A DNA stretch of 42,750 bases from an uncultured Eudoraea sp. (lineage in GTDB: Bacteria; Bacteroidota; Bacteroidia; Flavobacteriales; Flavobacteriaceae): positions 36,626 through 79,375 of the forward strand of contig NZ_CAMYOM010000020.1 of assembly GCF_947260015.1 (NCBI RefSeq). Direction: 5' to 3'. Position numbers and translations under genes: made by a program. Below, piece by piece: positions 1 to 42,750 of the stretch. The notes beneath the pieces were generated by a model. That model made no database searches. It worked only from the letters and a program-made list of their open reading frames with translations, and had not been told where the DNA came from. Position 1 is the stretch's first letter. The number at the start of each line of letters is the position of its first letter.

Positions 1-918
1 AAAAGATTTGGCAATGACAAACCAGACATTCGTTTTGGAATGGAATTTGGCGAATTAAACGACGTAGCCAAGCACAAAGATTTTAATGTGTTTAATTCCT
101 CTGAGTTGGTTGTTGGAATTGCCGTACCCGGTGCCGCATCCTATACGAGAAAAGAAATAGACAAACTCATAGATTGGATGCGCAGGCCACAGGTAGGCGC
201 TAAAGGAATGGTATATGTAAAATGTAATGAGGATGGTAGTTATAAATCGTCTGTTGACAAGTTCTATGGGCAGGAAGACCTATCCAAATGGGCCCAAATC
301 ACAGGGGCAAAAGCAGGGGATCTTATATGTATTCTTTCAGGAAACAAGACAGAAGCCAGAACTCAGTTAAGTATTTTGCGAATGGAAATGGCAGAACGTC
401 TGGGGCTTAGAAATCCAAAAGAATTTGCTCCATTGTGGGTTATCGATTTTCCATTATTGGAATTAGATGATGAAACAGGTAACTACCATGCTATGCATCA
501 CCCATTTACTTCTCCTAAACCCGGACAGCTAGAATTGTTAGAATCAGATCCAGCTGCGGTAAGAGCCAATGCATATGATTTGGTATTAAATGGAAATGAA
601 ATTGGAGGTGGATCAATCAGAATACACGACAAAGAAATCCAGGCAACCATGTTCAGGCATCTTGGGTTTACAGAGGAAGAGGCAAAGGCACAGTTTGGTT
701 TTTTAATGGATGCTTTTCAATATGGCGCTCCTCCACATGGGGGAATTGCATTTGGTCTTGACAGGCTTGTGGCCATTCTTGGAGGACAGGAAACTATAAG
801 AGATTTTATTGCATTTCCAAAAAATAATAGTGGAAGGGATGTCATGATTGATGCGCCTGCCTTTATTGATGATGCACAATTAAAGGAACTTAATTTAAAA
901 TTGGATATTCAAACTTAA
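1..918 (+). CDS. aspS: Aspartyl-tRNA synthetase, C-terminal part (5' end outside window)
   Basis: This is the last 305 codons of aspartyl-tRNA synthetase, which charges tRNA-Asp in the cytoplasm. The reading frame is open from base 1 ([20 protein letters not shown]), so the gene starts upstream and the ATG at 40 is internal. Class II synthetase landmarks are visible: HHPFTSPK in the catalytic domain, and motif 3 as [11 protein letters not shown] after PPHGGIAF. The bacterial GAD insertion domain should lie in the first half of this fragment. Full bacterial enzymes are about 580-600 residues, so roughly half is present. The C-terminus ends naturally, and a weak terminator-like hairpin follows. 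Identity is very secure. Confidence 0.97.
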
Positions 919-926
919 CATCAATC

Positions 927-948
927 CCGTCTAAAGGCGGCATTTTTT
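927..948 (+). terminator. Probable intrinsic terminator after aspS
   Basis: A short hairpin (CCGTC, loop TAAA, GGCGG, with one G-T pair) is followed after two bases by six T. It lies 9 nt after the aspS stop. The stem is only 5 bp, so the call is tentative. Confidence 0.5.
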
Positions 949-974
949 AATACCTTTAAACGTATAGTCAAGTA

Positions 975-2771
975 ATGCCCAGCCGAATAACAACCTTATT
1001 TACCAGGTTTCTTAAATGGAGGTACAAAAACATCTCTAATAAGACCTTTACCCAGTTAATGAGCGTGGTGGTTGGGTTTTTAGCCGGGCTTGCCGCAGTT
1101 ACACTTAAAAACACAACTTACTTTATAGAGTCTCTTTTAGAAAAGGGAATAGTCATTTCCAATTATCAACTATATTTTGTAACCCCAATTATAGGCCTTA
1201 CACTGGTTTATCTTTATGTAAAATTTGTTCATAAGGCAAAATTGGAGCATGCTATTTCCTCCGTTCTTTTTGCTTTGTCAAAAAAGAAAGGAATAATAAG
1301 TGCTAAGAAAATACTTCTGCCTTTGATAACTGCCCCTTTAACGGTGGGTTTTGGAGGATCTGTTGGACTTTTAGGCCCTGCCGTAGCTTCAGGAGCGGCA
1401 ATAAGTTCTAATGTAGCCAGAATATTACATATTAATGCCAAAACGCGATCTCTTCTTATTGCCTGTGCCTCGGCCGGAGCTATTGCCTCTATTTTCCAAT
1501 CCCCAATAGCAGCCATTATTTTTGCGGTGGAGGTTTTTAGTCTTGATCTAACCATGATCTCCATGCTTCCCTTATTGTTAGCTTCCATTTCAGGGGTTCT
1601 TACTTCCTATTTCTTTCTTGGCGATGAATCTTTGTTTAGTTTTTCTATAACAGAAAAATTTGAAATAAAAGACACCTTCTTCTATATCCTTTTGGGTGTA
1701 GGTACGGCTATTGCATCTATTTATTTTACAAAGATGTATTTTGGGATACTTACCTTTTTTGAAAGATTCAAGAGTCCAAAATATAAACTTTTGGTTGGGG
1801 GGTTAGCCATTGGTATTATGCTCTATTTTATTCCTCCGCTTTATGGTGAAGGCTTTGGTTTTATTAATAATCTTTTGCATGGAGAACATATTGTTGCGTT
1901 GGGCAAAACACCTTTTGACAGCTACATCAATAATATCTGGGTAGTAATAGCCCTTCTTTTTGGAATTACAATTTTTAAAGCTGTTGCTATGACCACAACT
2001 TTTGCTGCCGGGGGTTCCGGGGGTATTTTTATTCCCACTATGGTCATGGGAAGCGCTTTAGGAAATGTTATGGCTAAAGTCATCAATAATTTGGGGTTTG
2101 GGCTTTATGTGAATGAAAGTAACTTTACCCTAATTGGTATGGCGGGGCTTATAGCCGGGGTACTACACGCACCTTTAACTGCTATCTTCTTAATTGCCGA
2201 AATAACTGGTGGCTACGAACTTTTTGTACCACTTATGATTACTTCCGCAATTTCCTTTCTTCTAACAAAAAATGCAATTGATTATACCATTTATACACGT
2301 GAATTGGCCAAACAAGGAGCCCTTATCACACACAATAAAGATCAAGCCGTACTTACTTTAATGCATCTTGATGAAATTATAGAACAGGATTTTAAGACCA
2401 TTAGGCAGGAAATGACTCTTGGAGAATTGGTTTATAAGACTGTTGCAAAATCTACACGAAATATATTTCCGGTTATTGATGCCAATGATGCTCTTGTTGG
2501 TATAGTATTATTAGATGACATCCGGGAATTTATGTTTGACACAACTATCTATGACAAAATAAAGGTTGAATCCTTTATGCACAATGCCCCTGAACTTATA
2601 TTTTATGAAACAGATTCAATGAAGAAAGTAATGCAAAAATTTCAGGATAGCAGTGCCTGGAACCTTCCGGTAATAAAAGATGACAAATATTGGGGTTTCA
2701 TCTCTAAATCCAAGTTGCTAACTGCCTATAGAAGGAAGTTGATTAACTTTACACAGGAAGATGCCGGTTAA
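975..2771 (+). CDS. ClC-family chloride channel/transporter with C-terminal CBS pair
   Basis: A 598-residue inner-membrane protein of the ClC family. Residues 1-440 form the membrane domain, including the GGSGGIFIPT signature (helix N region) and the GxxG-type loop at 127-135. Residues about 455-590 look like two CBS domains (NIFPVIDANDALVGIV; WNLPVIKDDKYWGFIS). The loop that normally carries the external gating glutamate (GxEGP) reads GSVGLLGP, so Leu133 takes its place. In the helix H region AVEVF, the position of the inner proton-relay glutamate appears to be Val187. If this alignment is right, the protein should behave as a passive anion channel rather than a proton-coupled antiporter. 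It overlaps the next gene by 11 nt. Confidence 0.93.
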   Translation: MPSRITTLFTRFLKWRYKNISNKTFTQLMSVVVGFLAGLAAVTLKNTTYFIESLLEKGIVISNYQLYFVTPIIGLTLVYLYVKFVHKAKLEHAISSVLFALSKKKGIISAKKILLPLITAPLTVGFGGSVGLLGPAVASGAAISSNVARILHINAKTRSLLIACASAGAIASIFQSPIAAIIFAVEVFSLDLTMISMLPLLLASISGVLTSYFFLGDESLFSFSITEKFEIKDTFFYILLGVGTAIASIYFTKMYFGILTFFERFKSPKYKLLVGGLAIGIMLYFIPPLYGEGFGFINNLLHGEHIVALGKTPFDSYINNIWVVIALLFGITIFKAVAMTTTFAAGGSGGIFIPTMVMGSALGNVMAKVINNLGFGLYVNESNFTLIGMAGLIAGVLHAPLTAIFLIAEITGGYELFVPLMITSAISFLLTKNAIDYTIYTRELAKQGALITHNKDQAVLTLMHLDEIIEQDFKTIRQEMTLGELVYKTVAKSTRNIFPVIDANDALVGIVLLDDIREFMFDTTIYDKIKVESFMHNAPELIFYETDSMKKVMQKFQDSSAWNLPVIKDDKYWGFISKSKLLTAYRRKLINFTQEDAG

Positions 2772-3024
2772 ACTCAAACACATCGTATTATTAATTGTTC
2801 TAGCGTCACTGGGGTCAATAATTTATGGCTTTTCACTGGAAGAAGAACATTCTCAGGTAGCCAATAAATGCATTGGATTTGGTACTGTAGGGCTGTTTTT
2901 AATAGCTATGCCCCTATTTCTTATAAAGGAGAGTAAAAATAGAAAAGTAAAGGATTATATGCTTAATGAAGAAAATATTCGGAAAATGCAAGGTAAAGAT
3001 CCTAAAAAATCTGAAAATCAATAA
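2761..3024 (+). CDS. Small two-helix membrane protein of unknown function
   Basis: An 87-residue protein with two predicted membrane segments (about residues 7-23 and 38-55) and a charged tail rich in Lys, Glu and Asn. It starts inside the last codons of the ClC gene (11-nt overlap), so the two are almost certainly co-transcribed and perhaps translationally coupled. I recognise no domain. A role as accessory to the ClC protein is only a guess from the overlap. Confidence 0.75.
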   Translation: MPVKLKHIVLLIVLASLGSIIYGFSLEEEHSQVANKCIGFGTVGLFLIAMPLFLIKESKNRKVKDYMLNEENIRKMQGKDPKKSENQ

Positions 3025-3114
3025 TTTTGGTCGAATTTTATCTTTTCTTTAAAGGGGTCTGCCTAAAAAATCATACTTTAGTATCGTAATTTTTTTATTT
3101 TAATACTTATTTTA

Positions 3115-3309
3115 ATGACAGGAACTGTAAAATTTTTCAATGAATCCAAGGGATACGGGTTCATTACCAACGACGACACCGGAAAGGACATCTTTGTTCA
3201 TGCCACAGCATTGAACGGAGTGGAACTAAACGAAGGCGACAAAGTAGAATACGAAGAAGAAGAAGGAAGAAAGGGCATGGTTGCGGGACAAGTACAAGTA
3301 ATCGGATAA
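3115..3309 (+). CDS. Cold-shock domain protein (CspA family)
   Basis: A 64-residue single cold-shock domain that binds single-stranded RNA/DNA and acts as an RNA chaperone. Both RNP motifs are present: KGYGFI (RNP1) and DIFVHATAL (RNP2), after the canonical MTGTVKFFNESKG start. The length is typical of the family. It is monocistronic, with an AT-rich leader of about 40 nt and a strong terminator downstream. Which of the several Csp paralogues it is cannot be told from one sequence. Confidence 0.95.
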   Translation: MTGTVKFFNESKGYGFITNDDTGKDIFVHATALNGVELNEGDKVEYEEEEGRKGMVAGQVQVIG

Positions 3310-3333
3310 CGATATTTTATTTTGAATTTTTAC

Positions 3334-3364
3334 AATCCCTGATGTCATATCAGGGATTTTTTTT
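3334..3364 (+). terminator. Intrinsic terminator after the cold-shock gene
   Basis: A perfect 9-bp stem (AATCCCTGA / TCAGGGATT) with a 7-nt loop runs into a run of T. It sits between the convergent cold-shock and tadA genes. On the minus strand the stem is not followed by a comparable T tract, so it mainly serves the plus strand. Confidence 0.9.
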
Positions 3365-3368
3365 GATC

Positions 3369-3824
3369 CTAATTTAAACCGCGTTTCTGTATAAAAAACT
3401 GTTTTAATATTTCTGAACACTCCTCTTCTAATATACCTCCTGAGATAATAGCTTTTGGATGCAATTGCCCTCCTAAAGCAGAAAAACCCCTTTGAGGATC
3501 ATAAGCTCCAAACACAATCTTTGGAATTTGGCTCCAAAAAAGTGCGCCAGCACACATTTGACAAGGTTCCAGAGTTACATACAAGGTACAATTATGTAAA
3601 TATTTTCCCCCCAAAAAGTTAGCAGCAGCTGTAATCGCCTGCATTTCTGCATGAGCCGTTACATCGTTAAGCTGCTCGGTTAAATTGTGTGCCCTGGCAA
3701 TTATTCGATCCTGAACAACAATTATTGCTCCAATAGGAACTTCACCTTTCTCAAAAGCAGTTGCGGCCTCCTGCAATGCTCTTTTCATAAAATAAGTATC
3801 GTCAAATTTAAAATCAATAGACAT
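3369..3824 (-). CDS. tadA: tRNA-adenosine / nucleoside deaminase, TadA type
   Basis: A 151-residue zinc-dependent deaminase. TadA converts A34 to inosine in the wobble position of tRNA-Arg(ACG). The zinc-binding and catalytic motifs are intact: THAEM (His ligand and catalytic Glu) and TLEPCQMCAGA (two Cys ligands). Length and the N-terminal helix (FMKRALQEAATAFEKGEVPIGA) match TadA better than cytosine or guanine deaminases, although a free-nucleoside deaminase of the same fold cannot be fully excluded. It is transcribed divergently from dxs, with about 70 nt between the start codons. Confidence 0.9.
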   Translation of the reverse strand: MSIDFKFDDTYFMKRALQEAATAFEKGEVPIGAIIVVQDRIIARAHNLTEQLNDVTAHAEMQAITAAANFLGGKYLHNCTLYVTLEPCQMCAGALFWSQIPKIVFGAYDPQRGFSALGGQLHPKAIISGGILEEECSEILKQFFIQKRGLN

Positions 3825-3892
3825 AATACTGCAATATTAGGAATAGATGTGGTTATAACAAAAAATGAATTAATGTACATTTGTTACTTCCT

Positions 3893-5659
3893 ATGAAACT
3901 ACTGAATACTATTAATTATCCTTCTGATCTTCGCAAAATAAAAGCGAATGAATTACCTCTTCTTGCCAAGGAATTAAGGAATTTTATAATTGATATCGTA
4001 GCCGTAAAAGAAGGACATTTAGGTGCAAGCCTGGGTGTGGTGGAATTAACTTTGGCAATACATTACGTATTCAATACGCCTTTTGACAGATTAATCTGGG
4101 ATGTTGGTCACCAGGCTTACGGCCATAAAATTATCACAGGACGTAAAGATGTCTTTCACACGAACAGGCAACTGGGTGGAATAAGTGGTTTTCCAAAAAG
4201 AGATGAAAGCAAGTATGATCCCTTTGGAACTGGTCACAGTTCCTCTTCAATTTCTGCGATCCTGGGGATGGCTCTTGCATCAAAATTAAAAGGAGATAAT
4301 AAAAGACAACATATAGCAGTTATTGGTGATGCCTCTATTGCCAGTGGGATGGCTTTTGAAGGATTGAACCATACCGGTGTTACAAATACGAATGTTCTTA
4401 TAATTCTCAATGATAATGCGATTGGCATTGATCCGAGTGTGGGGGCTCTTAAAAAATACCTGACTAATGTCAAAAAGGGTACGGCAAAAGATGAAAATAT
4501 CTTTGAATGCCTAAATTTTGACTATACGGGCCCGGTTGACGGTCACGATGTTCTTCTTTTAATAAAAGAATTAAAAAGATTGAAAACTGTAAAAGGACCT
4601 AAATTACTCCACATTATTACCACTAAGGGGAAAGGTTTAAAAAAAGCAGAGGAAAATCAGGTTACCTATCATGCTCCGGGTAAATTCAATATTCAAACCG
4701 GTGATCTAATATCCACACAAGCTGAAGTTAAGCCCCCTAAATATCAGGACGTATTTGGCCAAACGCTTGTAGAACTGGCATTAAAAAATGATAAAATTAT
4801 TGGCATTACACCCGCCATGCCTACCGGAAGTTCTTTAAAGTTTATGATGGAGCAGATTCCGGAAAGGGCTTTTGACGTTGGTATCGCGGAGCAACATGCT
4901 GTTACTATGGCGGCAGGAATGGCTGCTGAAGGATTATTGCCATTTTGTGCCATTTATTCTACCTTTTTACAAAGAGCGTACGACCAGGTAATTCATGATG
5001 TTGCTTTACAGAATCTTCCGGTAGCATTCTTTCTGGACAGAGCGGGATTAGTCGGGCAAGATGGTGCTACACATCACGGAGTTTATGATTTAGCCTATTT
5101 ACGGTGTATCCCAAATCTCATTATCTTTTCACCCTTAAACGAGGCAGAACTCCGCAATATCATGTATACAATTCAAGATGGCCTTTCAGGGCCAATTGCT
5201 ATTCGCTACCCCAGAGGACGTGCTACCACCGCTAATTGGAAAGAACCTTTCCAAAAAATGGAAATTGGAGTCGCCGAAGAATTGACCCAAGGCAATAAAA
5301 TTGCTGTACTATCTTTAGGTCACATCGGGAACACTGTTTCCCGGCTCATTATGGACCTGAATATGCCAGGAAAATTAGGTCATTACAATATGCGTTTTGC
5401 CAAGCCTTTGGATGAGAAAATGTTACACTTTATTTTTGAAACCTATGAGCAGATAATTACCGTAGAAGATGGTTGTAAAATTGGAGGCTTTGGAAGCGCG
5501 ATCCTGGAATTTGCAAATTCTCTAAATAACCCTATCCCTATTTCAATATGCGGAATAGATGATGTTTTCATTGAACATGGAACAGTAGAACAATTACATG
5601 AAATGGCACATCTTGATGACCAATCCATTAAAAAACTTATCCTGGAGTTATTGAAATAA
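3893..5659 (+). CDS. dxs: 1-deoxy-D-xylulose-5-phosphate synthase
   Basis: A 588-residue thiamine-diphosphate enzyme that condenses pyruvate and glyceraldehyde-3-phosphate, the first step of the MEP isoprenoid pathway. The ThDP/Mg motif reads GDASIASGMAFEGLNH. DVGHQAYGHKI lies in the N-terminal domain, and the transketolase pyrimidine-binding region contains GIAEQHAVTMAAGMA and DRAGLVGQDGATHHG. I place the start at ATG 3893 (MKLLNTINYP). An upstream in-frame TTG at 3881 would only add MLLP and lies in the tight divergent promoter space. The length is slightly below the 620 residues of the E. coli enzyme. DUF3078 follows after 4 nt, probably in the same transcript. Confidence 0.97.
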   Translation: MKLLNTINYPSDLRKIKANELPLLAKELRNFIIDIVAVKEGHLGASLGVVELTLAIHYVFNTPFDRLIWDVGHQAYGHKIITGRKDVFHTNRQLGGISGFPKRDESKYDPFGTGHSSSSISAILGMALASKLKGDNKRQHIAVIGDASIASGMAFEGLNHTGVTNTNVLIILNDNAIGIDPSVGALKKYLTNVKKGTAKDENIFECLNFDYTGPVDGHDVLLLIKELKRLKTVKGPKLLHIITTKGKGLKKAEENQVTYHAPGKFNIQTGDLISTQAEVKPPKYQDVFGQTLVELALKNDKIIGITPAMPTGSSLKFMMEQIPERAFDVGIAEQHAVTMAAGMAAEGLLPFCAIYSTFLQRAYDQVIHDVALQNLPVAFFLDRAGLVGQDGATHHGVYDLAYLRCIPNLIIFSPLNEAELRNIMYTIQDGLSGPIAIRYPRGRATTANWKEPFQKMEIGVAEELTQGNKIAVLSLGHIGNTVSRLIMDLNMPGKLGHYNMRFAKPLDEKMLHFIFETYEQIITVEDGCKIGGFGSAILEFANSLNNPIPISICGIDDVFIEHGTVEQLHEMAHLDDQSIKKLILELLK

Positions 5660-5663
5660 TAGT

Positions 5664-6761
5664 ATGACAAGAAGGTTATTTTTATTCGGATTGTTATTAT
5701 TATACTGCTCTTATGCCTACCTGCAGGATACTATTCCTTCAGGCATAGCAATAGATACTACGAAAATTGATACCATTGTCATCCGGGCTACCCAATACAA
5801 AATTAAAGCGGTACCCAGAGGAGTGCGTTTTATTAATCCGGTTGTTTCATTCGAAGATACTGGGGTACTTACCAAACCATACAAACCATTTAAAATTCCT
5901 TCTTTTTGGGTAAAGGAAAATAAAGTGGGATTAAATATAAGTGAGGTAGCCTTTGTTAATTGGAATGCAGGGGGTGAAAATGCGATTTCTGCCATAGGAA
6001 ACTCGAAATTTATGAGAAATTATAAATTTAGATACATTAAATGGAATAACGAGCTAATCCTTAGATACGGCATTAATGTACAGGAAGGAAGGGAGGCAAG
6101 AAAAACAGAGGACGTAATTAGACTAACCTCTTCTTTTGGTTATCGCCAGGATACATTAAATAAATGGTATTATTCTATTAATACCAAATTTAATACGCAA
6201 TTTACAGATGGTTTTAACTATCCGAACACAGACAACCCTATCTCCAGATTTATGGCTCCGGGATATTTATTTTTTGGTGGGGGTCCTTCCTTTGTGGCTG
6301 ACGGCAATAATTTCAGCCTCTACCTATCTCCTACTACTGTAAAAGCAACTTTTGTTCTTGATCAAAGGCTTGCAAACCAAGGCGCTTTTGGGGTAAGGAG
6401 AGCCATATTTGATGAGGATGGAAATCTGGTGACTAAAGGGTCAACAAAATTTGTTGAATTCGGGATATTAGTAACAAATACCTGGGAGAAAGAAATTGCA
6501 ACTAACATAATTATGAATCATCGTCTAAGTCTTTTTACAGATTATATTAGGCGTTTTGGGAATATAGATGTAGACTGGGAATTGAATTTTACATTTAAGG
6601 TGAACAACCTATTTGAGGCCAATTTAGGTACCCAGGTTATTTATGATGATGATATCCGTTTTGACCAGGTAATCGCTGACAATGGAAATGTAATTGACCC
6701 CGGAGTTCCTAAAATCCAATTCAGACAGGTTTTGGCAATTGGCTTAGCGTATAATTTTTAA
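5664..6761 (+). CDS. DUF3078-family outer-membrane beta-barrel protein
   Basis: A 365-residue exported protein, with signal peptide MTRRLFLFGLLLLYCSYAYLQ. The hallmark VNWNAGGENAISAIGNS segment and the following alternating strands (NYKFRYIKWNNELILRYG) match the Bacteroidota DUF3078 family. It ends with strands closing on an aromatic residue (LAIGLAYNF), typical of an outer-membrane barrel. Its function is unknown. It starts 4 nt after dxs, so it is probably co-transcribed. Its stop codon overlaps that of the convergent dgt gene by 4 nt. Confidence 0.85.
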   Translation: MTRRLFLFGLLLLYCSYAYLQDTIPSGIAIDTTKIDTIVIRATQYKIKAVPRGVRFINPVVSFEDTGVLTKPYKPFKIPSFWVKENKVGLNISEVAFVNWNAGGENAISAIGNSKFMRNYKFRYIKWNNELILRYGINVQEGREARKTEDVIRLTSSFGYRQDTLNKWYYSINTKFNTQFTDGFNYPNTDNPISRFMAPGYLFFGGGPSFVADGNNFSLYLSPTTVKATFVLDQRLANQGAFGVRRAIFDEDGNLVTKGSTKFVEFGILVTNTWEKEIATNIIMNHRLSLFTDYIRRFGNIDVDWELNFTFKVNNLFEANLGTQVIYDDDIRFDQVIADNGNVIDPGVPKIQFRQVLAIGLAYNF

Positions 6762-8101
6762 AGTTGCTTCCCGCTTATTTTGTTATGTATATGAACAGCT
6801 GCACTGTCTGATAGACTAGCTACAAAACAACAGGAATTTAACAAAACTGTATAAATTGAGCCTTCCGTCATTCTGTAAGCATCTGGCAGGGTTTCTATTA
6901 ACAGTTTATCATAGTTTGTAGGTTTCCCTTCTTTTTGTCTGACCAGGGCTCCTGTATAGACCTCCAGAATATCAGAAATGATTTTGTAGCCGGCGATTTC
7001 TTTTTCTATAACTCCGGGTGAACGATATATTTTGTCAACGCTCAATTGAATAATGTCCTCAATCTGCGCCTTGTAATGACTGCGATCCAGAAGCGAGATC
7101 GAAAACTCACCAGCCAGGATAGCCTCTTCGTTTTCCAGAAAAACCGTAACCGCATCCTCTATTAGCGTATTAATTGCCAAAGCCCTTAAATAGCTCAGCC
7201 TATCGGCCATAATGGTTAATGAATTGTACTTTTTAGTATTTATAGTGTTTTTAACCAGTTTAATCAAATACTCCAAAGCGTATTCTTCTGAGATTAACCC
7301 CAGGTTTATTCCATCTTCAAAATCAATTATGGTATAGCAGATATCATCAGCAGCTTCAACCAAATACGTCAAAGGATGCCTGGAATATGCAATGTTTGCT
7401 CCTTCGCTTGTAAGGAGAAGTCCTAATTCCTCAGCAACTTCTTTAAAAAATTCCTTTTGTGATTGAAAAAAACCAAATTTTTTAGCTGCTATATGAGTTG
7501 TTGGCTTATTTGGAAGAGACTCCTTAGGATATTTCATAAAGGCACCCAACGTGGCATAGCTTAATCGGAGTCCTCCTGATACCCCTTCACGTGATTCCGT
7601 GAGTAATTTAAATCCATTGGCATTGCCTTCAAAATCAATGATATCCTGATACTCCTTTTGGGATAAAAGTGATTTGTATTTTTTACCTTCCCCATGTTTA
7701 AAGAATTCCCCAATGGCCTTTTCACCACTATGACCAAATGGTGGATTGCCAATATCATGCGCCAGCGCTGCAGCCGCTACAATGGCTCCAAAATCTCCAA
7801 ATTTATACCCGTGGGTTTCCAACAAAAATGGATGTTTTTTTAATAGCTTTTCACCCGTAATTCTTCCCAGGCTTCGCCCAACAACAGAAACTTCCAGGCT
7901 ATGGGTTAAACGGGTATGAACAAAATCTGTTTTTGAAAGTGGTATTACCTGTGTCTTGTCTTGCAGGCTCCTGAAAGCAGCAGAAAAGATTACTCTGTCA
8001 TAATCCACTTCAAATCCCAGACGAGTCTCATTTTGCTCATTGCGTAGTCTTTTATGTGTATCTCCAAAACGCTTTAAAGAGAGGAGTTGTTCCCAGTTCA
8101 T
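6758..8101 (-). CDS. dgt: Deoxyguanosinetriphosphate triphosphohydrolase (dGTPase)
   Basis: A 447-residue HD-domain phosphohydrolase that cleaves dGTP (and possibly other dNTPs) to the nucleoside and tripolyphosphate. Visible features are the substrate/metal region RLTHSLEVSVVGRSLG (residues about 65-80), the HD motif AHDIGNPPFGHSGE (about 114-127) and a later conserved AADDICYTIIDFEDG segment. The length fits the long dGTPase class of Bacteroidota. It is transcribed away from the phosphate island, and its 3' end overlaps the DUF3078 stop codon by 4 nt. Confidence 0.94.
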   Translation of the reverse strand: MNWEQLLSLKRFGDTHKRLRNEQNETRLGFEVDYDRVIFSAAFRSLQDKTQVIPLSKTDFVHTRLTHSLEVSVVGRSLGRITGEKLLKKHPFLLETHGYKFGDFGAIVAAAALAHDIGNPPFGHSGEKAIGEFFKHGEGKKYKSLLSQKEYQDIIDFEGNANGFKLLTESREGVSGGLRLSYATLGAFMKYPKESLPNKPTTHIAAKKFGFFQSQKEFFKEVAEELGLLLTSEGANIAYSRHPLTYLVEAADDICYTIIDFEDGINLGLISEEYALEYLIKLVKNTINTKKYNSLTIMADRLSYLRALAINTLIEDAVTVFLENEEAILAGEFSISLLDRSHYKAQIEDIIQLSVDKIYRSPGVIEKEIAGYKIISDILEVYTGALVRQKEGKPTNYDKLLIETLPDAYRMTEGSIYTVLLNSCCFVASLSDSAAVHIHNKISGKQL

Positions 8102-8189
8102 ATGTCTTAAATTTCATTGGAAAGATACAGTTTTTTAAAGGTGAATAAATAAGCCTTTTTGAACTAATTATTGAACATGGAATTTATGT

Positions 8190-8287
8190 CTTAACATTTC
8201 CTTAATCTGCTAACCTTATAGTAACCTAAACAAAATAAAGGTTTAACCTAGAACTAACACGACTTTTACAACCCTTGGCGTTCTTTG
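8190..8287 (+). promoter_or_regulatory. Pho-box-like promoter of the TonB receptor/lipoprotein operon
   Basis: TAACCT-like hexamers recur with exact 11-bp spacing: 8211 TAACCT, 8222 TAACCT, 8233 degenerate, 8244 TAACCT, 8255 TAACAC, 8266 TTACAA. The -7-like box GTTCTTTG follows at 8280-8287, with exactly 12 nt between the last hexamer and TTTG. An additional pair (TTAACA 8191, TTAATC 8202) has the same spacing but a different phase. The 11-bp period and the hexamer resemble PhoB/PhoP boxes (cyanobacterial TTAACC type, Bacillus TTAACA type). Binding by PhoB is inferred. The predicted start is near 8292, giving a leader of about 20 nt. Confidence 0.75.
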
Positions 8288-8311
8288 CTGCTGAGAATGT
8301 AAATCAACTCG

Positions 8312-11117
8312 ATGAAACAATTTTTTATTGCTCTGCTTACTCTTTTACTTTGCCAATTCATAGGTCATACACAGGAAGCCGGGAGTATAGTAGGTAAGCT
8401 TACAGATAAAGAAGTAAATAATGAGCCTCTTGCGTTTGCCAATGTTCTTATAAAAAATACAACTATAGGAACCACTTCTGACTTCGATGGCTTGTATGAA
8501 ATTACCGGGGTTACGCCTGGGGAGTATACTTTAGTATTTAGTTTTTTAGGTTATGAAACGCTTGAAATTCCTAATGTGGTGGTCGAGAGCGGTAAAGTTA
8601 CTCAAATTAATACAGCACTTGGAGCCGGAAGCGTTTCACTGGAAGAAGTCGTAATAACTGTTTCAACGAGTAAGGATTCAGAAATAGCATTGTTGCTTGA
8701 ACAAAAAAAGGCACTTGTTATTCAGGAGGCTATTAGTGCGGAAGCCCTTAAGCTTAAGGGAATTGACAATGCTGCCGCTGCGGTTGCTCAAATTTCGGGA
8801 ATCTCAAAGCAACAGGGTTCAAGCAATGTTTACGTAAGAGGTTTGGGCGACAGATACCAAAACACCACTATGAACGGACTTTCATTGCCTTCTAATGACG
8901 TTAATAAAAAGAATATTGACCTTGATATTTTCGCCTCCGGTATTATAGAAAACTTCTACATTTTATGGGGATTTTGCCGCCGGGAACGTCAATATCGATT
9001 CTAAGGATTACACAGGAAATGGGTATTTGGAGGTTTCGCTCGGTAGTGGATTAAATTCAAACGCAGCCGGTGAAAATTGGGTTCGAAGTGAGGGCCCGAG
9101 CAATTTCGGATTCTACAATCGGTATAGTAAAGATCCATTTAACAGAGTTTTGGCGTTTGGTGTAGATCCGCAAGATGCCTGGAGCCCGGTAAACATTTCC
9201 GGAGCAATTGAAGGTGGTTATTCTTTTTCTTTTGGAAAAGAATCCCGCCTAAGCTTTTTTGGGGCAGCATCCTTTAACAATGGCTATGAACTATTGGAAG
9301 GTCCTGCGCGTGATTATACCAATGTTCTTAAAACGGACTTCCCTAACGTCCGTGAATATGCCTATAGTACAACAACAACTGCTTTAGCCAACATAGGCTA
9401 TCGAATTAATACTAATAATTTGGTGAAATTCAGCTCATTATTTATAAATAATTCGACTGATGCAGTGGGTTATTTTGGAATTAACGGTCTTGGAACAAAC
9501 AGGGACGCCATATTAAATACAGATGAGGGGTTTTATGTAATGAACGTACAGTTTAACCAGGACATGATTTTTGTAAATCAACTTACCGGGATTCACAATT
9601 TTGATGATAAAATTTCGCTGGGTTGGGGAATAGGATATAATACGGTGTTTTCTGATGAACCCGATAGAAAACGAATTACACTCGAAAATTATCAATTTGC
9701 TTTAGATGGTGATACAAATACGAATCCCGTTTTTTATACAAATATACCTTTTGATAATCAGAGGTTCTTCCAAAGTATTGAAGACGATGAACTGAATAGT
9801 TATATAAATTTAGGTTATGAGTTATCTGATAAGGTAAAATTAAATTTTGGGTATAACGGCAGAACAAAAGAACGAAGGTTCAGTAGCATCAGATATGGAT
9901 ATGAGATACTTGATCGGGACAATACCCCTGTTACTGATGTCAACAATTTCAACGCTATTTTTGATGTTTCAAATATCAATATTCCGGAAGGAAGTGGATT
10001 GTATGACCTTATTGTCCTTAATCCAATTTCAGATGAAATAGGAAATAAGAACAGACCAGGGTTACCGGAAAATACCTATACCGGTAATCTTGATATTCAC
10101 GGAGTATACGCCTCGGCAGAATTAAGCCTTGGAGAGAAATGGTCTTTGGTTCCCGGTTTTAGAGTAGAATCTTTTACTCAAAAGGTAGAATATGATGTAA
10201 TAAACATAAGGCCAGATGATCCGGGTTTTCGTGAAGTTTACGAAAATATCTATTTACCCAGTCTGAATGTCCGCTATGCAGTAAATGATGATTCTAATTT
10301 GCGATTTGCTTTTAGTAAAACAGCCTCATTTCCGGAATTTAAAGAAGTTGCTCCCTTTGTATATGAAGCCGTTACTATAAGATATGGTGGAAATCCCGAC
10401 CTTTTAGGTGGCTTAAATGGTACAGGAGCTACTTATTCTGATGTATACAATTTAGATTTAAAATACGAATGGTTTTTGGAGCGGGGTGAAATAATATCCT
10501 TAGCTGCTTTTTCAAAAACCATTAAAAATCCGGTTAACCGCGTTGTGGCAGCAGATGCTACAGGCACGCAACGTTATTTCAGAACGGGAGATCAGGCAGA
10601 CATATACGGTGTAGAACTTGAAGTACGGAAGAACCTTTTAACTAATTCCGATGATATCCCTGTCCTGTCTGTAGGTCTTAATGCCGCTTATACGAATACA
10701 AAGCAAGATTTAAAAGACATCCCTGCGGGTGAGGATAATACCTTTGGAACCTCTTTTGACAGGGATTCGGATAATTTAGAAGGAGCATCTCCTATTATAG
10801 TCAATACCGATCTTAATTACAGCCCGGTGTTTGGCAATTACAAACCTAAAGCCACTGTATCATTTTCATATTTTTCGGATCGGATATTTTCCCTGGGTGC
10901 AGGAAGTTTGGGTAATATAGTAGAAAAAGCAGTTCCAACGCTAAACTTCATTTGGAGAAATGAAATAGGTGAGCACTTTGAAGCCAATGCATCTGTTATG
11001 AACATTCTGAACCCGGATATTTCCTTTGTAAGGGAAAATACAGGGGTAGGAGATGTTACTATAAGAGAATATAAGCTCGGGGTTAACTTTGGGCTAACCC
11101 TCAAATATAAATTTTAA
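8312..11117 (+). pseudogene. TonB-dependent receptor, interrupted by a frameshift near 8960
   Basis: An outer-membrane TonB-dependent receptor with signal peptide (about residues 1-20), a carboxypeptidase-regulatory-like domain (about 24-110), plug domain and 22-strand barrel ending in KYKF. Frame 1 runs from 8312 to a stop at 9004. The barrel continues in another frame, open from 8949 to 11117. The text breaks at ENFYI / FYGDFAAGNVNI, where relatives usually have about 7 extra residues between IENxxI and YGDFA. The simplest explanation is a 20- or 23-bp out-of-frame deletion at about 8960-8964. The lack of decay elsewhere suggests a very recent mutation or an assembly error. Position next to phosphate transporters and Pho-like boxes suggests uptake of phosphate or organophosphate. 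The substrate is inferred. Confidence 0.85.
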
Positions 11118-11138
11118 TTCTATTTAATTCTTAAAACA

Positions 11139-12329
11139 ATGAAAAACAAGTTTTTATCTTTAGGTATGGCCATAGCACTGTTATTTGCATGTGAGAAGGA
11201 CAATACCCCGGATATTGTTATAAATGATAACAGTGTCACTAACATCACAGAAGGAGGTGGCGAACCACCCGCAGAAACCACAGTTAATTTGAGCGGTGTC
11301 TATACAGAAGATCTTGTATTGGATTCCGAAATTGACTATGTCATAACCGGACCGGTTTTAATGGCCGATGGAACTACTTTGACCATCCCCGCCGGTCTGA
11401 CTATTAAGGCCCAGCCAGTTGGCGTAAATGCTTATATAGCTATACAACAAGGGGCTCAAATAAATGCTTTAGGGACAGCCAGTAATCCAATTATAATGAC
11501 CTCAAATGCAAATAGCCCTTCTTCCGGAGATTGGGGTGGTCTGGTCATTTGCGGGAAGGCACCCATAAATTCAACCCCTGATGGTTCGGAAGATACCGCA
11601 ACTTCAGAAGTTGGAGGATTATCTTACGGTGGAAATACGCCGGCAGACAATTCGGGTAACATTCAATATGTAAGAATTGAATATGCCGGTGGAGCCGTTG
11701 ATGGAAATGCTGAATTAAACGGTTTGTCTTTATATGCTGTTGGCAGTGGTACAACAATTGATTATGTTGAGGTTTTTGAAGGATCTGATGATGGTATAGA
11801 ATTTTTTGGTGGAACCGTAAATGCAAGTCATATTGTAATTGTAAATGCAGAGGATGATTCTATGGATTGGACTGAAGGCTATACAGGAACACTAACAGAC
11901 GTGTATGTGCAGCACGGGGTATCACATGATAAAGCTTTTGAATGTGATGGATACAATACCGATTTTAGTAACGAAGCAGGGTATTACTCTGCTCCAAATG
12001 TGACTAATTTAACTGTTGTTGGTGCTAATGATGCCAGTGAGGCAATACGACTTAGGGCTGGTACTCAGGGAATATTCACCAATGTAGTTCTTAATGATTT
12101 TGACGAAGGCTTTGATTGTGACGGAGATACTGGAGATAATCCTACCGGTCAGGGTGTACTGGATGGAAATCTCGGTGTTATCGATGTTACTTTTAACAAT
12201 GTAACTACCAAACTAAAGAATGATACCGGATATACGTTCACAGAGGCCGATTTTATTTCAGGTGATGGTAATGGAACAGGTACAGATGTTTCTGCCTGGG
12301 GTACAGGTTGGACTATTGGTGTTAACTAA
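11139..12329 (+). CDS. Surface lipoprotein with right-handed beta-helix, partner of the TonB receptor
   Basis: A 396-residue lipoprotein; the signal ends at the lipobox LLFAC (Cys18). The body has repeating short strands and turns (AYIAIQQGAQINALGTASNPIIMTSN; SLYAVGSGTTIDYVEVFEGSDDGIEFFGGTVNASHIVIVN), characteristic of a parallel beta-helix. It starts 21 nt after the receptor and is followed by a strong terminator, so the two form one operon. Many Bacteroidota receptors pair with a surface lipoprotein that delivers substrate. That role and the phosphate link are inferred from position. It is not a canonical SusD (no TPR helices). Confidence 0.8.
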   Translation: MKNKFLSLGMAIALLFACEKDNTPDIVINDNSVTNITEGGGEPPAETTVNLSGVYTEDLVLDSEIDYVITGPVLMADGTTLTIPAGLTIKAQPVGVNAYIAIQQGAQINALGTASNPIIMTSNANSPSSGDWGGLVICGKAPINSTPDGSEDTATSEVGGLSYGGNTPADNSGNIQYVRIEYAGGAVDGNAELNGLSLYAVGSGTTIDYVEVFEGSDDGIEFFGGTVNASHIVIVNAEDDSMDWTEGYTGTLTDVYVQHGVSHDKAFECDGYNTDFSNEAGYYSAPNVTNLTVVGANDASEAIRLRAGTQGIFTNVVLNDFDEGFDCDGDTGDNPTGQGVLDGNLGVIDVTFNNVTTKLKNDTGYTFTEADFISGDGNGTGTDVSAWGTGWTIGVN

Positions 12330-12353
12330 TCAAAAAAATAAACACTTTTATAT

Positions 12354-12380
12354 AAAGCCCGGTATTACCGGGCTTTTTTT
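12354..12380 (+). terminator. Intrinsic terminator of the receptor/lipoprotein operon
   Basis: A perfect 9-bp GC-rich stem (AAAGCCCGG / CCGGGCTTT, loop TATTA) runs into seven T, starting 25 nt after the lipoprotein stop. Confidence 0.95.
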
Positions 12381-12530
12381 GTAGCACCCACACTTTGTAT
12401 CTTTAAATTGGGGCTTGTGCTTACAATACTTTTTTAGGAAAAGGGAATAGGTCAGGGCCATTCTTTTCAAGTAAGATATTCCACCATTGATCCTTTTTTC
12501 CCAATGACCATATTTTGCTCCGCTTTTTGA

Positions 12531-12596
12531 TAACCTTTTTGTTACCTAACTTTAATATAAGGGTAACCTTAGATTTACATCGACTTCATTCCTTTG
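12531..12596 (+). promoter_or_regulatory. Pho-box-like promoter of the stand-alone regulatory-domain gene
   Basis: Five hexamers lie exactly 11 bp apart: 12531 TAACCT, 12542 TTACCT, 12553 TAATAT, 12564 TAACCT, 12575 TTACAT. They are followed, again with exactly 12 nt between, by TTTG at 12593-12596 (TTCCTTTG). Architecture and spacing match the receptor promoter at 8211-8287. The predicted start is near 12600, which places the real ATG at 12617 just downstream. Confidence 0.78.
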
Positions 12597-12616
12597 CGTT
12601 ACAAACAAGGCCATCG

Positions 12617-13018
12617 ATGAAAAATTTAGCTTTAATATTTTCGCTATTCATTACAACACTGATGTTTTCTCAACAACAGGGAACTGTTGCTGGAACTATT
12701 TTGGACAAAGAACTGAATAATGAACCCTTATTATTCGCTAACATAAATATCAAAAATACGCCAACTACCGTTCAGACTAATTTTCACGGAAATTTTGAAA
12801 TTCATGATATTAATCCTGGGAACTACACTTTGGTAGTGAGTTATTTGGGATATGAGACTATAGAAGTACCCATCATTATTGAGGAAAATAAAACTACTCA
12901 GATAATTAATGGTCTCGAAACTAAAAAAATAAATCTTCAGGATATTGCTCGTTTGCAAAGAGTATCAGAAGAACCCGCATACATTACTGCGAATTCTGAA
13001 CAAAGTTCGCGTAAGTAA
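12617..13018 (+). CDS. Stand-alone carboxypeptidase-regulatory-like domain protein, paralogue of the receptor N-terminus
   Basis: A 133-residue exported protein, with signal MKNLALIFSLFITTLMFSQ. It has a single carboxypeptidase-regulatory-like beta-sandwich and then stops, with no plug or barrel. It closely resembles residues 20-115 of the receptor encoded at 8312: shared segments are DKE.NNEPL.FAN..IKNT, NPGNYTLVVSYLGYETIE against TPGEYTLVFSFLGYETLE, and a following TTQIN/VTQIN. The start at 12617 is chosen because an upstream in-frame start (12515) would lie in the promoter and displace the signal peptide. It was probably born by partial duplication of a receptor gene together with its Pho-like promoter. 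The function is unknown; it may sit in the periplasm and touch the receptor or TonB system. Confidence 0.8.
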   Translation: MKNLALIFSLFITTLMFSQQQGTVAGTILDKELNNEPLLFANINIKNTPTTVQTNFHGNFEIHDINPGNYTLVVSYLGYETIEVPIIIEENKTTQIINGLETKKINLQDIARLQRVSEEPAYITANSEQSSRK

Positions 13019-13043
13019 CAAATATTTTTGATATTAAAATAAA

Positions 13044-13066
13044 ACATCCCGCTTTATGCGGGATGT
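13044..13066 (-). terminator. Terminator between convergent genes, mainly for the minus strand
   Basis: A perfect 9-bp stem (ACATCCCGC / GCGGGATGT) with a 5-nt loop. On the minus strand it is followed by TTTTATTTT, a good tract for the MORN-like gene ending at 13093. On the plus strand the T tract is poor. Confidence 0.75.
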
Positions 13067-13092
13067 GATTAGCTATTTATGTAGATAAACTA

Positions 13093-13452
13093 TTAGTTTT
13101 TGTCTGCTAAACGAGTTGTATTTTTTATTCCGTTAATACTGGCAATTTGATTTTTACTGTATTCCACTTCTTTCATGGTATTATTGGACCAAAAAAGCCA
13201 CTTGCCGGACTTATCGCCATTTTCATAACTACCCTGAGACATTTTATTCCCTAAAGCATCATAACTAATCCACTCACCATGCAATTCGCCTTTTAAATTA
13301 AAAGTCCCTTCCTGGCTTATTATACCATTATCATGATAGTCTGTAACTTCTATTAGGTTAGTTTCATCATTAAATTTCTGCACTTTCTTATCCTGTCCAT
13401 AGACCAATACTGTAACAAAGGCCATCACCATAAATAAAACTGCTTTCTTCAT
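13093..13452 (-). CDS. Exported MORN-like (YwqK-type) repeat protein
   Basis: A 119-residue secreted protein, with signal MKKAVLFMVMAFVTVLVYGQ. It is followed by MORN/YwqK-like repeats: LIEVTDYHDNGIISQEGTF, GELHGEWISYDALGNKMSQGSY and GDKSGKWLFWSNNTMKEVEY. I choose the start at 13452 because it gives a clean signal peptide. An in-frame ATG at 13485 overlaps a -7-like box (TATCTTTA on the minus strand), so it should lie upstream of the transcript start. Such proteins are common in Flavobacteria, often labelled YwqK antitoxin-like without functional evidence. No partner toxin is visible here. Confidence 0.75.
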   Translation of the reverse strand: MKKAVLFMVMAFVTVLVYGQDKKVQKFNDETNLIEVTDYHDNGIISQEGTFNLKGELHGEWISYDALGNKMSQGSYENGDKSGKWLFWSNNTMKEVEYSKNQIASINGIKNTTRLADKN

Positions 13453-13500
13453 TTTTACATTTTTTTTGTAATTCTTAATTAGCATAAAGATAAATATTTT

Positions 13501-13539
13501 TAACCTTAAATCAACTTTTGCATAACGTTAATTTTACAT
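13501..13539. promoter_or_regulatory. Further 11-bp-phased TAAC repeats, strand uncertain
   Basis: TAACCT at 13501, CAACTT 13512, TAACGT 13523 and TTACAT 13534 share the 11-bp period of the island's other boxes. They lie between the minus-strand MORN-like gene and the candidate plus-strand small RNA, so either or both could be controlled. TAACGTTA is nearly self-complementary, which blurs orientation. No -7 box sits at the 12-nt spacing seen elsewhere, so the call is weaker. Confidence 0.45.
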
Positions 13540-13574
13540 TAAAAACGTTAATTATTGATTTATAGTATTTTACG

Positions 13575-13758
13575 CCGTGTCCTCTATGGAGGATATTAAT
13601 GATAATTTAATCTTCACGTTACATATACATCATAACTTTTTTTGAGATTTGCTTTAGTGTTTAAACACTATAATTAGCAATTTCATATTGAATATTAGTT
13701 TTTGTCGACTATCATTTATGAATTGTAATGACTGCCTTTGGCCAAGGCAGTTTTTTTG
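13575..13758 (+). ncRNA. Candidate small RNA antisense to the porin leader
   Basis: This 350-nt gap between genes has no plausible ORF but ends in a strong intrinsic terminator. Within it are a small hairpin (TCCTC / GAGGA, 13580-13593), a 16-bp perfect palindrome (13655-13670) and, at 13686-13707, a segment complementary to the porin leader. Bases 13693-13707 pair perfectly with 13817-13831, and after a 2x2 internal loop 13686-13690 pair with 13834-13838, covering the AUG. The start is not determined: phased repeats at 13501-13539 point to about 13575, while a TTTG at 13641-13644 could give a start near 13650. This is an inference from sequence alone. Confidence 0.5.
13731..13758 (+). terminator. 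Strong intrinsic terminator with no ORF upstream
   Basis: A perfect 8-bp stem (ACTGCCTT / AAGGCAGT, loop TGGCC) is followed by an uninterrupted T tract. The nearest plus-strand gene upstream ends more than 700 nt away, behind another gene on the opposite strand. This terminator therefore most likely ends a non-coding transcript starting in 13500-13660. Confidence 0.9.
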
Positions 13759-13768
13759 TTTTATAACT

Positions 13769-13812
13769 TAATATTGCGTTAACGTTATGTTAACAACTAT
13801 TTTGGTTATTTG
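13769..13812 (+). promoter_or_regulatory. Pho-box-like promoter of the porin/PiT operon
   Basis: Three hexamers lie 11 bp apart: TAATAT 13769, TAACGT 13780, TAACAA 13791. The -7-like box GTTATTTG follows at 13805-13812, with exactly 12 nt between the last hexamer and TTTG, as at the two other island promoters. The predicted transcript start, about 13816-13818, gives a leader of only about 20 nt that begins with the CGACAAAAACTAATA segment complementary to the upstream candidate RNA. Confidence 0.7.
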
Positions 13813-13835
13813 TACCCGACAAAAACTAATACGCA

Positions 13836-15041
13836 ATGAGATCAAAATTACTTTCCCTTACATTTATTGTATTCCTATTTTTTACAGCTGTTTCACAAGA
13901 AGTTAAAGCACCCATCTTTGGTAAGGGTATATTGAATTTTGTCGGTAAGGATAGCACCTGGAGTATGAAATTTGGCGCACGTATGCAATTTCTAGGATCA
14001 GCTGATTGGGAAAAAGGACCGGAAGGTGGTTGGATAAATCCTGCATCTAATATGTTGATTCGAAGAGCACGATTAAAATTTGATGGTTTTGCTTTTTCTC
14101 CAAAGTTGAAATATAAAATTGAATTGGGCTTGTCTAACAGGGATATGGCCGGACAATCAGAGTTTACCAGAAATGCGCCGCGAATGATATTGGATGCCGT
14201 AATAAAATGGAATTTTGCTGGAAATTTTGTATTGTGGGCAGGACAGACAAAATTACCTGGCAATATTGAGCGGGTCATCTCATCAGGAAATTTGCAATTG
14301 GTTGATCGATCATTATTGAATGCCGCCTATAATATAGATCGCGATATCGGCTTACAATTAAGACATCATTTTAATCTTTCAGATAAATTCCTGGTAAGAG
14401 AGAAGTTTGCATTTTCACAAGGCGAGGGCAGAAACGTGGTTCTTGGAAACCTGGGAGGCCATCAATATACCGGGCGATTGGAATTATTACCTTTTGGGAA
14501 ATTTAAAAATAAAGGTGATTACTCCGGCAGTGATCTCGAAAGGGAAGAAAAGCCCAAATTAATGCTGTCAGCCACTTATGATATTAATTCCAATGCGGTA
14601 AGAACCCGAAGTAACCTGGGTAATTTTATGTACAATGATGTAGATCTTTATGAAACAACTATAAATACACTTTTTATAGATGCCATGTTCAAATACAGAG
14701 GTTTTTCCTTTATGGGGGAATATGCAAATAGGACTGCTAAAGACCCAATAGCTAAAAATTCTGATGGCACCGAGACAGGAGATGTTGTTAATGTAGGCAA
14801 TGGCTTAAACCTTGCAACTGGATATGTATTTAAGAGTAATTGGGCATTGGCCTTTAGGTTTTCTGATATAAACCCCGATCTGGAAATTACGGGTAACAAC
14901 AAATCAGATCAATATACCTTTGGTGTTTCTAAATTTATTGTAGGCCATAAATTAAAAGTACAAACGGATATCAGTTTTTTAGATGTTCTGGGTGAAACAG
15001 ACGTTTTACTATACAGATTGCAAGTGGATCTGCATTTTTAG
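13836..15041 (+). CDS. OprO/OprP-type phosphate-selective porin
   Basis: A 401-residue outer-membrane porin with signal peptide MRSKLLSLTFIVFLFFTAVSQ. The body matches the Porin_O_P family: WSMKFGARMQFLG, NMLIRRARLKFDGFAFSPKLKYKIELGLS and a C-terminal strand ending in LQVDLHF. Family members in Pseudomonas form anion- or phosphate-selective channels induced by phosphate starvation. Here the PiT transporter lies 76 nt downstream with no terminator between, which supports a phosphate role in one operon. The leader is very short and fully covered by a potential antisense pairing from the region upstream. Confidence 0.9.
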   Translation: MRSKLLSLTFIVFLFFTAVSQEVKAPIFGKGILNFVGKDSTWSMKFGARMQFLGSADWEKGPEGGWINPASNMLIRRARLKFDGFAFSPKLKYKIELGLSNRDMAGQSEFTRNAPRMILDAVIKWNFAGNFVLWAGQTKLPGNIERVISSGNLQLVDRSLLNAAYNIDRDIGLQLRHHFNLSDKFLVREKFAFSQGEGRNVVLGNLGGHQYTGRLELLPFGKFKNKGDYSGSDLEREEKPKLMLSATYDINSNAVRTRSNLGNFMYNDVDLYETTINTLFIDAMFKYRGFSFMGEYANRTAKDPIAKNSDGTETGDVVNVGNGLNLATGYVFKSNWALAFRFSDINPDLEITGNNKSDQYTFGVSKFIVGHKLKVQTDISFLDVLGETDVLLYRLQVDLHF

Positions 15042-15074
15042 TACAAATAATAACCTTAAGATAACACACAAAAA

Positions 15075-15125
15075 ATGCATACTTTAGATATTTACGAATT
15101 AATCCTTCAAGAAAATTATGGATAA
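15075..15125 (+). CDS. Possible 16-codon leader ORF overlapping the PiT start
   Basis: A short frame (MHTLDIYELILQENYG) starts 43 nt before the PiT ATG and stops 5 nt after it, overlapping the start region in another frame. Such an arrangement could couple translation of PiT to passage of ribosomes through the leader ORF. There is no other evidence that it is translated, and chance is possible. Confidence 0.25.
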   Translation: MHTLDIYELILQENYG

Positions 15126-17388
15126 TATTTACTTAATAATGATCATTGCTCTGGCCGCTTTGGCAGTTGCGGATTTAGTAGTTGGGGTAAGCAATGATGC
15201 GGTAAATTTTTTAAATTCCGCAATCGGGTCTAAGGCAATATCATTCAGGACAATAATGATTGTGGCAAGTTTGGGCATTGCCTGTGGGGCAATATTTTCA
15301 AGTGGGATGATGGAAGTAGCAAGAAAGGGAATATTTAATCCTGGAGAGTTCTACTTCAATGAGATTATGTTCATTTTTATGGCCGTAATGATAACCGATA
15401 TCCTGTTATTGGATTTCTTTAATACCCTGGGGATGCCTACCTCAACTACGGTTTCTATTGTATTTGAATTGTTAGGTGCTGCGGTAGCCATGTCGCTAAT
15501 AAAAATCGCTGCAGACGGCGGAAGTTTTTCTGAAATCGTAAATTACATTAATACGTCTAAAGCCTTTCAGATAATTATGGGGATATTACTGTCTGTGGTG
15601 GTAGCTTTTTCCATAGGAGCTATTGTTCAATGGATTTCCCGAATTTTATTATCATTTGATTTTGAAAAAAAATCCAAGTGGGTAGGCGCAATTTTTGGTG
15701 GTGTAGCATTATCCGCAATCACTTATTTTATATTCATGAAAGGCATTAAAGGAACACCTTATGCCGGTGAGAGTTATGATTTAATTGGAGGCGTAAAAAT
15801 TAGTGCCTTCCTGGAAGATCAGGTGTTACCTATTATTCTGTTGAGTTTTGTATTCTGGTCTTTATTTTCATATATATTGATAAATCTTACCAAAACCAAT
15901 ATTTATAAATTAATTATTGGTGTTGGGACATTCGCATTGGCACTGGCCTTTGCAGGTAATGATCTTGTTAACTTTATAGGCGTGCCAATTGCAGCATATC
16001 AGTCTTATGAAGCATGGACAGTTTCAGGAGTAGCAGCTACAGAATTTAGTATGGAAGTATTAGCCTCAAAAGTTCCTACACCTACAGTATTACTGTTCAT
16101 TTCAGGATTGATAATGGTAGTTACATTATGGTTTTCAAAAAAAGCGCGCTATGTGGCGGATACGGAGATTAATCTGGCAAGAGAGGGAGAAGCAAAAGAA
16201 CGGTTTAGGCCAAATAACTTATCGAGAGGTTTAGTCAGGTTTTCCATTTTGGCATCCAAATATACCGAAACCGTATTACCAAATTCCCTGCTTGAAAGAA
16301 TTAACAGGCAATTTAAAAAACGTACTCTTGCCCTTTCAAAAGGAAAAGTACATGAATATGCGGCTTTTGATATGGTTAGAGCTGCTGTAAATCTTACGGT
16401 GGCCGGTATACTGATCTCAATTGCAACCTCTTATAAATTGCCTTTATCAACAACCTATGTCACGTTTATGGTAGCCATGGGAACTTCACTTGCAGATCGT
16501 GCATGGGGAAGCGAGAGTGCAGTGTATAGAGTGGCAGGTGTATTAAATGTGATTGGAGGTTGGTTTGCAACAGCAATTATTGCGTTTATAGCTGCAGGTA
16601 CAATTCTAGCGATTATAAGTTTCGGTAAAGGTGCAGCTATTGCAGTATTACTGTTTGTTGCCATATTATTGCTGGCAAGAAATTACATTTCCTATAAAAG
16701 AAAAGCCACGGCAATACGCGTCGAGGATATGTTGATAAGATCGGAAAGTAGTTCCGTACTGGGTGTAATAGAAGAAAGTGTTCATAATATTTCTAAGGTG
16801 CTTAAAAGGAGTAGTAAGCTCTATAGAAATAGTATAGATGGTTTGGCGAGGCAAAACCTGGATACACTTAAAAAGAATAAGAATAATGTTGTTAAATTAT
16901 CGGATGAAATAGATGATCTACGAGACAATTTATTTTACTTTATTAAAAATCTTGATGATAGTAGTATTGAGGCAAGTAATTTTTATATAAATATTTTGGG
17001 CTATTTAACAGATATTGTACAATCTCTTGAATACATTACAAAAATCACCCATAAGCACGTAAACAATAACCACAAAAAATTAAAGTACAATCAGGTTAAA
17101 GAACTCAGCGAAATAAATCAAGAACTGGAATCGCTTCTTACCCGTTCCAAAAAGGCATTTGATAATCGTTCTTTTGAAGAAATAGGAGAGATAATACAAC
17201 AGAAGGAAGAATTATATAAACTTGTTTCTCTTAAAGTTGAAAAACAAGTTCAGAGAACCCGTTCGGAAGAATCCAGTCCAAAAAACACGACCTTATATTT
17301 TTCTCTTCTGTTAGAAACTAAGGATTTGATGACGGCGACTATTAATCTGCTCGAATTATATTATGACATGCACGATCGCAGTATTTAG
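15118..17388 (+). CDS. PiT-family inorganic phosphate transporter with PhoU-like C-terminal domain
   Basis: A 756-residue inner-membrane permease that imports inorganic phosphate driven by an ion gradient. The two PiT signature repeats are clear: VGVSNDAVNF (residues 22-31) and FAGNDLVNF (about 278-286). About 12 membrane segments occupy residues 5-525. The last 200 residues are soluble and helical (SSSVLGVIEESVHNISKVLKRSSKLYRN and following), resembling a PhoU-like domain as in other Bacteroidota PiT proteins. No separate pst or phoU genes are in the window. It lies in the porin operon, so both steps of phosphate entry are co-ordered. Confidence 0.94.
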   Translation: MDNIYLIMIIALAALAVADLVVGVSNDAVNFLNSAIGSKAISFRTIMIVASLGIACGAIFSSGMMEVARKGIFNPGEFYFNEIMFIFMAVMITDILLLDFFNTLGMPTSTTVSIVFELLGAAVAMSLIKIAADGGSFSEIVNYINTSKAFQIIMGILLSVVVAFSIGAIVQWISRILLSFDFEKKSKWVGAIFGGVALSAITYFIFMKGIKGTPYAGESYDLIGGVKISAFLEDQVLPIILLSFVFWSLFSYILINLTKTNIYKLIIGVGTFALALAFAGNDLVNFIGVPIAAYQSYEAWTVSGVAATEFSMEVLASKVPTPTVLLFISGLIMVVTLWFSKKARYVADTEINLAREGEAKERFRPNNLSRGLVRFSILASKYTETVLPNSLLERINRQFKKRTLALSKGKVHEYAAFDMVRAAVNLTVAGILISIATSYKLPLSTTYVTFMVAMGTSLADRAWGSESAVYRVAGVLNVIGGWFATAIIAFIAAGTILAIISFGKGAAIAVLLFVAILLLARNYISYKRKATAIRVEDMLIRSESSSVLGVIEESVHNISKVLKRSSKLYRNSIDGLARQNLDTLKKNKNNVVKLSDEIDDLRDNLFYFIKNLDDSSIEASNFYINILGYLTDIVQSLEYITKITHKHVNNNHKKLKYNQVKELSEINQELESLLTRSKKAFDNRSFEEIGEIIQQKEELYKLVSLKVEKQVQRTRSEESSPKNTTLYFSLLLETKDLMTATINLLELYYDMHDRSI

Positions 17389-17432
17389 CTTATAAGAATA
17401 GATTATTATACGTTTTAATATAAATAAAGTTC

Positions 17433-17480
17433 GCACCTAAAAAAGTATTCCCATGGAATCTTATTTAGGTGCTTTTATTT
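17433..17480 (+). terminator. Terminator of the porin/PiT operon, between convergent genes
   Basis: A 9-bp stem (GCACCTAAA / TTTAGGTGC, 17433-17441 with 17464-17472) encloses an imperfect inner stem and is followed by TTTTATTTT on the plus strand. It abuts the stop codon of the convergent Na/Pi gene and may act weakly in both directions. Confidence 0.75.
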
Positions 17481-19262
17481 TGACAGGACCATAGTATCGT
17501 CCTCTTTTTTCTCTTTATCTGCTATTTCAGCATAAGAAGTATCAGATTGTCCATAGAGTATTTCAGCGACTTTGATAAGTTCTTTTATTAGATTGTTCAG
17601 GTTATCAGTATCATTCACAAGAGAAGAAGCCATATCTGTGGTTATTAAGTCTTTTCTGATTAACCTGTCAATTTCCAGATTGCTCTTATGTATATTTTCT
17701 TTCGCTTGTTGCCTTAGCTCCAGCAGCTTTTGATGATATTTCTCTTTTTCTTTTTCAGTTCTGAATAAATAGATAACCCGCAATACTTTAACAACTTTTT
17801 GACGAAACGTATTATAAACCTTTTTAATATGTTTATTTTCCGAAGCTAAATATCTCGAAACACTATTTCCCAATTCAAGCACATCGCGAATTATTTCAAC
17901 CATTTTCCTATTAGCCACTTTAAGTTCCATAATTTGATTGTTTTGTGCATCAGTTAATTTCAGGTTACTTTGGGCTTGTACAGCAAACTTTATTATTTCT
18001 CCATAAATAGTTTTTACTTTTCTCAAATACAATTCCCGTACGTCCGTTTTAAAATCTTTCGTAGATTTTTTGACAACAGTTTTTGGTTTAATATCTGATA
18101 TTATATCTTCCCGGTGAATATTTAAAGCATGTGCCACAATTTCAAAAATTGCATTTTTATATAAATATTTAGTTTCCTTTTTAAGGGAGGCAATTGCGGT
18201 CTCAGGATATTTCAACATTTTCTTGTCTAAATATTTTGGTTCTTCAATGGCTTTTTTCGGATCAAGTTTCTCAGGAACCATTTTTTCTACCAATCGGGCA
18301 ATGGGTTTAATAAACCAAACCAATAAAAATGTATTCAGAACATTGAATACCGTGTGGAATAAGGAAATAGCAACAGGTATAGCTGCGGCACTCACAAAAG
18401 GAGACGCTGACCCTAATTTCTGTACCGCCCAATTTATCATCTGTAAAAATGGATAGAACACAACCAGCATCCAGATTACACCCAAAACATTAAAAATAAA
18501 ATGGGCCCTTGCCGTTCTTTTTGCCTGGAAATTGCCAACAATTGCCGCAATATTTGCCGTTATGGTCGTGCCAATATTCTCACCTAAAACCATGGCGGCG
18601 GCCAATTCAAATGGGATCCAGCCCTGGGCTGTCATTATCAGTGTTAAAGCCATGGTAGCACTGGAAGATTGGATGATCAGGGTAAGTATGGTACCAATAA
18701 TCAAAAAAAGAAGTACCGACCAAAATCCTGCATTCGTGTACCTTGAAAGAAATTCCAGGATTTGGGGGTTCTCATTAATATCAGGCATTGCATCCTTTAA
18801 AAATTGTAACCCTATAAACAGAATTGCAAATCCTATGATAAACTCACCCCAGTTTTTTGTATTGTCCTTCTTTGAAAACGTAAACAAAAACCCAAAGCCT
18901 ACTAAAGGGAGTGCTATAGAACTCATGCTTACCTTAAAACCCAGGAGTGTAATTAACCATGCCGTAATGGTAGTACCTATATTGGCCCCCATGATTACAC
19001 TTATGGCCTCCGGCAAAGTTAGCAAAGAAGCATTTGAAAAACTTACTACCATAAGCGTAGTGGCGGAGGAAGATTGTATTACAGACGTAATGAGAAAACC
19101 GGTTATTATACCTAAAAACCTGTTAGAAGTCATGGTTGCAAGAATAGACCGCATTTTATTTCCAGCCAGCCTTAGCAAGGCATCACTCATTACTTTCATC
19201 CCAAAGAGAAATAACCCCAGGGAGCCAATCAATTCTAAAATATCGGTAAATCCGTAATTCAT
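17475..19262 (-). CDS. Na/Pi cotransporter family protein with PhoU-like tail
   Basis: A 595-residue inner-membrane protein of the NptA/PNaS family (sodium-dependent phosphate symport). The two inverted Na_Pi_cotrans repeats are visible: QSSSAT at 63-68 with GANIGTTIT, and QSSSAT at 198-203 with GENIGTTIT. Membrane segments fill residues 7-330. The remaining 250 residues are charged and helical (TKDFKTDVRELYLRKVKTIYGEIIKFAVQ and following), as in PhoU-like tails of this family. It converges on the PiT gene. Some family members export phosphate rather than import it, so the direction is not settled by sequence. Confidence 0.9.
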   Translation of the reverse strand: MNYGFTDILELIGSLGLFLFGMKVMSDALLRLAGNKMRSILATMTSNRFLGIITGFLITSVIQSSSATTLMVVSFSNASLLTLPEAISVIMGANIGTTITAWLITLLGFKVSMSSIALPLVGFGFLFTFSKKDNTKNWGEFIIGFAILFIGLQFLKDAMPDINENPQILEFLSRYTNAGFWSVLLFLIIGTILTLIIQSSSATMALTLIMTAQGWIPFELAAAMVLGENIGTTITANIAAIVGNFQAKRTARAHFIFNVLGVIWMLVVFYPFLQMINWAVQKLGSASPFVSAAAIPVAISLFHTVFNVLNTFLLVWFIKPIARLVEKMVPEKLDPKKAIEEPKYLDKKMLKYPETAIASLKKETKYLYKNAIFEIVAHALNIHREDIISDIKPKTVVKKSTKDFKTDVRELYLRKVKTIYGEIIKFAVQAQSNLKLTDAQNNQIMELKVANRKMVEIIRDVLELGNSVSRYLASENKHIKKVYNTFRQKVVKVLRVIYLFRTEKEKEKYHQKLLELRQQAKENIHKSNLEIDRLIRKDLITTDMASSLVNDTDNLNNLIKELIKVAEILYGQSDTSYAEIADKEKKEDDTMVLSK

Positions 19263-19272
19263 CTATCTGTCA

Positions 19273-19320
19273 CAAGTATAATATTTAAATTTAAGTAAAC
19301 AAATTGTTAATTCTAAGTAA
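19273..19320 (-). promoter_or_regulatory. Promoter of the Na/Pi gene with weak 11-bp-phased hexamers
   Basis: On the minus strand a good -7 match, TATACTTG, covers 19280-19273, 11 nt before the start codon region. Upstream, TTACTT (19320-19315), TAACAA (19309-19304) and TTACTT (19298-19293) are 11 bp apart, as in the island's other boxes. Their distance to the -7 box is 16 nt, not 12, and the region is very AT-rich, so membership in the same regulon is uncertain. Confidence 0.35.
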
Positions 19321-19404
19321 ATTTAAGATTTTGTATTTCTTTATAATACCGATAATAAACAAATCATTAAAAAGCTTTCTTACTTTTATTTTTCACTTTA
19401 AGTA

Positions 19405-19727
19405 CGAGTATCATTTTCAGGCAGGACCTTACTGCTCCTCAACAGCTGAACAAAGCAATAAGTTAAAAGAGATAACAGTTGAACTACCTCAACAATATAT
19501 TAAGTAAGTTGCTAAAAAAGACAACATAATTACAGAGCAATTAATGGACAAGGTAATTGCAAACCGTTGATTAATGGTTCTAAAATCATATCTGTGGACC
19601 ACACTATAGAACACAGATTAGGTTGTGAACTCGCCCAAACCATGAAAAACTATTATATCTATTTATATTGGCTGCCTATAAAGAGTCTGAGGGAAAAGAT
19701 AGCTGGTACTCTTATTATGATCTTTAA
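19405..19727 (+). pseudogene. Probable decayed coding sequence, unidentified
   Basis: The 730-nt gap between the Na/Pi gene and the CAP-domain gene has no intact ORF, but fragments read like protein in changing frames. One frame gives SNKLKEITVELPQQYIK, a stop at 19507, then VAKKDNIITEQLMDKVIANR and another stop. A different frame later gives LAAYKESEGKDSWYSYYDL and a stop at 19725. This is what a gene relic with several frameshifts and stops looks like. I do not recognise the family, and no insertion-sequence ends are visible. The rest of the gap (19728-19995) shows only a 6-bp GGGATT/AATCCC hairpin near 19816-19829 and an AACGGAT/ATCCGTT inverted pair. Confidence 0.35.
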
Positions 19728-19995
19728 ACCTTAGCCCTCCAGGTTTATCAGTTTTACTACAATAAAGAATAAAATGATGACGAATACTATTCTAACCGGC
19801 CAGGAAAAAATTAACGGGATTAAAATCCCAAAAAAAGGGCGTAGCACTAAAATACAAATGATAAAAATTCGGGAACGGATACACTTACCAAAACATTTGT
19901 ATTAACGGACTAAGTAGCATGCCCGATCCGTTCGTCGAAAAATAAATACCATTTTGGTTGTGACTGCGTTATTTGGAAAGCAACAAGTCATTACT

Positions 19996-20970
19996 ATGAA
20001 ATTTCCATCTTCTTTATCGGCCTGCTATTTCCAATTTTGTTTAAGCTTGCTCTTTCTGCTTACTTCATGCAGTGAGGACGCATTAGAGCAAGATGACATC
20101 CAAGAGATAGAAACCGAGCAAGAAATACCAACTGACAATGTTGCCCGGCTAGAAGCAAAGAATCTTTATTTAGATTATTATCTGGCTACTCAGACTTCCG
20201 GATCAGACATCTCATGGACTGGCGACGAGCCTTCCTGTGTCCCCGGAATCGCTCCGGAACTCACCAAAGCTAAAATATTACAACGACTGGATTACTACAG
20301 AAAGGTGGTAGGTTTAAATAATATAATTTCGGAGAACATGTCGAAAAGTGATAAAGCCCAGATGGCCGCTTTAATTATGAATGCCAATGATCAGCTAGAC
20401 CACGACCCACCTTCATCATGGAAATGTTACACTACTGAAGGTAAAGAAGGTGCTGGTAATTCTCTTTTGACCATGACAAAAAATGCGGAAGCTATTGATT
20501 CATATATTAGAGACCAGGGAGCGGATAATGGCCCTGTGGGCCATAGGAGGTGGTTATTATGGCCTCGGTTACAAGAAATAGGTATAGGCAACACAAATAG
20601 GTCTAATGCCATATGGGTGTTGGGAAATTCTGGTACTCCGCCGTCCGACGCCCCCGAATTTATCTCCTGGCCACCTAAGGGTTATATTCCGGATAGGCTT
20701 GTTTTCCCAAGATGGTCATTCTCAATTGCCGGGGCAAATTTTTCTTCCACCACGGTTTCAATGCTGGACTCAAATAACAATAATATAAATCTTCAAATTG
20801 AGGCATTAAGCAACTCCTATGGAGACCCTACCGTTGTCTGGATACCTGAAAACATCAATACCAATGTAACTGCGGACTCATCGTATATAATTACCCTTAA
20901 AGATGTGGAGATTAACGGGGTGTTAATGGACTATTCCTACCAGGTTACCTTGTTTGACCCTAATAATTGA
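19996..20970 (+). CDS. CAP-domain (SCP/PR-1-like) lipoprotein
   Basis: A 324-residue predicted lipoprotein. I place the start at 19996 so that the signal peptide MKFPSSLSACYFQFCLSLLFLLTSC ends in a lipobox (LLTSC). An earlier in-frame start at 19954 would add 14 residues and bury it. Residues about 80-200 carry CAP-like features: RLDYYRKVVGLNN, MSKSDKAQMAALIMNANDQLDH, and DNGPVGHRRWLLWPR (the HRR/GH segment of bacterial CAP proteins). The C-terminal 110 residues look like a beta-sandwich. The role is unknown. It is monocistronic. Confidence 0.8.
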   Translation: MKFPSSLSACYFQFCLSLLFLLTSCSEDALEQDDIQEIETEQEIPTDNVARLEAKNLYLDYYLATQTSGSDISWTGDEPSCVPGIAPELTKAKILQRLDYYRKVVGLNNIISENMSKSDKAQMAALIMNANDQLDHDPPSSWKCYTTEGKEGAGNSLLTMTKNAEAIDSYIRDQGADNGPVGHRRWLLWPRLQEIGIGNTNRSNAIWVLGNSGTPPSDAPEFISWPPKGYIPDRLVFPRWSFSIAGANFSSTTVSMLDSNNNNINLQIEALSNSYGDPTVVWIPENINTNVTADSSYIITLKDVEINGVLMDYSYQVTLFDPNN

Positions 20971-21067
20971 ACTGACCAAGATCATTTCATAAGAATATTA
21001 GCTTTTATACTTTTAACCAGAGTTACGCTACAAAGCGTAAAATTTATCAACATCTAAATCTGGAATT

Positions 21068-21574
21068 ATGAAAAAATTTATTCTTAGTTTATTAGTAATT
21101 GGCCTAACTAGCCTGGCATATTCACAAGTCACTAAAGTAGAGGAATTATCTGAAGTAGTCGTTACTGCTGTGAATTACAAGTATTTAAATCAAACTGATA
21201 ACAAAGTGGCTGCAGTACCTGTTCAAATGCTACAACGTAAAGTTGCCGCATATGATGTAACAACAAAAGACTATTATCAGGATGATTATGATTACTATAC
21301 CGTAGAGTTTTACATTCCCGATGGAAAGATCGTTGCCGCATATGATGCTGATGGCAAGATTATGAGAACTATTGAAAAATTCAACGATATTAAATTACCG
21401 GCCGCTGTATCTAAAGCATTGCTAGAGCGTTTTCCTAACTGGGAAATAACAAGCGATGTTTATCGGGTTACTTATTCAGATAAAAAGGGTGCCAAAAAGC
21501 ATTATAAACTTAAATTGCAAAATGGGGATAAAACAATGAAAGTTAAGATGAATGAAGACGGAGAATTCCTATAA
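21068..21574 (+). CDS. Exported PepSY-like domain protein
   Basis: A 168-residue secreted protein (signal MKKFILSLLVIGLTSLAYSQ). The C-terminal part (AVSKALLERFPNWEITSDVYRVTYSDKKGAKKHYKLKLQNG) resembles the PepSY-like/BLIP-like fold common in Bacteroidota periplasmic proteins. Homologues in databases are often mislabelled as nicotinate-nucleotide adenylyltransferase, presumably because they sit beside nadD as here. No NadD motif is present, so that label would be wrong. Function unknown. Confidence 0.75.
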   Translation: MKKFILSLLVIGLTSLAYSQVTKVEELSEVVVTAVNYKYLNQTDNKVAAVPVQMLQRKVAAYDVTTKDYYQDDYDYYTVEFYIPDGKIVAAYDADGKIMRTIEKFNDIKLPAAVSKALLERFPNWEITSDVYRVTYSDKKGAKKHYKLKLQNGDKTMKVKMNEDGEFL

Positions 21575-21623
21575 TTCTTATCCGTTACAACAGTTAAAGT
21601 TGACCCCATAAATAGCAACTTTG

Positions 21624-21658
21624 AAAAGGCCAGGTGTTCATTGCACCGGGCCTTTTTT
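21624..21658 (+). terminator. Intrinsic terminator between convergent PepSY-like gene and nadD
   Basis: A long imperfect stem (AAAAGGCC, mismatch, GGTG / CACC, mismatch, GGCCTTTT) runs into T. It lies between the two stop codons and could work for both strands, better for plus. Confidence 0.85.
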
Positions 21659-21669
21659 AAATTATGATG

Positions 21670-22254
21670 CTATCTATAAAAATTCATCTCATCCAAATAA
21701 GTCCAGACCGCATCTGGTAGCATTGCCCTAATATTTTTTCCCAACTTATGTTGTTTGCGAATAAATGTGGAAGAGATTTCCATTATGGGCGCATTTACCC
21801 ACCTTACTTTTGGATGCCCCGTAAATTTGTGATCTGAAGAATCATCAGAAATTCGGGGATAAACATAAATATCATGATTTTCCAATATTGCATCAAAATT
21901 TTTCCACTTATGGAATCCCTTTAAATTATCCTCCCCCATTATCAGGCAAAATTGGTTGTCACTACCAAACTTCTCTCCCAAATGAACTAAGGTATTTATA
22001 GTATAATTTGGTTGAGGCAAATCAAATTCAATTCTGCTTGCCTTAAGTCTGGGATAGTCTTTTACAGCTTCAAACACCATTTGGTAGCGATGGTTATTAT
22101 CCAGTAAGCTCTTTTTTACTTTAAATGGACTTTGTGGTGTAATCACAAACCATACTTCATCAAGATCAGAAAACTCAACTAAATAATTGGCAATTATCAA
22201 ATGTCCAACATGTATTGGGTTGAATGTCCCAAAATAAAGACCAATTTTTTTCAT
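21670..22254 (-). CDS. nadD: Nicotinate-nucleotide adenylyltransferase
   Basis: A 194-residue nucleotidyltransferase that adenylates nicotinate mononucleotide to deamido-NAD in NAD synthesis. The N-terminal GLYFGTFNPIHVGHL carries the family's GxFxPxHxGH motif, and the C-terminal ISSTFIRKQHKLGKN matches the ISSTxIR motif. The length is standard. It is the last gene of the yicC-gmk-nadD cluster, 83 nt after gmk. Confidence 0.96.
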   Translation of the reverse strand: MKKIGLYFGTFNPIHVGHLIIANYLVEFSDLDEVWFVITPQSPFKVKKSLLDNNHRYQMVFEAVKDYPRLKASRIEFDLPQPNYTINTLVHLGEKFGSDNQFCLIMGEDNLKGFHKWKNFDAILENHDIYVYPRISDDSSDHKFTGHPKVRWVNAPIMEISSTFIRKQHKLGKNIRAMLPDAVWTYLDEMNFYR

Positions 22255-22337
22255 AAAGAATGGCTATATTCTATTCGTTTTTTTATATACCAGGAGAATT
22301 TGTTTTATACAACTTACAAGGCTTATTCTCAACGGAG

Positions 22338-22922
22338 TTACTTCCGCTCTATCCCAATAAAATTTGCAACTAACTTATGTGCCTCGTTAAGTGCAACATC
22401 CAAATCGTAGTTTTTTATTACTTTGTCAAACTGTGGAGCTGTAGCCAATTCCACAGAAGCTTTTGCAATACGCATATTAATTTTATCGTCGCTCTCTGTA
22501 CTACGATTTTTAAGTCTTATTTTTAGTTCGTCCACACTTGGTGGTTTTACAAATACCGCCAGCGTCTTATTGGGAAATTTTTTTTTAATCCGCAAACCAC
22601 CTGCAACATCAATGTCAAATATTACATTCTTACCTTCCGCCCATAAACGCTCCACTTCACTTTTTAATGTCCCATAAAAATTATCTCTATATACTTCTTC
22701 CCATTCCAGGAAATCATCATTTTTTATATGACTTTTAAATTCATTTACTGATATAAAATAGTAGTTTACTCCGTGTTTTTCTTTTCCTCTTTTTGGCCTG
22801 GAAGTGGCGGAAACGGAAAATGCCAGATTTAACTCCTCCTGTTCTAATAAATGTTTTACTATTGTTGTTTTGCCGCTTCCCGAGGGAGCTGAGAAAATAA
22901 TAAGTTTGCCTCCTTGTTTCAC
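22338..22922 (-). CDS. gmk: Guanylate kinase
   Basis: A 194-residue P-loop kinase that phosphorylates GMP to GDP. The Walker A motif is FSAPSGSGKTTIVKHLL (residues 9-25), followed by SATSRPKRGKEKHGVNYYFIS, the GMP-binding region. The start codon overlaps the yicC stop (22919-22922, ATGA), so translation is probably coupled. Length and motifs are canonical. Confidence 0.97.
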   Translation of the reverse strand: MKQGGKLIIFSAPSGSGKTTIVKHLLEQEELNLAFSVSATSRPKRGKEKHGVNYYFISVNEFKSHIKNDDFLEWEEVYRDNFYGTLKSEVERLWAEGKNVIFDIDVAGGLRIKKKFPNKTLAVFVKPPSVDELKIRLKNRSTESDDKINMRIAKASVELATAPQFDKVIKNYDLDVALNEAHKLVANFIGIERK

Positions 22923-23776
22923 AGTACGTTGAGCATTTGTTCCTTTATTTTTTCGAGCTCATCTTTCATTTGAACCACTAATTGCTGCATTGGTGCATAA
23001 TTAGCCTTAGATCCTATTGTATTTATTTCTCTTCCTATTTCCTGACTTATAAATCCCAATTTTTTGCCATTGGAGTCTTCTGATTGTAGCGTGCTTTTAA
23101 AATACTCCAGGTGATTCGCCAATCTAACTTTTTCTTCCGTAATATCGAATTTCTCCAAATAGTATATAAGTTCTTGTTCAAAGCGGTTCGCATCAACCTC
23201 TGTCTTAAGGTCGGCTACTGCCTTTTCTAATCGTTCACGAATTCCAGAAATACGTTCCGGATCCATCTGAACTACCTGTTCCAAGAGCGTACTAAGGTTT
23301 TGTAAACGAGCCAGAAAGTCTCTTTCCAAAACATTACCCTCCTCTGACCGGAAGGAATTTATTTCAGTTAAAGCAGCTGTTAACGCCTGCCGAATGGTCT
23401 TATATTCTTCAGGATCCAGGTCATCACGCTCCGTCTTTAATGTATCGGGTAAGCGCAATGCCATTTCAAGTAAATGCACATCATCTCCGTCAGCGATAGT
23501 CCGTAGCTGCTTCATGTATTGCCGCACTGCTCCTTCGTTAACCTTGGAGGTTGTTTCGTCGCCGGTAATTTCTACATAAAGGTTAAAGTCTATCTTGCCC
23601 CTAACTAACGAATTGGCAATGGTTTTGCGCATTTCCAATTCTTTTTCGCGGTAGGTTGACGGCATTCTGGCATTAAGGTCTAAGGATTTACTGTTCAGCG
23701 ACTTTAACTCTACCGTTATTTTCTTTGAAGGAAGCTGTATAACATGCTTCCCAAATCCTGTCATGGATTGGATCAT
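22919..23776 (-). CDS. yicC: YicC-family endoribonuclease-like protein
   Basis: A 285-residue protein of the YicC/YloC family. It begins with the hallmark MIQSMTGFGK, has SLNSKSLDLNARMP in the N-terminal domain, and the C-terminal DUF1732 segment EKVRLANHLEYFKSTLQSEDSNGKKLGFISQEIGREINTIGSKA (given in part). Members have been reported as RNases that help small-RNA turnover in E. coli. The yicC-gmk gene order is conserved in many bacteria and seen here as a 4-nt overlap. Confidence 0.95.
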   Translation of the reverse strand: MIQSMTGFGKHVIQLPSKKITVELKSLNSKSLDLNARMPSTYREKELEMRKTIANSLVRGKIDFNLYVEITGDETTSKVNEGAVRQYMKQLRTIADGDDVHLLEMALRLPDTLKTERDDLDPEEYKTIRQALTAALTEINSFRSEEGNVLERDFLARLQNLSTLLEQVVQMDPERISGIRERLEKAVADLKTEVDANRFEQELIYYLEKFDITEEKVRLANHLEYFKSTLQSEDSNGKKLGFISQEIGREINTIGSKANYAPMQQLVVQMKDELEKIKEQMLNVL

Positions 23777-23882
23777 TAACTATAATTAAGTTTCGACAAA
23801 TGTACAAAAAAGTAAGGGTTGGGAAATCAGAATTTCCAAGATAGCAACCTCACTTTAAGATGATTTAAGGAGTGCTGTTTTT

Positions 23883-25187
23883 TTATAATGGCTTTATTTT
23901 TATATTTTTAAAATACGCTCTATTATCATGGTCTTGCAAGGAAATTCTGCCTGGCCCTGAATTTATGAAGTTTTCATAGCTGGCAAATTTACTTCTTGCC
24001 ACTAATTCAGCATACTCATTGGAATTAAGATCATAGCTTAATACTTGTGTCCCATTAAACCAGTGCTCTACTTTACCATTCTTCTTTATAATTCGCACTT
24101 TATTCCAAGTGCCCTGAATCTTAGCCATAATTCTATTGGAAGGTATCAAATCATAAAGATCTCCGGCCCTATGTTTATCAATGAGTCCATCTTTGTGGCC
24201 TTGATTGTCAAGGATTTGCATCTCAGGACTAGTATAATAAGCTTCCTCTTCATTTTCATTTTGCACTGTGTAAAATATACCGCTGTTCCCTCCTTCAGTT
24301 AATTTCCATTCAAGCGTAAATTCGAAATTTTCAAATACTTCATCTGTTATAATTTCTCCCCCTCCATCTCCATATTTATCGGTTGGTCCTCTTTCAAATT
24401 TTCGATCATTAATGAAATATTCATATCGTCTTCTTCCCTGAAAAACCAGTAATCCATTTTCAACCTGCCATTTACTTCCGATACTTCCTGGTTTGCCATA
24501 CGTATGCCATCCATTTGTAGTTTTACCATCAAACAGTAACTTCCAACCATCTTTCTTTTCTTCCTCACTTAACGAATTTCTTAATTCATTGGCGTTGGAT
24601 TCCTCATCAAACCCTTCCATAGGTTTTACTTTAGACACTTCTATTCCGGAATAAACGCTATCCGGGATCACTTCAAAAGTTTTCCCATCCTTTGACCATT
24701 CCAGAACCAGATGAGGATCCTGATTTCCTGGGAAATATTCATAATCAAAAACCGCCGGTCCTTCCGGCAAATATCTTTCGCCCTCTTTAAAAGCATTGGA
24801 ATGCGATTTTGAATGAACTATTAGGTCTATATTATTTAATTGTAACTTCACTTTGCCATTACTTGTTAATCGGAAATAGTAAGTGTTGCTATCCGAAATG
24901 TTAAGAACGCCAAGGCCATGCATAAAAAAATTCCTCTTTTCAGACCAAAATTGGTTTTCATTGATAAGATTTACATTAGGAATTAAGCTACTTTCCATTA
25001 TAACTTTATCAGTGACCTCCGGTTCAAATATGGTGTCATTCACATCGAAAAAAACAACGTCATATAGACCTTTCTTATTTATTTCAGATGTCATGTCCGC
25101 ATTTTTGTCTGTTATATTTTTTGCAGAATTGTCTTTGCAGCTAAACACTATTGGTATCAGAAGTAATGTAAAAAATAGATGTTTCAT
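23883..25187 (-). CDS. DUF1080 (3-keto-glycoside hydrolase-like) lipoprotein with PA14-like N-terminal domain
   Basis: A 434-residue lipoprotein (MKHLFFTLLLIPIVFSC lipobox). Residues about 35-190 resemble a PA14-like sugar-binding sandwich (TYYFRLTSNGKVKLQLNN; VFDYEYFPGNQDPHLVLEWS). Residues about 210-434 form the DUF1080 concanavalin-like domain: WKLLFDGKTTNGWHTYG, FTLEWKLTEGGNSGIFYTV, PEMQILDNQGH. DUF1080 proteins are known or annotated as 3-keto-disaccharide hydrolases acting after C3 oxidation of a glycoside. It is third in a minus-strand set with the second DUF1080 gene and a TIM-barrel gene. The substrate is not predictable. Confidence 0.87.
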   Translation of the reverse strand: MKHLFFTLLLIPIVFSCKDNSAKNITDKNADMTSEINKKGLYDVVFFDVNDTIFEPEVTDKVIMESSLIPNVNLINENQFWSEKRNFFMHGLGVLNISDSNTYYFRLTSNGKVKLQLNNIDLIVHSKSHSNAFKEGERYLPEGPAVFDYEYFPGNQDPHLVLEWSKDGKTFEVIPDSVYSGIEVSKVKPMEGFDEESNANELRNSLSEEEKKDGWKLLFDGKTTNGWHTYGKPGSIGSKWQVENGLLVFQGRRRYEYFINDRKFERGPTDKYGDGGGEIITDEVFENFEFTLEWKLTEGGNSGIFYTVQNENEEEAYYTSPEMQILDNQGHKDGLIDKHRAGDLYDLIPSNRIMAKIQGTWNKVRIIKKNGKVEHWFNGTQVLSYDLNSNEYAELVARSKFASYENFINSGPGRISLQDHDNRAYFKNIKIKPL

Positions 25188-25257
25188 AAGTATTAATTGT
25201 TAACAGGAATTGCTCTAAAACTTAGTTAAGCTATAGGACTATATTAAGAGCATTCTG

Positions 25258-26025
25258 CTAAAGTTCTTTTATTTTAATATTTCTATATCCTATGCTGATT
25301 TTTTCACCATGATCCTGGAGGGCAATTTTCCCGGTTTTGTGCTTTCCAAAAGCTTCCCAATCCGCAAATTTTGAATTGGCTACCATTGTTGCCCATCCTT
25401 CCCCAATAACAGGAAATTCTACGACCATTCTACCATTAAGGACTATAATGCCTTCATTGGTTTTATGATTAATTGTAATCTCAAAGGTATTCCATTCCCC
25501 AATAGGTTTTACCACATCCTCAGAAGGTGCAATCATATCGTATAACGCTCCCGCCTGGTGCGTTCTGCCATTTTTTGCATCGGGGTGATTAATATTGTCT
25601 AACACTTGTATTTCAGGTCCTGTATAAAAGGGTTCAATGTATTTAGGATCTTCAACAACCCCCCACATAATGCCACTGTTTGCCCCCTCTGTAACCATCC
25701 ATTCCAGAGATAAAACAAAATCTGTGTACTCTTTGTCTGTCACCAGATTAAACCTGTTGCCATCAACTCTGACGTCATCTGGTCGAAACCGCATAGCTCC
25801 ATCTTCTATTTGCCATGCAGCAGGAACTTCACTGCCGGGATACACATGCCAGCCATCAAAAGAGGTGCCATCGAACAGTACGGTCCATTCATCCTGATCC
25901 ATATTCTGACCATCTTCACTTGCCAATTCTTCCGCAGTTGTTTCGTTGTCTAATTTTTCTTCTTTTCCTTTACAACTAACAATAATCACCATAATTGCGA
26001 CTAAAAGAATCATAAATTCCTTCAT
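25258..26025 (-). CDS. DUF1080 (3-keto-glycoside hydrolase-like) lipoprotein
   Basis: A 255-residue lipoprotein (signal ending VIIVSC, residue 18) with a single DUF1080 domain: WTVLFDGTSFDGWHVYPG, FVLSLEWMVTEGANSGIMWGV, GPEIQVLDNINHPDA. It lies 12 nt after the TIM-barrel gene and 70 nt before the larger DUF1080 gene. Two DUF1080 proteins of different size side by side suggest different glycosides or successive steps. Periplasmic or outer-membrane location is inferred from the lipobox. Confidence 0.88.
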   Translation of the reverse strand: MKEFMILLVAIMVIIVSCKGKEEKLDNETTAEELASEDGQNMDQDEWTVLFDGTSFDGWHVYPGSEVPAAWQIEDGAMRFRPDDVRVDGNRFNLVTDKEYTDFVLSLEWMVTEGANSGIMWGVVEDPKYIEPFYTGPEIQVLDNINHPDAKNGRTHQAGALYDMIAPSEDVVKPIGEWNTFEITINHKTNEGIIVLNGRMVVEFPVIGEGWATMVANSKFADWEAFGKHKTGKIALQDHGEKISIGYRNIKIKEL

Positions 26026-26037
26026 GTTCGTATTCTT

Positions 26038-27090
26038 TTAAATTCCTAAGATTTTCTTGAGCATTTCTTTGTCAATGGCACCTCCGGCAAAATCATCAAA
26101 AGTTTTCTGAGTTGCCTCTATGATATGATCCTGAATAAAGATCGCTCCTTCGCGCGCTCCCTGTTCGGGACTTTTTATGCAACACTCCCACTCCATTACT
26201 GCCCATACATCACATCCGTATTGTGTTAATTTGGAGAAAATAGATTTAAAATCGATCTGCCCATCGCCTAAAGACCGGTAACGACCGGCTCGTTCTCCCC
26301 AGTCATTATAGCCCCCAAAAGCTCCTTTTTTGCCAGTTGGATTAAACTCCGAATCCTTAACATGAAAAGATTTAATAAATTCATGATAATGGTCTATATA
26401 AGTAATATAATCTAATTGCTGCAAAACAAAATGGCTTGGGTCATAAAGTATATTTACCCGCTTATGATTTCCTGTAGCCTCCAGGAACCGCTCAAAAGTA
26501 TCCCCGTCGTGGAGGTCTTCTCCAGGGTGAATTTCATAACATACATCAACCCCTTCCTCGTCATAATGATTCAATATTGGCAACCATCTTTTTGCCAGTT
26601 CTTCAAAGCCCATTTCAACCAATCCGGGTGGCCGTTGAGGCCATGGATGCCATGTGTGCCATAATAACGCTCCGGAAAATGTGGCATGTACACTTAATCC
26701 TAATCTTCTGCTTGCTGTAGCCGCCTTTTTAACAACATCTATTGCCCATTCCGTACGCGCTTTAGGATTGTTCCTTACAGCATCAGGAGCAAAATTATCG
26801 AACATAAGGTCATATGCCGGGTTTACAGCCACCAACTGCCCTTGTAAGTGAGTAGATAGTTCAGTAATCTCTAATCCGTACGAATTAATGGTCCCCTTTA
26901 ATTCATCGCAATAGGTCTGACTTTCAGCAGCCTTGTCCAAATCAATTAAAAAGTTTTCCCAGGTGGGTATTTGAATCCCTTTATACCCTAAGTCAGATGC
27001 CCATTTGCACATACCATCGAGCGAATTAAACGGGGCTTTACTATCTACAAATTGGGCTAAAAAAACTGCGGGTCCTTTAATTGTTTTCAT
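26038..27090 (-). CDS. Cytoplasmic sugar phosphate isomerase/epimerase-like TIM barrel
   Basis: A 350-residue member of the xylose-isomerase-like TIM-barrel (AP endonuclease 2) superfamily, without a signal peptide. Metal-ligand positions are recognisable: CYEIHPGEDLHDG (Glu, His), NILYDPSHF (Asp, His), KSFHVKDSEF (His) and VMEWECC (Glu). Such proteins accompany DUF1080 and GMC genes and probably epimerise or isomerise keto-sugars. It is the first gene of the minus-strand set and is divergent from the GMC gene at 27241. Confidence 0.87.
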   Translation of the reverse strand: MKTIKGPAVFLAQFVDSKAPFNSLDGMCKWASDLGYKGIQIPTWENFLIDLDKAAESQTYCDELKGTINSYGLEITELSTHLQGQLVAVNPAYDLMFDNFAPDAVRNNPKARTEWAIDVVKKAATASRRLGLSVHATFSGALLWHTWHPWPQRPPGLVEMGFEELAKRWLPILNHYDEEGVDVCYEIHPGEDLHDGDTFERFLEATGNHKRVNILYDPSHFVLQQLDYITYIDHYHEFIKSFHVKDSEFNPTGKKGAFGGYNDWGERAGRYRSLGDGQIDFKSIFSKLTQYGCDVWAVMEWECCIKSPEQGAREGAIFIQDHIIEATQKTFDDFAGGAIDKEMLKKILGI

Positions 27091-27240
27091 GGTAGGGTTC
27101 TGATTGGTTAATCAAATTTGCATTTTATTAAGTTTCAAAAATTAAATCCTATATTTAATGGGTAAAAATTATACTTTTATTTCTTCACTTGGGAAGTGTT
27201 AAATATAGCAATTACATCAGTATTAAAATAAAAATATAGC
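27091..27240. promoter_or_regulatory. Divergent promoter region of the first GMC / TIM-barrel gene pair
   Basis: The 150 nt between the divergent genes are strongly AT-rich. A 5-bp inverted repeat CACTT-GGG-AAGTG at 27186-27198 lies midway and could be an operator. A loose -7 match (TATACTTT, 27170-27177) faces the GMC gene. No further signal is convincing. Confidence 0.3.
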
Positions 27241-28944
27241 ATGAATCAGAAGGAGAAATATGACGCCATAGTTGTAGGCACCGGTATAAGTGGAGGATGG
27301 GCTGCCAAGGAATTATGTGAAAACGGTCTAAAAACTCTGGTCCTCGAAAGAGGGCGTATGGTAAAACATATTGAAGATTATCCCACAATGAATATGGACA
27401 TATGGGATCTTCCTAACAGAAATAAACTTTCCAGGGAGGACAAGAAAAAATATCACAAGCAAAAAAGGGTAAATTGGGCGCCTAACCCAGATACAAAACA
27501 TTTCTTCGTGAATGATTTGGAGCACCCTTACGTAGAGACAAAACGTTTCGACTGGATTCGTGGTTACCATGTAGGAGGACGATCATTAACATGGGGGCGT
27601 CAGAGTTACCGCTGGAGTGATCTTGACTTCGAAGCCAATCTAAATGAAAACATTGGGGTAGACTGGCCAGTACGCTATAAGGATATCGCTCCCTGGTATG
27701 ATAAAGTAGAAGAATATATAGGTGTTAGTGGAGAAAAATTGGGTTTAAGTCAACTCCCGGATGGTAAATTTCTTCCACCAATGGATCTTATGTGCCCGGA
27801 GAAAGATCTAAAAAATGCATTATCTGAGGAGTTCGATGATAACCGGTTGCTCACCATTGGGCGTGTGGCAAATATTACGGATAAGGAAGGTAATATAGAA
27901 GGTAGAACTGCCTGTCAGTTTAGAAATAGATGTTGGCGTGGATGTCCTTTCGGAGGATATTTCAGTAGTAATTCTTCTACACTACCCGCTGCGGAGCGAA
28001 CAGGAAACATGACATTACGTCCAAATTCTATCGTTTATGAAGTTATCTATGATGATAATACCAAAAGAGCAACAGGGGTGCGGGTTATTGATAAAGAGAC
28101 CCATGAAAAATATGAATTTGAGGCAAAGGTGATATTCTTATGTGCTTCTGCAATGGCCTCGGTGGGAATCCTTCTGCAATCCAAATCAGAACGTTTTCCA
28201 AATGGCATTGGTAATGAGCATGACCAATTGGGCAGAAATATTATGGATCATCATTATAAATTAGGTGCTTCTGCCAGGGTAGAAGGACATCTGGACAAAT
28301 ATTATAAAGGGAGGCGCCCGAACGGGTTTTATATTCCACGATTTGTAAATACAGATGCGAAGACTTCAAAGAAAGACTACCTGAGAGGCTTCGGTTATCA
28401 GGGTAGTGCAAGTAGAAAGGATTGGACCGCTTCAGTAGCAGAACTAAATTATGGAAAAGCCTTAAAAGAAGCAGTATTAAAACCAGGTAACTGGCAAATT
28501 GGTGCTACAGGATTTGGCGAAATGTTACCCTATCATGACAATAGAGTTATGCTTAGTGCAACAGAAAAAGACCAATGGGGATTACCTCAGTTAGACTTTG
28601 ATGTTGAATTTAAAGAAAATGAATATAAAATGCGAGAAGATATTATCAGACAAATTACAGAAATGTTTGCTGCCGCAGGTTTCAAAGACATTAAACCCTT
28701 TGACGAAATTACGGGTCCAGGTCTTGGCATTCATGAAATGGGTGGAGCACGGATGGGTTGGAATCCGAGGACTTCTGTGGTGAACCAATACAATCAGGTT
28801 CATGACGTGCCTAATATATATGTAACAGATGGCGCGTTTATGACATCTGCCAGTTGTGTTAATCCGTCGCTAACTTATATGGCTTTTACGGCCAGGGCAT
28901 CACATCATGCGGCAAAAGAGATTAATACAGGAAAATTTTCCTAA
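27241..28944 (+). CDS. GMC-family oxidoreductase, probable glycoside 3-dehydrogenase catalytic subunit
   Basis: A 567-residue FAD enzyme of the GMC/gluconate-2-dehydrogenase type. The ADP-binding motif is VVGTGISGGWAAKELCENG (residues about 11-29), and the C-terminal FAD/substrate region is GIHEMGGARMG ... FMTSASCVNPSLTYMAFTAR. A cysteine cluster at residues 225, 231 and 235 (CQFRNRCWRGC) is kept in its paralogue; comparable cysteines hold an iron-sulfur cluster in some bacterial glucoside 3-dehydrogenases, but that is inference here. It has no signal peptide and no subunit-3 gene beside it, unlike the copy at 33677. About two thirds of residues appear shared between the two copies. Confidence 0.88.
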   Translation: MNQKEKYDAIVVGTGISGGWAAKELCENGLKTLVLERGRMVKHIEDYPTMNMDIWDLPNRNKLSREDKKKYHKQKRVNWAPNPDTKHFFVNDLEHPYVETKRFDWIRGYHVGGRSLTWGRQSYRWSDLDFEANLNENIGVDWPVRYKDIAPWYDKVEEYIGVSGEKLGLSQLPDGKFLPPMDLMCPEKDLKNALSEEFDDNRLLTIGRVANITDKEGNIEGRTACQFRNRCWRGCPFGGYFSSNSSTLPAAERTGNMTLRPNSIVYEVIYDDNTKRATGVRVIDKETHEKYEFEAKVIFLCASAMASVGILLQSKSERFPNGIGNEHDQLGRNIMDHHYKLGASARVEGHLDKYYKGRRPNGFYIPRFVNTDAKTSKKDYLRGFGYQGSASRKDWTASVAELNYGKALKEAVLKPGNWQIGATGFGEMLPYHDNRVMLSATEKDQWGLPQLDFDVEFKENEYKMREDIIRQITEMFAAAGFKDIKPFDEITGPGLGIHEMGGARMGWNPRTSVVNQYNQVHDVPNIYVTDGAFMTSASCVNPSLTYMAFTARASHHAAKEINTGKFS

Positions 28945-28962
28945 ACCAAAAGTGTATATTGT

Positions 28963-29427
28963 ATGAAAAATGCATCAGCTAGAAATTTATGGGGAGACTA
29001 TTTAGATAATCACCTTGAATACGCATTTTCACATGAACCCAAAGTAACCCAAATTGGTGAAAATGAAAAAGAAGTAAAGGAAACTCTTAATTTAATTTTG
29101 TCAGGGAAAAAAAGAGCTACTTCTCATTCCTTATTAGGGCTTCAAAATAGAAAGGAATCGCTTCCCAAGATTGGAGATTTCACTGTACTAACAGATTGGA
29201 AAGGAGATGCCAAATGTATTTTAAGAACGGTAGCTGTTAGGCTTAAACCATTCTTTAGTATTAGGGAATCTTATTCTAAAATTGAAGGGGAAGGCGATTC
29301 TTCTTTAGCATACTGGAAAAATAAACACTGGGATCAATATACCAGAGAACTAGAAGTATATGGACGAGTCCCAAGGGAAAGCATGATCGTTGTCTGTGAA
29401 TATTTTGAAAAGGTTTTTGAACGTTAA
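28963..29427 (+). CDS. ASCH-domain protein
   Basis: A 154-residue cytoplasmic protein. The central part (LILSGKKRATSHSLLGLQ ... PKIGDFTVLTDWKGDAKCILRTVAVRLKPF) has the beta-barrel pattern of the ASCH domain, a PUA-like fold proposed to bind RNA. Related small ASCH proteins include an amidohydrolase acting on N4-acetylcytidine, so an enzymatic role is also possible. It follows the GMC gene by 18 nt and shares its terminator, but no functional link to sugar oxidation is apparent. Confidence 0.8.
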   Translation: MKNASARNLWGDYLDNHLEYAFSHEPKVTQIGENEKEVKETLNLILSGKKRATSHSLLGLQNRKESLPKIGDFTVLTDWKGDAKCILRTVAVRLKPFFSIRESYSKIEGEGDSSLAYWKNKHWDQYTRELEVYGRVPRESMIVVCEYFEKVFER

Positions 29428-29437
29428 ATTACTAACT

Positions 29438-29469
29438 AAAAAAGACCCCGAATTCCGGAGTCTTTTTTA
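29438..29469 (+). terminator. Intrinsic terminator of the GMC/ASCH operon
   Basis: The stem AAAAAAGAC / GTCTTTTTT has an inner CCG / CGG pair after one mismatch. It sits between the convergent ASCH and Gfo/Idh/MocA genes. A/T symmetry means it could work on both strands. Confidence 0.88.
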
Positions 29470-29485
29470 GATATTGTCATTTTCT

Positions 29486-30622
29486 TTATTCCATATTCAC
29501 CCAAACATTGCCCTTTTTATTAGATTCCACGGTAGCTTCAATAAAGTTAAGCCCCCGAACACCATCTAACATAGTAGGGAATTCTCCATCATTGTAATCT
29601 TCTCCACGAATAGCCCGGGCTACTCCTAAATAAATATTAGCCATAGAATCGAAAATCCCTTCGGGATGTCCTGGCGGTAATTTAGTTCCATCAAGTGATA
29701 GCTTAGAATTATATCCATGCCCCGGTTTATATATTTGTGTTGGTTCTGTATCACTCAACTTAAAGAGAAAATTAGGTCTTTCCTGTTCCCATATAAAAGC
29801 AGCTTTCTCACCATAAATTCTAATTGCCAATCCATTTTCTTCACCAGTGGCCACCTGACTTCCCCTAATGACACCTTTAATATGTTCTCCCATGTGCAAT
29901 AATACGGTACCGTCTACATCCATTTGGTTGTCTTCATAGAGGTAATTGAAATCAGACAACAAGGAGTTTACTCTTAGACCTGTAGTATACTCAATAAGAT
30001 TAAAAGCATGTACCCCTATGTCTCCCATACATGAACTTATTCCTGCCTTTTTTGGATCCAGCCTCCAGACAGATGAGCGTTTTTCTTTGTCGTGGATTAT
30101 TGTATTTATCCATCCCTGATAGTATCTGGCGTCTACTTTATGAATCTTGCCTAAAGCACCTTCCTTAATCATCTCACGCATTTGACGCACCATTGGGTAG
30201 CCCGTATATGTATGTGTAACAGCAAAAATCGTCCCTGATTTTTTATGAATCTCCTGTAAAATTTTTGCTTCTTCCAAAGTAGTCGTCATTGGTTTTTCAC
30301 AGATCACATTAAACCCATTTTCCAACAGTTTCTTAGCCATTGGGAAATGCAGGAAATTTGGCGTAAGAATTGAACATACCTGCATTCTTTCTTCTTCAGG
30401 TAGCTTTAATTCCTCCACAATAAGGGTGTCAAAATCGTTATAGATCCTATTTGTTGGAACATCAATTTCTTTTGCAAATTCCATGTTCAATTCAAAATCG
30501 GGATTAAAAACTCCACCCACTATTTGATAATTATCATTTATATGCGAAGCTACTCTGTGCAATACCCCAATAAGAGAATCTCCTCCTCCACCTATTACTC
30601 CTAATCTAATTTTTTTTGCCAT
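29486..30622 (-). CDS. Gfo/Idh/MocA-family NAD(P)-dependent oxidoreductase
   Basis: A 378-residue cytoplasmic dehydrogenase. The N-terminal Rossmann motif is RLGVIGGGGDSLIG (residues 5-18), followed by the EKPMTTTLEEA signature (about 110-120) that carries the family's conserved Lys. The C-terminal alpha/beta domain contains SCMGDIGVHAFNL. Members oxidise or reduce sugar carbonyls with NAD(P). Within this locus it may reduce or further process a 3-keto sugar after import. It is last in the minus-strand set, 123 nt after the permease. Confidence 0.9.
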   Translation of the reverse strand: MAKKIRLGVIGGGGDSLIGVLHRVASHINDNYQIVGGVFNPDFELNMEFAKEIDVPTNRIYNDFDTLIVEELKLPEEERMQVCSILTPNFLHFPMAKKLLENGFNVICEKPMTTTLEEAKILQEIHKKSGTIFAVTHTYTGYPMVRQMREMIKEGALGKIHKVDARYYQGWINTIIHDKEKRSSVWRLDPKKAGISSCMGDIGVHAFNLIEYTTGLRVNSLLSDFNYLYEDNQMDVDGTVLLHMGEHIKGVIRGSQVATGEENGLAIRIYGEKAAFIWEQERPNFLFKLSDTEPTQIYKPGHGYNSKLSLDGTKLPPGHPEGIFDSMANIYLGVARAIRGEDYNDGEFPTMLDGVRGLNFIEATVESNKKGNVWVNME

Positions 30623-30745
30623 TTTATTTTATTTATTTTTCCAATATCCATATTTACTATAAAATCTTTACAAAACATTCCATTTTCTCCTGATTCATAA
30701 TCTCTTGCATGAACCAAAAGAGTCGTGTCAATTTATATAAAATAT

Positions 30746-31975
30746 CTAAGATTTATATGCAATTCTCTCGTTTTTAAACAATAACGCAAACAATACAGAA
30801 ACCCCTAGTGCAAATGCCGCAGGAAACATCCAGATCATTTTCCAATTATGTGAGACATCTTCCAGAGTATAATAATCCGTTATTCTTCCCGCTATCCAGA
30901 ATCCGATTAACATACCAACTCCATATGTTGCAAGGGTAATCAATCCCTGGGCTGCACTTTTATATTTTGTTCCGGCTTTGCTATCAGTATATATCTGCCC
31001 GGATACAAAAAAGAAATCATAACAAATCCCATGTAAGGCTATCCCAAGAAGGAGAAGAAATGAAAATTCGCCGGTACTTCCATACGCAAAACAGATATAG
31101 CGTACCGTCCAAGCCAACATGGCTACAATCAATGTATTTTTAAAGCCAAACCTCTTAAAAAAGAATGGTAAAAGGAGCATAAACAGAATCTCCGATATTT
31201 GACCTATTGTCATTTTACCAGCCGGGTTCGAGACCCCAATTTCTCCCAGGAATTGACCTGCATGCTGATAGTAAAATGCCAAAGGAATACATATAAATAC
31301 AGAAGCCAGAAAAAACACTAAAAAATTTCTGTTCTTCAAAAGTTTTAAGGCTTCCAATCCAACAATATCTGCTATTCTAATTTTTCTTTTTCCTATTATT
31401 GAAGGAGGTGTTTTTGGCAGGGTAAAACTAAAAATCCCTAATATGCCCGATGCTACAGCAGTCATTAAGAATGTATTTCTAAGATAGCCTTTGGTTAAAC
31501 CTTCCAAAGAGTCCCAATGAAAGATATAACTAATGGTTAAACCAGCAACGATCCAGCCTGCGGTGCCAAAAACGCGAACAAAGGAGAACTGTTTTGCCGG
31601 ATTATCCATCTGATTAAAGGAAACAGAATTAACCAGGGCTAAGGTGGGCATATACAATATCATGTAACCTAAAATATAAGGGTAAAACCCACTAAAACTT
31701 GTAGCATAAGCCAACTGCACCATTAAAATTGCCCCAAGAAGATGTAGTACTCCCAAAATCTTTTCTGCATTAAAATATCGATCTGCAATGAGTCCGATAA
31801 TAAATGGAGCAATAATTGCCCCCCAGGATTGTGTAGAATAAGCCATGGCGATTTCAGGGTCGCTTGCCTCCAAGCTATTAGGTAAATAAATCCCCATAGT
31901 GACATACCAACTACCCCAAATAAAAAACTCCAAGAACATCATAACAGAAAGTTGAACCTGAATCTTTTTATTCAT
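30746..31975 (-). CDS. MFS sugar/nucleoside permease (NHS-like)
   Basis: A 409-residue inner-membrane transporter with 12 predicted helices. The pattern MMFLEFFIWGSWYVTMGIYL, SWGAIIAPFIIGLIADRYF and PAKQFSFVRVFGTAGWIVAG is that of the nucleoside:H+ symporter (NupG/XapB-like) branch of the MFS. In Bacteroidota such permeases often sit in sugar-oxidation loci beside Gfo/Idh/MocA and TIM-barrel genes, so the real substrate may be a sugar or keto-sugar rather than a nucleoside. It lies 11 nt after the DinB-like gene. Confidence 0.87.
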   Translation of the reverse strand: MNKKIQVQLSVMMFLEFFIWGSWYVTMGIYLPNSLEASDPEIAMAYSTQSWGAIIAPFIIGLIADRYFNAEKILGVLHLLGAILMVQLAYATSFSGFYPYILGYMILYMPTLALVNSVSFNQMDNPAKQFSFVRVFGTAGWIVAGLTISYIFHWDSLEGLTKGYLRNTFLMTAVASGILGIFSFTLPKTPPSIIGKRKIRIADIVGLEALKLLKNRNFLVFFLASVFICIPLAFYYQHAGQFLGEIGVSNPAGKMTIGQISEILFMLLLPFFFKRFGFKNTLIVAMLAWTVRYICFAYGSTGEFSFLLLLGIALHGICYDFFFVSGQIYTDSKAGTKYKSAAQGLITLATYGVGMLIGFWIAGRITDYYTLEDVSHNWKMIWMFPAAFALGVSVLFALLFKNERIAYKS

Positions 31976-31986
31976 GAAGTTTTACG

Positions 31987-32430
31987 CTAGCGTTTATAAA
32001 AAATATAGTCTAATGAGAGAGGTTCCAGTTCATTATCCCTAAAATTCATTGCTATCTGGGACCTGTGATGTGTAGAATGGTTTATAATATGAAATAACAT
32101 ATCCTGTAAGGTACTTGTGAATAGCCTTCCTTCTTCATTATCAAAGTCTATCCTTATTTCAAAATCTGCAGCATTCGTGGTTATTTCAAAAGAACTTCGC
32201 TGATTTTCATAATGAATATCCCCCCAATTTTTAATAGGGTGATTCTGCCAAACTTTATAATCTGCTGGTTTTCCAAGAATTCTTGCGTTCCATATATTGT
32301 GCGCATTAAGGATATGACTGAATAACATCATGCTTTTCTCCGGAACCTTATCGAGTTTAATGCACTCCTCGATAAGCTTTTTATTGCAATAAAAATTGTA
32401 ATCAAAAAGTTGATTAAAAAAAACTTTCAT
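31987..32430 (-). CDS. DinB-like four-helix protein
   Basis: A 147-residue DinB/YfiT-like helical bundle. Candidate metal-binding histidines are visible: HILNAHNIW near residue 43 and HIINHSTHHRSQIA near residue 113, the usual triad positions. DinB-like proteins are putative metal-dependent thiol transferases or hydrolases. It is embedded between the TIM-barrel gene (16 nt) and the permease (11 nt), so it is co-transcribed with the sugar genes. Its role there is unclear. Confidence 0.82.
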   Translation of the reverse strand: MKVFFNQLFDYNFYCNKKLIEECIKLDKVPEKSMMLFSHILNAHNIWNARILGKPADYKVWQNHPIKNWGDIHYENQRSSFEITTNAADFEIRIDFDNEEGRLFTSTLQDMLFHIINHSTHHRSQIAMNFRDNELEPLSLDYIFYKR

Positions 32431-32446
32431 AGGATATAATGAGAGG

Positions 32447-33451
32447 TTAGGTAACTTCTTTAGATGCTTTAAGCAATAAATCTCTTGTGGCTATAATCCC
32501 CTCTTCTTCGGTTAATTCAGTACCCTCGTATTCAACACCAACATAACCCGTATAGCCGGCATCTTTAACAATTTGCAGCATACGAACATAATCAATTTCA
32601 GTCTCATTTCCATTTGCGTCAAAATCGTGTGATTTAGCGCTTACTGCTTTGGCATGCACCATTAGCTCCTTTACACCTTTATAACTATCGTAATTCTCTT
32701 CACAGCCGGCATCGTCATCATCAGGATCTTTTTTTCTTATACAGAAATTACCAAAATCAGGTAAGGTGCCACAATTTGACATGTTAACCTGGGCCATCAC
32801 TTCAGAGAGCATAGCAGCATTTGATGAAAGTCCTCCATGATTTTCAACGAGTATATTTATATTTTTAGTGCTTGCATAAGTCGAAAGCTGGGTAAGCCCG
32901 TCAATAGAATTGGCTTTCCATTCAATTGGATCCGAACTCCCTTCAAGATTTACTCTAATTGAATGGCAACCCATAGAGGCCGCAGCATCAACCCATTTGT
33001 AATGATTTTCAGCAGCTTTTTTTCGTTCTTCAGGGTCAGAAGTTGCCAGGTCTCCTTGGTCATCGATCATTATCAAGATATTCTTTAAACCGTGCTTTTC
33101 TGCTTCTGCATTAGACTTATCCACAAAAGATTGCATGGCTTCCTCTGAAAAATTAGCAGGCTCCAACTCTTTGTCATAAAGCTGGCTTACATACTCCAGT
33201 CCTTCAAATCCCCAATTCTTTGCTTTTGCGGCAAAAGTATAAGGATCAACACCATCATCATTGATCATATTATGAATAGACCATTGTGCCAGAGATAATT
33301 TAATAAATGGGGCCGCAGACATAAGGGCTTCTTTTTCAACAGTATCTTCTTCTTTTACAGCTTTCTTTTCATCCTTGCAGGAATAAATTCCAAGCAGAGA
33401 AAAACCTATTCCTGCCTGGGTGCTATTTCTAATGAATATTCTTCTTTTCAT
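32447..33451 (-). CDS. Exported sugar isomerase/epimerase-like TIM barrel (lipoprotein or Tat substrate)
   Basis: A 334-residue protein with an N-terminus of mixed type: MKRRIFIRN resembles a Tat motif, and GFSLLGIYSC ends in a lipobox-like Cys (residue 25). Residues about 50-330 are a xylose-isomerase-like TIM barrel: ILVENHGGLSS (Glu/His), TLPDFGNF (Asp), MVHAKAVSAKSHDF (His) and VGVEYEG (Glu) are plausible metal ligands. It is first in the minus-strand set and divergent from the second GMC gene. It probably acts on oxidised sugars outside the cytoplasm. Confidence 0.85.
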   Translation of the reverse strand: MKRRIFIRNSTQAGIGFSLLGIYSCKDEKKAVKEEDTVEKEALMSAAPFIKLSLAQWSIHNMINDDGVDPYTFAAKAKNWGFEGLEYVSQLYDKELEPANFSEEAMQSFVDKSNAEAEKHGLKNILIMIDDQGDLATSDPEERKKAAENHYKWVDAAASMGCHSIRVNLEGSSDPIEWKANSIDGLTQLSTYASTKNINILVENHGGLSSNAAMLSEVMAQVNMSNCGTLPDFGNFCIRKKDPDDDDAGCEENYDSYKGVKELMVHAKAVSAKSHDFDANGNETEIDYVRMLQIVKDAGYTGYVGVEYEGTELTEEEGIIATRDLLLKASKEVT

Positions 33452-33638
33452 AAGTCCTTTTATTTTCGTTAGTTAATAGTTTGTATACTAATATTTTTAA
33501 TATGAAATTCAATGGTTTGAATCGTCATAATTGTTGCTAAACCCTTATTGCACAAGCTTTTATTATATTCTCAGTTTACATATTGTTTTAAAGCAGACTT
33601 CATAAGTTAATATGCCTTTAAATGTAGAAAATTAATTT

Positions 33639-33646
33639 TATATTTG
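33639..33646 (+). promoter_or_regulatory. Consensus Bacteroidota promoter of the second GMC operon
   Basis: TATATTTG is a perfect TAnnTTTG -7 box, 31 nt before the ATG. A TTTA at 33617-33620 lies at about the spacing of the usual -33 TTTG element. Predicted start is near 33651. Confidence 0.6.
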
Positions 33647-33676
33647 ATACTTTTAGTAAATAAACAATAGTACTAC

Positions 33677-35395
33677 ATGGGGAAATTTTATTACAATGAA
33701 GAACAGGACTCGTATGATGCAATTGTTGTAGGCACCGGTATTAGCGGTGGTTGGGCAGCAAAAGAATTGTGTGAGAAAGGACTAAAGACTCTGGTTCTGG
33801 AACGAGGACGAATGGTAAGGCATCGTGAGGATTATCCCACCGCAAATATGGATACCTGGGACTTTCCGAATAACGGTGAACTACCCCCGGAAGAAGCAGC
33901 CAAGCAGTTAAAACAAGCACGTACAGGCTATACTGTAAAAGCTGCACATAATTTTTGGTTCGTCAATGACTTAGAGCACCCGTATAATGAAACAAAACGA
34001 TTCGACTGGATGCGTGGCTACCACGTGGGTGGCAGATCGTTGCTTTGGGGGCGCCATAGCTACCGCTTGAGCGATTTGGATTTTGAAGCCAATAAAAAAG
34101 ATGGGGTAGCCGTAGACTGGCCGGTCCGATATAAAGATATAGCACCTTGGTATAGTAAAGTTGAAACTTATATAGGGGTGTCAGGGGAAAGTTTAGGACT
34201 TCCACAATTGCCAGACAGTGAGTTTGAGCCTATGATGGAACTGAACTGTATAGAACAACATGTCCGTGAAAAGGTGGCCGATAATTTTGGGGGCCGGGTG
34301 ATCACTGCAGGTCGAGTGGCCCATATTAACAGTGCTAAACAATTTGACGGGGATGGCAGAACCCGATGTCAATTTAGAAACAGATGTATCCGTGGATGCC
34401 CATTCGGTGCTTATTTTAGCAGTAACTCTTCTACCTTGCCGGCAGCAGAAGCGACCGGGAATTTGACACTCAGACCCGATTCTATTGTCCATGAGGTTAT
34501 GTACGATCCCGATACCAAAAAAGCAACCGGGGTAAAAGTAATAGACAGGGTTACCAAAGAAACTTTTGAATTTAAGGCAAAGGTGATCTTCCTATGTGCC
34601 TCCGCCATGGCATCTGCATCAATATTGATGCAATCAAAATCCGATCGGTTCCCCAATGGAATGGGGAATGATTCTGATCAATTGGGCCGCAATATTATGG
34701 ACCATCATCTGGGAGCAGGGGCCTCAGGAAAATATGACGGTTATAAAGACAAATTTTACAAGGGAAGAAAACCTAATGGTATCTATGTGCCGCGCTTCCG
34801 GAATATTGGCGGGGATACTAATATGAAAGAATTTATACGCGGATATGGATATCAGGGAAGTGGCAGCAGGGGTAATTGGGAAGATGCCGTTTCCGAATTA
34901 TCGCATGGAAAAGATCTTAAAGAGGCTATCTTAAAACCAGGTGGCTGGACCTTTGGGATGAGTGGTTTTGGCGAAGTATTGCCCTATGAAGATAACCGGA
35001 TGACATTAGACTATGACAAATTAGATGGATGGGGATTACCAACGGTAACATTTGATGCTGAGTTTAAAGAAAATGAATGGAAGATGCGGGAAGACATGAA
35101 AGAACAGGCATTTGAAATGCTGACAAAATCCGGACTTAGAGATGTTGAAGCTTATGACAGGCCAGGGGCCCTTGGGTTAGGCATCCACGAAATGGGGACT
35201 GCACGGATGGGAAGAGATCCCAAAACCTCCGTACTTAATGGATACAATCAGCTACATGACGTCAAAAATGTATATGTGACAGATGGGGCATTTATGACCT
35301 CCGCAGCCTGCGTAAACCCCTCGTTGACCTATATGGCATTCACAGCTCGTGCAGCGGACCATGCTGCCGAACAACTTAAAAAAGGATTATTATAA
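33677..35395 (+). CDS. GMC-family oxidoreductase, probable glycoside 3-dehydrogenase catalytic subunit
   Basis: A 572-residue paralogue of the GMC enzyme at 27241. The FAD motif is VVGTGISGGWAAKELCEKG; the cysteine cluster is at residues 231, 237 and 241 (CQFRNRCIRGC); the C-terminal region is GIHEMGTARMG ... FMTSAACVNPSLTYMAFTAR. It overlaps the next gene, a subunit-3-like protein, by 1 nt (TAATG). This is the classic two-subunit arrangement in which the small subunit carries the Tat signal and takes the catalytic one to the periplasm. It probably oxidises a glycoside at C3. The substrate is unknown. Confidence 0.9.
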   Translation: MGKFYYNEEQDSYDAIVVGTGISGGWAAKELCEKGLKTLVLERGRMVRHREDYPTANMDTWDFPNNGELPPEEAAKQLKQARTGYTVKAAHNFWFVNDLEHPYNETKRFDWMRGYHVGGRSLLWGRHSYRLSDLDFEANKKDGVAVDWPVRYKDIAPWYSKVETYIGVSGESLGLPQLPDSEFEPMMELNCIEQHVREKVADNFGGRVITAGRVAHINSAKQFDGDGRTRCQFRNRCIRGCPFGAYFSSNSSTLPAAEATGNLTLRPDSIVHEVMYDPDTKKATGVKVIDRVTKETFEFKAKVIFLCASAMASASILMQSKSDRFPNGMGNDSDQLGRNIMDHHLGAGASGKYDGYKDKFYKGRKPNGIYVPRFRNIGGDTNMKEFIRGYGYQGSGSRGNWEDAVSELSHGKDLKEAILKPGGWTFGMSGFGEVLPYEDNRMTLDYDKLDGWGLPTVTFDAEFKENEWKMREDMKEQAFEMLTKSGLRDVEAYDRPGALGLGIHEMGTARMGRDPKTSVLNGYNQLHDVKNVYVTDGAFMTSAACVNPSLTYMAFTARAADHAAEQLKKGLL

Positions 35396-36042
35396 TGGAT
35401 AGAAGAGTAGCATTAAAAAATATGGGACTTGCCCTGGGATATACAGTAGCCACCCCTACATTGTTAAGCCTTGTTCAAGGGTGTAATGATGTAAATACAG
35501 TTGACTGGAAACCTGATTTTTATACCAAAGAACAGGGCAACGTACTTTACAAGCTGGTAGATATCATTCTCCCCAAAACAGATACGCCTTCGGCTACTGA
35601 AATGAACGTACATGTATTCATAGATCGTTTTAACAATGAGGTTTTGGAAGATGTACAAAAGGCAATGATCAAAGTATACTTTGAAAAATTCATTGAGACG
35701 GCCTTACAGGATTCCGGCAAAAAGAAAGCAGATGATTTAACTTCTGAAGACCTGGAACCCGTCTTCGCAGCTGCCTTGCAAGTCAAAGAAGAAGATGAAA
35801 TAAAGAATGCGGAACTGACTATTAAAAATACTTCAGCAATAGCTAAAGGAGAAAATACGGCCACGGCTGATGAAGTAGTCAGCTATTCCTTTTCAAAGAA
35901 TCTACGCGATATGACAATTTGGGGTTATAAAACTTCGGAATACATTGGAGAGGAAGTGCTCGCATATCTACCGGTACCCGGAGAATATATTGGATGTGGT
36001 GATCTTAATGAACTAACAGGGGGCAAAGATTGGTCCTTATAA
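35395..36042 (+). CDS. Gluconate 2-dehydrogenase subunit 3-like protein
   Basis: A 215-residue small subunit. The N-terminus MDRRVALKNMGLALGYTVA resembles a Tat signal, and a Cys at residue 25 (VQGC) may be lipidated. The rest fits the gluconate_2-dh3 family (QGNVLYKLVDIILPKTDTPSA ... VHVFIDRF). It should export the GMC subunit by hitchhiking. It overlaps the GMC stop codon by 1 nt, so stoichiometric coupled translation is likely. It may also serve the orphan GMC enzyme at 27241, since no second copy is present in the window. Confidence 0.87.
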   Translation: MDRRVALKNMGLALGYTVATPTLLSLVQGCNDVNTVDWKPDFYTKEQGNVLYKLVDIILPKTDTPSATEMNVHVFIDRFNNEVLEDVQKAMIKVYFEKFIETALQDSGKKKADDLTSEDLEPVFAAALQVKEEDEIKNAELTIKNTSAIAKGENTATADEVVSYSFSKNLRDMTIWGYKTSEYIGEEVLAYLPVPGEYIGCGDLNELTGGKDWSL

Positions 36043-36051
36043 CTTATTTAA

Positions 36052-36972
36052 TTGAAAAGAAGAAGTTTTATAAATAAATCAGCTTGTGCCGCAAGTACCC
36101 TGTCCCTGACAGGGTTTTCTGCTTTAGGTTCTATTTCTAAAGCACCTTTAAAGCATGCCTTTCATTTGAAATATGCACCGCATCTTGGAATGTTTAAACA
36201 TAGTGCCGGTGAAGACCCAATTGCGCAACTTAATTTCATGGCAGACCAAGGTTTTACTGCTTTTGAGGACAATGAAATGATGCAGCGTTCTGTTGCTTTA
36301 CAGGAAGAAATTGCAAAGACCATGGTAGCCCGGGGCATTGAAATGGGTGTTTTTGTAGCACATAAAATTTATTGGACGGAACCAAATCTCGCATCGGGAG
36401 ATACAAAGAAACGGGAAGAGTTTCTGGACTATATAAAGAAAGCCATTATTATAGCCAAGCGCGTAAATGCCAAATGGTTAACAGTTGTTCCGGGACATGT
36501 AGACCTGCACTTATCAATGGGATTCCAAACCGCTCATGTCATTGAATCTTTAAAACAAGCCAGTGCCTTATTGGAACCACATAATTTAACTATGGTTCTG
36601 GAGCCATTGAATTTCAGAAACCATCCCGGTTTATTTCTTACAGGTTCTCCTCAGGCTTATGAAATTTGTAAGGCGGTTAATTCTCCTTCATGCAAAATAC
36701 TTTTTGATATTTATCATCAACAAATCCAGGAAGGTAACCTAATTCCGAATATTGAGGCCTGCTGGGATGAAATTGCCTATTTTCAAATTGGGGATAACCC
36801 AGGCAGAAATGAACCTACCACGGGAGAAATAAATTATAAAAATATTTTTAAGTTCATTCATGAAAAAGGTTATAATGGTGTTATGGGGATGGAACACGGG
36901 AATTCTTTACCGGGTAAAGAAGGCGAATTAGCTGTAATAAATGCCTATAAAACGGTGGATGCTTTTATTTAA
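36052..36972 (+). CDS. Hydroxypyruvate-isomerase-like TIM barrel with Tat signal, TTG start
   Basis: A 306-residue protein. The Tat-type N-terminus KRRSFINKSACAASTLSLTG begins directly after a TTG at 36052. No ATG precedes the signal in frame, so I take TTG as the start. The barrel shows TMVLEPLNF (Glu), KILFDIYHQQ (Asp, His), FQIGDNPGRNEP (the hydroxypyruvate-isomerase-like segment) and MGMEHGN (Glu). It follows subunit 3 by 9 nt and ends the operon. It is probably a periplasmic isomerase or epimerase acting on the oxidised sugar rather than a true Hyi. Confidence 0.85.
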   Translation: MKRRSFINKSACAASTLSLTGFSALGSISKAPLKHAFHLKYAPHLGMFKHSAGEDPIAQLNFMADQGFTAFEDNEMMQRSVALQEEIAKTMVARGIEMGVFVAHKIYWTEPNLASGDTKKREEFLDYIKKAIIIAKRVNAKWLTVVPGHVDLHLSMGFQTAHVIESLKQASALLEPHNLTMVLEPLNFRNHPGLFLTGSPQAYEICKAVNSPSCKILFDIYHQQIQEGNLIPNIEACWDEIAYFQIGDNPGRNEPTTGEINYKNIFKFIHEKGYNGVMGMEHGNSLPGKEGELAVINAYKTVDAFI

Positions 36973-37176
36973 ACTTTCCTGCTTTTTTTAATATTTCCAT
37001 AAGTTATACACCAGGGGTAAGTCTCTTTATTCAATTGAATTTGGAACTTGGTTGCCTTTTTGCTAATTAAATTGCTGATTTTAACATTTTTTATGTGTTT
37101 TATTTACAATTTGGTAATCTGAATATCATTTTAATGCGTATATAAGAATGTTAGAAGTTTTAATATTCCCCTGACA

Positions 37177-37263
37177 ATGGACAACTATTTTATCCTTTTA
37201 TTGATTTACACAGCATTGATTCTTATTTCGTACAATGTTGTGAGACCTATTTTTAAAAAATAG
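37177..37263 (+). CDS. Possible 28-residue single-helix membrane protein
   Basis: The frame MDNYFILLLIYTALILISYN followed by VVRPIFKK is a near-ideal single transmembrane helix with a positive C-terminus. It lies in the 600-nt gap after the sugar operon, and a stable hairpin starts 5 nt after its stop. No clear promoter is seen, and AT-rich DNA often yields short hydrophobic frames, so this is tentative. The rest of the gap (36973-37176) shows nothing I can name. Confidence 0.35.
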   Translation: MDNYFILLLIYTALILISYNVVRPIFKK

Positions 37264-37268
37264 GACCA

Positions 37269-37301
37269 AAAGCCTTAATAAGGTATTATTAAATAGGCTT
37301 T
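37269..37301 (+). terminator. Hairpin after the small membrane ORF
   Basis: AAAGCCT TAATAA, loop GGTA, TTATTA, bulge, AGGCTTT forms a long stem. No T run follows, so it may protect an RNA 3' end or terminate only weakly. Confidence 0.4.
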
Positions 37302-37437
37302 GAAGGGCGACTTACCTCAAAAATTAAAACTCATATTTCAATTAAATCTGGTATTCTTTTAGTCTAATTCTGGACGTTAAGTAACGGATGTTTTACTTTC
37401 CCAGCAACAAAGTTGAACCTGAAAGCACTATCCATAA

Positions 37438-37490
37438 AAAAACACCTGCTGATAGGTCCTGGAAATGGGGTAGACCTACCCGAGGTGTCT
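37438..37490 (-). terminator. Terminator downstream of nrdA
   Basis: An outer stem ACACCT / AGGTGT (37442-37447 with 37483-37488) encloses TAGGTC / GACCTA (37453-37458 with 37473-37478). On the minus strand it is followed by seven T, which fits the end of the nrdBA transcript, 80 nt after the nrdA stop. Confidence 0.8.
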
Positions 37491-37570
37491 TTTAATCAAT
37501 AAAAACTATTTACACTATAACTGAAACGATATAGTATAGTCAGCCAATTGCATTTCAGTATAGGTTACGT

Positions 37571-40048
37571 TCATGAACCGCACATCAGACAATCGTCATC
37601 TGCAAGTCCTTCCTTGGAACGCGCGATCAATTCTTTCATTTCGGCTTGTGACAATGGTTCTACATCTGTTTCCTGTTGCTTAACAGGTGTGGTTTCAACC
37701 GATAATACCACAGCGGCTTCTGGCGTTGCAGCGGCAACTTCCGCCTCCGCAGCTACGCTAATTGGGATCTCTTTTTTCTTGGTATTATCCAGAGTAAACT
37801 TAATAGCATCTACCGCAGCCTTAGTGCGCAGGTAATACATTCCTGTTTTAAGACCACTCTTCCAGGCATAAAAATGCATGGAAGTAAGTTTTCCATAATT
37901 GGCATTCTCCATAAAGAGATTTAAAGATTGGCTTTGGTCTATGAAATAGCCTCGTTGCCTGGACATATCAATAATGTCTTTCATACTCAATTCCCAAACG
38001 GTTTTATAAAGCTCTTTAATATCCTCAGGAATATTATCAATATGTTGGATGGAACCATTGGCACGCATCAATTCCTGTTTGAGATTCTCATTCCATAATC
38101 CCAGTTTAACAAGGTCCTCCAACAGATGTTTATTCACCACAATAAATTCACCAGAAAGTACTCTGCGAGTATAAATATTAGATGTATAGGGTTCAAAACA
38201 CTCATTATTACCCAAGATCTGTGAAGTAGAAGCTGTGGGCATTGGCGCAACTAAAAGAGAATTACGTACCCCGTGCTTTTCTATTTTCTTCCTCAATTTG
38301 CCCCAATCCCATCTGCCGGATAATTCATCGTCCTTGATGCCCCAAAGGTTGTGTTGAAATTGACCCTGGGAAATAGGCGATCCCTTATATGTTGAATACG
38401 CTCCCTCCTCTATTGCCTGCTCCATTGAAGCAGTAACGGCTGCATAATAAAGAGTTTCAAAAATATCCTGATTCAGTTGCTTGGCTTTATCACTTGTAAA
38501 AGGTAAGCGCAACATTATAAAAGCGTCTGCCAAACCTTGTACACCCAAACCTATGGGCCTGTGTCGCATATTTGAATTTCTTGCCTCTTCAACCGGGTAA
38601 TAGTTTCGATCAATTACTCTATTGAGGTTTTTGGTTACTCGTTTAGTAACTTTAAAGAGTTCATTATGGTCAAATTCTCCATTTTTTATAAACATTGGCA
38701 ATGCAATAGACGCGAGGTTACATACCGCTACTTCATCAGGCGAAGTGTATTCCAATATTTCTGTGCATAAATTTGAAGAACGGATTGTTCCAAGATTCTT
38801 CTGATTACTTTTCCTGTTTGCTGCATCTTTATACAACATATACGGGGTTCCGGTTTCTATCTGCGATTCCAGTATTTTCTCCCATAATTCACGTGCCCTG
38901 ATAGTTTTTCTCCCCTTTCCTGCCGCCTCATAACCAGTGTATAATGTTTCAAAATCCTCACTGTGATTTGTGAATAAGCCGGGACATTCATTCGGACACA
39001 TTAATGTCCATTCCGCATCGGCTTCCACTCTTTTCATAAAAAGATCGGGGATCCACATAGCATAGAAAAGGTCTCTTGCCCTCATTTCTTCTTTTCCGTG
39101 ATTCTTTTTAAGGTCTAAAAAATCAAAAATATCCGCGTGCCAGGGTTCTACATATATCGCAAAACTCCCCTTACGCTTTCCACCCCCCTGGTCAACATAA
39201 CGGGCTGTATCGTTAAACACTTGCAACATGGGTACAATTCCATTAGATGTACCATTTGTTCCGGCAATATAAGATCCTGTTGCCCGTATATTGTGTATTG
39301 ACAACCCTATACCACCCGCAGATTGAGAAATTCTAGCGGTTTGCTTTAGCGTATCATAAATACCATCTATACTGTCGTCTTTCATTGCCAGTAAGAAACA
39401 TGATGACATTTGTGGTTTAGGAGTACCTGAATTAAATAATGTTGGAGTTGCATGTGTAAAGAACTTCTTAGACATGAGCTCATAAGTCTCTATTGCCGAT
39501 TCCAAATCATTAAGATGAATACCAACGGCCACACGCATTAGCATATGCTGTGGTCTTTCTGCTATTTTCCCGTTTAATTTTAAGAGGTAAGAGCGTTCCA
39601 GGGTTTTAAATCCAAAATAATCATACCCAAAATCCCTGTTATAAATTATAGTGGAATCTAACTCATCAGCATTTTCAGAGATAACCTTAAAGACCTCATC
39701 AGATAATAATGGGGCTTTTTTTCCGGTTCTAGGATTTACATATTCATATAAATCCTTCATTGTTTCATAAAAAGACTTTTTTGTGTTCTTATGTAAGTTA
39801 GAGACAGAAATTCGTGCAGCCAATTTGGCATAATCAGGGTGTGCTGTAGTTAAGGTGGCTGCAATTTCCGCTGCCAGATTATCCAGTTCGGATGTGGTTA
39901 CACCATCATATAGACCTTCAATTACCCTCATGGCAACTTTTACAGGATCTACCAGGTCGTTAAGACCATAACAAAGCTTGCGTACTCTGGCCGTGATCTT
40001 ATCGAACATCATCGGCTCTTTTCTTCCGTCTCTTTTTAATACATACAT
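37571..40048 (-). CDS. nrdA: Class Ia ribonucleoside-diphosphate reductase, alpha subunit
   Basis: An 825-residue catalytic subunit that reduces ribonucleoside diphosphates to deoxy forms. Residues 1-95 are an ATP-cone ([24 protein letters not shown]). Active-site features are [12 protein letters not shown] (redox Cys), NLCTEILE (Asn, radical Cys, Glu) and [10 protein letters not shown] (second redox Cys). The C-terminal CLMC (Cys820, Cys823) is the swinging thioredoxin-reduced pair. A low-complexity Ala/Val/Glu-rich segment (about 763-789) tethers that tail. It lies 118 nt downstream of nrdB, with a hairpin between. Confidence 0.97.
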
Positions 40049-40123
40049 GTGGTTCTAGTTGTTTTAAGTGCTATACTGGTTATTGAATGCTGATATAAGC
40101 GAAAAAATCTAAACGATGATATA

Positions 40124-40145
40124 AAAACCCCCTATAGAAATAGGG
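40124..40145 (-). terminator. Attenuator-like hairpin between nrdB and nrdA
   Basis: A perfect 6-bp stem CCCTAT / ATAGGG (40130-40145, loop of 4) is followed on the minus strand by GG and TTTTTAT. It could partly terminate transcription or stabilise the nrdB part of the message, setting the ratio of the two subunits. Confidence 0.5.
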
Positions 40146-40166
40146 TATAATACTTTGTTCTATACT

Positions 40167-41153
40167 TTAGAAATCAGAATCGAAACTGATTTTTTGCGCA
40201 TCTACGTTTTTATCTTTGTTAAGGACACCTGCCTTTTGGTATTCGGAAACACGCTTCTCAAAGAAATTGGTTTTCCCCTGCAGAGAAATCATATCCATAA
40301 AATCAAACGGATTAGTAGAGTTGTAAACCTTATCACATTCTAATTCAACCAATAACCTATCGGTGACAAATTCCAAATACTGCGTCATGAGTTTTGCATT
40401 CATGCCAATAAGGCTAACAGGAAGTGATTCAGTAATAAACTCCCGTTCAATATTCAAAGCATCTACAAGTATTTCTGTGATTCGTTTTTTTGGAACTTTA
40501 TTAACAAGGTGTTTATTGTGAAGATGTACAGCATAATCACAATGCATTCCCTCATCTCTCGATATTAGTTCATTAGAAAATGTAAGACCCGGCATTAACC
40601 CTCTCTTCTTTAACCAAAATATAGAACAAAAAGCCCCGGAAAAAAAGATGCCTTCAACGGCCGCGAAAGCAATTAATCTCTCTGCAAAGCTTGGAGAATC
40701 GATCCATTTTAAAGCCCAGTCTGCCTTTTTCTTGATAGCCGGAAAATTTTCAATTGCTCTGAACAATATTCCCTTTTCCTTTTCATCTTTAACATAGGTA
40801 TCTATCAATAAGGAATAGGTTTCAGAATGGATATTTTCCATCATAATCTGAAATCCATAAAAGAATTTAGCTTCCGAATATTGCACTTCATTCACAAAAT
40901 TCTCCGCAAGGTTTTCATTTACTATTCCGTCCGAAGCTGCAAAAAATGCCAGGATATGCTTCACGAAATACTTTTCATCATCACTAAGCTTATTGTTCCA
41001 ATCTGTTAAGTCTTCATGAAGATCTATCTCCTCAGCAGTCCAAAAACAGGCCTCACATTTTTTGTACCATTCCCATAAATCATGGTGTTGTATGGGAAAT
41101 ATCACAAATCGATCGTCGTTTTCCTGTAAAATTGGCTCAAAGGCTGCAGTCAT
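40167..41153 (-). CDS. nrdB: Class Ia ribonucleoside-diphosphate reductase, beta subunit
   Basis: A 328-residue ferritin-like radical subunit. Diiron and radical residues are visible: EEIDLHEDL (Asp/Glu), [13 protein letters not shown] (Glu, His and the radical Tyr four residues after His), [12 protein letters not shown] (Glu) and [14 protein letters not shown] (Glu, His). I choose ATG 41153 ([12 protein letters not shown]). The in-frame start at 41213 adds 20 basic residues untypical of the family and falls on a -7-like box (AATCTTTG, minus strand 41218-41211). With the conserved Tyr present, this is a normal tyrosyl-radical NrdB. The C-terminus FDSDF resembles the peptide that docks in NrdA. 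Confidence 0.96.
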
Positions 41154-41373
41154 GTTTTTTATTTTTTTAAGAGTTAATGATAGGATGGATTTTCTAAGTG
41201 TTGGGGCAAACAAAGATTCAAAAATGTTATCAAATTGTAAAGGAGGTTTTATTAAATACTGCCCAAAGTTTTTAACACCGTATGTTGAAATCTAGCTTCG
41301 CCAGTGATGTTTGCTGCCTTTTTAGAAAAGTAAGTTTTTGTAAAAAAACATGTCATTATTGGCCAGGAAAAAT

Positions 41374-41411
41374 TAAACCAAAAAGTATAATAAAACATAC
41401 TTCTTGGTTTA
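41374..41411 (-). terminator. Terminator of the lipoprotein gene at 41523
   Basis: A stem TAAACCAA / TTGGTTTA (41374-41381 with 41404-41411) encloses AGTAT / ATACT. On the minus strand it is followed by AATTTTTCC. It lies about 110 nt past the gene's stop. Confidence 0.65.
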
Positions 41412-41423
41412 TTTAATATAAAA

Positions 41424-41443
41424 TTAAATCATTAATGATTTAA
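41424..41443. repeat. 20-bp perfect palindrome in the nrdB upstream region
   Basis: TTAAATCATT and its exact inverse form a 20-bp palindrome. It lies in the 369-nt gap between nrdB and the lipoprotein gene, about 210 nt upstream of the putative nrdB transcript start. It may be an operator or a chance AT-rich palindrome. The rest of the gap shows no gene. Confidence 0.4.
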
Positions 41444-41522
41444 AACCCTGATGGTAAGCTATTTCAAGTTAAGAATCGGTTTTTAATCATCCTAAAATGG
41501 CTTTACATAATTTTTACACGAT

Positions 41523-42155
41523 TTAATTTCGCATATCATAAATCTCAAAATTGTTGATTTCAATTATACCTTCCATAGGGAATTGATTTTCATCCCGCTT
41601 ACTAACTTCAGTGTCCCCATTTACCCCTGAGCCCTTAAAGGCCACTACAATTTTTTGGTCCGAAGCTTCTGTTAAGGTCATACTCCCTTTATATAGCATT
41701 TTTATATCTTCCATTGAAGCTTTTTTTCCGGGCAGCAATATTTCCAATTTCCCTTTGGTATTACTTTTACTTGCTTCTTCGGCAGAGAGCGATTCAATAA
41801 TCCTGTTAATAGTAAAAGGAGTCCTGTCCAGAAGCCCGGGTGCATACATGTTCACTAATACCGATCTATTGTTATTATCCAGGATCTTAAACTGCAGCCC
41901 ATCTTTTAAAAAGACAACAGAAGTACTGTTTTTGGTATTAAACTCGGTAATCAAAAGTTTAGTATCATCAATAACAGCTTCCACTTTACCATTTAATGCA
42001 TTTGAATAGGTTTCAATTTTACCATCATAAGCTTTATCCGTATTAAATTTTGTCTCTCCCTTGCATGAAGCTAAGGCTGTAACAAACATAACAATGACTG
42101 TTGCCATCATGGCTAAAAATACAAGGTTACTCGCTTTTATTCTTTGAGGTGTCAT
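41523..42155 (-). CDS. Hypothetical lipoprotein
   Basis: A 210-residue protein with a hydrophobic N-terminus (SNLVFLAMMATVIVMFVTALASC) ending in a lipobox-like Cys at residue 31. The mature part alternates short strands with charged turns (YSNALNGKVEAVIDDTKLLITEF; GKLEILLPGKKASMEDIKMLY). I recognise no family. It starts 16 nt after the stop of the upstream unidentified gene, so the two are probably one operon. Confidence 0.75.
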   Translation of the reverse strand: MTPQRIKASNLVFLAMMATVIVMFVTALASCKGETKFNTDKAYDGKIETYSNALNGKVEAVIDDTKLLITEFNTKNSTSVVFLKDGLQFKILDNNNRSVLVNMYAPGLLDRTPFTINRIIESLSAEEASKSNTKGKLEILLPGKKASMEDIKMLYKGSMTLTEASDQKIVVAFKGSGVNGDTEVSKRDENQFPMEGIIEINNFEIYDMRN

Positions 42156-42171
42156 TTTGTTGTATTTTTAA

Positions 42172-42750
42172 TTAATAAGACTGATCGTAGAAAACCCATT
42201 TGGCATCGCCGGGAAATTCATTAACCACAGTAATTTTTTCTTCTTTATAATAGGAATGCTTATTGTGCTGCCCATCTCCCCAATCAATATTAATTCTGGG
42301 ACCATTATACTCTCTTTTTACCAAGTTCCATCCCCGTTTGAACTGTGCATCGTATACCGTGGTTATATCAAAGTCCTTTCCTTCTCCATACCTGTTTTCT
42401 TTAACACACGAGCCTTTAGCCGAAATTTCTCCATTTGCATAGAACCATTCTAGTCGATAACCGGGAATATTATGATAATGATACTGCAGTGGATTCCATC
42501 CATCAATTAACTCAATCGCGGACGCAATATAAAGTCGCCCAATAAGCTGATCATTTGTCTCTATATGGATGTATCCTACCTTAACACCATTATTAATATT
42601 GCTGTAGTCAATCTTTCCCTTGTCGCCAAAATATCCACAACTAAGCCACCTGTTTCCTTTTATGGTGCCAGAGACCGCAACTTTAGTAGGTAGTTCTAAT
42701 GTAAAACTACCATCGGCTTTTACAGTACCGATCTTTTTATTATACCCAGG
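42172..42750 (-). CDS. Unidentified protein, C-terminal 192 residues (5' end outside window)
   Basis: The frame is open to the window edge and ends in FPGDAKWVFYDQSY followed by TAA. It is rich in aromatic residues and Gly, with repeated short strand pairs (GYRLEWFYANGEISAKGSCVKENRYGEGKDFD; GWNLVKREYNGPRINIDWGDG, in part). This suggests a beta-rich exported protein, perhaps a carbohydrate-binding or barrel-like module. I cannot name a family. It lies just upstream of the lipoprotein gene at 41523 in the same orientation. Confidence 0.7.
   Translation of the reverse strand, partial: PGYNKKIGTVKADGSFTLELPTKVAVSGTIKGNRWLSCGYFGDKGKIDYSNINNGVKVGYIHIETNDQLIGRLYIASAIELIDGWNPLQYHYHNIPGYRLEWFYANGEISAKGSCVKENRYGEGKDFDITTVYDAQFKRGWNLVKREYNGPRINIDWGDGQHNKHSYYKEEKITVVNEFPGDAKWVFYDQSY

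Follow-up and report, generated by a model that had tools for sequence, protein, structure and literature searches.

Sequence comparison indicates that a segment upstream of an outer-membrane porin gene is probably the gene of a new, conserved small RNA (sRNA) family, whose seed would pair with the 5' end of the porin mRNA, blocking of translation initiation being the likeliest consequence. The segment lies in a 42,750-nt stretch of DNA from an uncultured Eudoraea sp., here called the window, which belongs to a 3.42-Mb assembly of the family Flavobacteriaceae. In the mechanism that we propose, transcription of the sRNA would begin at about 13656, and its fold would comprise a 5' hairpin, a stem-loop displaying UUAGUUUUUGUCG as the seed and, up to its 3' end near 13758, a terminator. 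Through this seed, the sRNA would bind the very first nucleotides (+1 to about +14) of the transcript encoding a phosphate-type outer-membrane porin, and the duplex, lying over nearly the whole leader, would block initiation of porin translation and perhaps also shorten the lifetime of the mRNA. PhoB would switch on porin and sRNA alike, the sRNA acting as a brake on the porin. The features of the region, in window coordinates, are the following.

13093-13485, minus strand: divergent gene of a MORN_2-like small protein (Pfam MORN_2, 29.2 bits, just below the cut-off of 29.6)
13522-13542, no strand assigned: PHO-box-like 11-bp repeats on the side of the divergent gene (pattern matches, G000:C20:50147-50167)
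13596-13624, plus strand: PHO-box-like half sites in 11-bp phase before the sRNA promoter (consensus TTAATaaTTa.tTAAtaTT....TtAcAtt, 125 units)
13648-13651, plus strand: -7 box of the sRNA, TTTG, ahead of the 5' hairpin (predicted sRNA start at 13656)
13655-13670, plus strand: 5' hairpin (fold)
13656-13758, plus strand: predicted small RNA of ~103 nt (covariance model, 120.2 bits at G000:C20:50280-50395, a sequence itself included in the model; fold z -3.8)
13677-13726, plus strand: second stem-loop, holding the seed (fold; covariation of the enclosing arms)
13693-13707, plus strand: seed (direct reading)
13696-13711, plus strand: inner hairpin UAGUU-UUUGUC-GACUA (fold)
13730-13758, plus strand: intrinsic terminator and T tract (terminator search and fold)
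13768-13797, plus strand: PHO-box-like repeats of the porin promoter, TTAATATT/TTAACGTT/TTAACAAC, in 11-bp phase (two overlapping pattern matches)
13809-13812, plus strand: -7 box of the porin gene, TTTG (predicted +1 at 13817)
13817-13831, plus strand: sRNA target site, corresponding by prediction to nt 1-15 of the porin mRNA (direct reading and comparison)
13836-15041, plus strand: gene of a 401-aa protein of the phosphate-selective porin O/P family, Porin_O_P (Pfam PF07396, E 5e-9)
15118-17388, plus strand: gene of a PHO4/Pit-type phosphate transporter, 3' of the porin gene (Pfam PF01384, E 2.6e-29)

A gene for a Na/Pi cotransporter lies further downstream of the PHO4-type transporter gene. 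The porin of the window is 94% identical to porins of two Eudoraea metagenome-assembled genomes, and a related porin was found in 35 of the 60 genomes searched, the window's own counted. The assembly holds a second copy of the sRNA block (L005, G000:C45:1-11650; 84% identical DNA), which precedes a second porin gene (91% identical protein); this copy may be a paralogue or may sit on a contig from a close relative within the assembly (contamination 1.47%). The divergent MORN_2-like protein travels with the sRNA gene in many relatives: tblastn over 19 loci, the window's own included, detected a homolog in 14 of the 18 others, among them the C45 locus and two Lutibacter loci from which the porin has moved away.

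For the sRNA as a discrete transcript, a promoter consensus, hairpins and a terminator are predicted from sequence; the predicted terminator hairpin at 13730-13752, the T tract and the predicted promoter signals support the initial annotation's proposal that a separate non-coding RNA, ending in a terminator of its own, is encoded here. Folded alone, the RNA at 13655-13758 reached -26.0 kcal/mol (z -3.8), and none of 200 shuffles was as good. Copies were collected with a covariance model built from 22 porin-linked copies of the block, and the 186 units were reduced to 170 distinct cores and further to 154 distinct seed-plus-leader units. All 170 cores contain TTTT[T/A]GTC, and all show a predicted downstream hairpin of at least 5 bp, which is no independent proof, as the terminator is part of the search model. 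Pairs around the seed were predicted in 132 of the cores and a 5' hairpin of at least 3 bp in 101. The arms enclosing the seed covary, with a run score of 6.52 for native arms versus 6.15 +/- 0.08 (maximum 6.29) for swapped arms over 151 usable distinct units, and of 6.90 versus 6.15 +/- 0.15 (maximum 6.40) in the 59 units lacking the common arm. RNAalifold returned only 9 pairs on the first alignment, in which MAFFT had misplaced the hairpins. Many units retain a GACTA directly 3' of the paired seed; the counterpart of this GACTA would lie beyond the mRNA start, so that pairing with the leader is not possible there, and we read it as the stem of the predicted inner hairpin UAGUU...GACUA. On comparative sequence evidence, the RNA gene and its structure can be regarded as shown.

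Model matches were obtained in 106 of 299 sampled family genomes, representing 89 of 236 genera (Flavobacteriaceae, Eudoraea-like), with a single match per genome in 103 of the 106. The model can miss divergent copies, such as that of G153 adjoining a porin gene (L278). An order-wide sample gave matches in 9 of 296 genomes; only L370 came from outside the family, and it is almost identical to L222. Within this sample no match was found in the large genus g146 (presumably Flavobacterium, which is a guess). No description of the sRNA was found in the open-licence literature searched.

At the locus itself, direct reading gave Watson-Crick pairs at all 15 positions between 13693-13707 (TATTAGTTTTTGTCG) and 13817-13831 (CGACAAAAACTAATA), exactly the perfect complement that the initial annotation had reported. 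Its second segment was likewise recovered: across a 2x2 loop, 13686-13690 (TATTG) and 13834-13838 (CAATG) form four Watson-Crick pairs plus a G-U pair. Between 13486-13800 and the leader at 13807-13845, perfect complementarity extends over 15 nt at most, and 3000 dinucleotide-preserving shuffles of the upstream part did not exceed 13; a chance match was rejected on this comparison, in agreement with the earlier view that a 15-bp match in such a position is improbable by chance. The duplex of RNA and leader has a computed energy of -26.8 kcal/mol, compared with a mean of -14.2 (sd 2.2, minimum -23.8) for 2000 control leaders shuffled over their first 19 nt. A count of duplexes extending to the ATG was set aside, because the duplex program lengthens helices irrespective of internal structure. 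One part of the proposal, the helix masking the AUG, did not hold as a general feature. In 129 of 144 units, a helix of at least 5 pairs overlaps the AUG, versus 124 +/- 2.9 (maximum 130) with flanks swapped between species, where the 144 units, as in the leader-length and duplex counts, still include L212 with its spurious site. Since the swapped controls reach similar counts, the AUG-covering second helix was rejected as a conserved trait.

The target site appears to coincide with the start of the porin mRNA. Flavobacterial -7 boxes (TAnnTTTG) are placed at -12 to -5 in a study on this group (PMC9723704). Of 146 units, 141 have TTTG in the 12 nt that precede the target site, and the spacing from TTTG to GAC was 4 or 5 nt in 140 of these 141 porin promoters; together with the -7 box rule, this predicts that the 5' end of the porin mRNA is the first paired base or an adjacent one, as previously supposed. 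The separate porin promoter that had been postulated is likewise supported, by the gene's own -7 box and promoter repeats. For the sRNA, the promoter consensus derives from 125 units with TTTG in the expected stretch before it, and both transcription start sites are deduced from such promoter signals. The predicted leader has a median length of 20 nt (range 14-41, n=144). Translation in Bacteroidota makes no use of Shine-Dalgarno sequences and is modulated by the structure of the mRNA and by the bases of its leader (PMC6847099). Considering the short leader and this mode of initiation, the duplex would cover nearly the whole ribosome landing site and should block initiation.

Pairing that starts at the predicted +1 could also shield the 5' end from decay, and the sRNA and porin genes seem to share regulatory repeats, so that both RNAs would be made together; this would fit an sRNA that stabilizes or activates the porin mRNA with no repression involved. 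We consider this quite unlikely, given a leader of ~20 nt with the duplex inside the ribosome site, and given that the FopS sRNAs of Bacteroides, which bind the start region, repress (PMC11697453). Translational repression is the probable outcome, the sign of the effect being one that we infer.

The leader site was found downstream of the sRNA in 149 of the 154 distinct units. In 144 it is ungapped, in four it carries an extra A (L161, L164, L199, L217) and in one it precedes a GTG start (L207). These figures follow from 146 calls made by script, from which reading removed L212 as spurious and moved L199 to the extra-A group. Among the five units without the site, four lack an adjacent porin (L187, L188, L237, L212) and one ends at a contig edge (L216).

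Over the 146 script-called rows, 68 pair at 14 of 14 positions and 131 at 13 or more, G-U pairs included. The initial annotation had suggested looking for co-varying changes in the two segments among relatives, and compensatory pairs were indeed found in several lineages. In the core, TTTTTGTC/GACAAAAA is replaced by TTTTAGTC/GACTAAAA (L222, L370). In the flank, the pairs are TTGG/CCAA (L108), AATGG/TCATT with one G-U (L078), TAAAG/CTTTA (L023), TTAAG/CTTAA (L232, L241) and TTCG/TGAA with one G-U (L285 with L140). With true partners, 1977 of 2044 cells are paired, versus 1940 +/- 3.9 (maximum 1957) in 2000 random deals of partners, a permutation that is uncorrected for relatedness and still includes the L212 and L199 rows. 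A weaker excess was obtained when the test was restricted to the 27 rows with a seed other than the commonest one (328 of 351 cells versus 319.1 +/- 3.1 at random, maximum 330). Pairing is poorer in some variable units, such as L230, L245 and L025, suggesting that the outer positions tolerate mismatch, and L228 pairs well only with a one-base bulge. From the comparisons, selection on the pairing is evident, and it appears almost certain that the sRNA base-pairs with the porin leader.

Two further arrangements were observed among the units. At L125/L278 (G153:C107), the match of RNA and leader forms a perfect inverted repeat of ~34 bp extending back into the -7 region of the porin, an arrangement suggestive of one arm having been copied onto the other. 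At L165 (G172), a second RNA-plus-leader unit is followed by an apparent porin gene cut off after the signal peptide.

The fate of the leader where the sRNA is absent is informative. Of 80 named porin loci, two (L097 and L135) were set aside because of contig ends. Among the remaining 78, a script recount gave 65 with RNA and site in place; three, all from Lutibacter, have the RNA 3.4-3.5 kb upstream, seven have neither RNA nor site, and three have only a leader site (L102; L111, in which it is degenerate; L136, near a contig end with just 782 nt available before the start). In no locus does the RNA accompany a porin lacking the site (Fisher p 4.5e-8). Thus, loss of complementarity with porin and terminator kept, named at the outset as the observation that would speak against the proposal, was not seen in the 78 loci. 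The porin tree places the seven loci with neither as seven separate changes, at least six of them forced by supported branches; L123, filed with these seven, retains GACAAAA in its leader. The same covariance model at E up to 1, a setting that recovered all three Lutibacter copies, detected no sRNA elsewhere in the seven genomes, and no sRNA was found in the searched genomes of L102, whose leader site is intact, and L111. Of two sister rows, L118 has RNA and site and L119 neither, which suggests that the leader decays once the sRNA is gone. Joint loss and this sister pair together make it seem that the leader sequence is kept for the sRNA and not for itself.

In the three Lutibacter genomes, the seed is upstream of the porin gene on the same strand, at distances of 3427, 3472 and 3456 nt from the porin start; the sRNA locus and the porin locus overlap in all three, and the contigs were joined on this basis. 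Most of the match between seed and leader persists at this distance, with one mismatch in the Lutibacter flavus pair (L286 with L124) and a compensatory change in one of the three. In Lutibacter oceani, the genes between sRNA and porin run in the opposite direction, which excludes one common transcript for the two; by our own reading, these intervening genes include one resembling sulfate transporters and one resembling carbonic anhydrases. An sRNA that retains its match from 3.4-3.5 kb away can act in trans and not as a cis hairpin. The description of the RNA as cis-encoded but non-overlapping therefore holds in part: in the window it is on the same strand as the porin gene and does not overlap it, but the cis linkage is inessential.

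These arrangements also bear on two readings that dispense with a separate sRNA. If one readthrough transcript spanned both arms, they might form a leader hairpin or attenuator, and the strand at 13640-13860 does fold with the arms paired (-54.9 kcal/mol, z -5.7). The porin gene, however, has its own promoter repeats and -7 box, and such a cis element is refuted for Lutibacter by the distance at which the match is kept and, in Lutibacter oceani, by the opposite strand of the intervening genes; it was rejected on the Lutibacter arrangement and is very unlikely overall. Alternatively, the arms, which in the window form an inverted repeat with ~110 bp between them, might act as DNA, as a pair of operators or as the ends of a small mobile element. 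Only two copies exist in the genome, each before a porin, on which account a MITE or operator was rejected; moreover, compensatory changes accompany the divergence of the arms, the two arms disappear together, the right arm is fixed relative to the -7 box and the left one lies in a structured, terminator-ended unit, so that we regard a DNA-level role as extremely unlikely. The gene of a small regulatory RNA remains our preferred reading.

In some units, the leader precedes outer-membrane genes that differ strongly from the window porin. At L171 and L201, the leader precedes distant Porin_O_P members without similarity to the window porin at 1e-3; at L222 and L233, it precedes frames without a Pfam match, and at L238 the site is before a short frame, a weakly barrel-like gene starting further on. 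The regulatory module thus seems to outlive its gene. Separately, L187 (G152), L188 (G138), L237 (G023) and L212 (G153) keep the sRNA with an intact seed and no porin following; at the first three of these, the next gene found encodes a PHO4/Pit-type transporter. Such porin-less copies hint at other targets or at recent loss of the porin.

This raises the possibility that the main job of the sRNA lies at other mRNAs, the porin leader being one target among several or a decoy soaking up the sRNA. Apart from the four intact sRNAs without an adjacent porin, sporadic near-matches before other starts, e.g., L316 and L321, could be cited for it. However, a pattern search, which reaches near-exact sites and misses shorter pairing, revealed no second site of 13-14 nt that recurred among the genomes searched, and in the L119 row, sister to L118, the porin leader site has gone together with the sRNA. 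Inspection of 20 stretches and 20 loci of near-matches revealed mostly sites with no start close by, and the two before a start did not recur among those inspected. We consider this alternative unlikely. A further candidate target in the 3'-terminal stretch of the MORN gene (13092-13104, minus strand) was rejected as coincidence, since it follows from the coding sequence (...DKN*); the match also occurs in G000 C45, G004 and G005 and is absent where the protein ends in DNH* (L067, L011, L069). In the genome whose sRNA at L237 has no adjacent porin, an exact 14-nt target (L315, G023:C1:2851217-2851230, minus strand) lies in AT-rich sequence with no open frame near.

Half sites resembling TTAAYATT, in 11-bp phase, precede the -7 boxes of both sRNA and porin, and by phase and context we take these repeats to be PHO-box-like. 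A genome-wide scan with the PHO-box pattern showed no enrichment (36 matches versus 34 in the reversed control); one match precedes a response-regulator gene for which PhoB, scoring below its cut-off, is the best NCBIfam model. One study (PMC8115612) describes no induction on phosphate depletion for the pf07396 OprP gene in the phoBR operon of F. johnsoniae, which may not be the ortholog of the window porin. Joint control of sRNA and porin by PhoB is plausible from the likeness of the motifs, and a role of the sRNA as a PhoB-coupled brake on the porin is about as likely as not. More tentatively, and with the balance slightly against it, we suggest a family-wide sRNA dedicated to one mRNA, whose transcription start would itself serve for recognition: the sRNA would capture the first ~14 nt of a leader lacking a Shine-Dalgarno sequence, both genes answering to a shared phosphate regulator in an incoherent feed-forward brake on an outer-membrane phosphate pore.

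To our knowledge, conserved sRNAs with assigned targets are scarce in Bacteroidota outside Bacteroides. The family described here provides a natural experiment: it spans dozens of genera and includes compensatory pairs, scattered cases of joint loss and a genus in which sRNA and target are separated. It offers a system for asking how an sRNA controls translation with no Shine-Dalgarno sequence to hide, and bears on how marine flavobacteria meter an outer-membrane phosphate pore. If true, capture of the 5' end would be a general way of silencing mRNAs in a phylum without Shine-Dalgarno pairing.

Among known systems, the enterobacterial MicF and MicC are likewise small RNAs pairing with porin mRNA leaders; the window sRNA differs in having no Shine-Dalgarno sequence to mask and in being linked to its target gene. 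The window gave no Rfam match at gathering thresholds, and the best sub-threshold model for 13500-13900 was MicF (RF00033), with 20.8 bits (E 1.1) versus a gathering threshold of 79. Cis-antisense RNAs overlap their targets on the opposite strand, whereas the sRNA and the porin gene share a strand and do not overlap. The layout is like that of IstR/tisB and OhsC/shoB, type I antitoxin RNAs that adjoin their targets with no overlap and have long complementarity to the leaders. Unlike in those systems, the target is a 401-aa Porin_O_P protein and not a small toxic peptide. Pairing under selection, as in trans-acting sRNAs, is evidenced by the compensatory changes, more weakly in the control with non-consensus seeds. 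Rfp18 of Flavobacterium psychrophilum, compared here by description, is likewise a conserved flavobacterial sRNA thought to pair with mRNAs; its predicted targets are metalloproteases and an adhesin, and its loss lowers two target mRNAs (PMC9723704).

The initial annotation's remark on the small number of antisense RNAs known in the phylum is out of date, as Bacteroides sRNAs repressing the translation of outer-membrane transporters have been published (PMC11697453). In that work, FopS blocks translation of SusC-like transporters by pairing near the start codon, and FopS/GibS of Bacteroides thetaiotaomicron is the closest working analogue: it also belongs to Bacteroidota, pairs at a transporter start and ends in an intrinsic terminator, the translation block being deduced in our case. 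Pairing at the start of a transporter mRNA is shared, as predicted in 149 of 154 units. FopS is described there as having 14 paralogues, a single-stranded 5' seed and several PUL targets (PMC11697453). The window sRNA, with one match in 103 of 106 genomes and its seed in a stem-loop, is neither multicopy nor provided with a single-stranded 5' seed. It is accordingly set apart from the FopS/GibS family by the description of FopS: usually present in one copy, it bears its seed in a loop after a 5' hairpin, has an adjacent phosphate porin as its target and is predicted to pair at +1.
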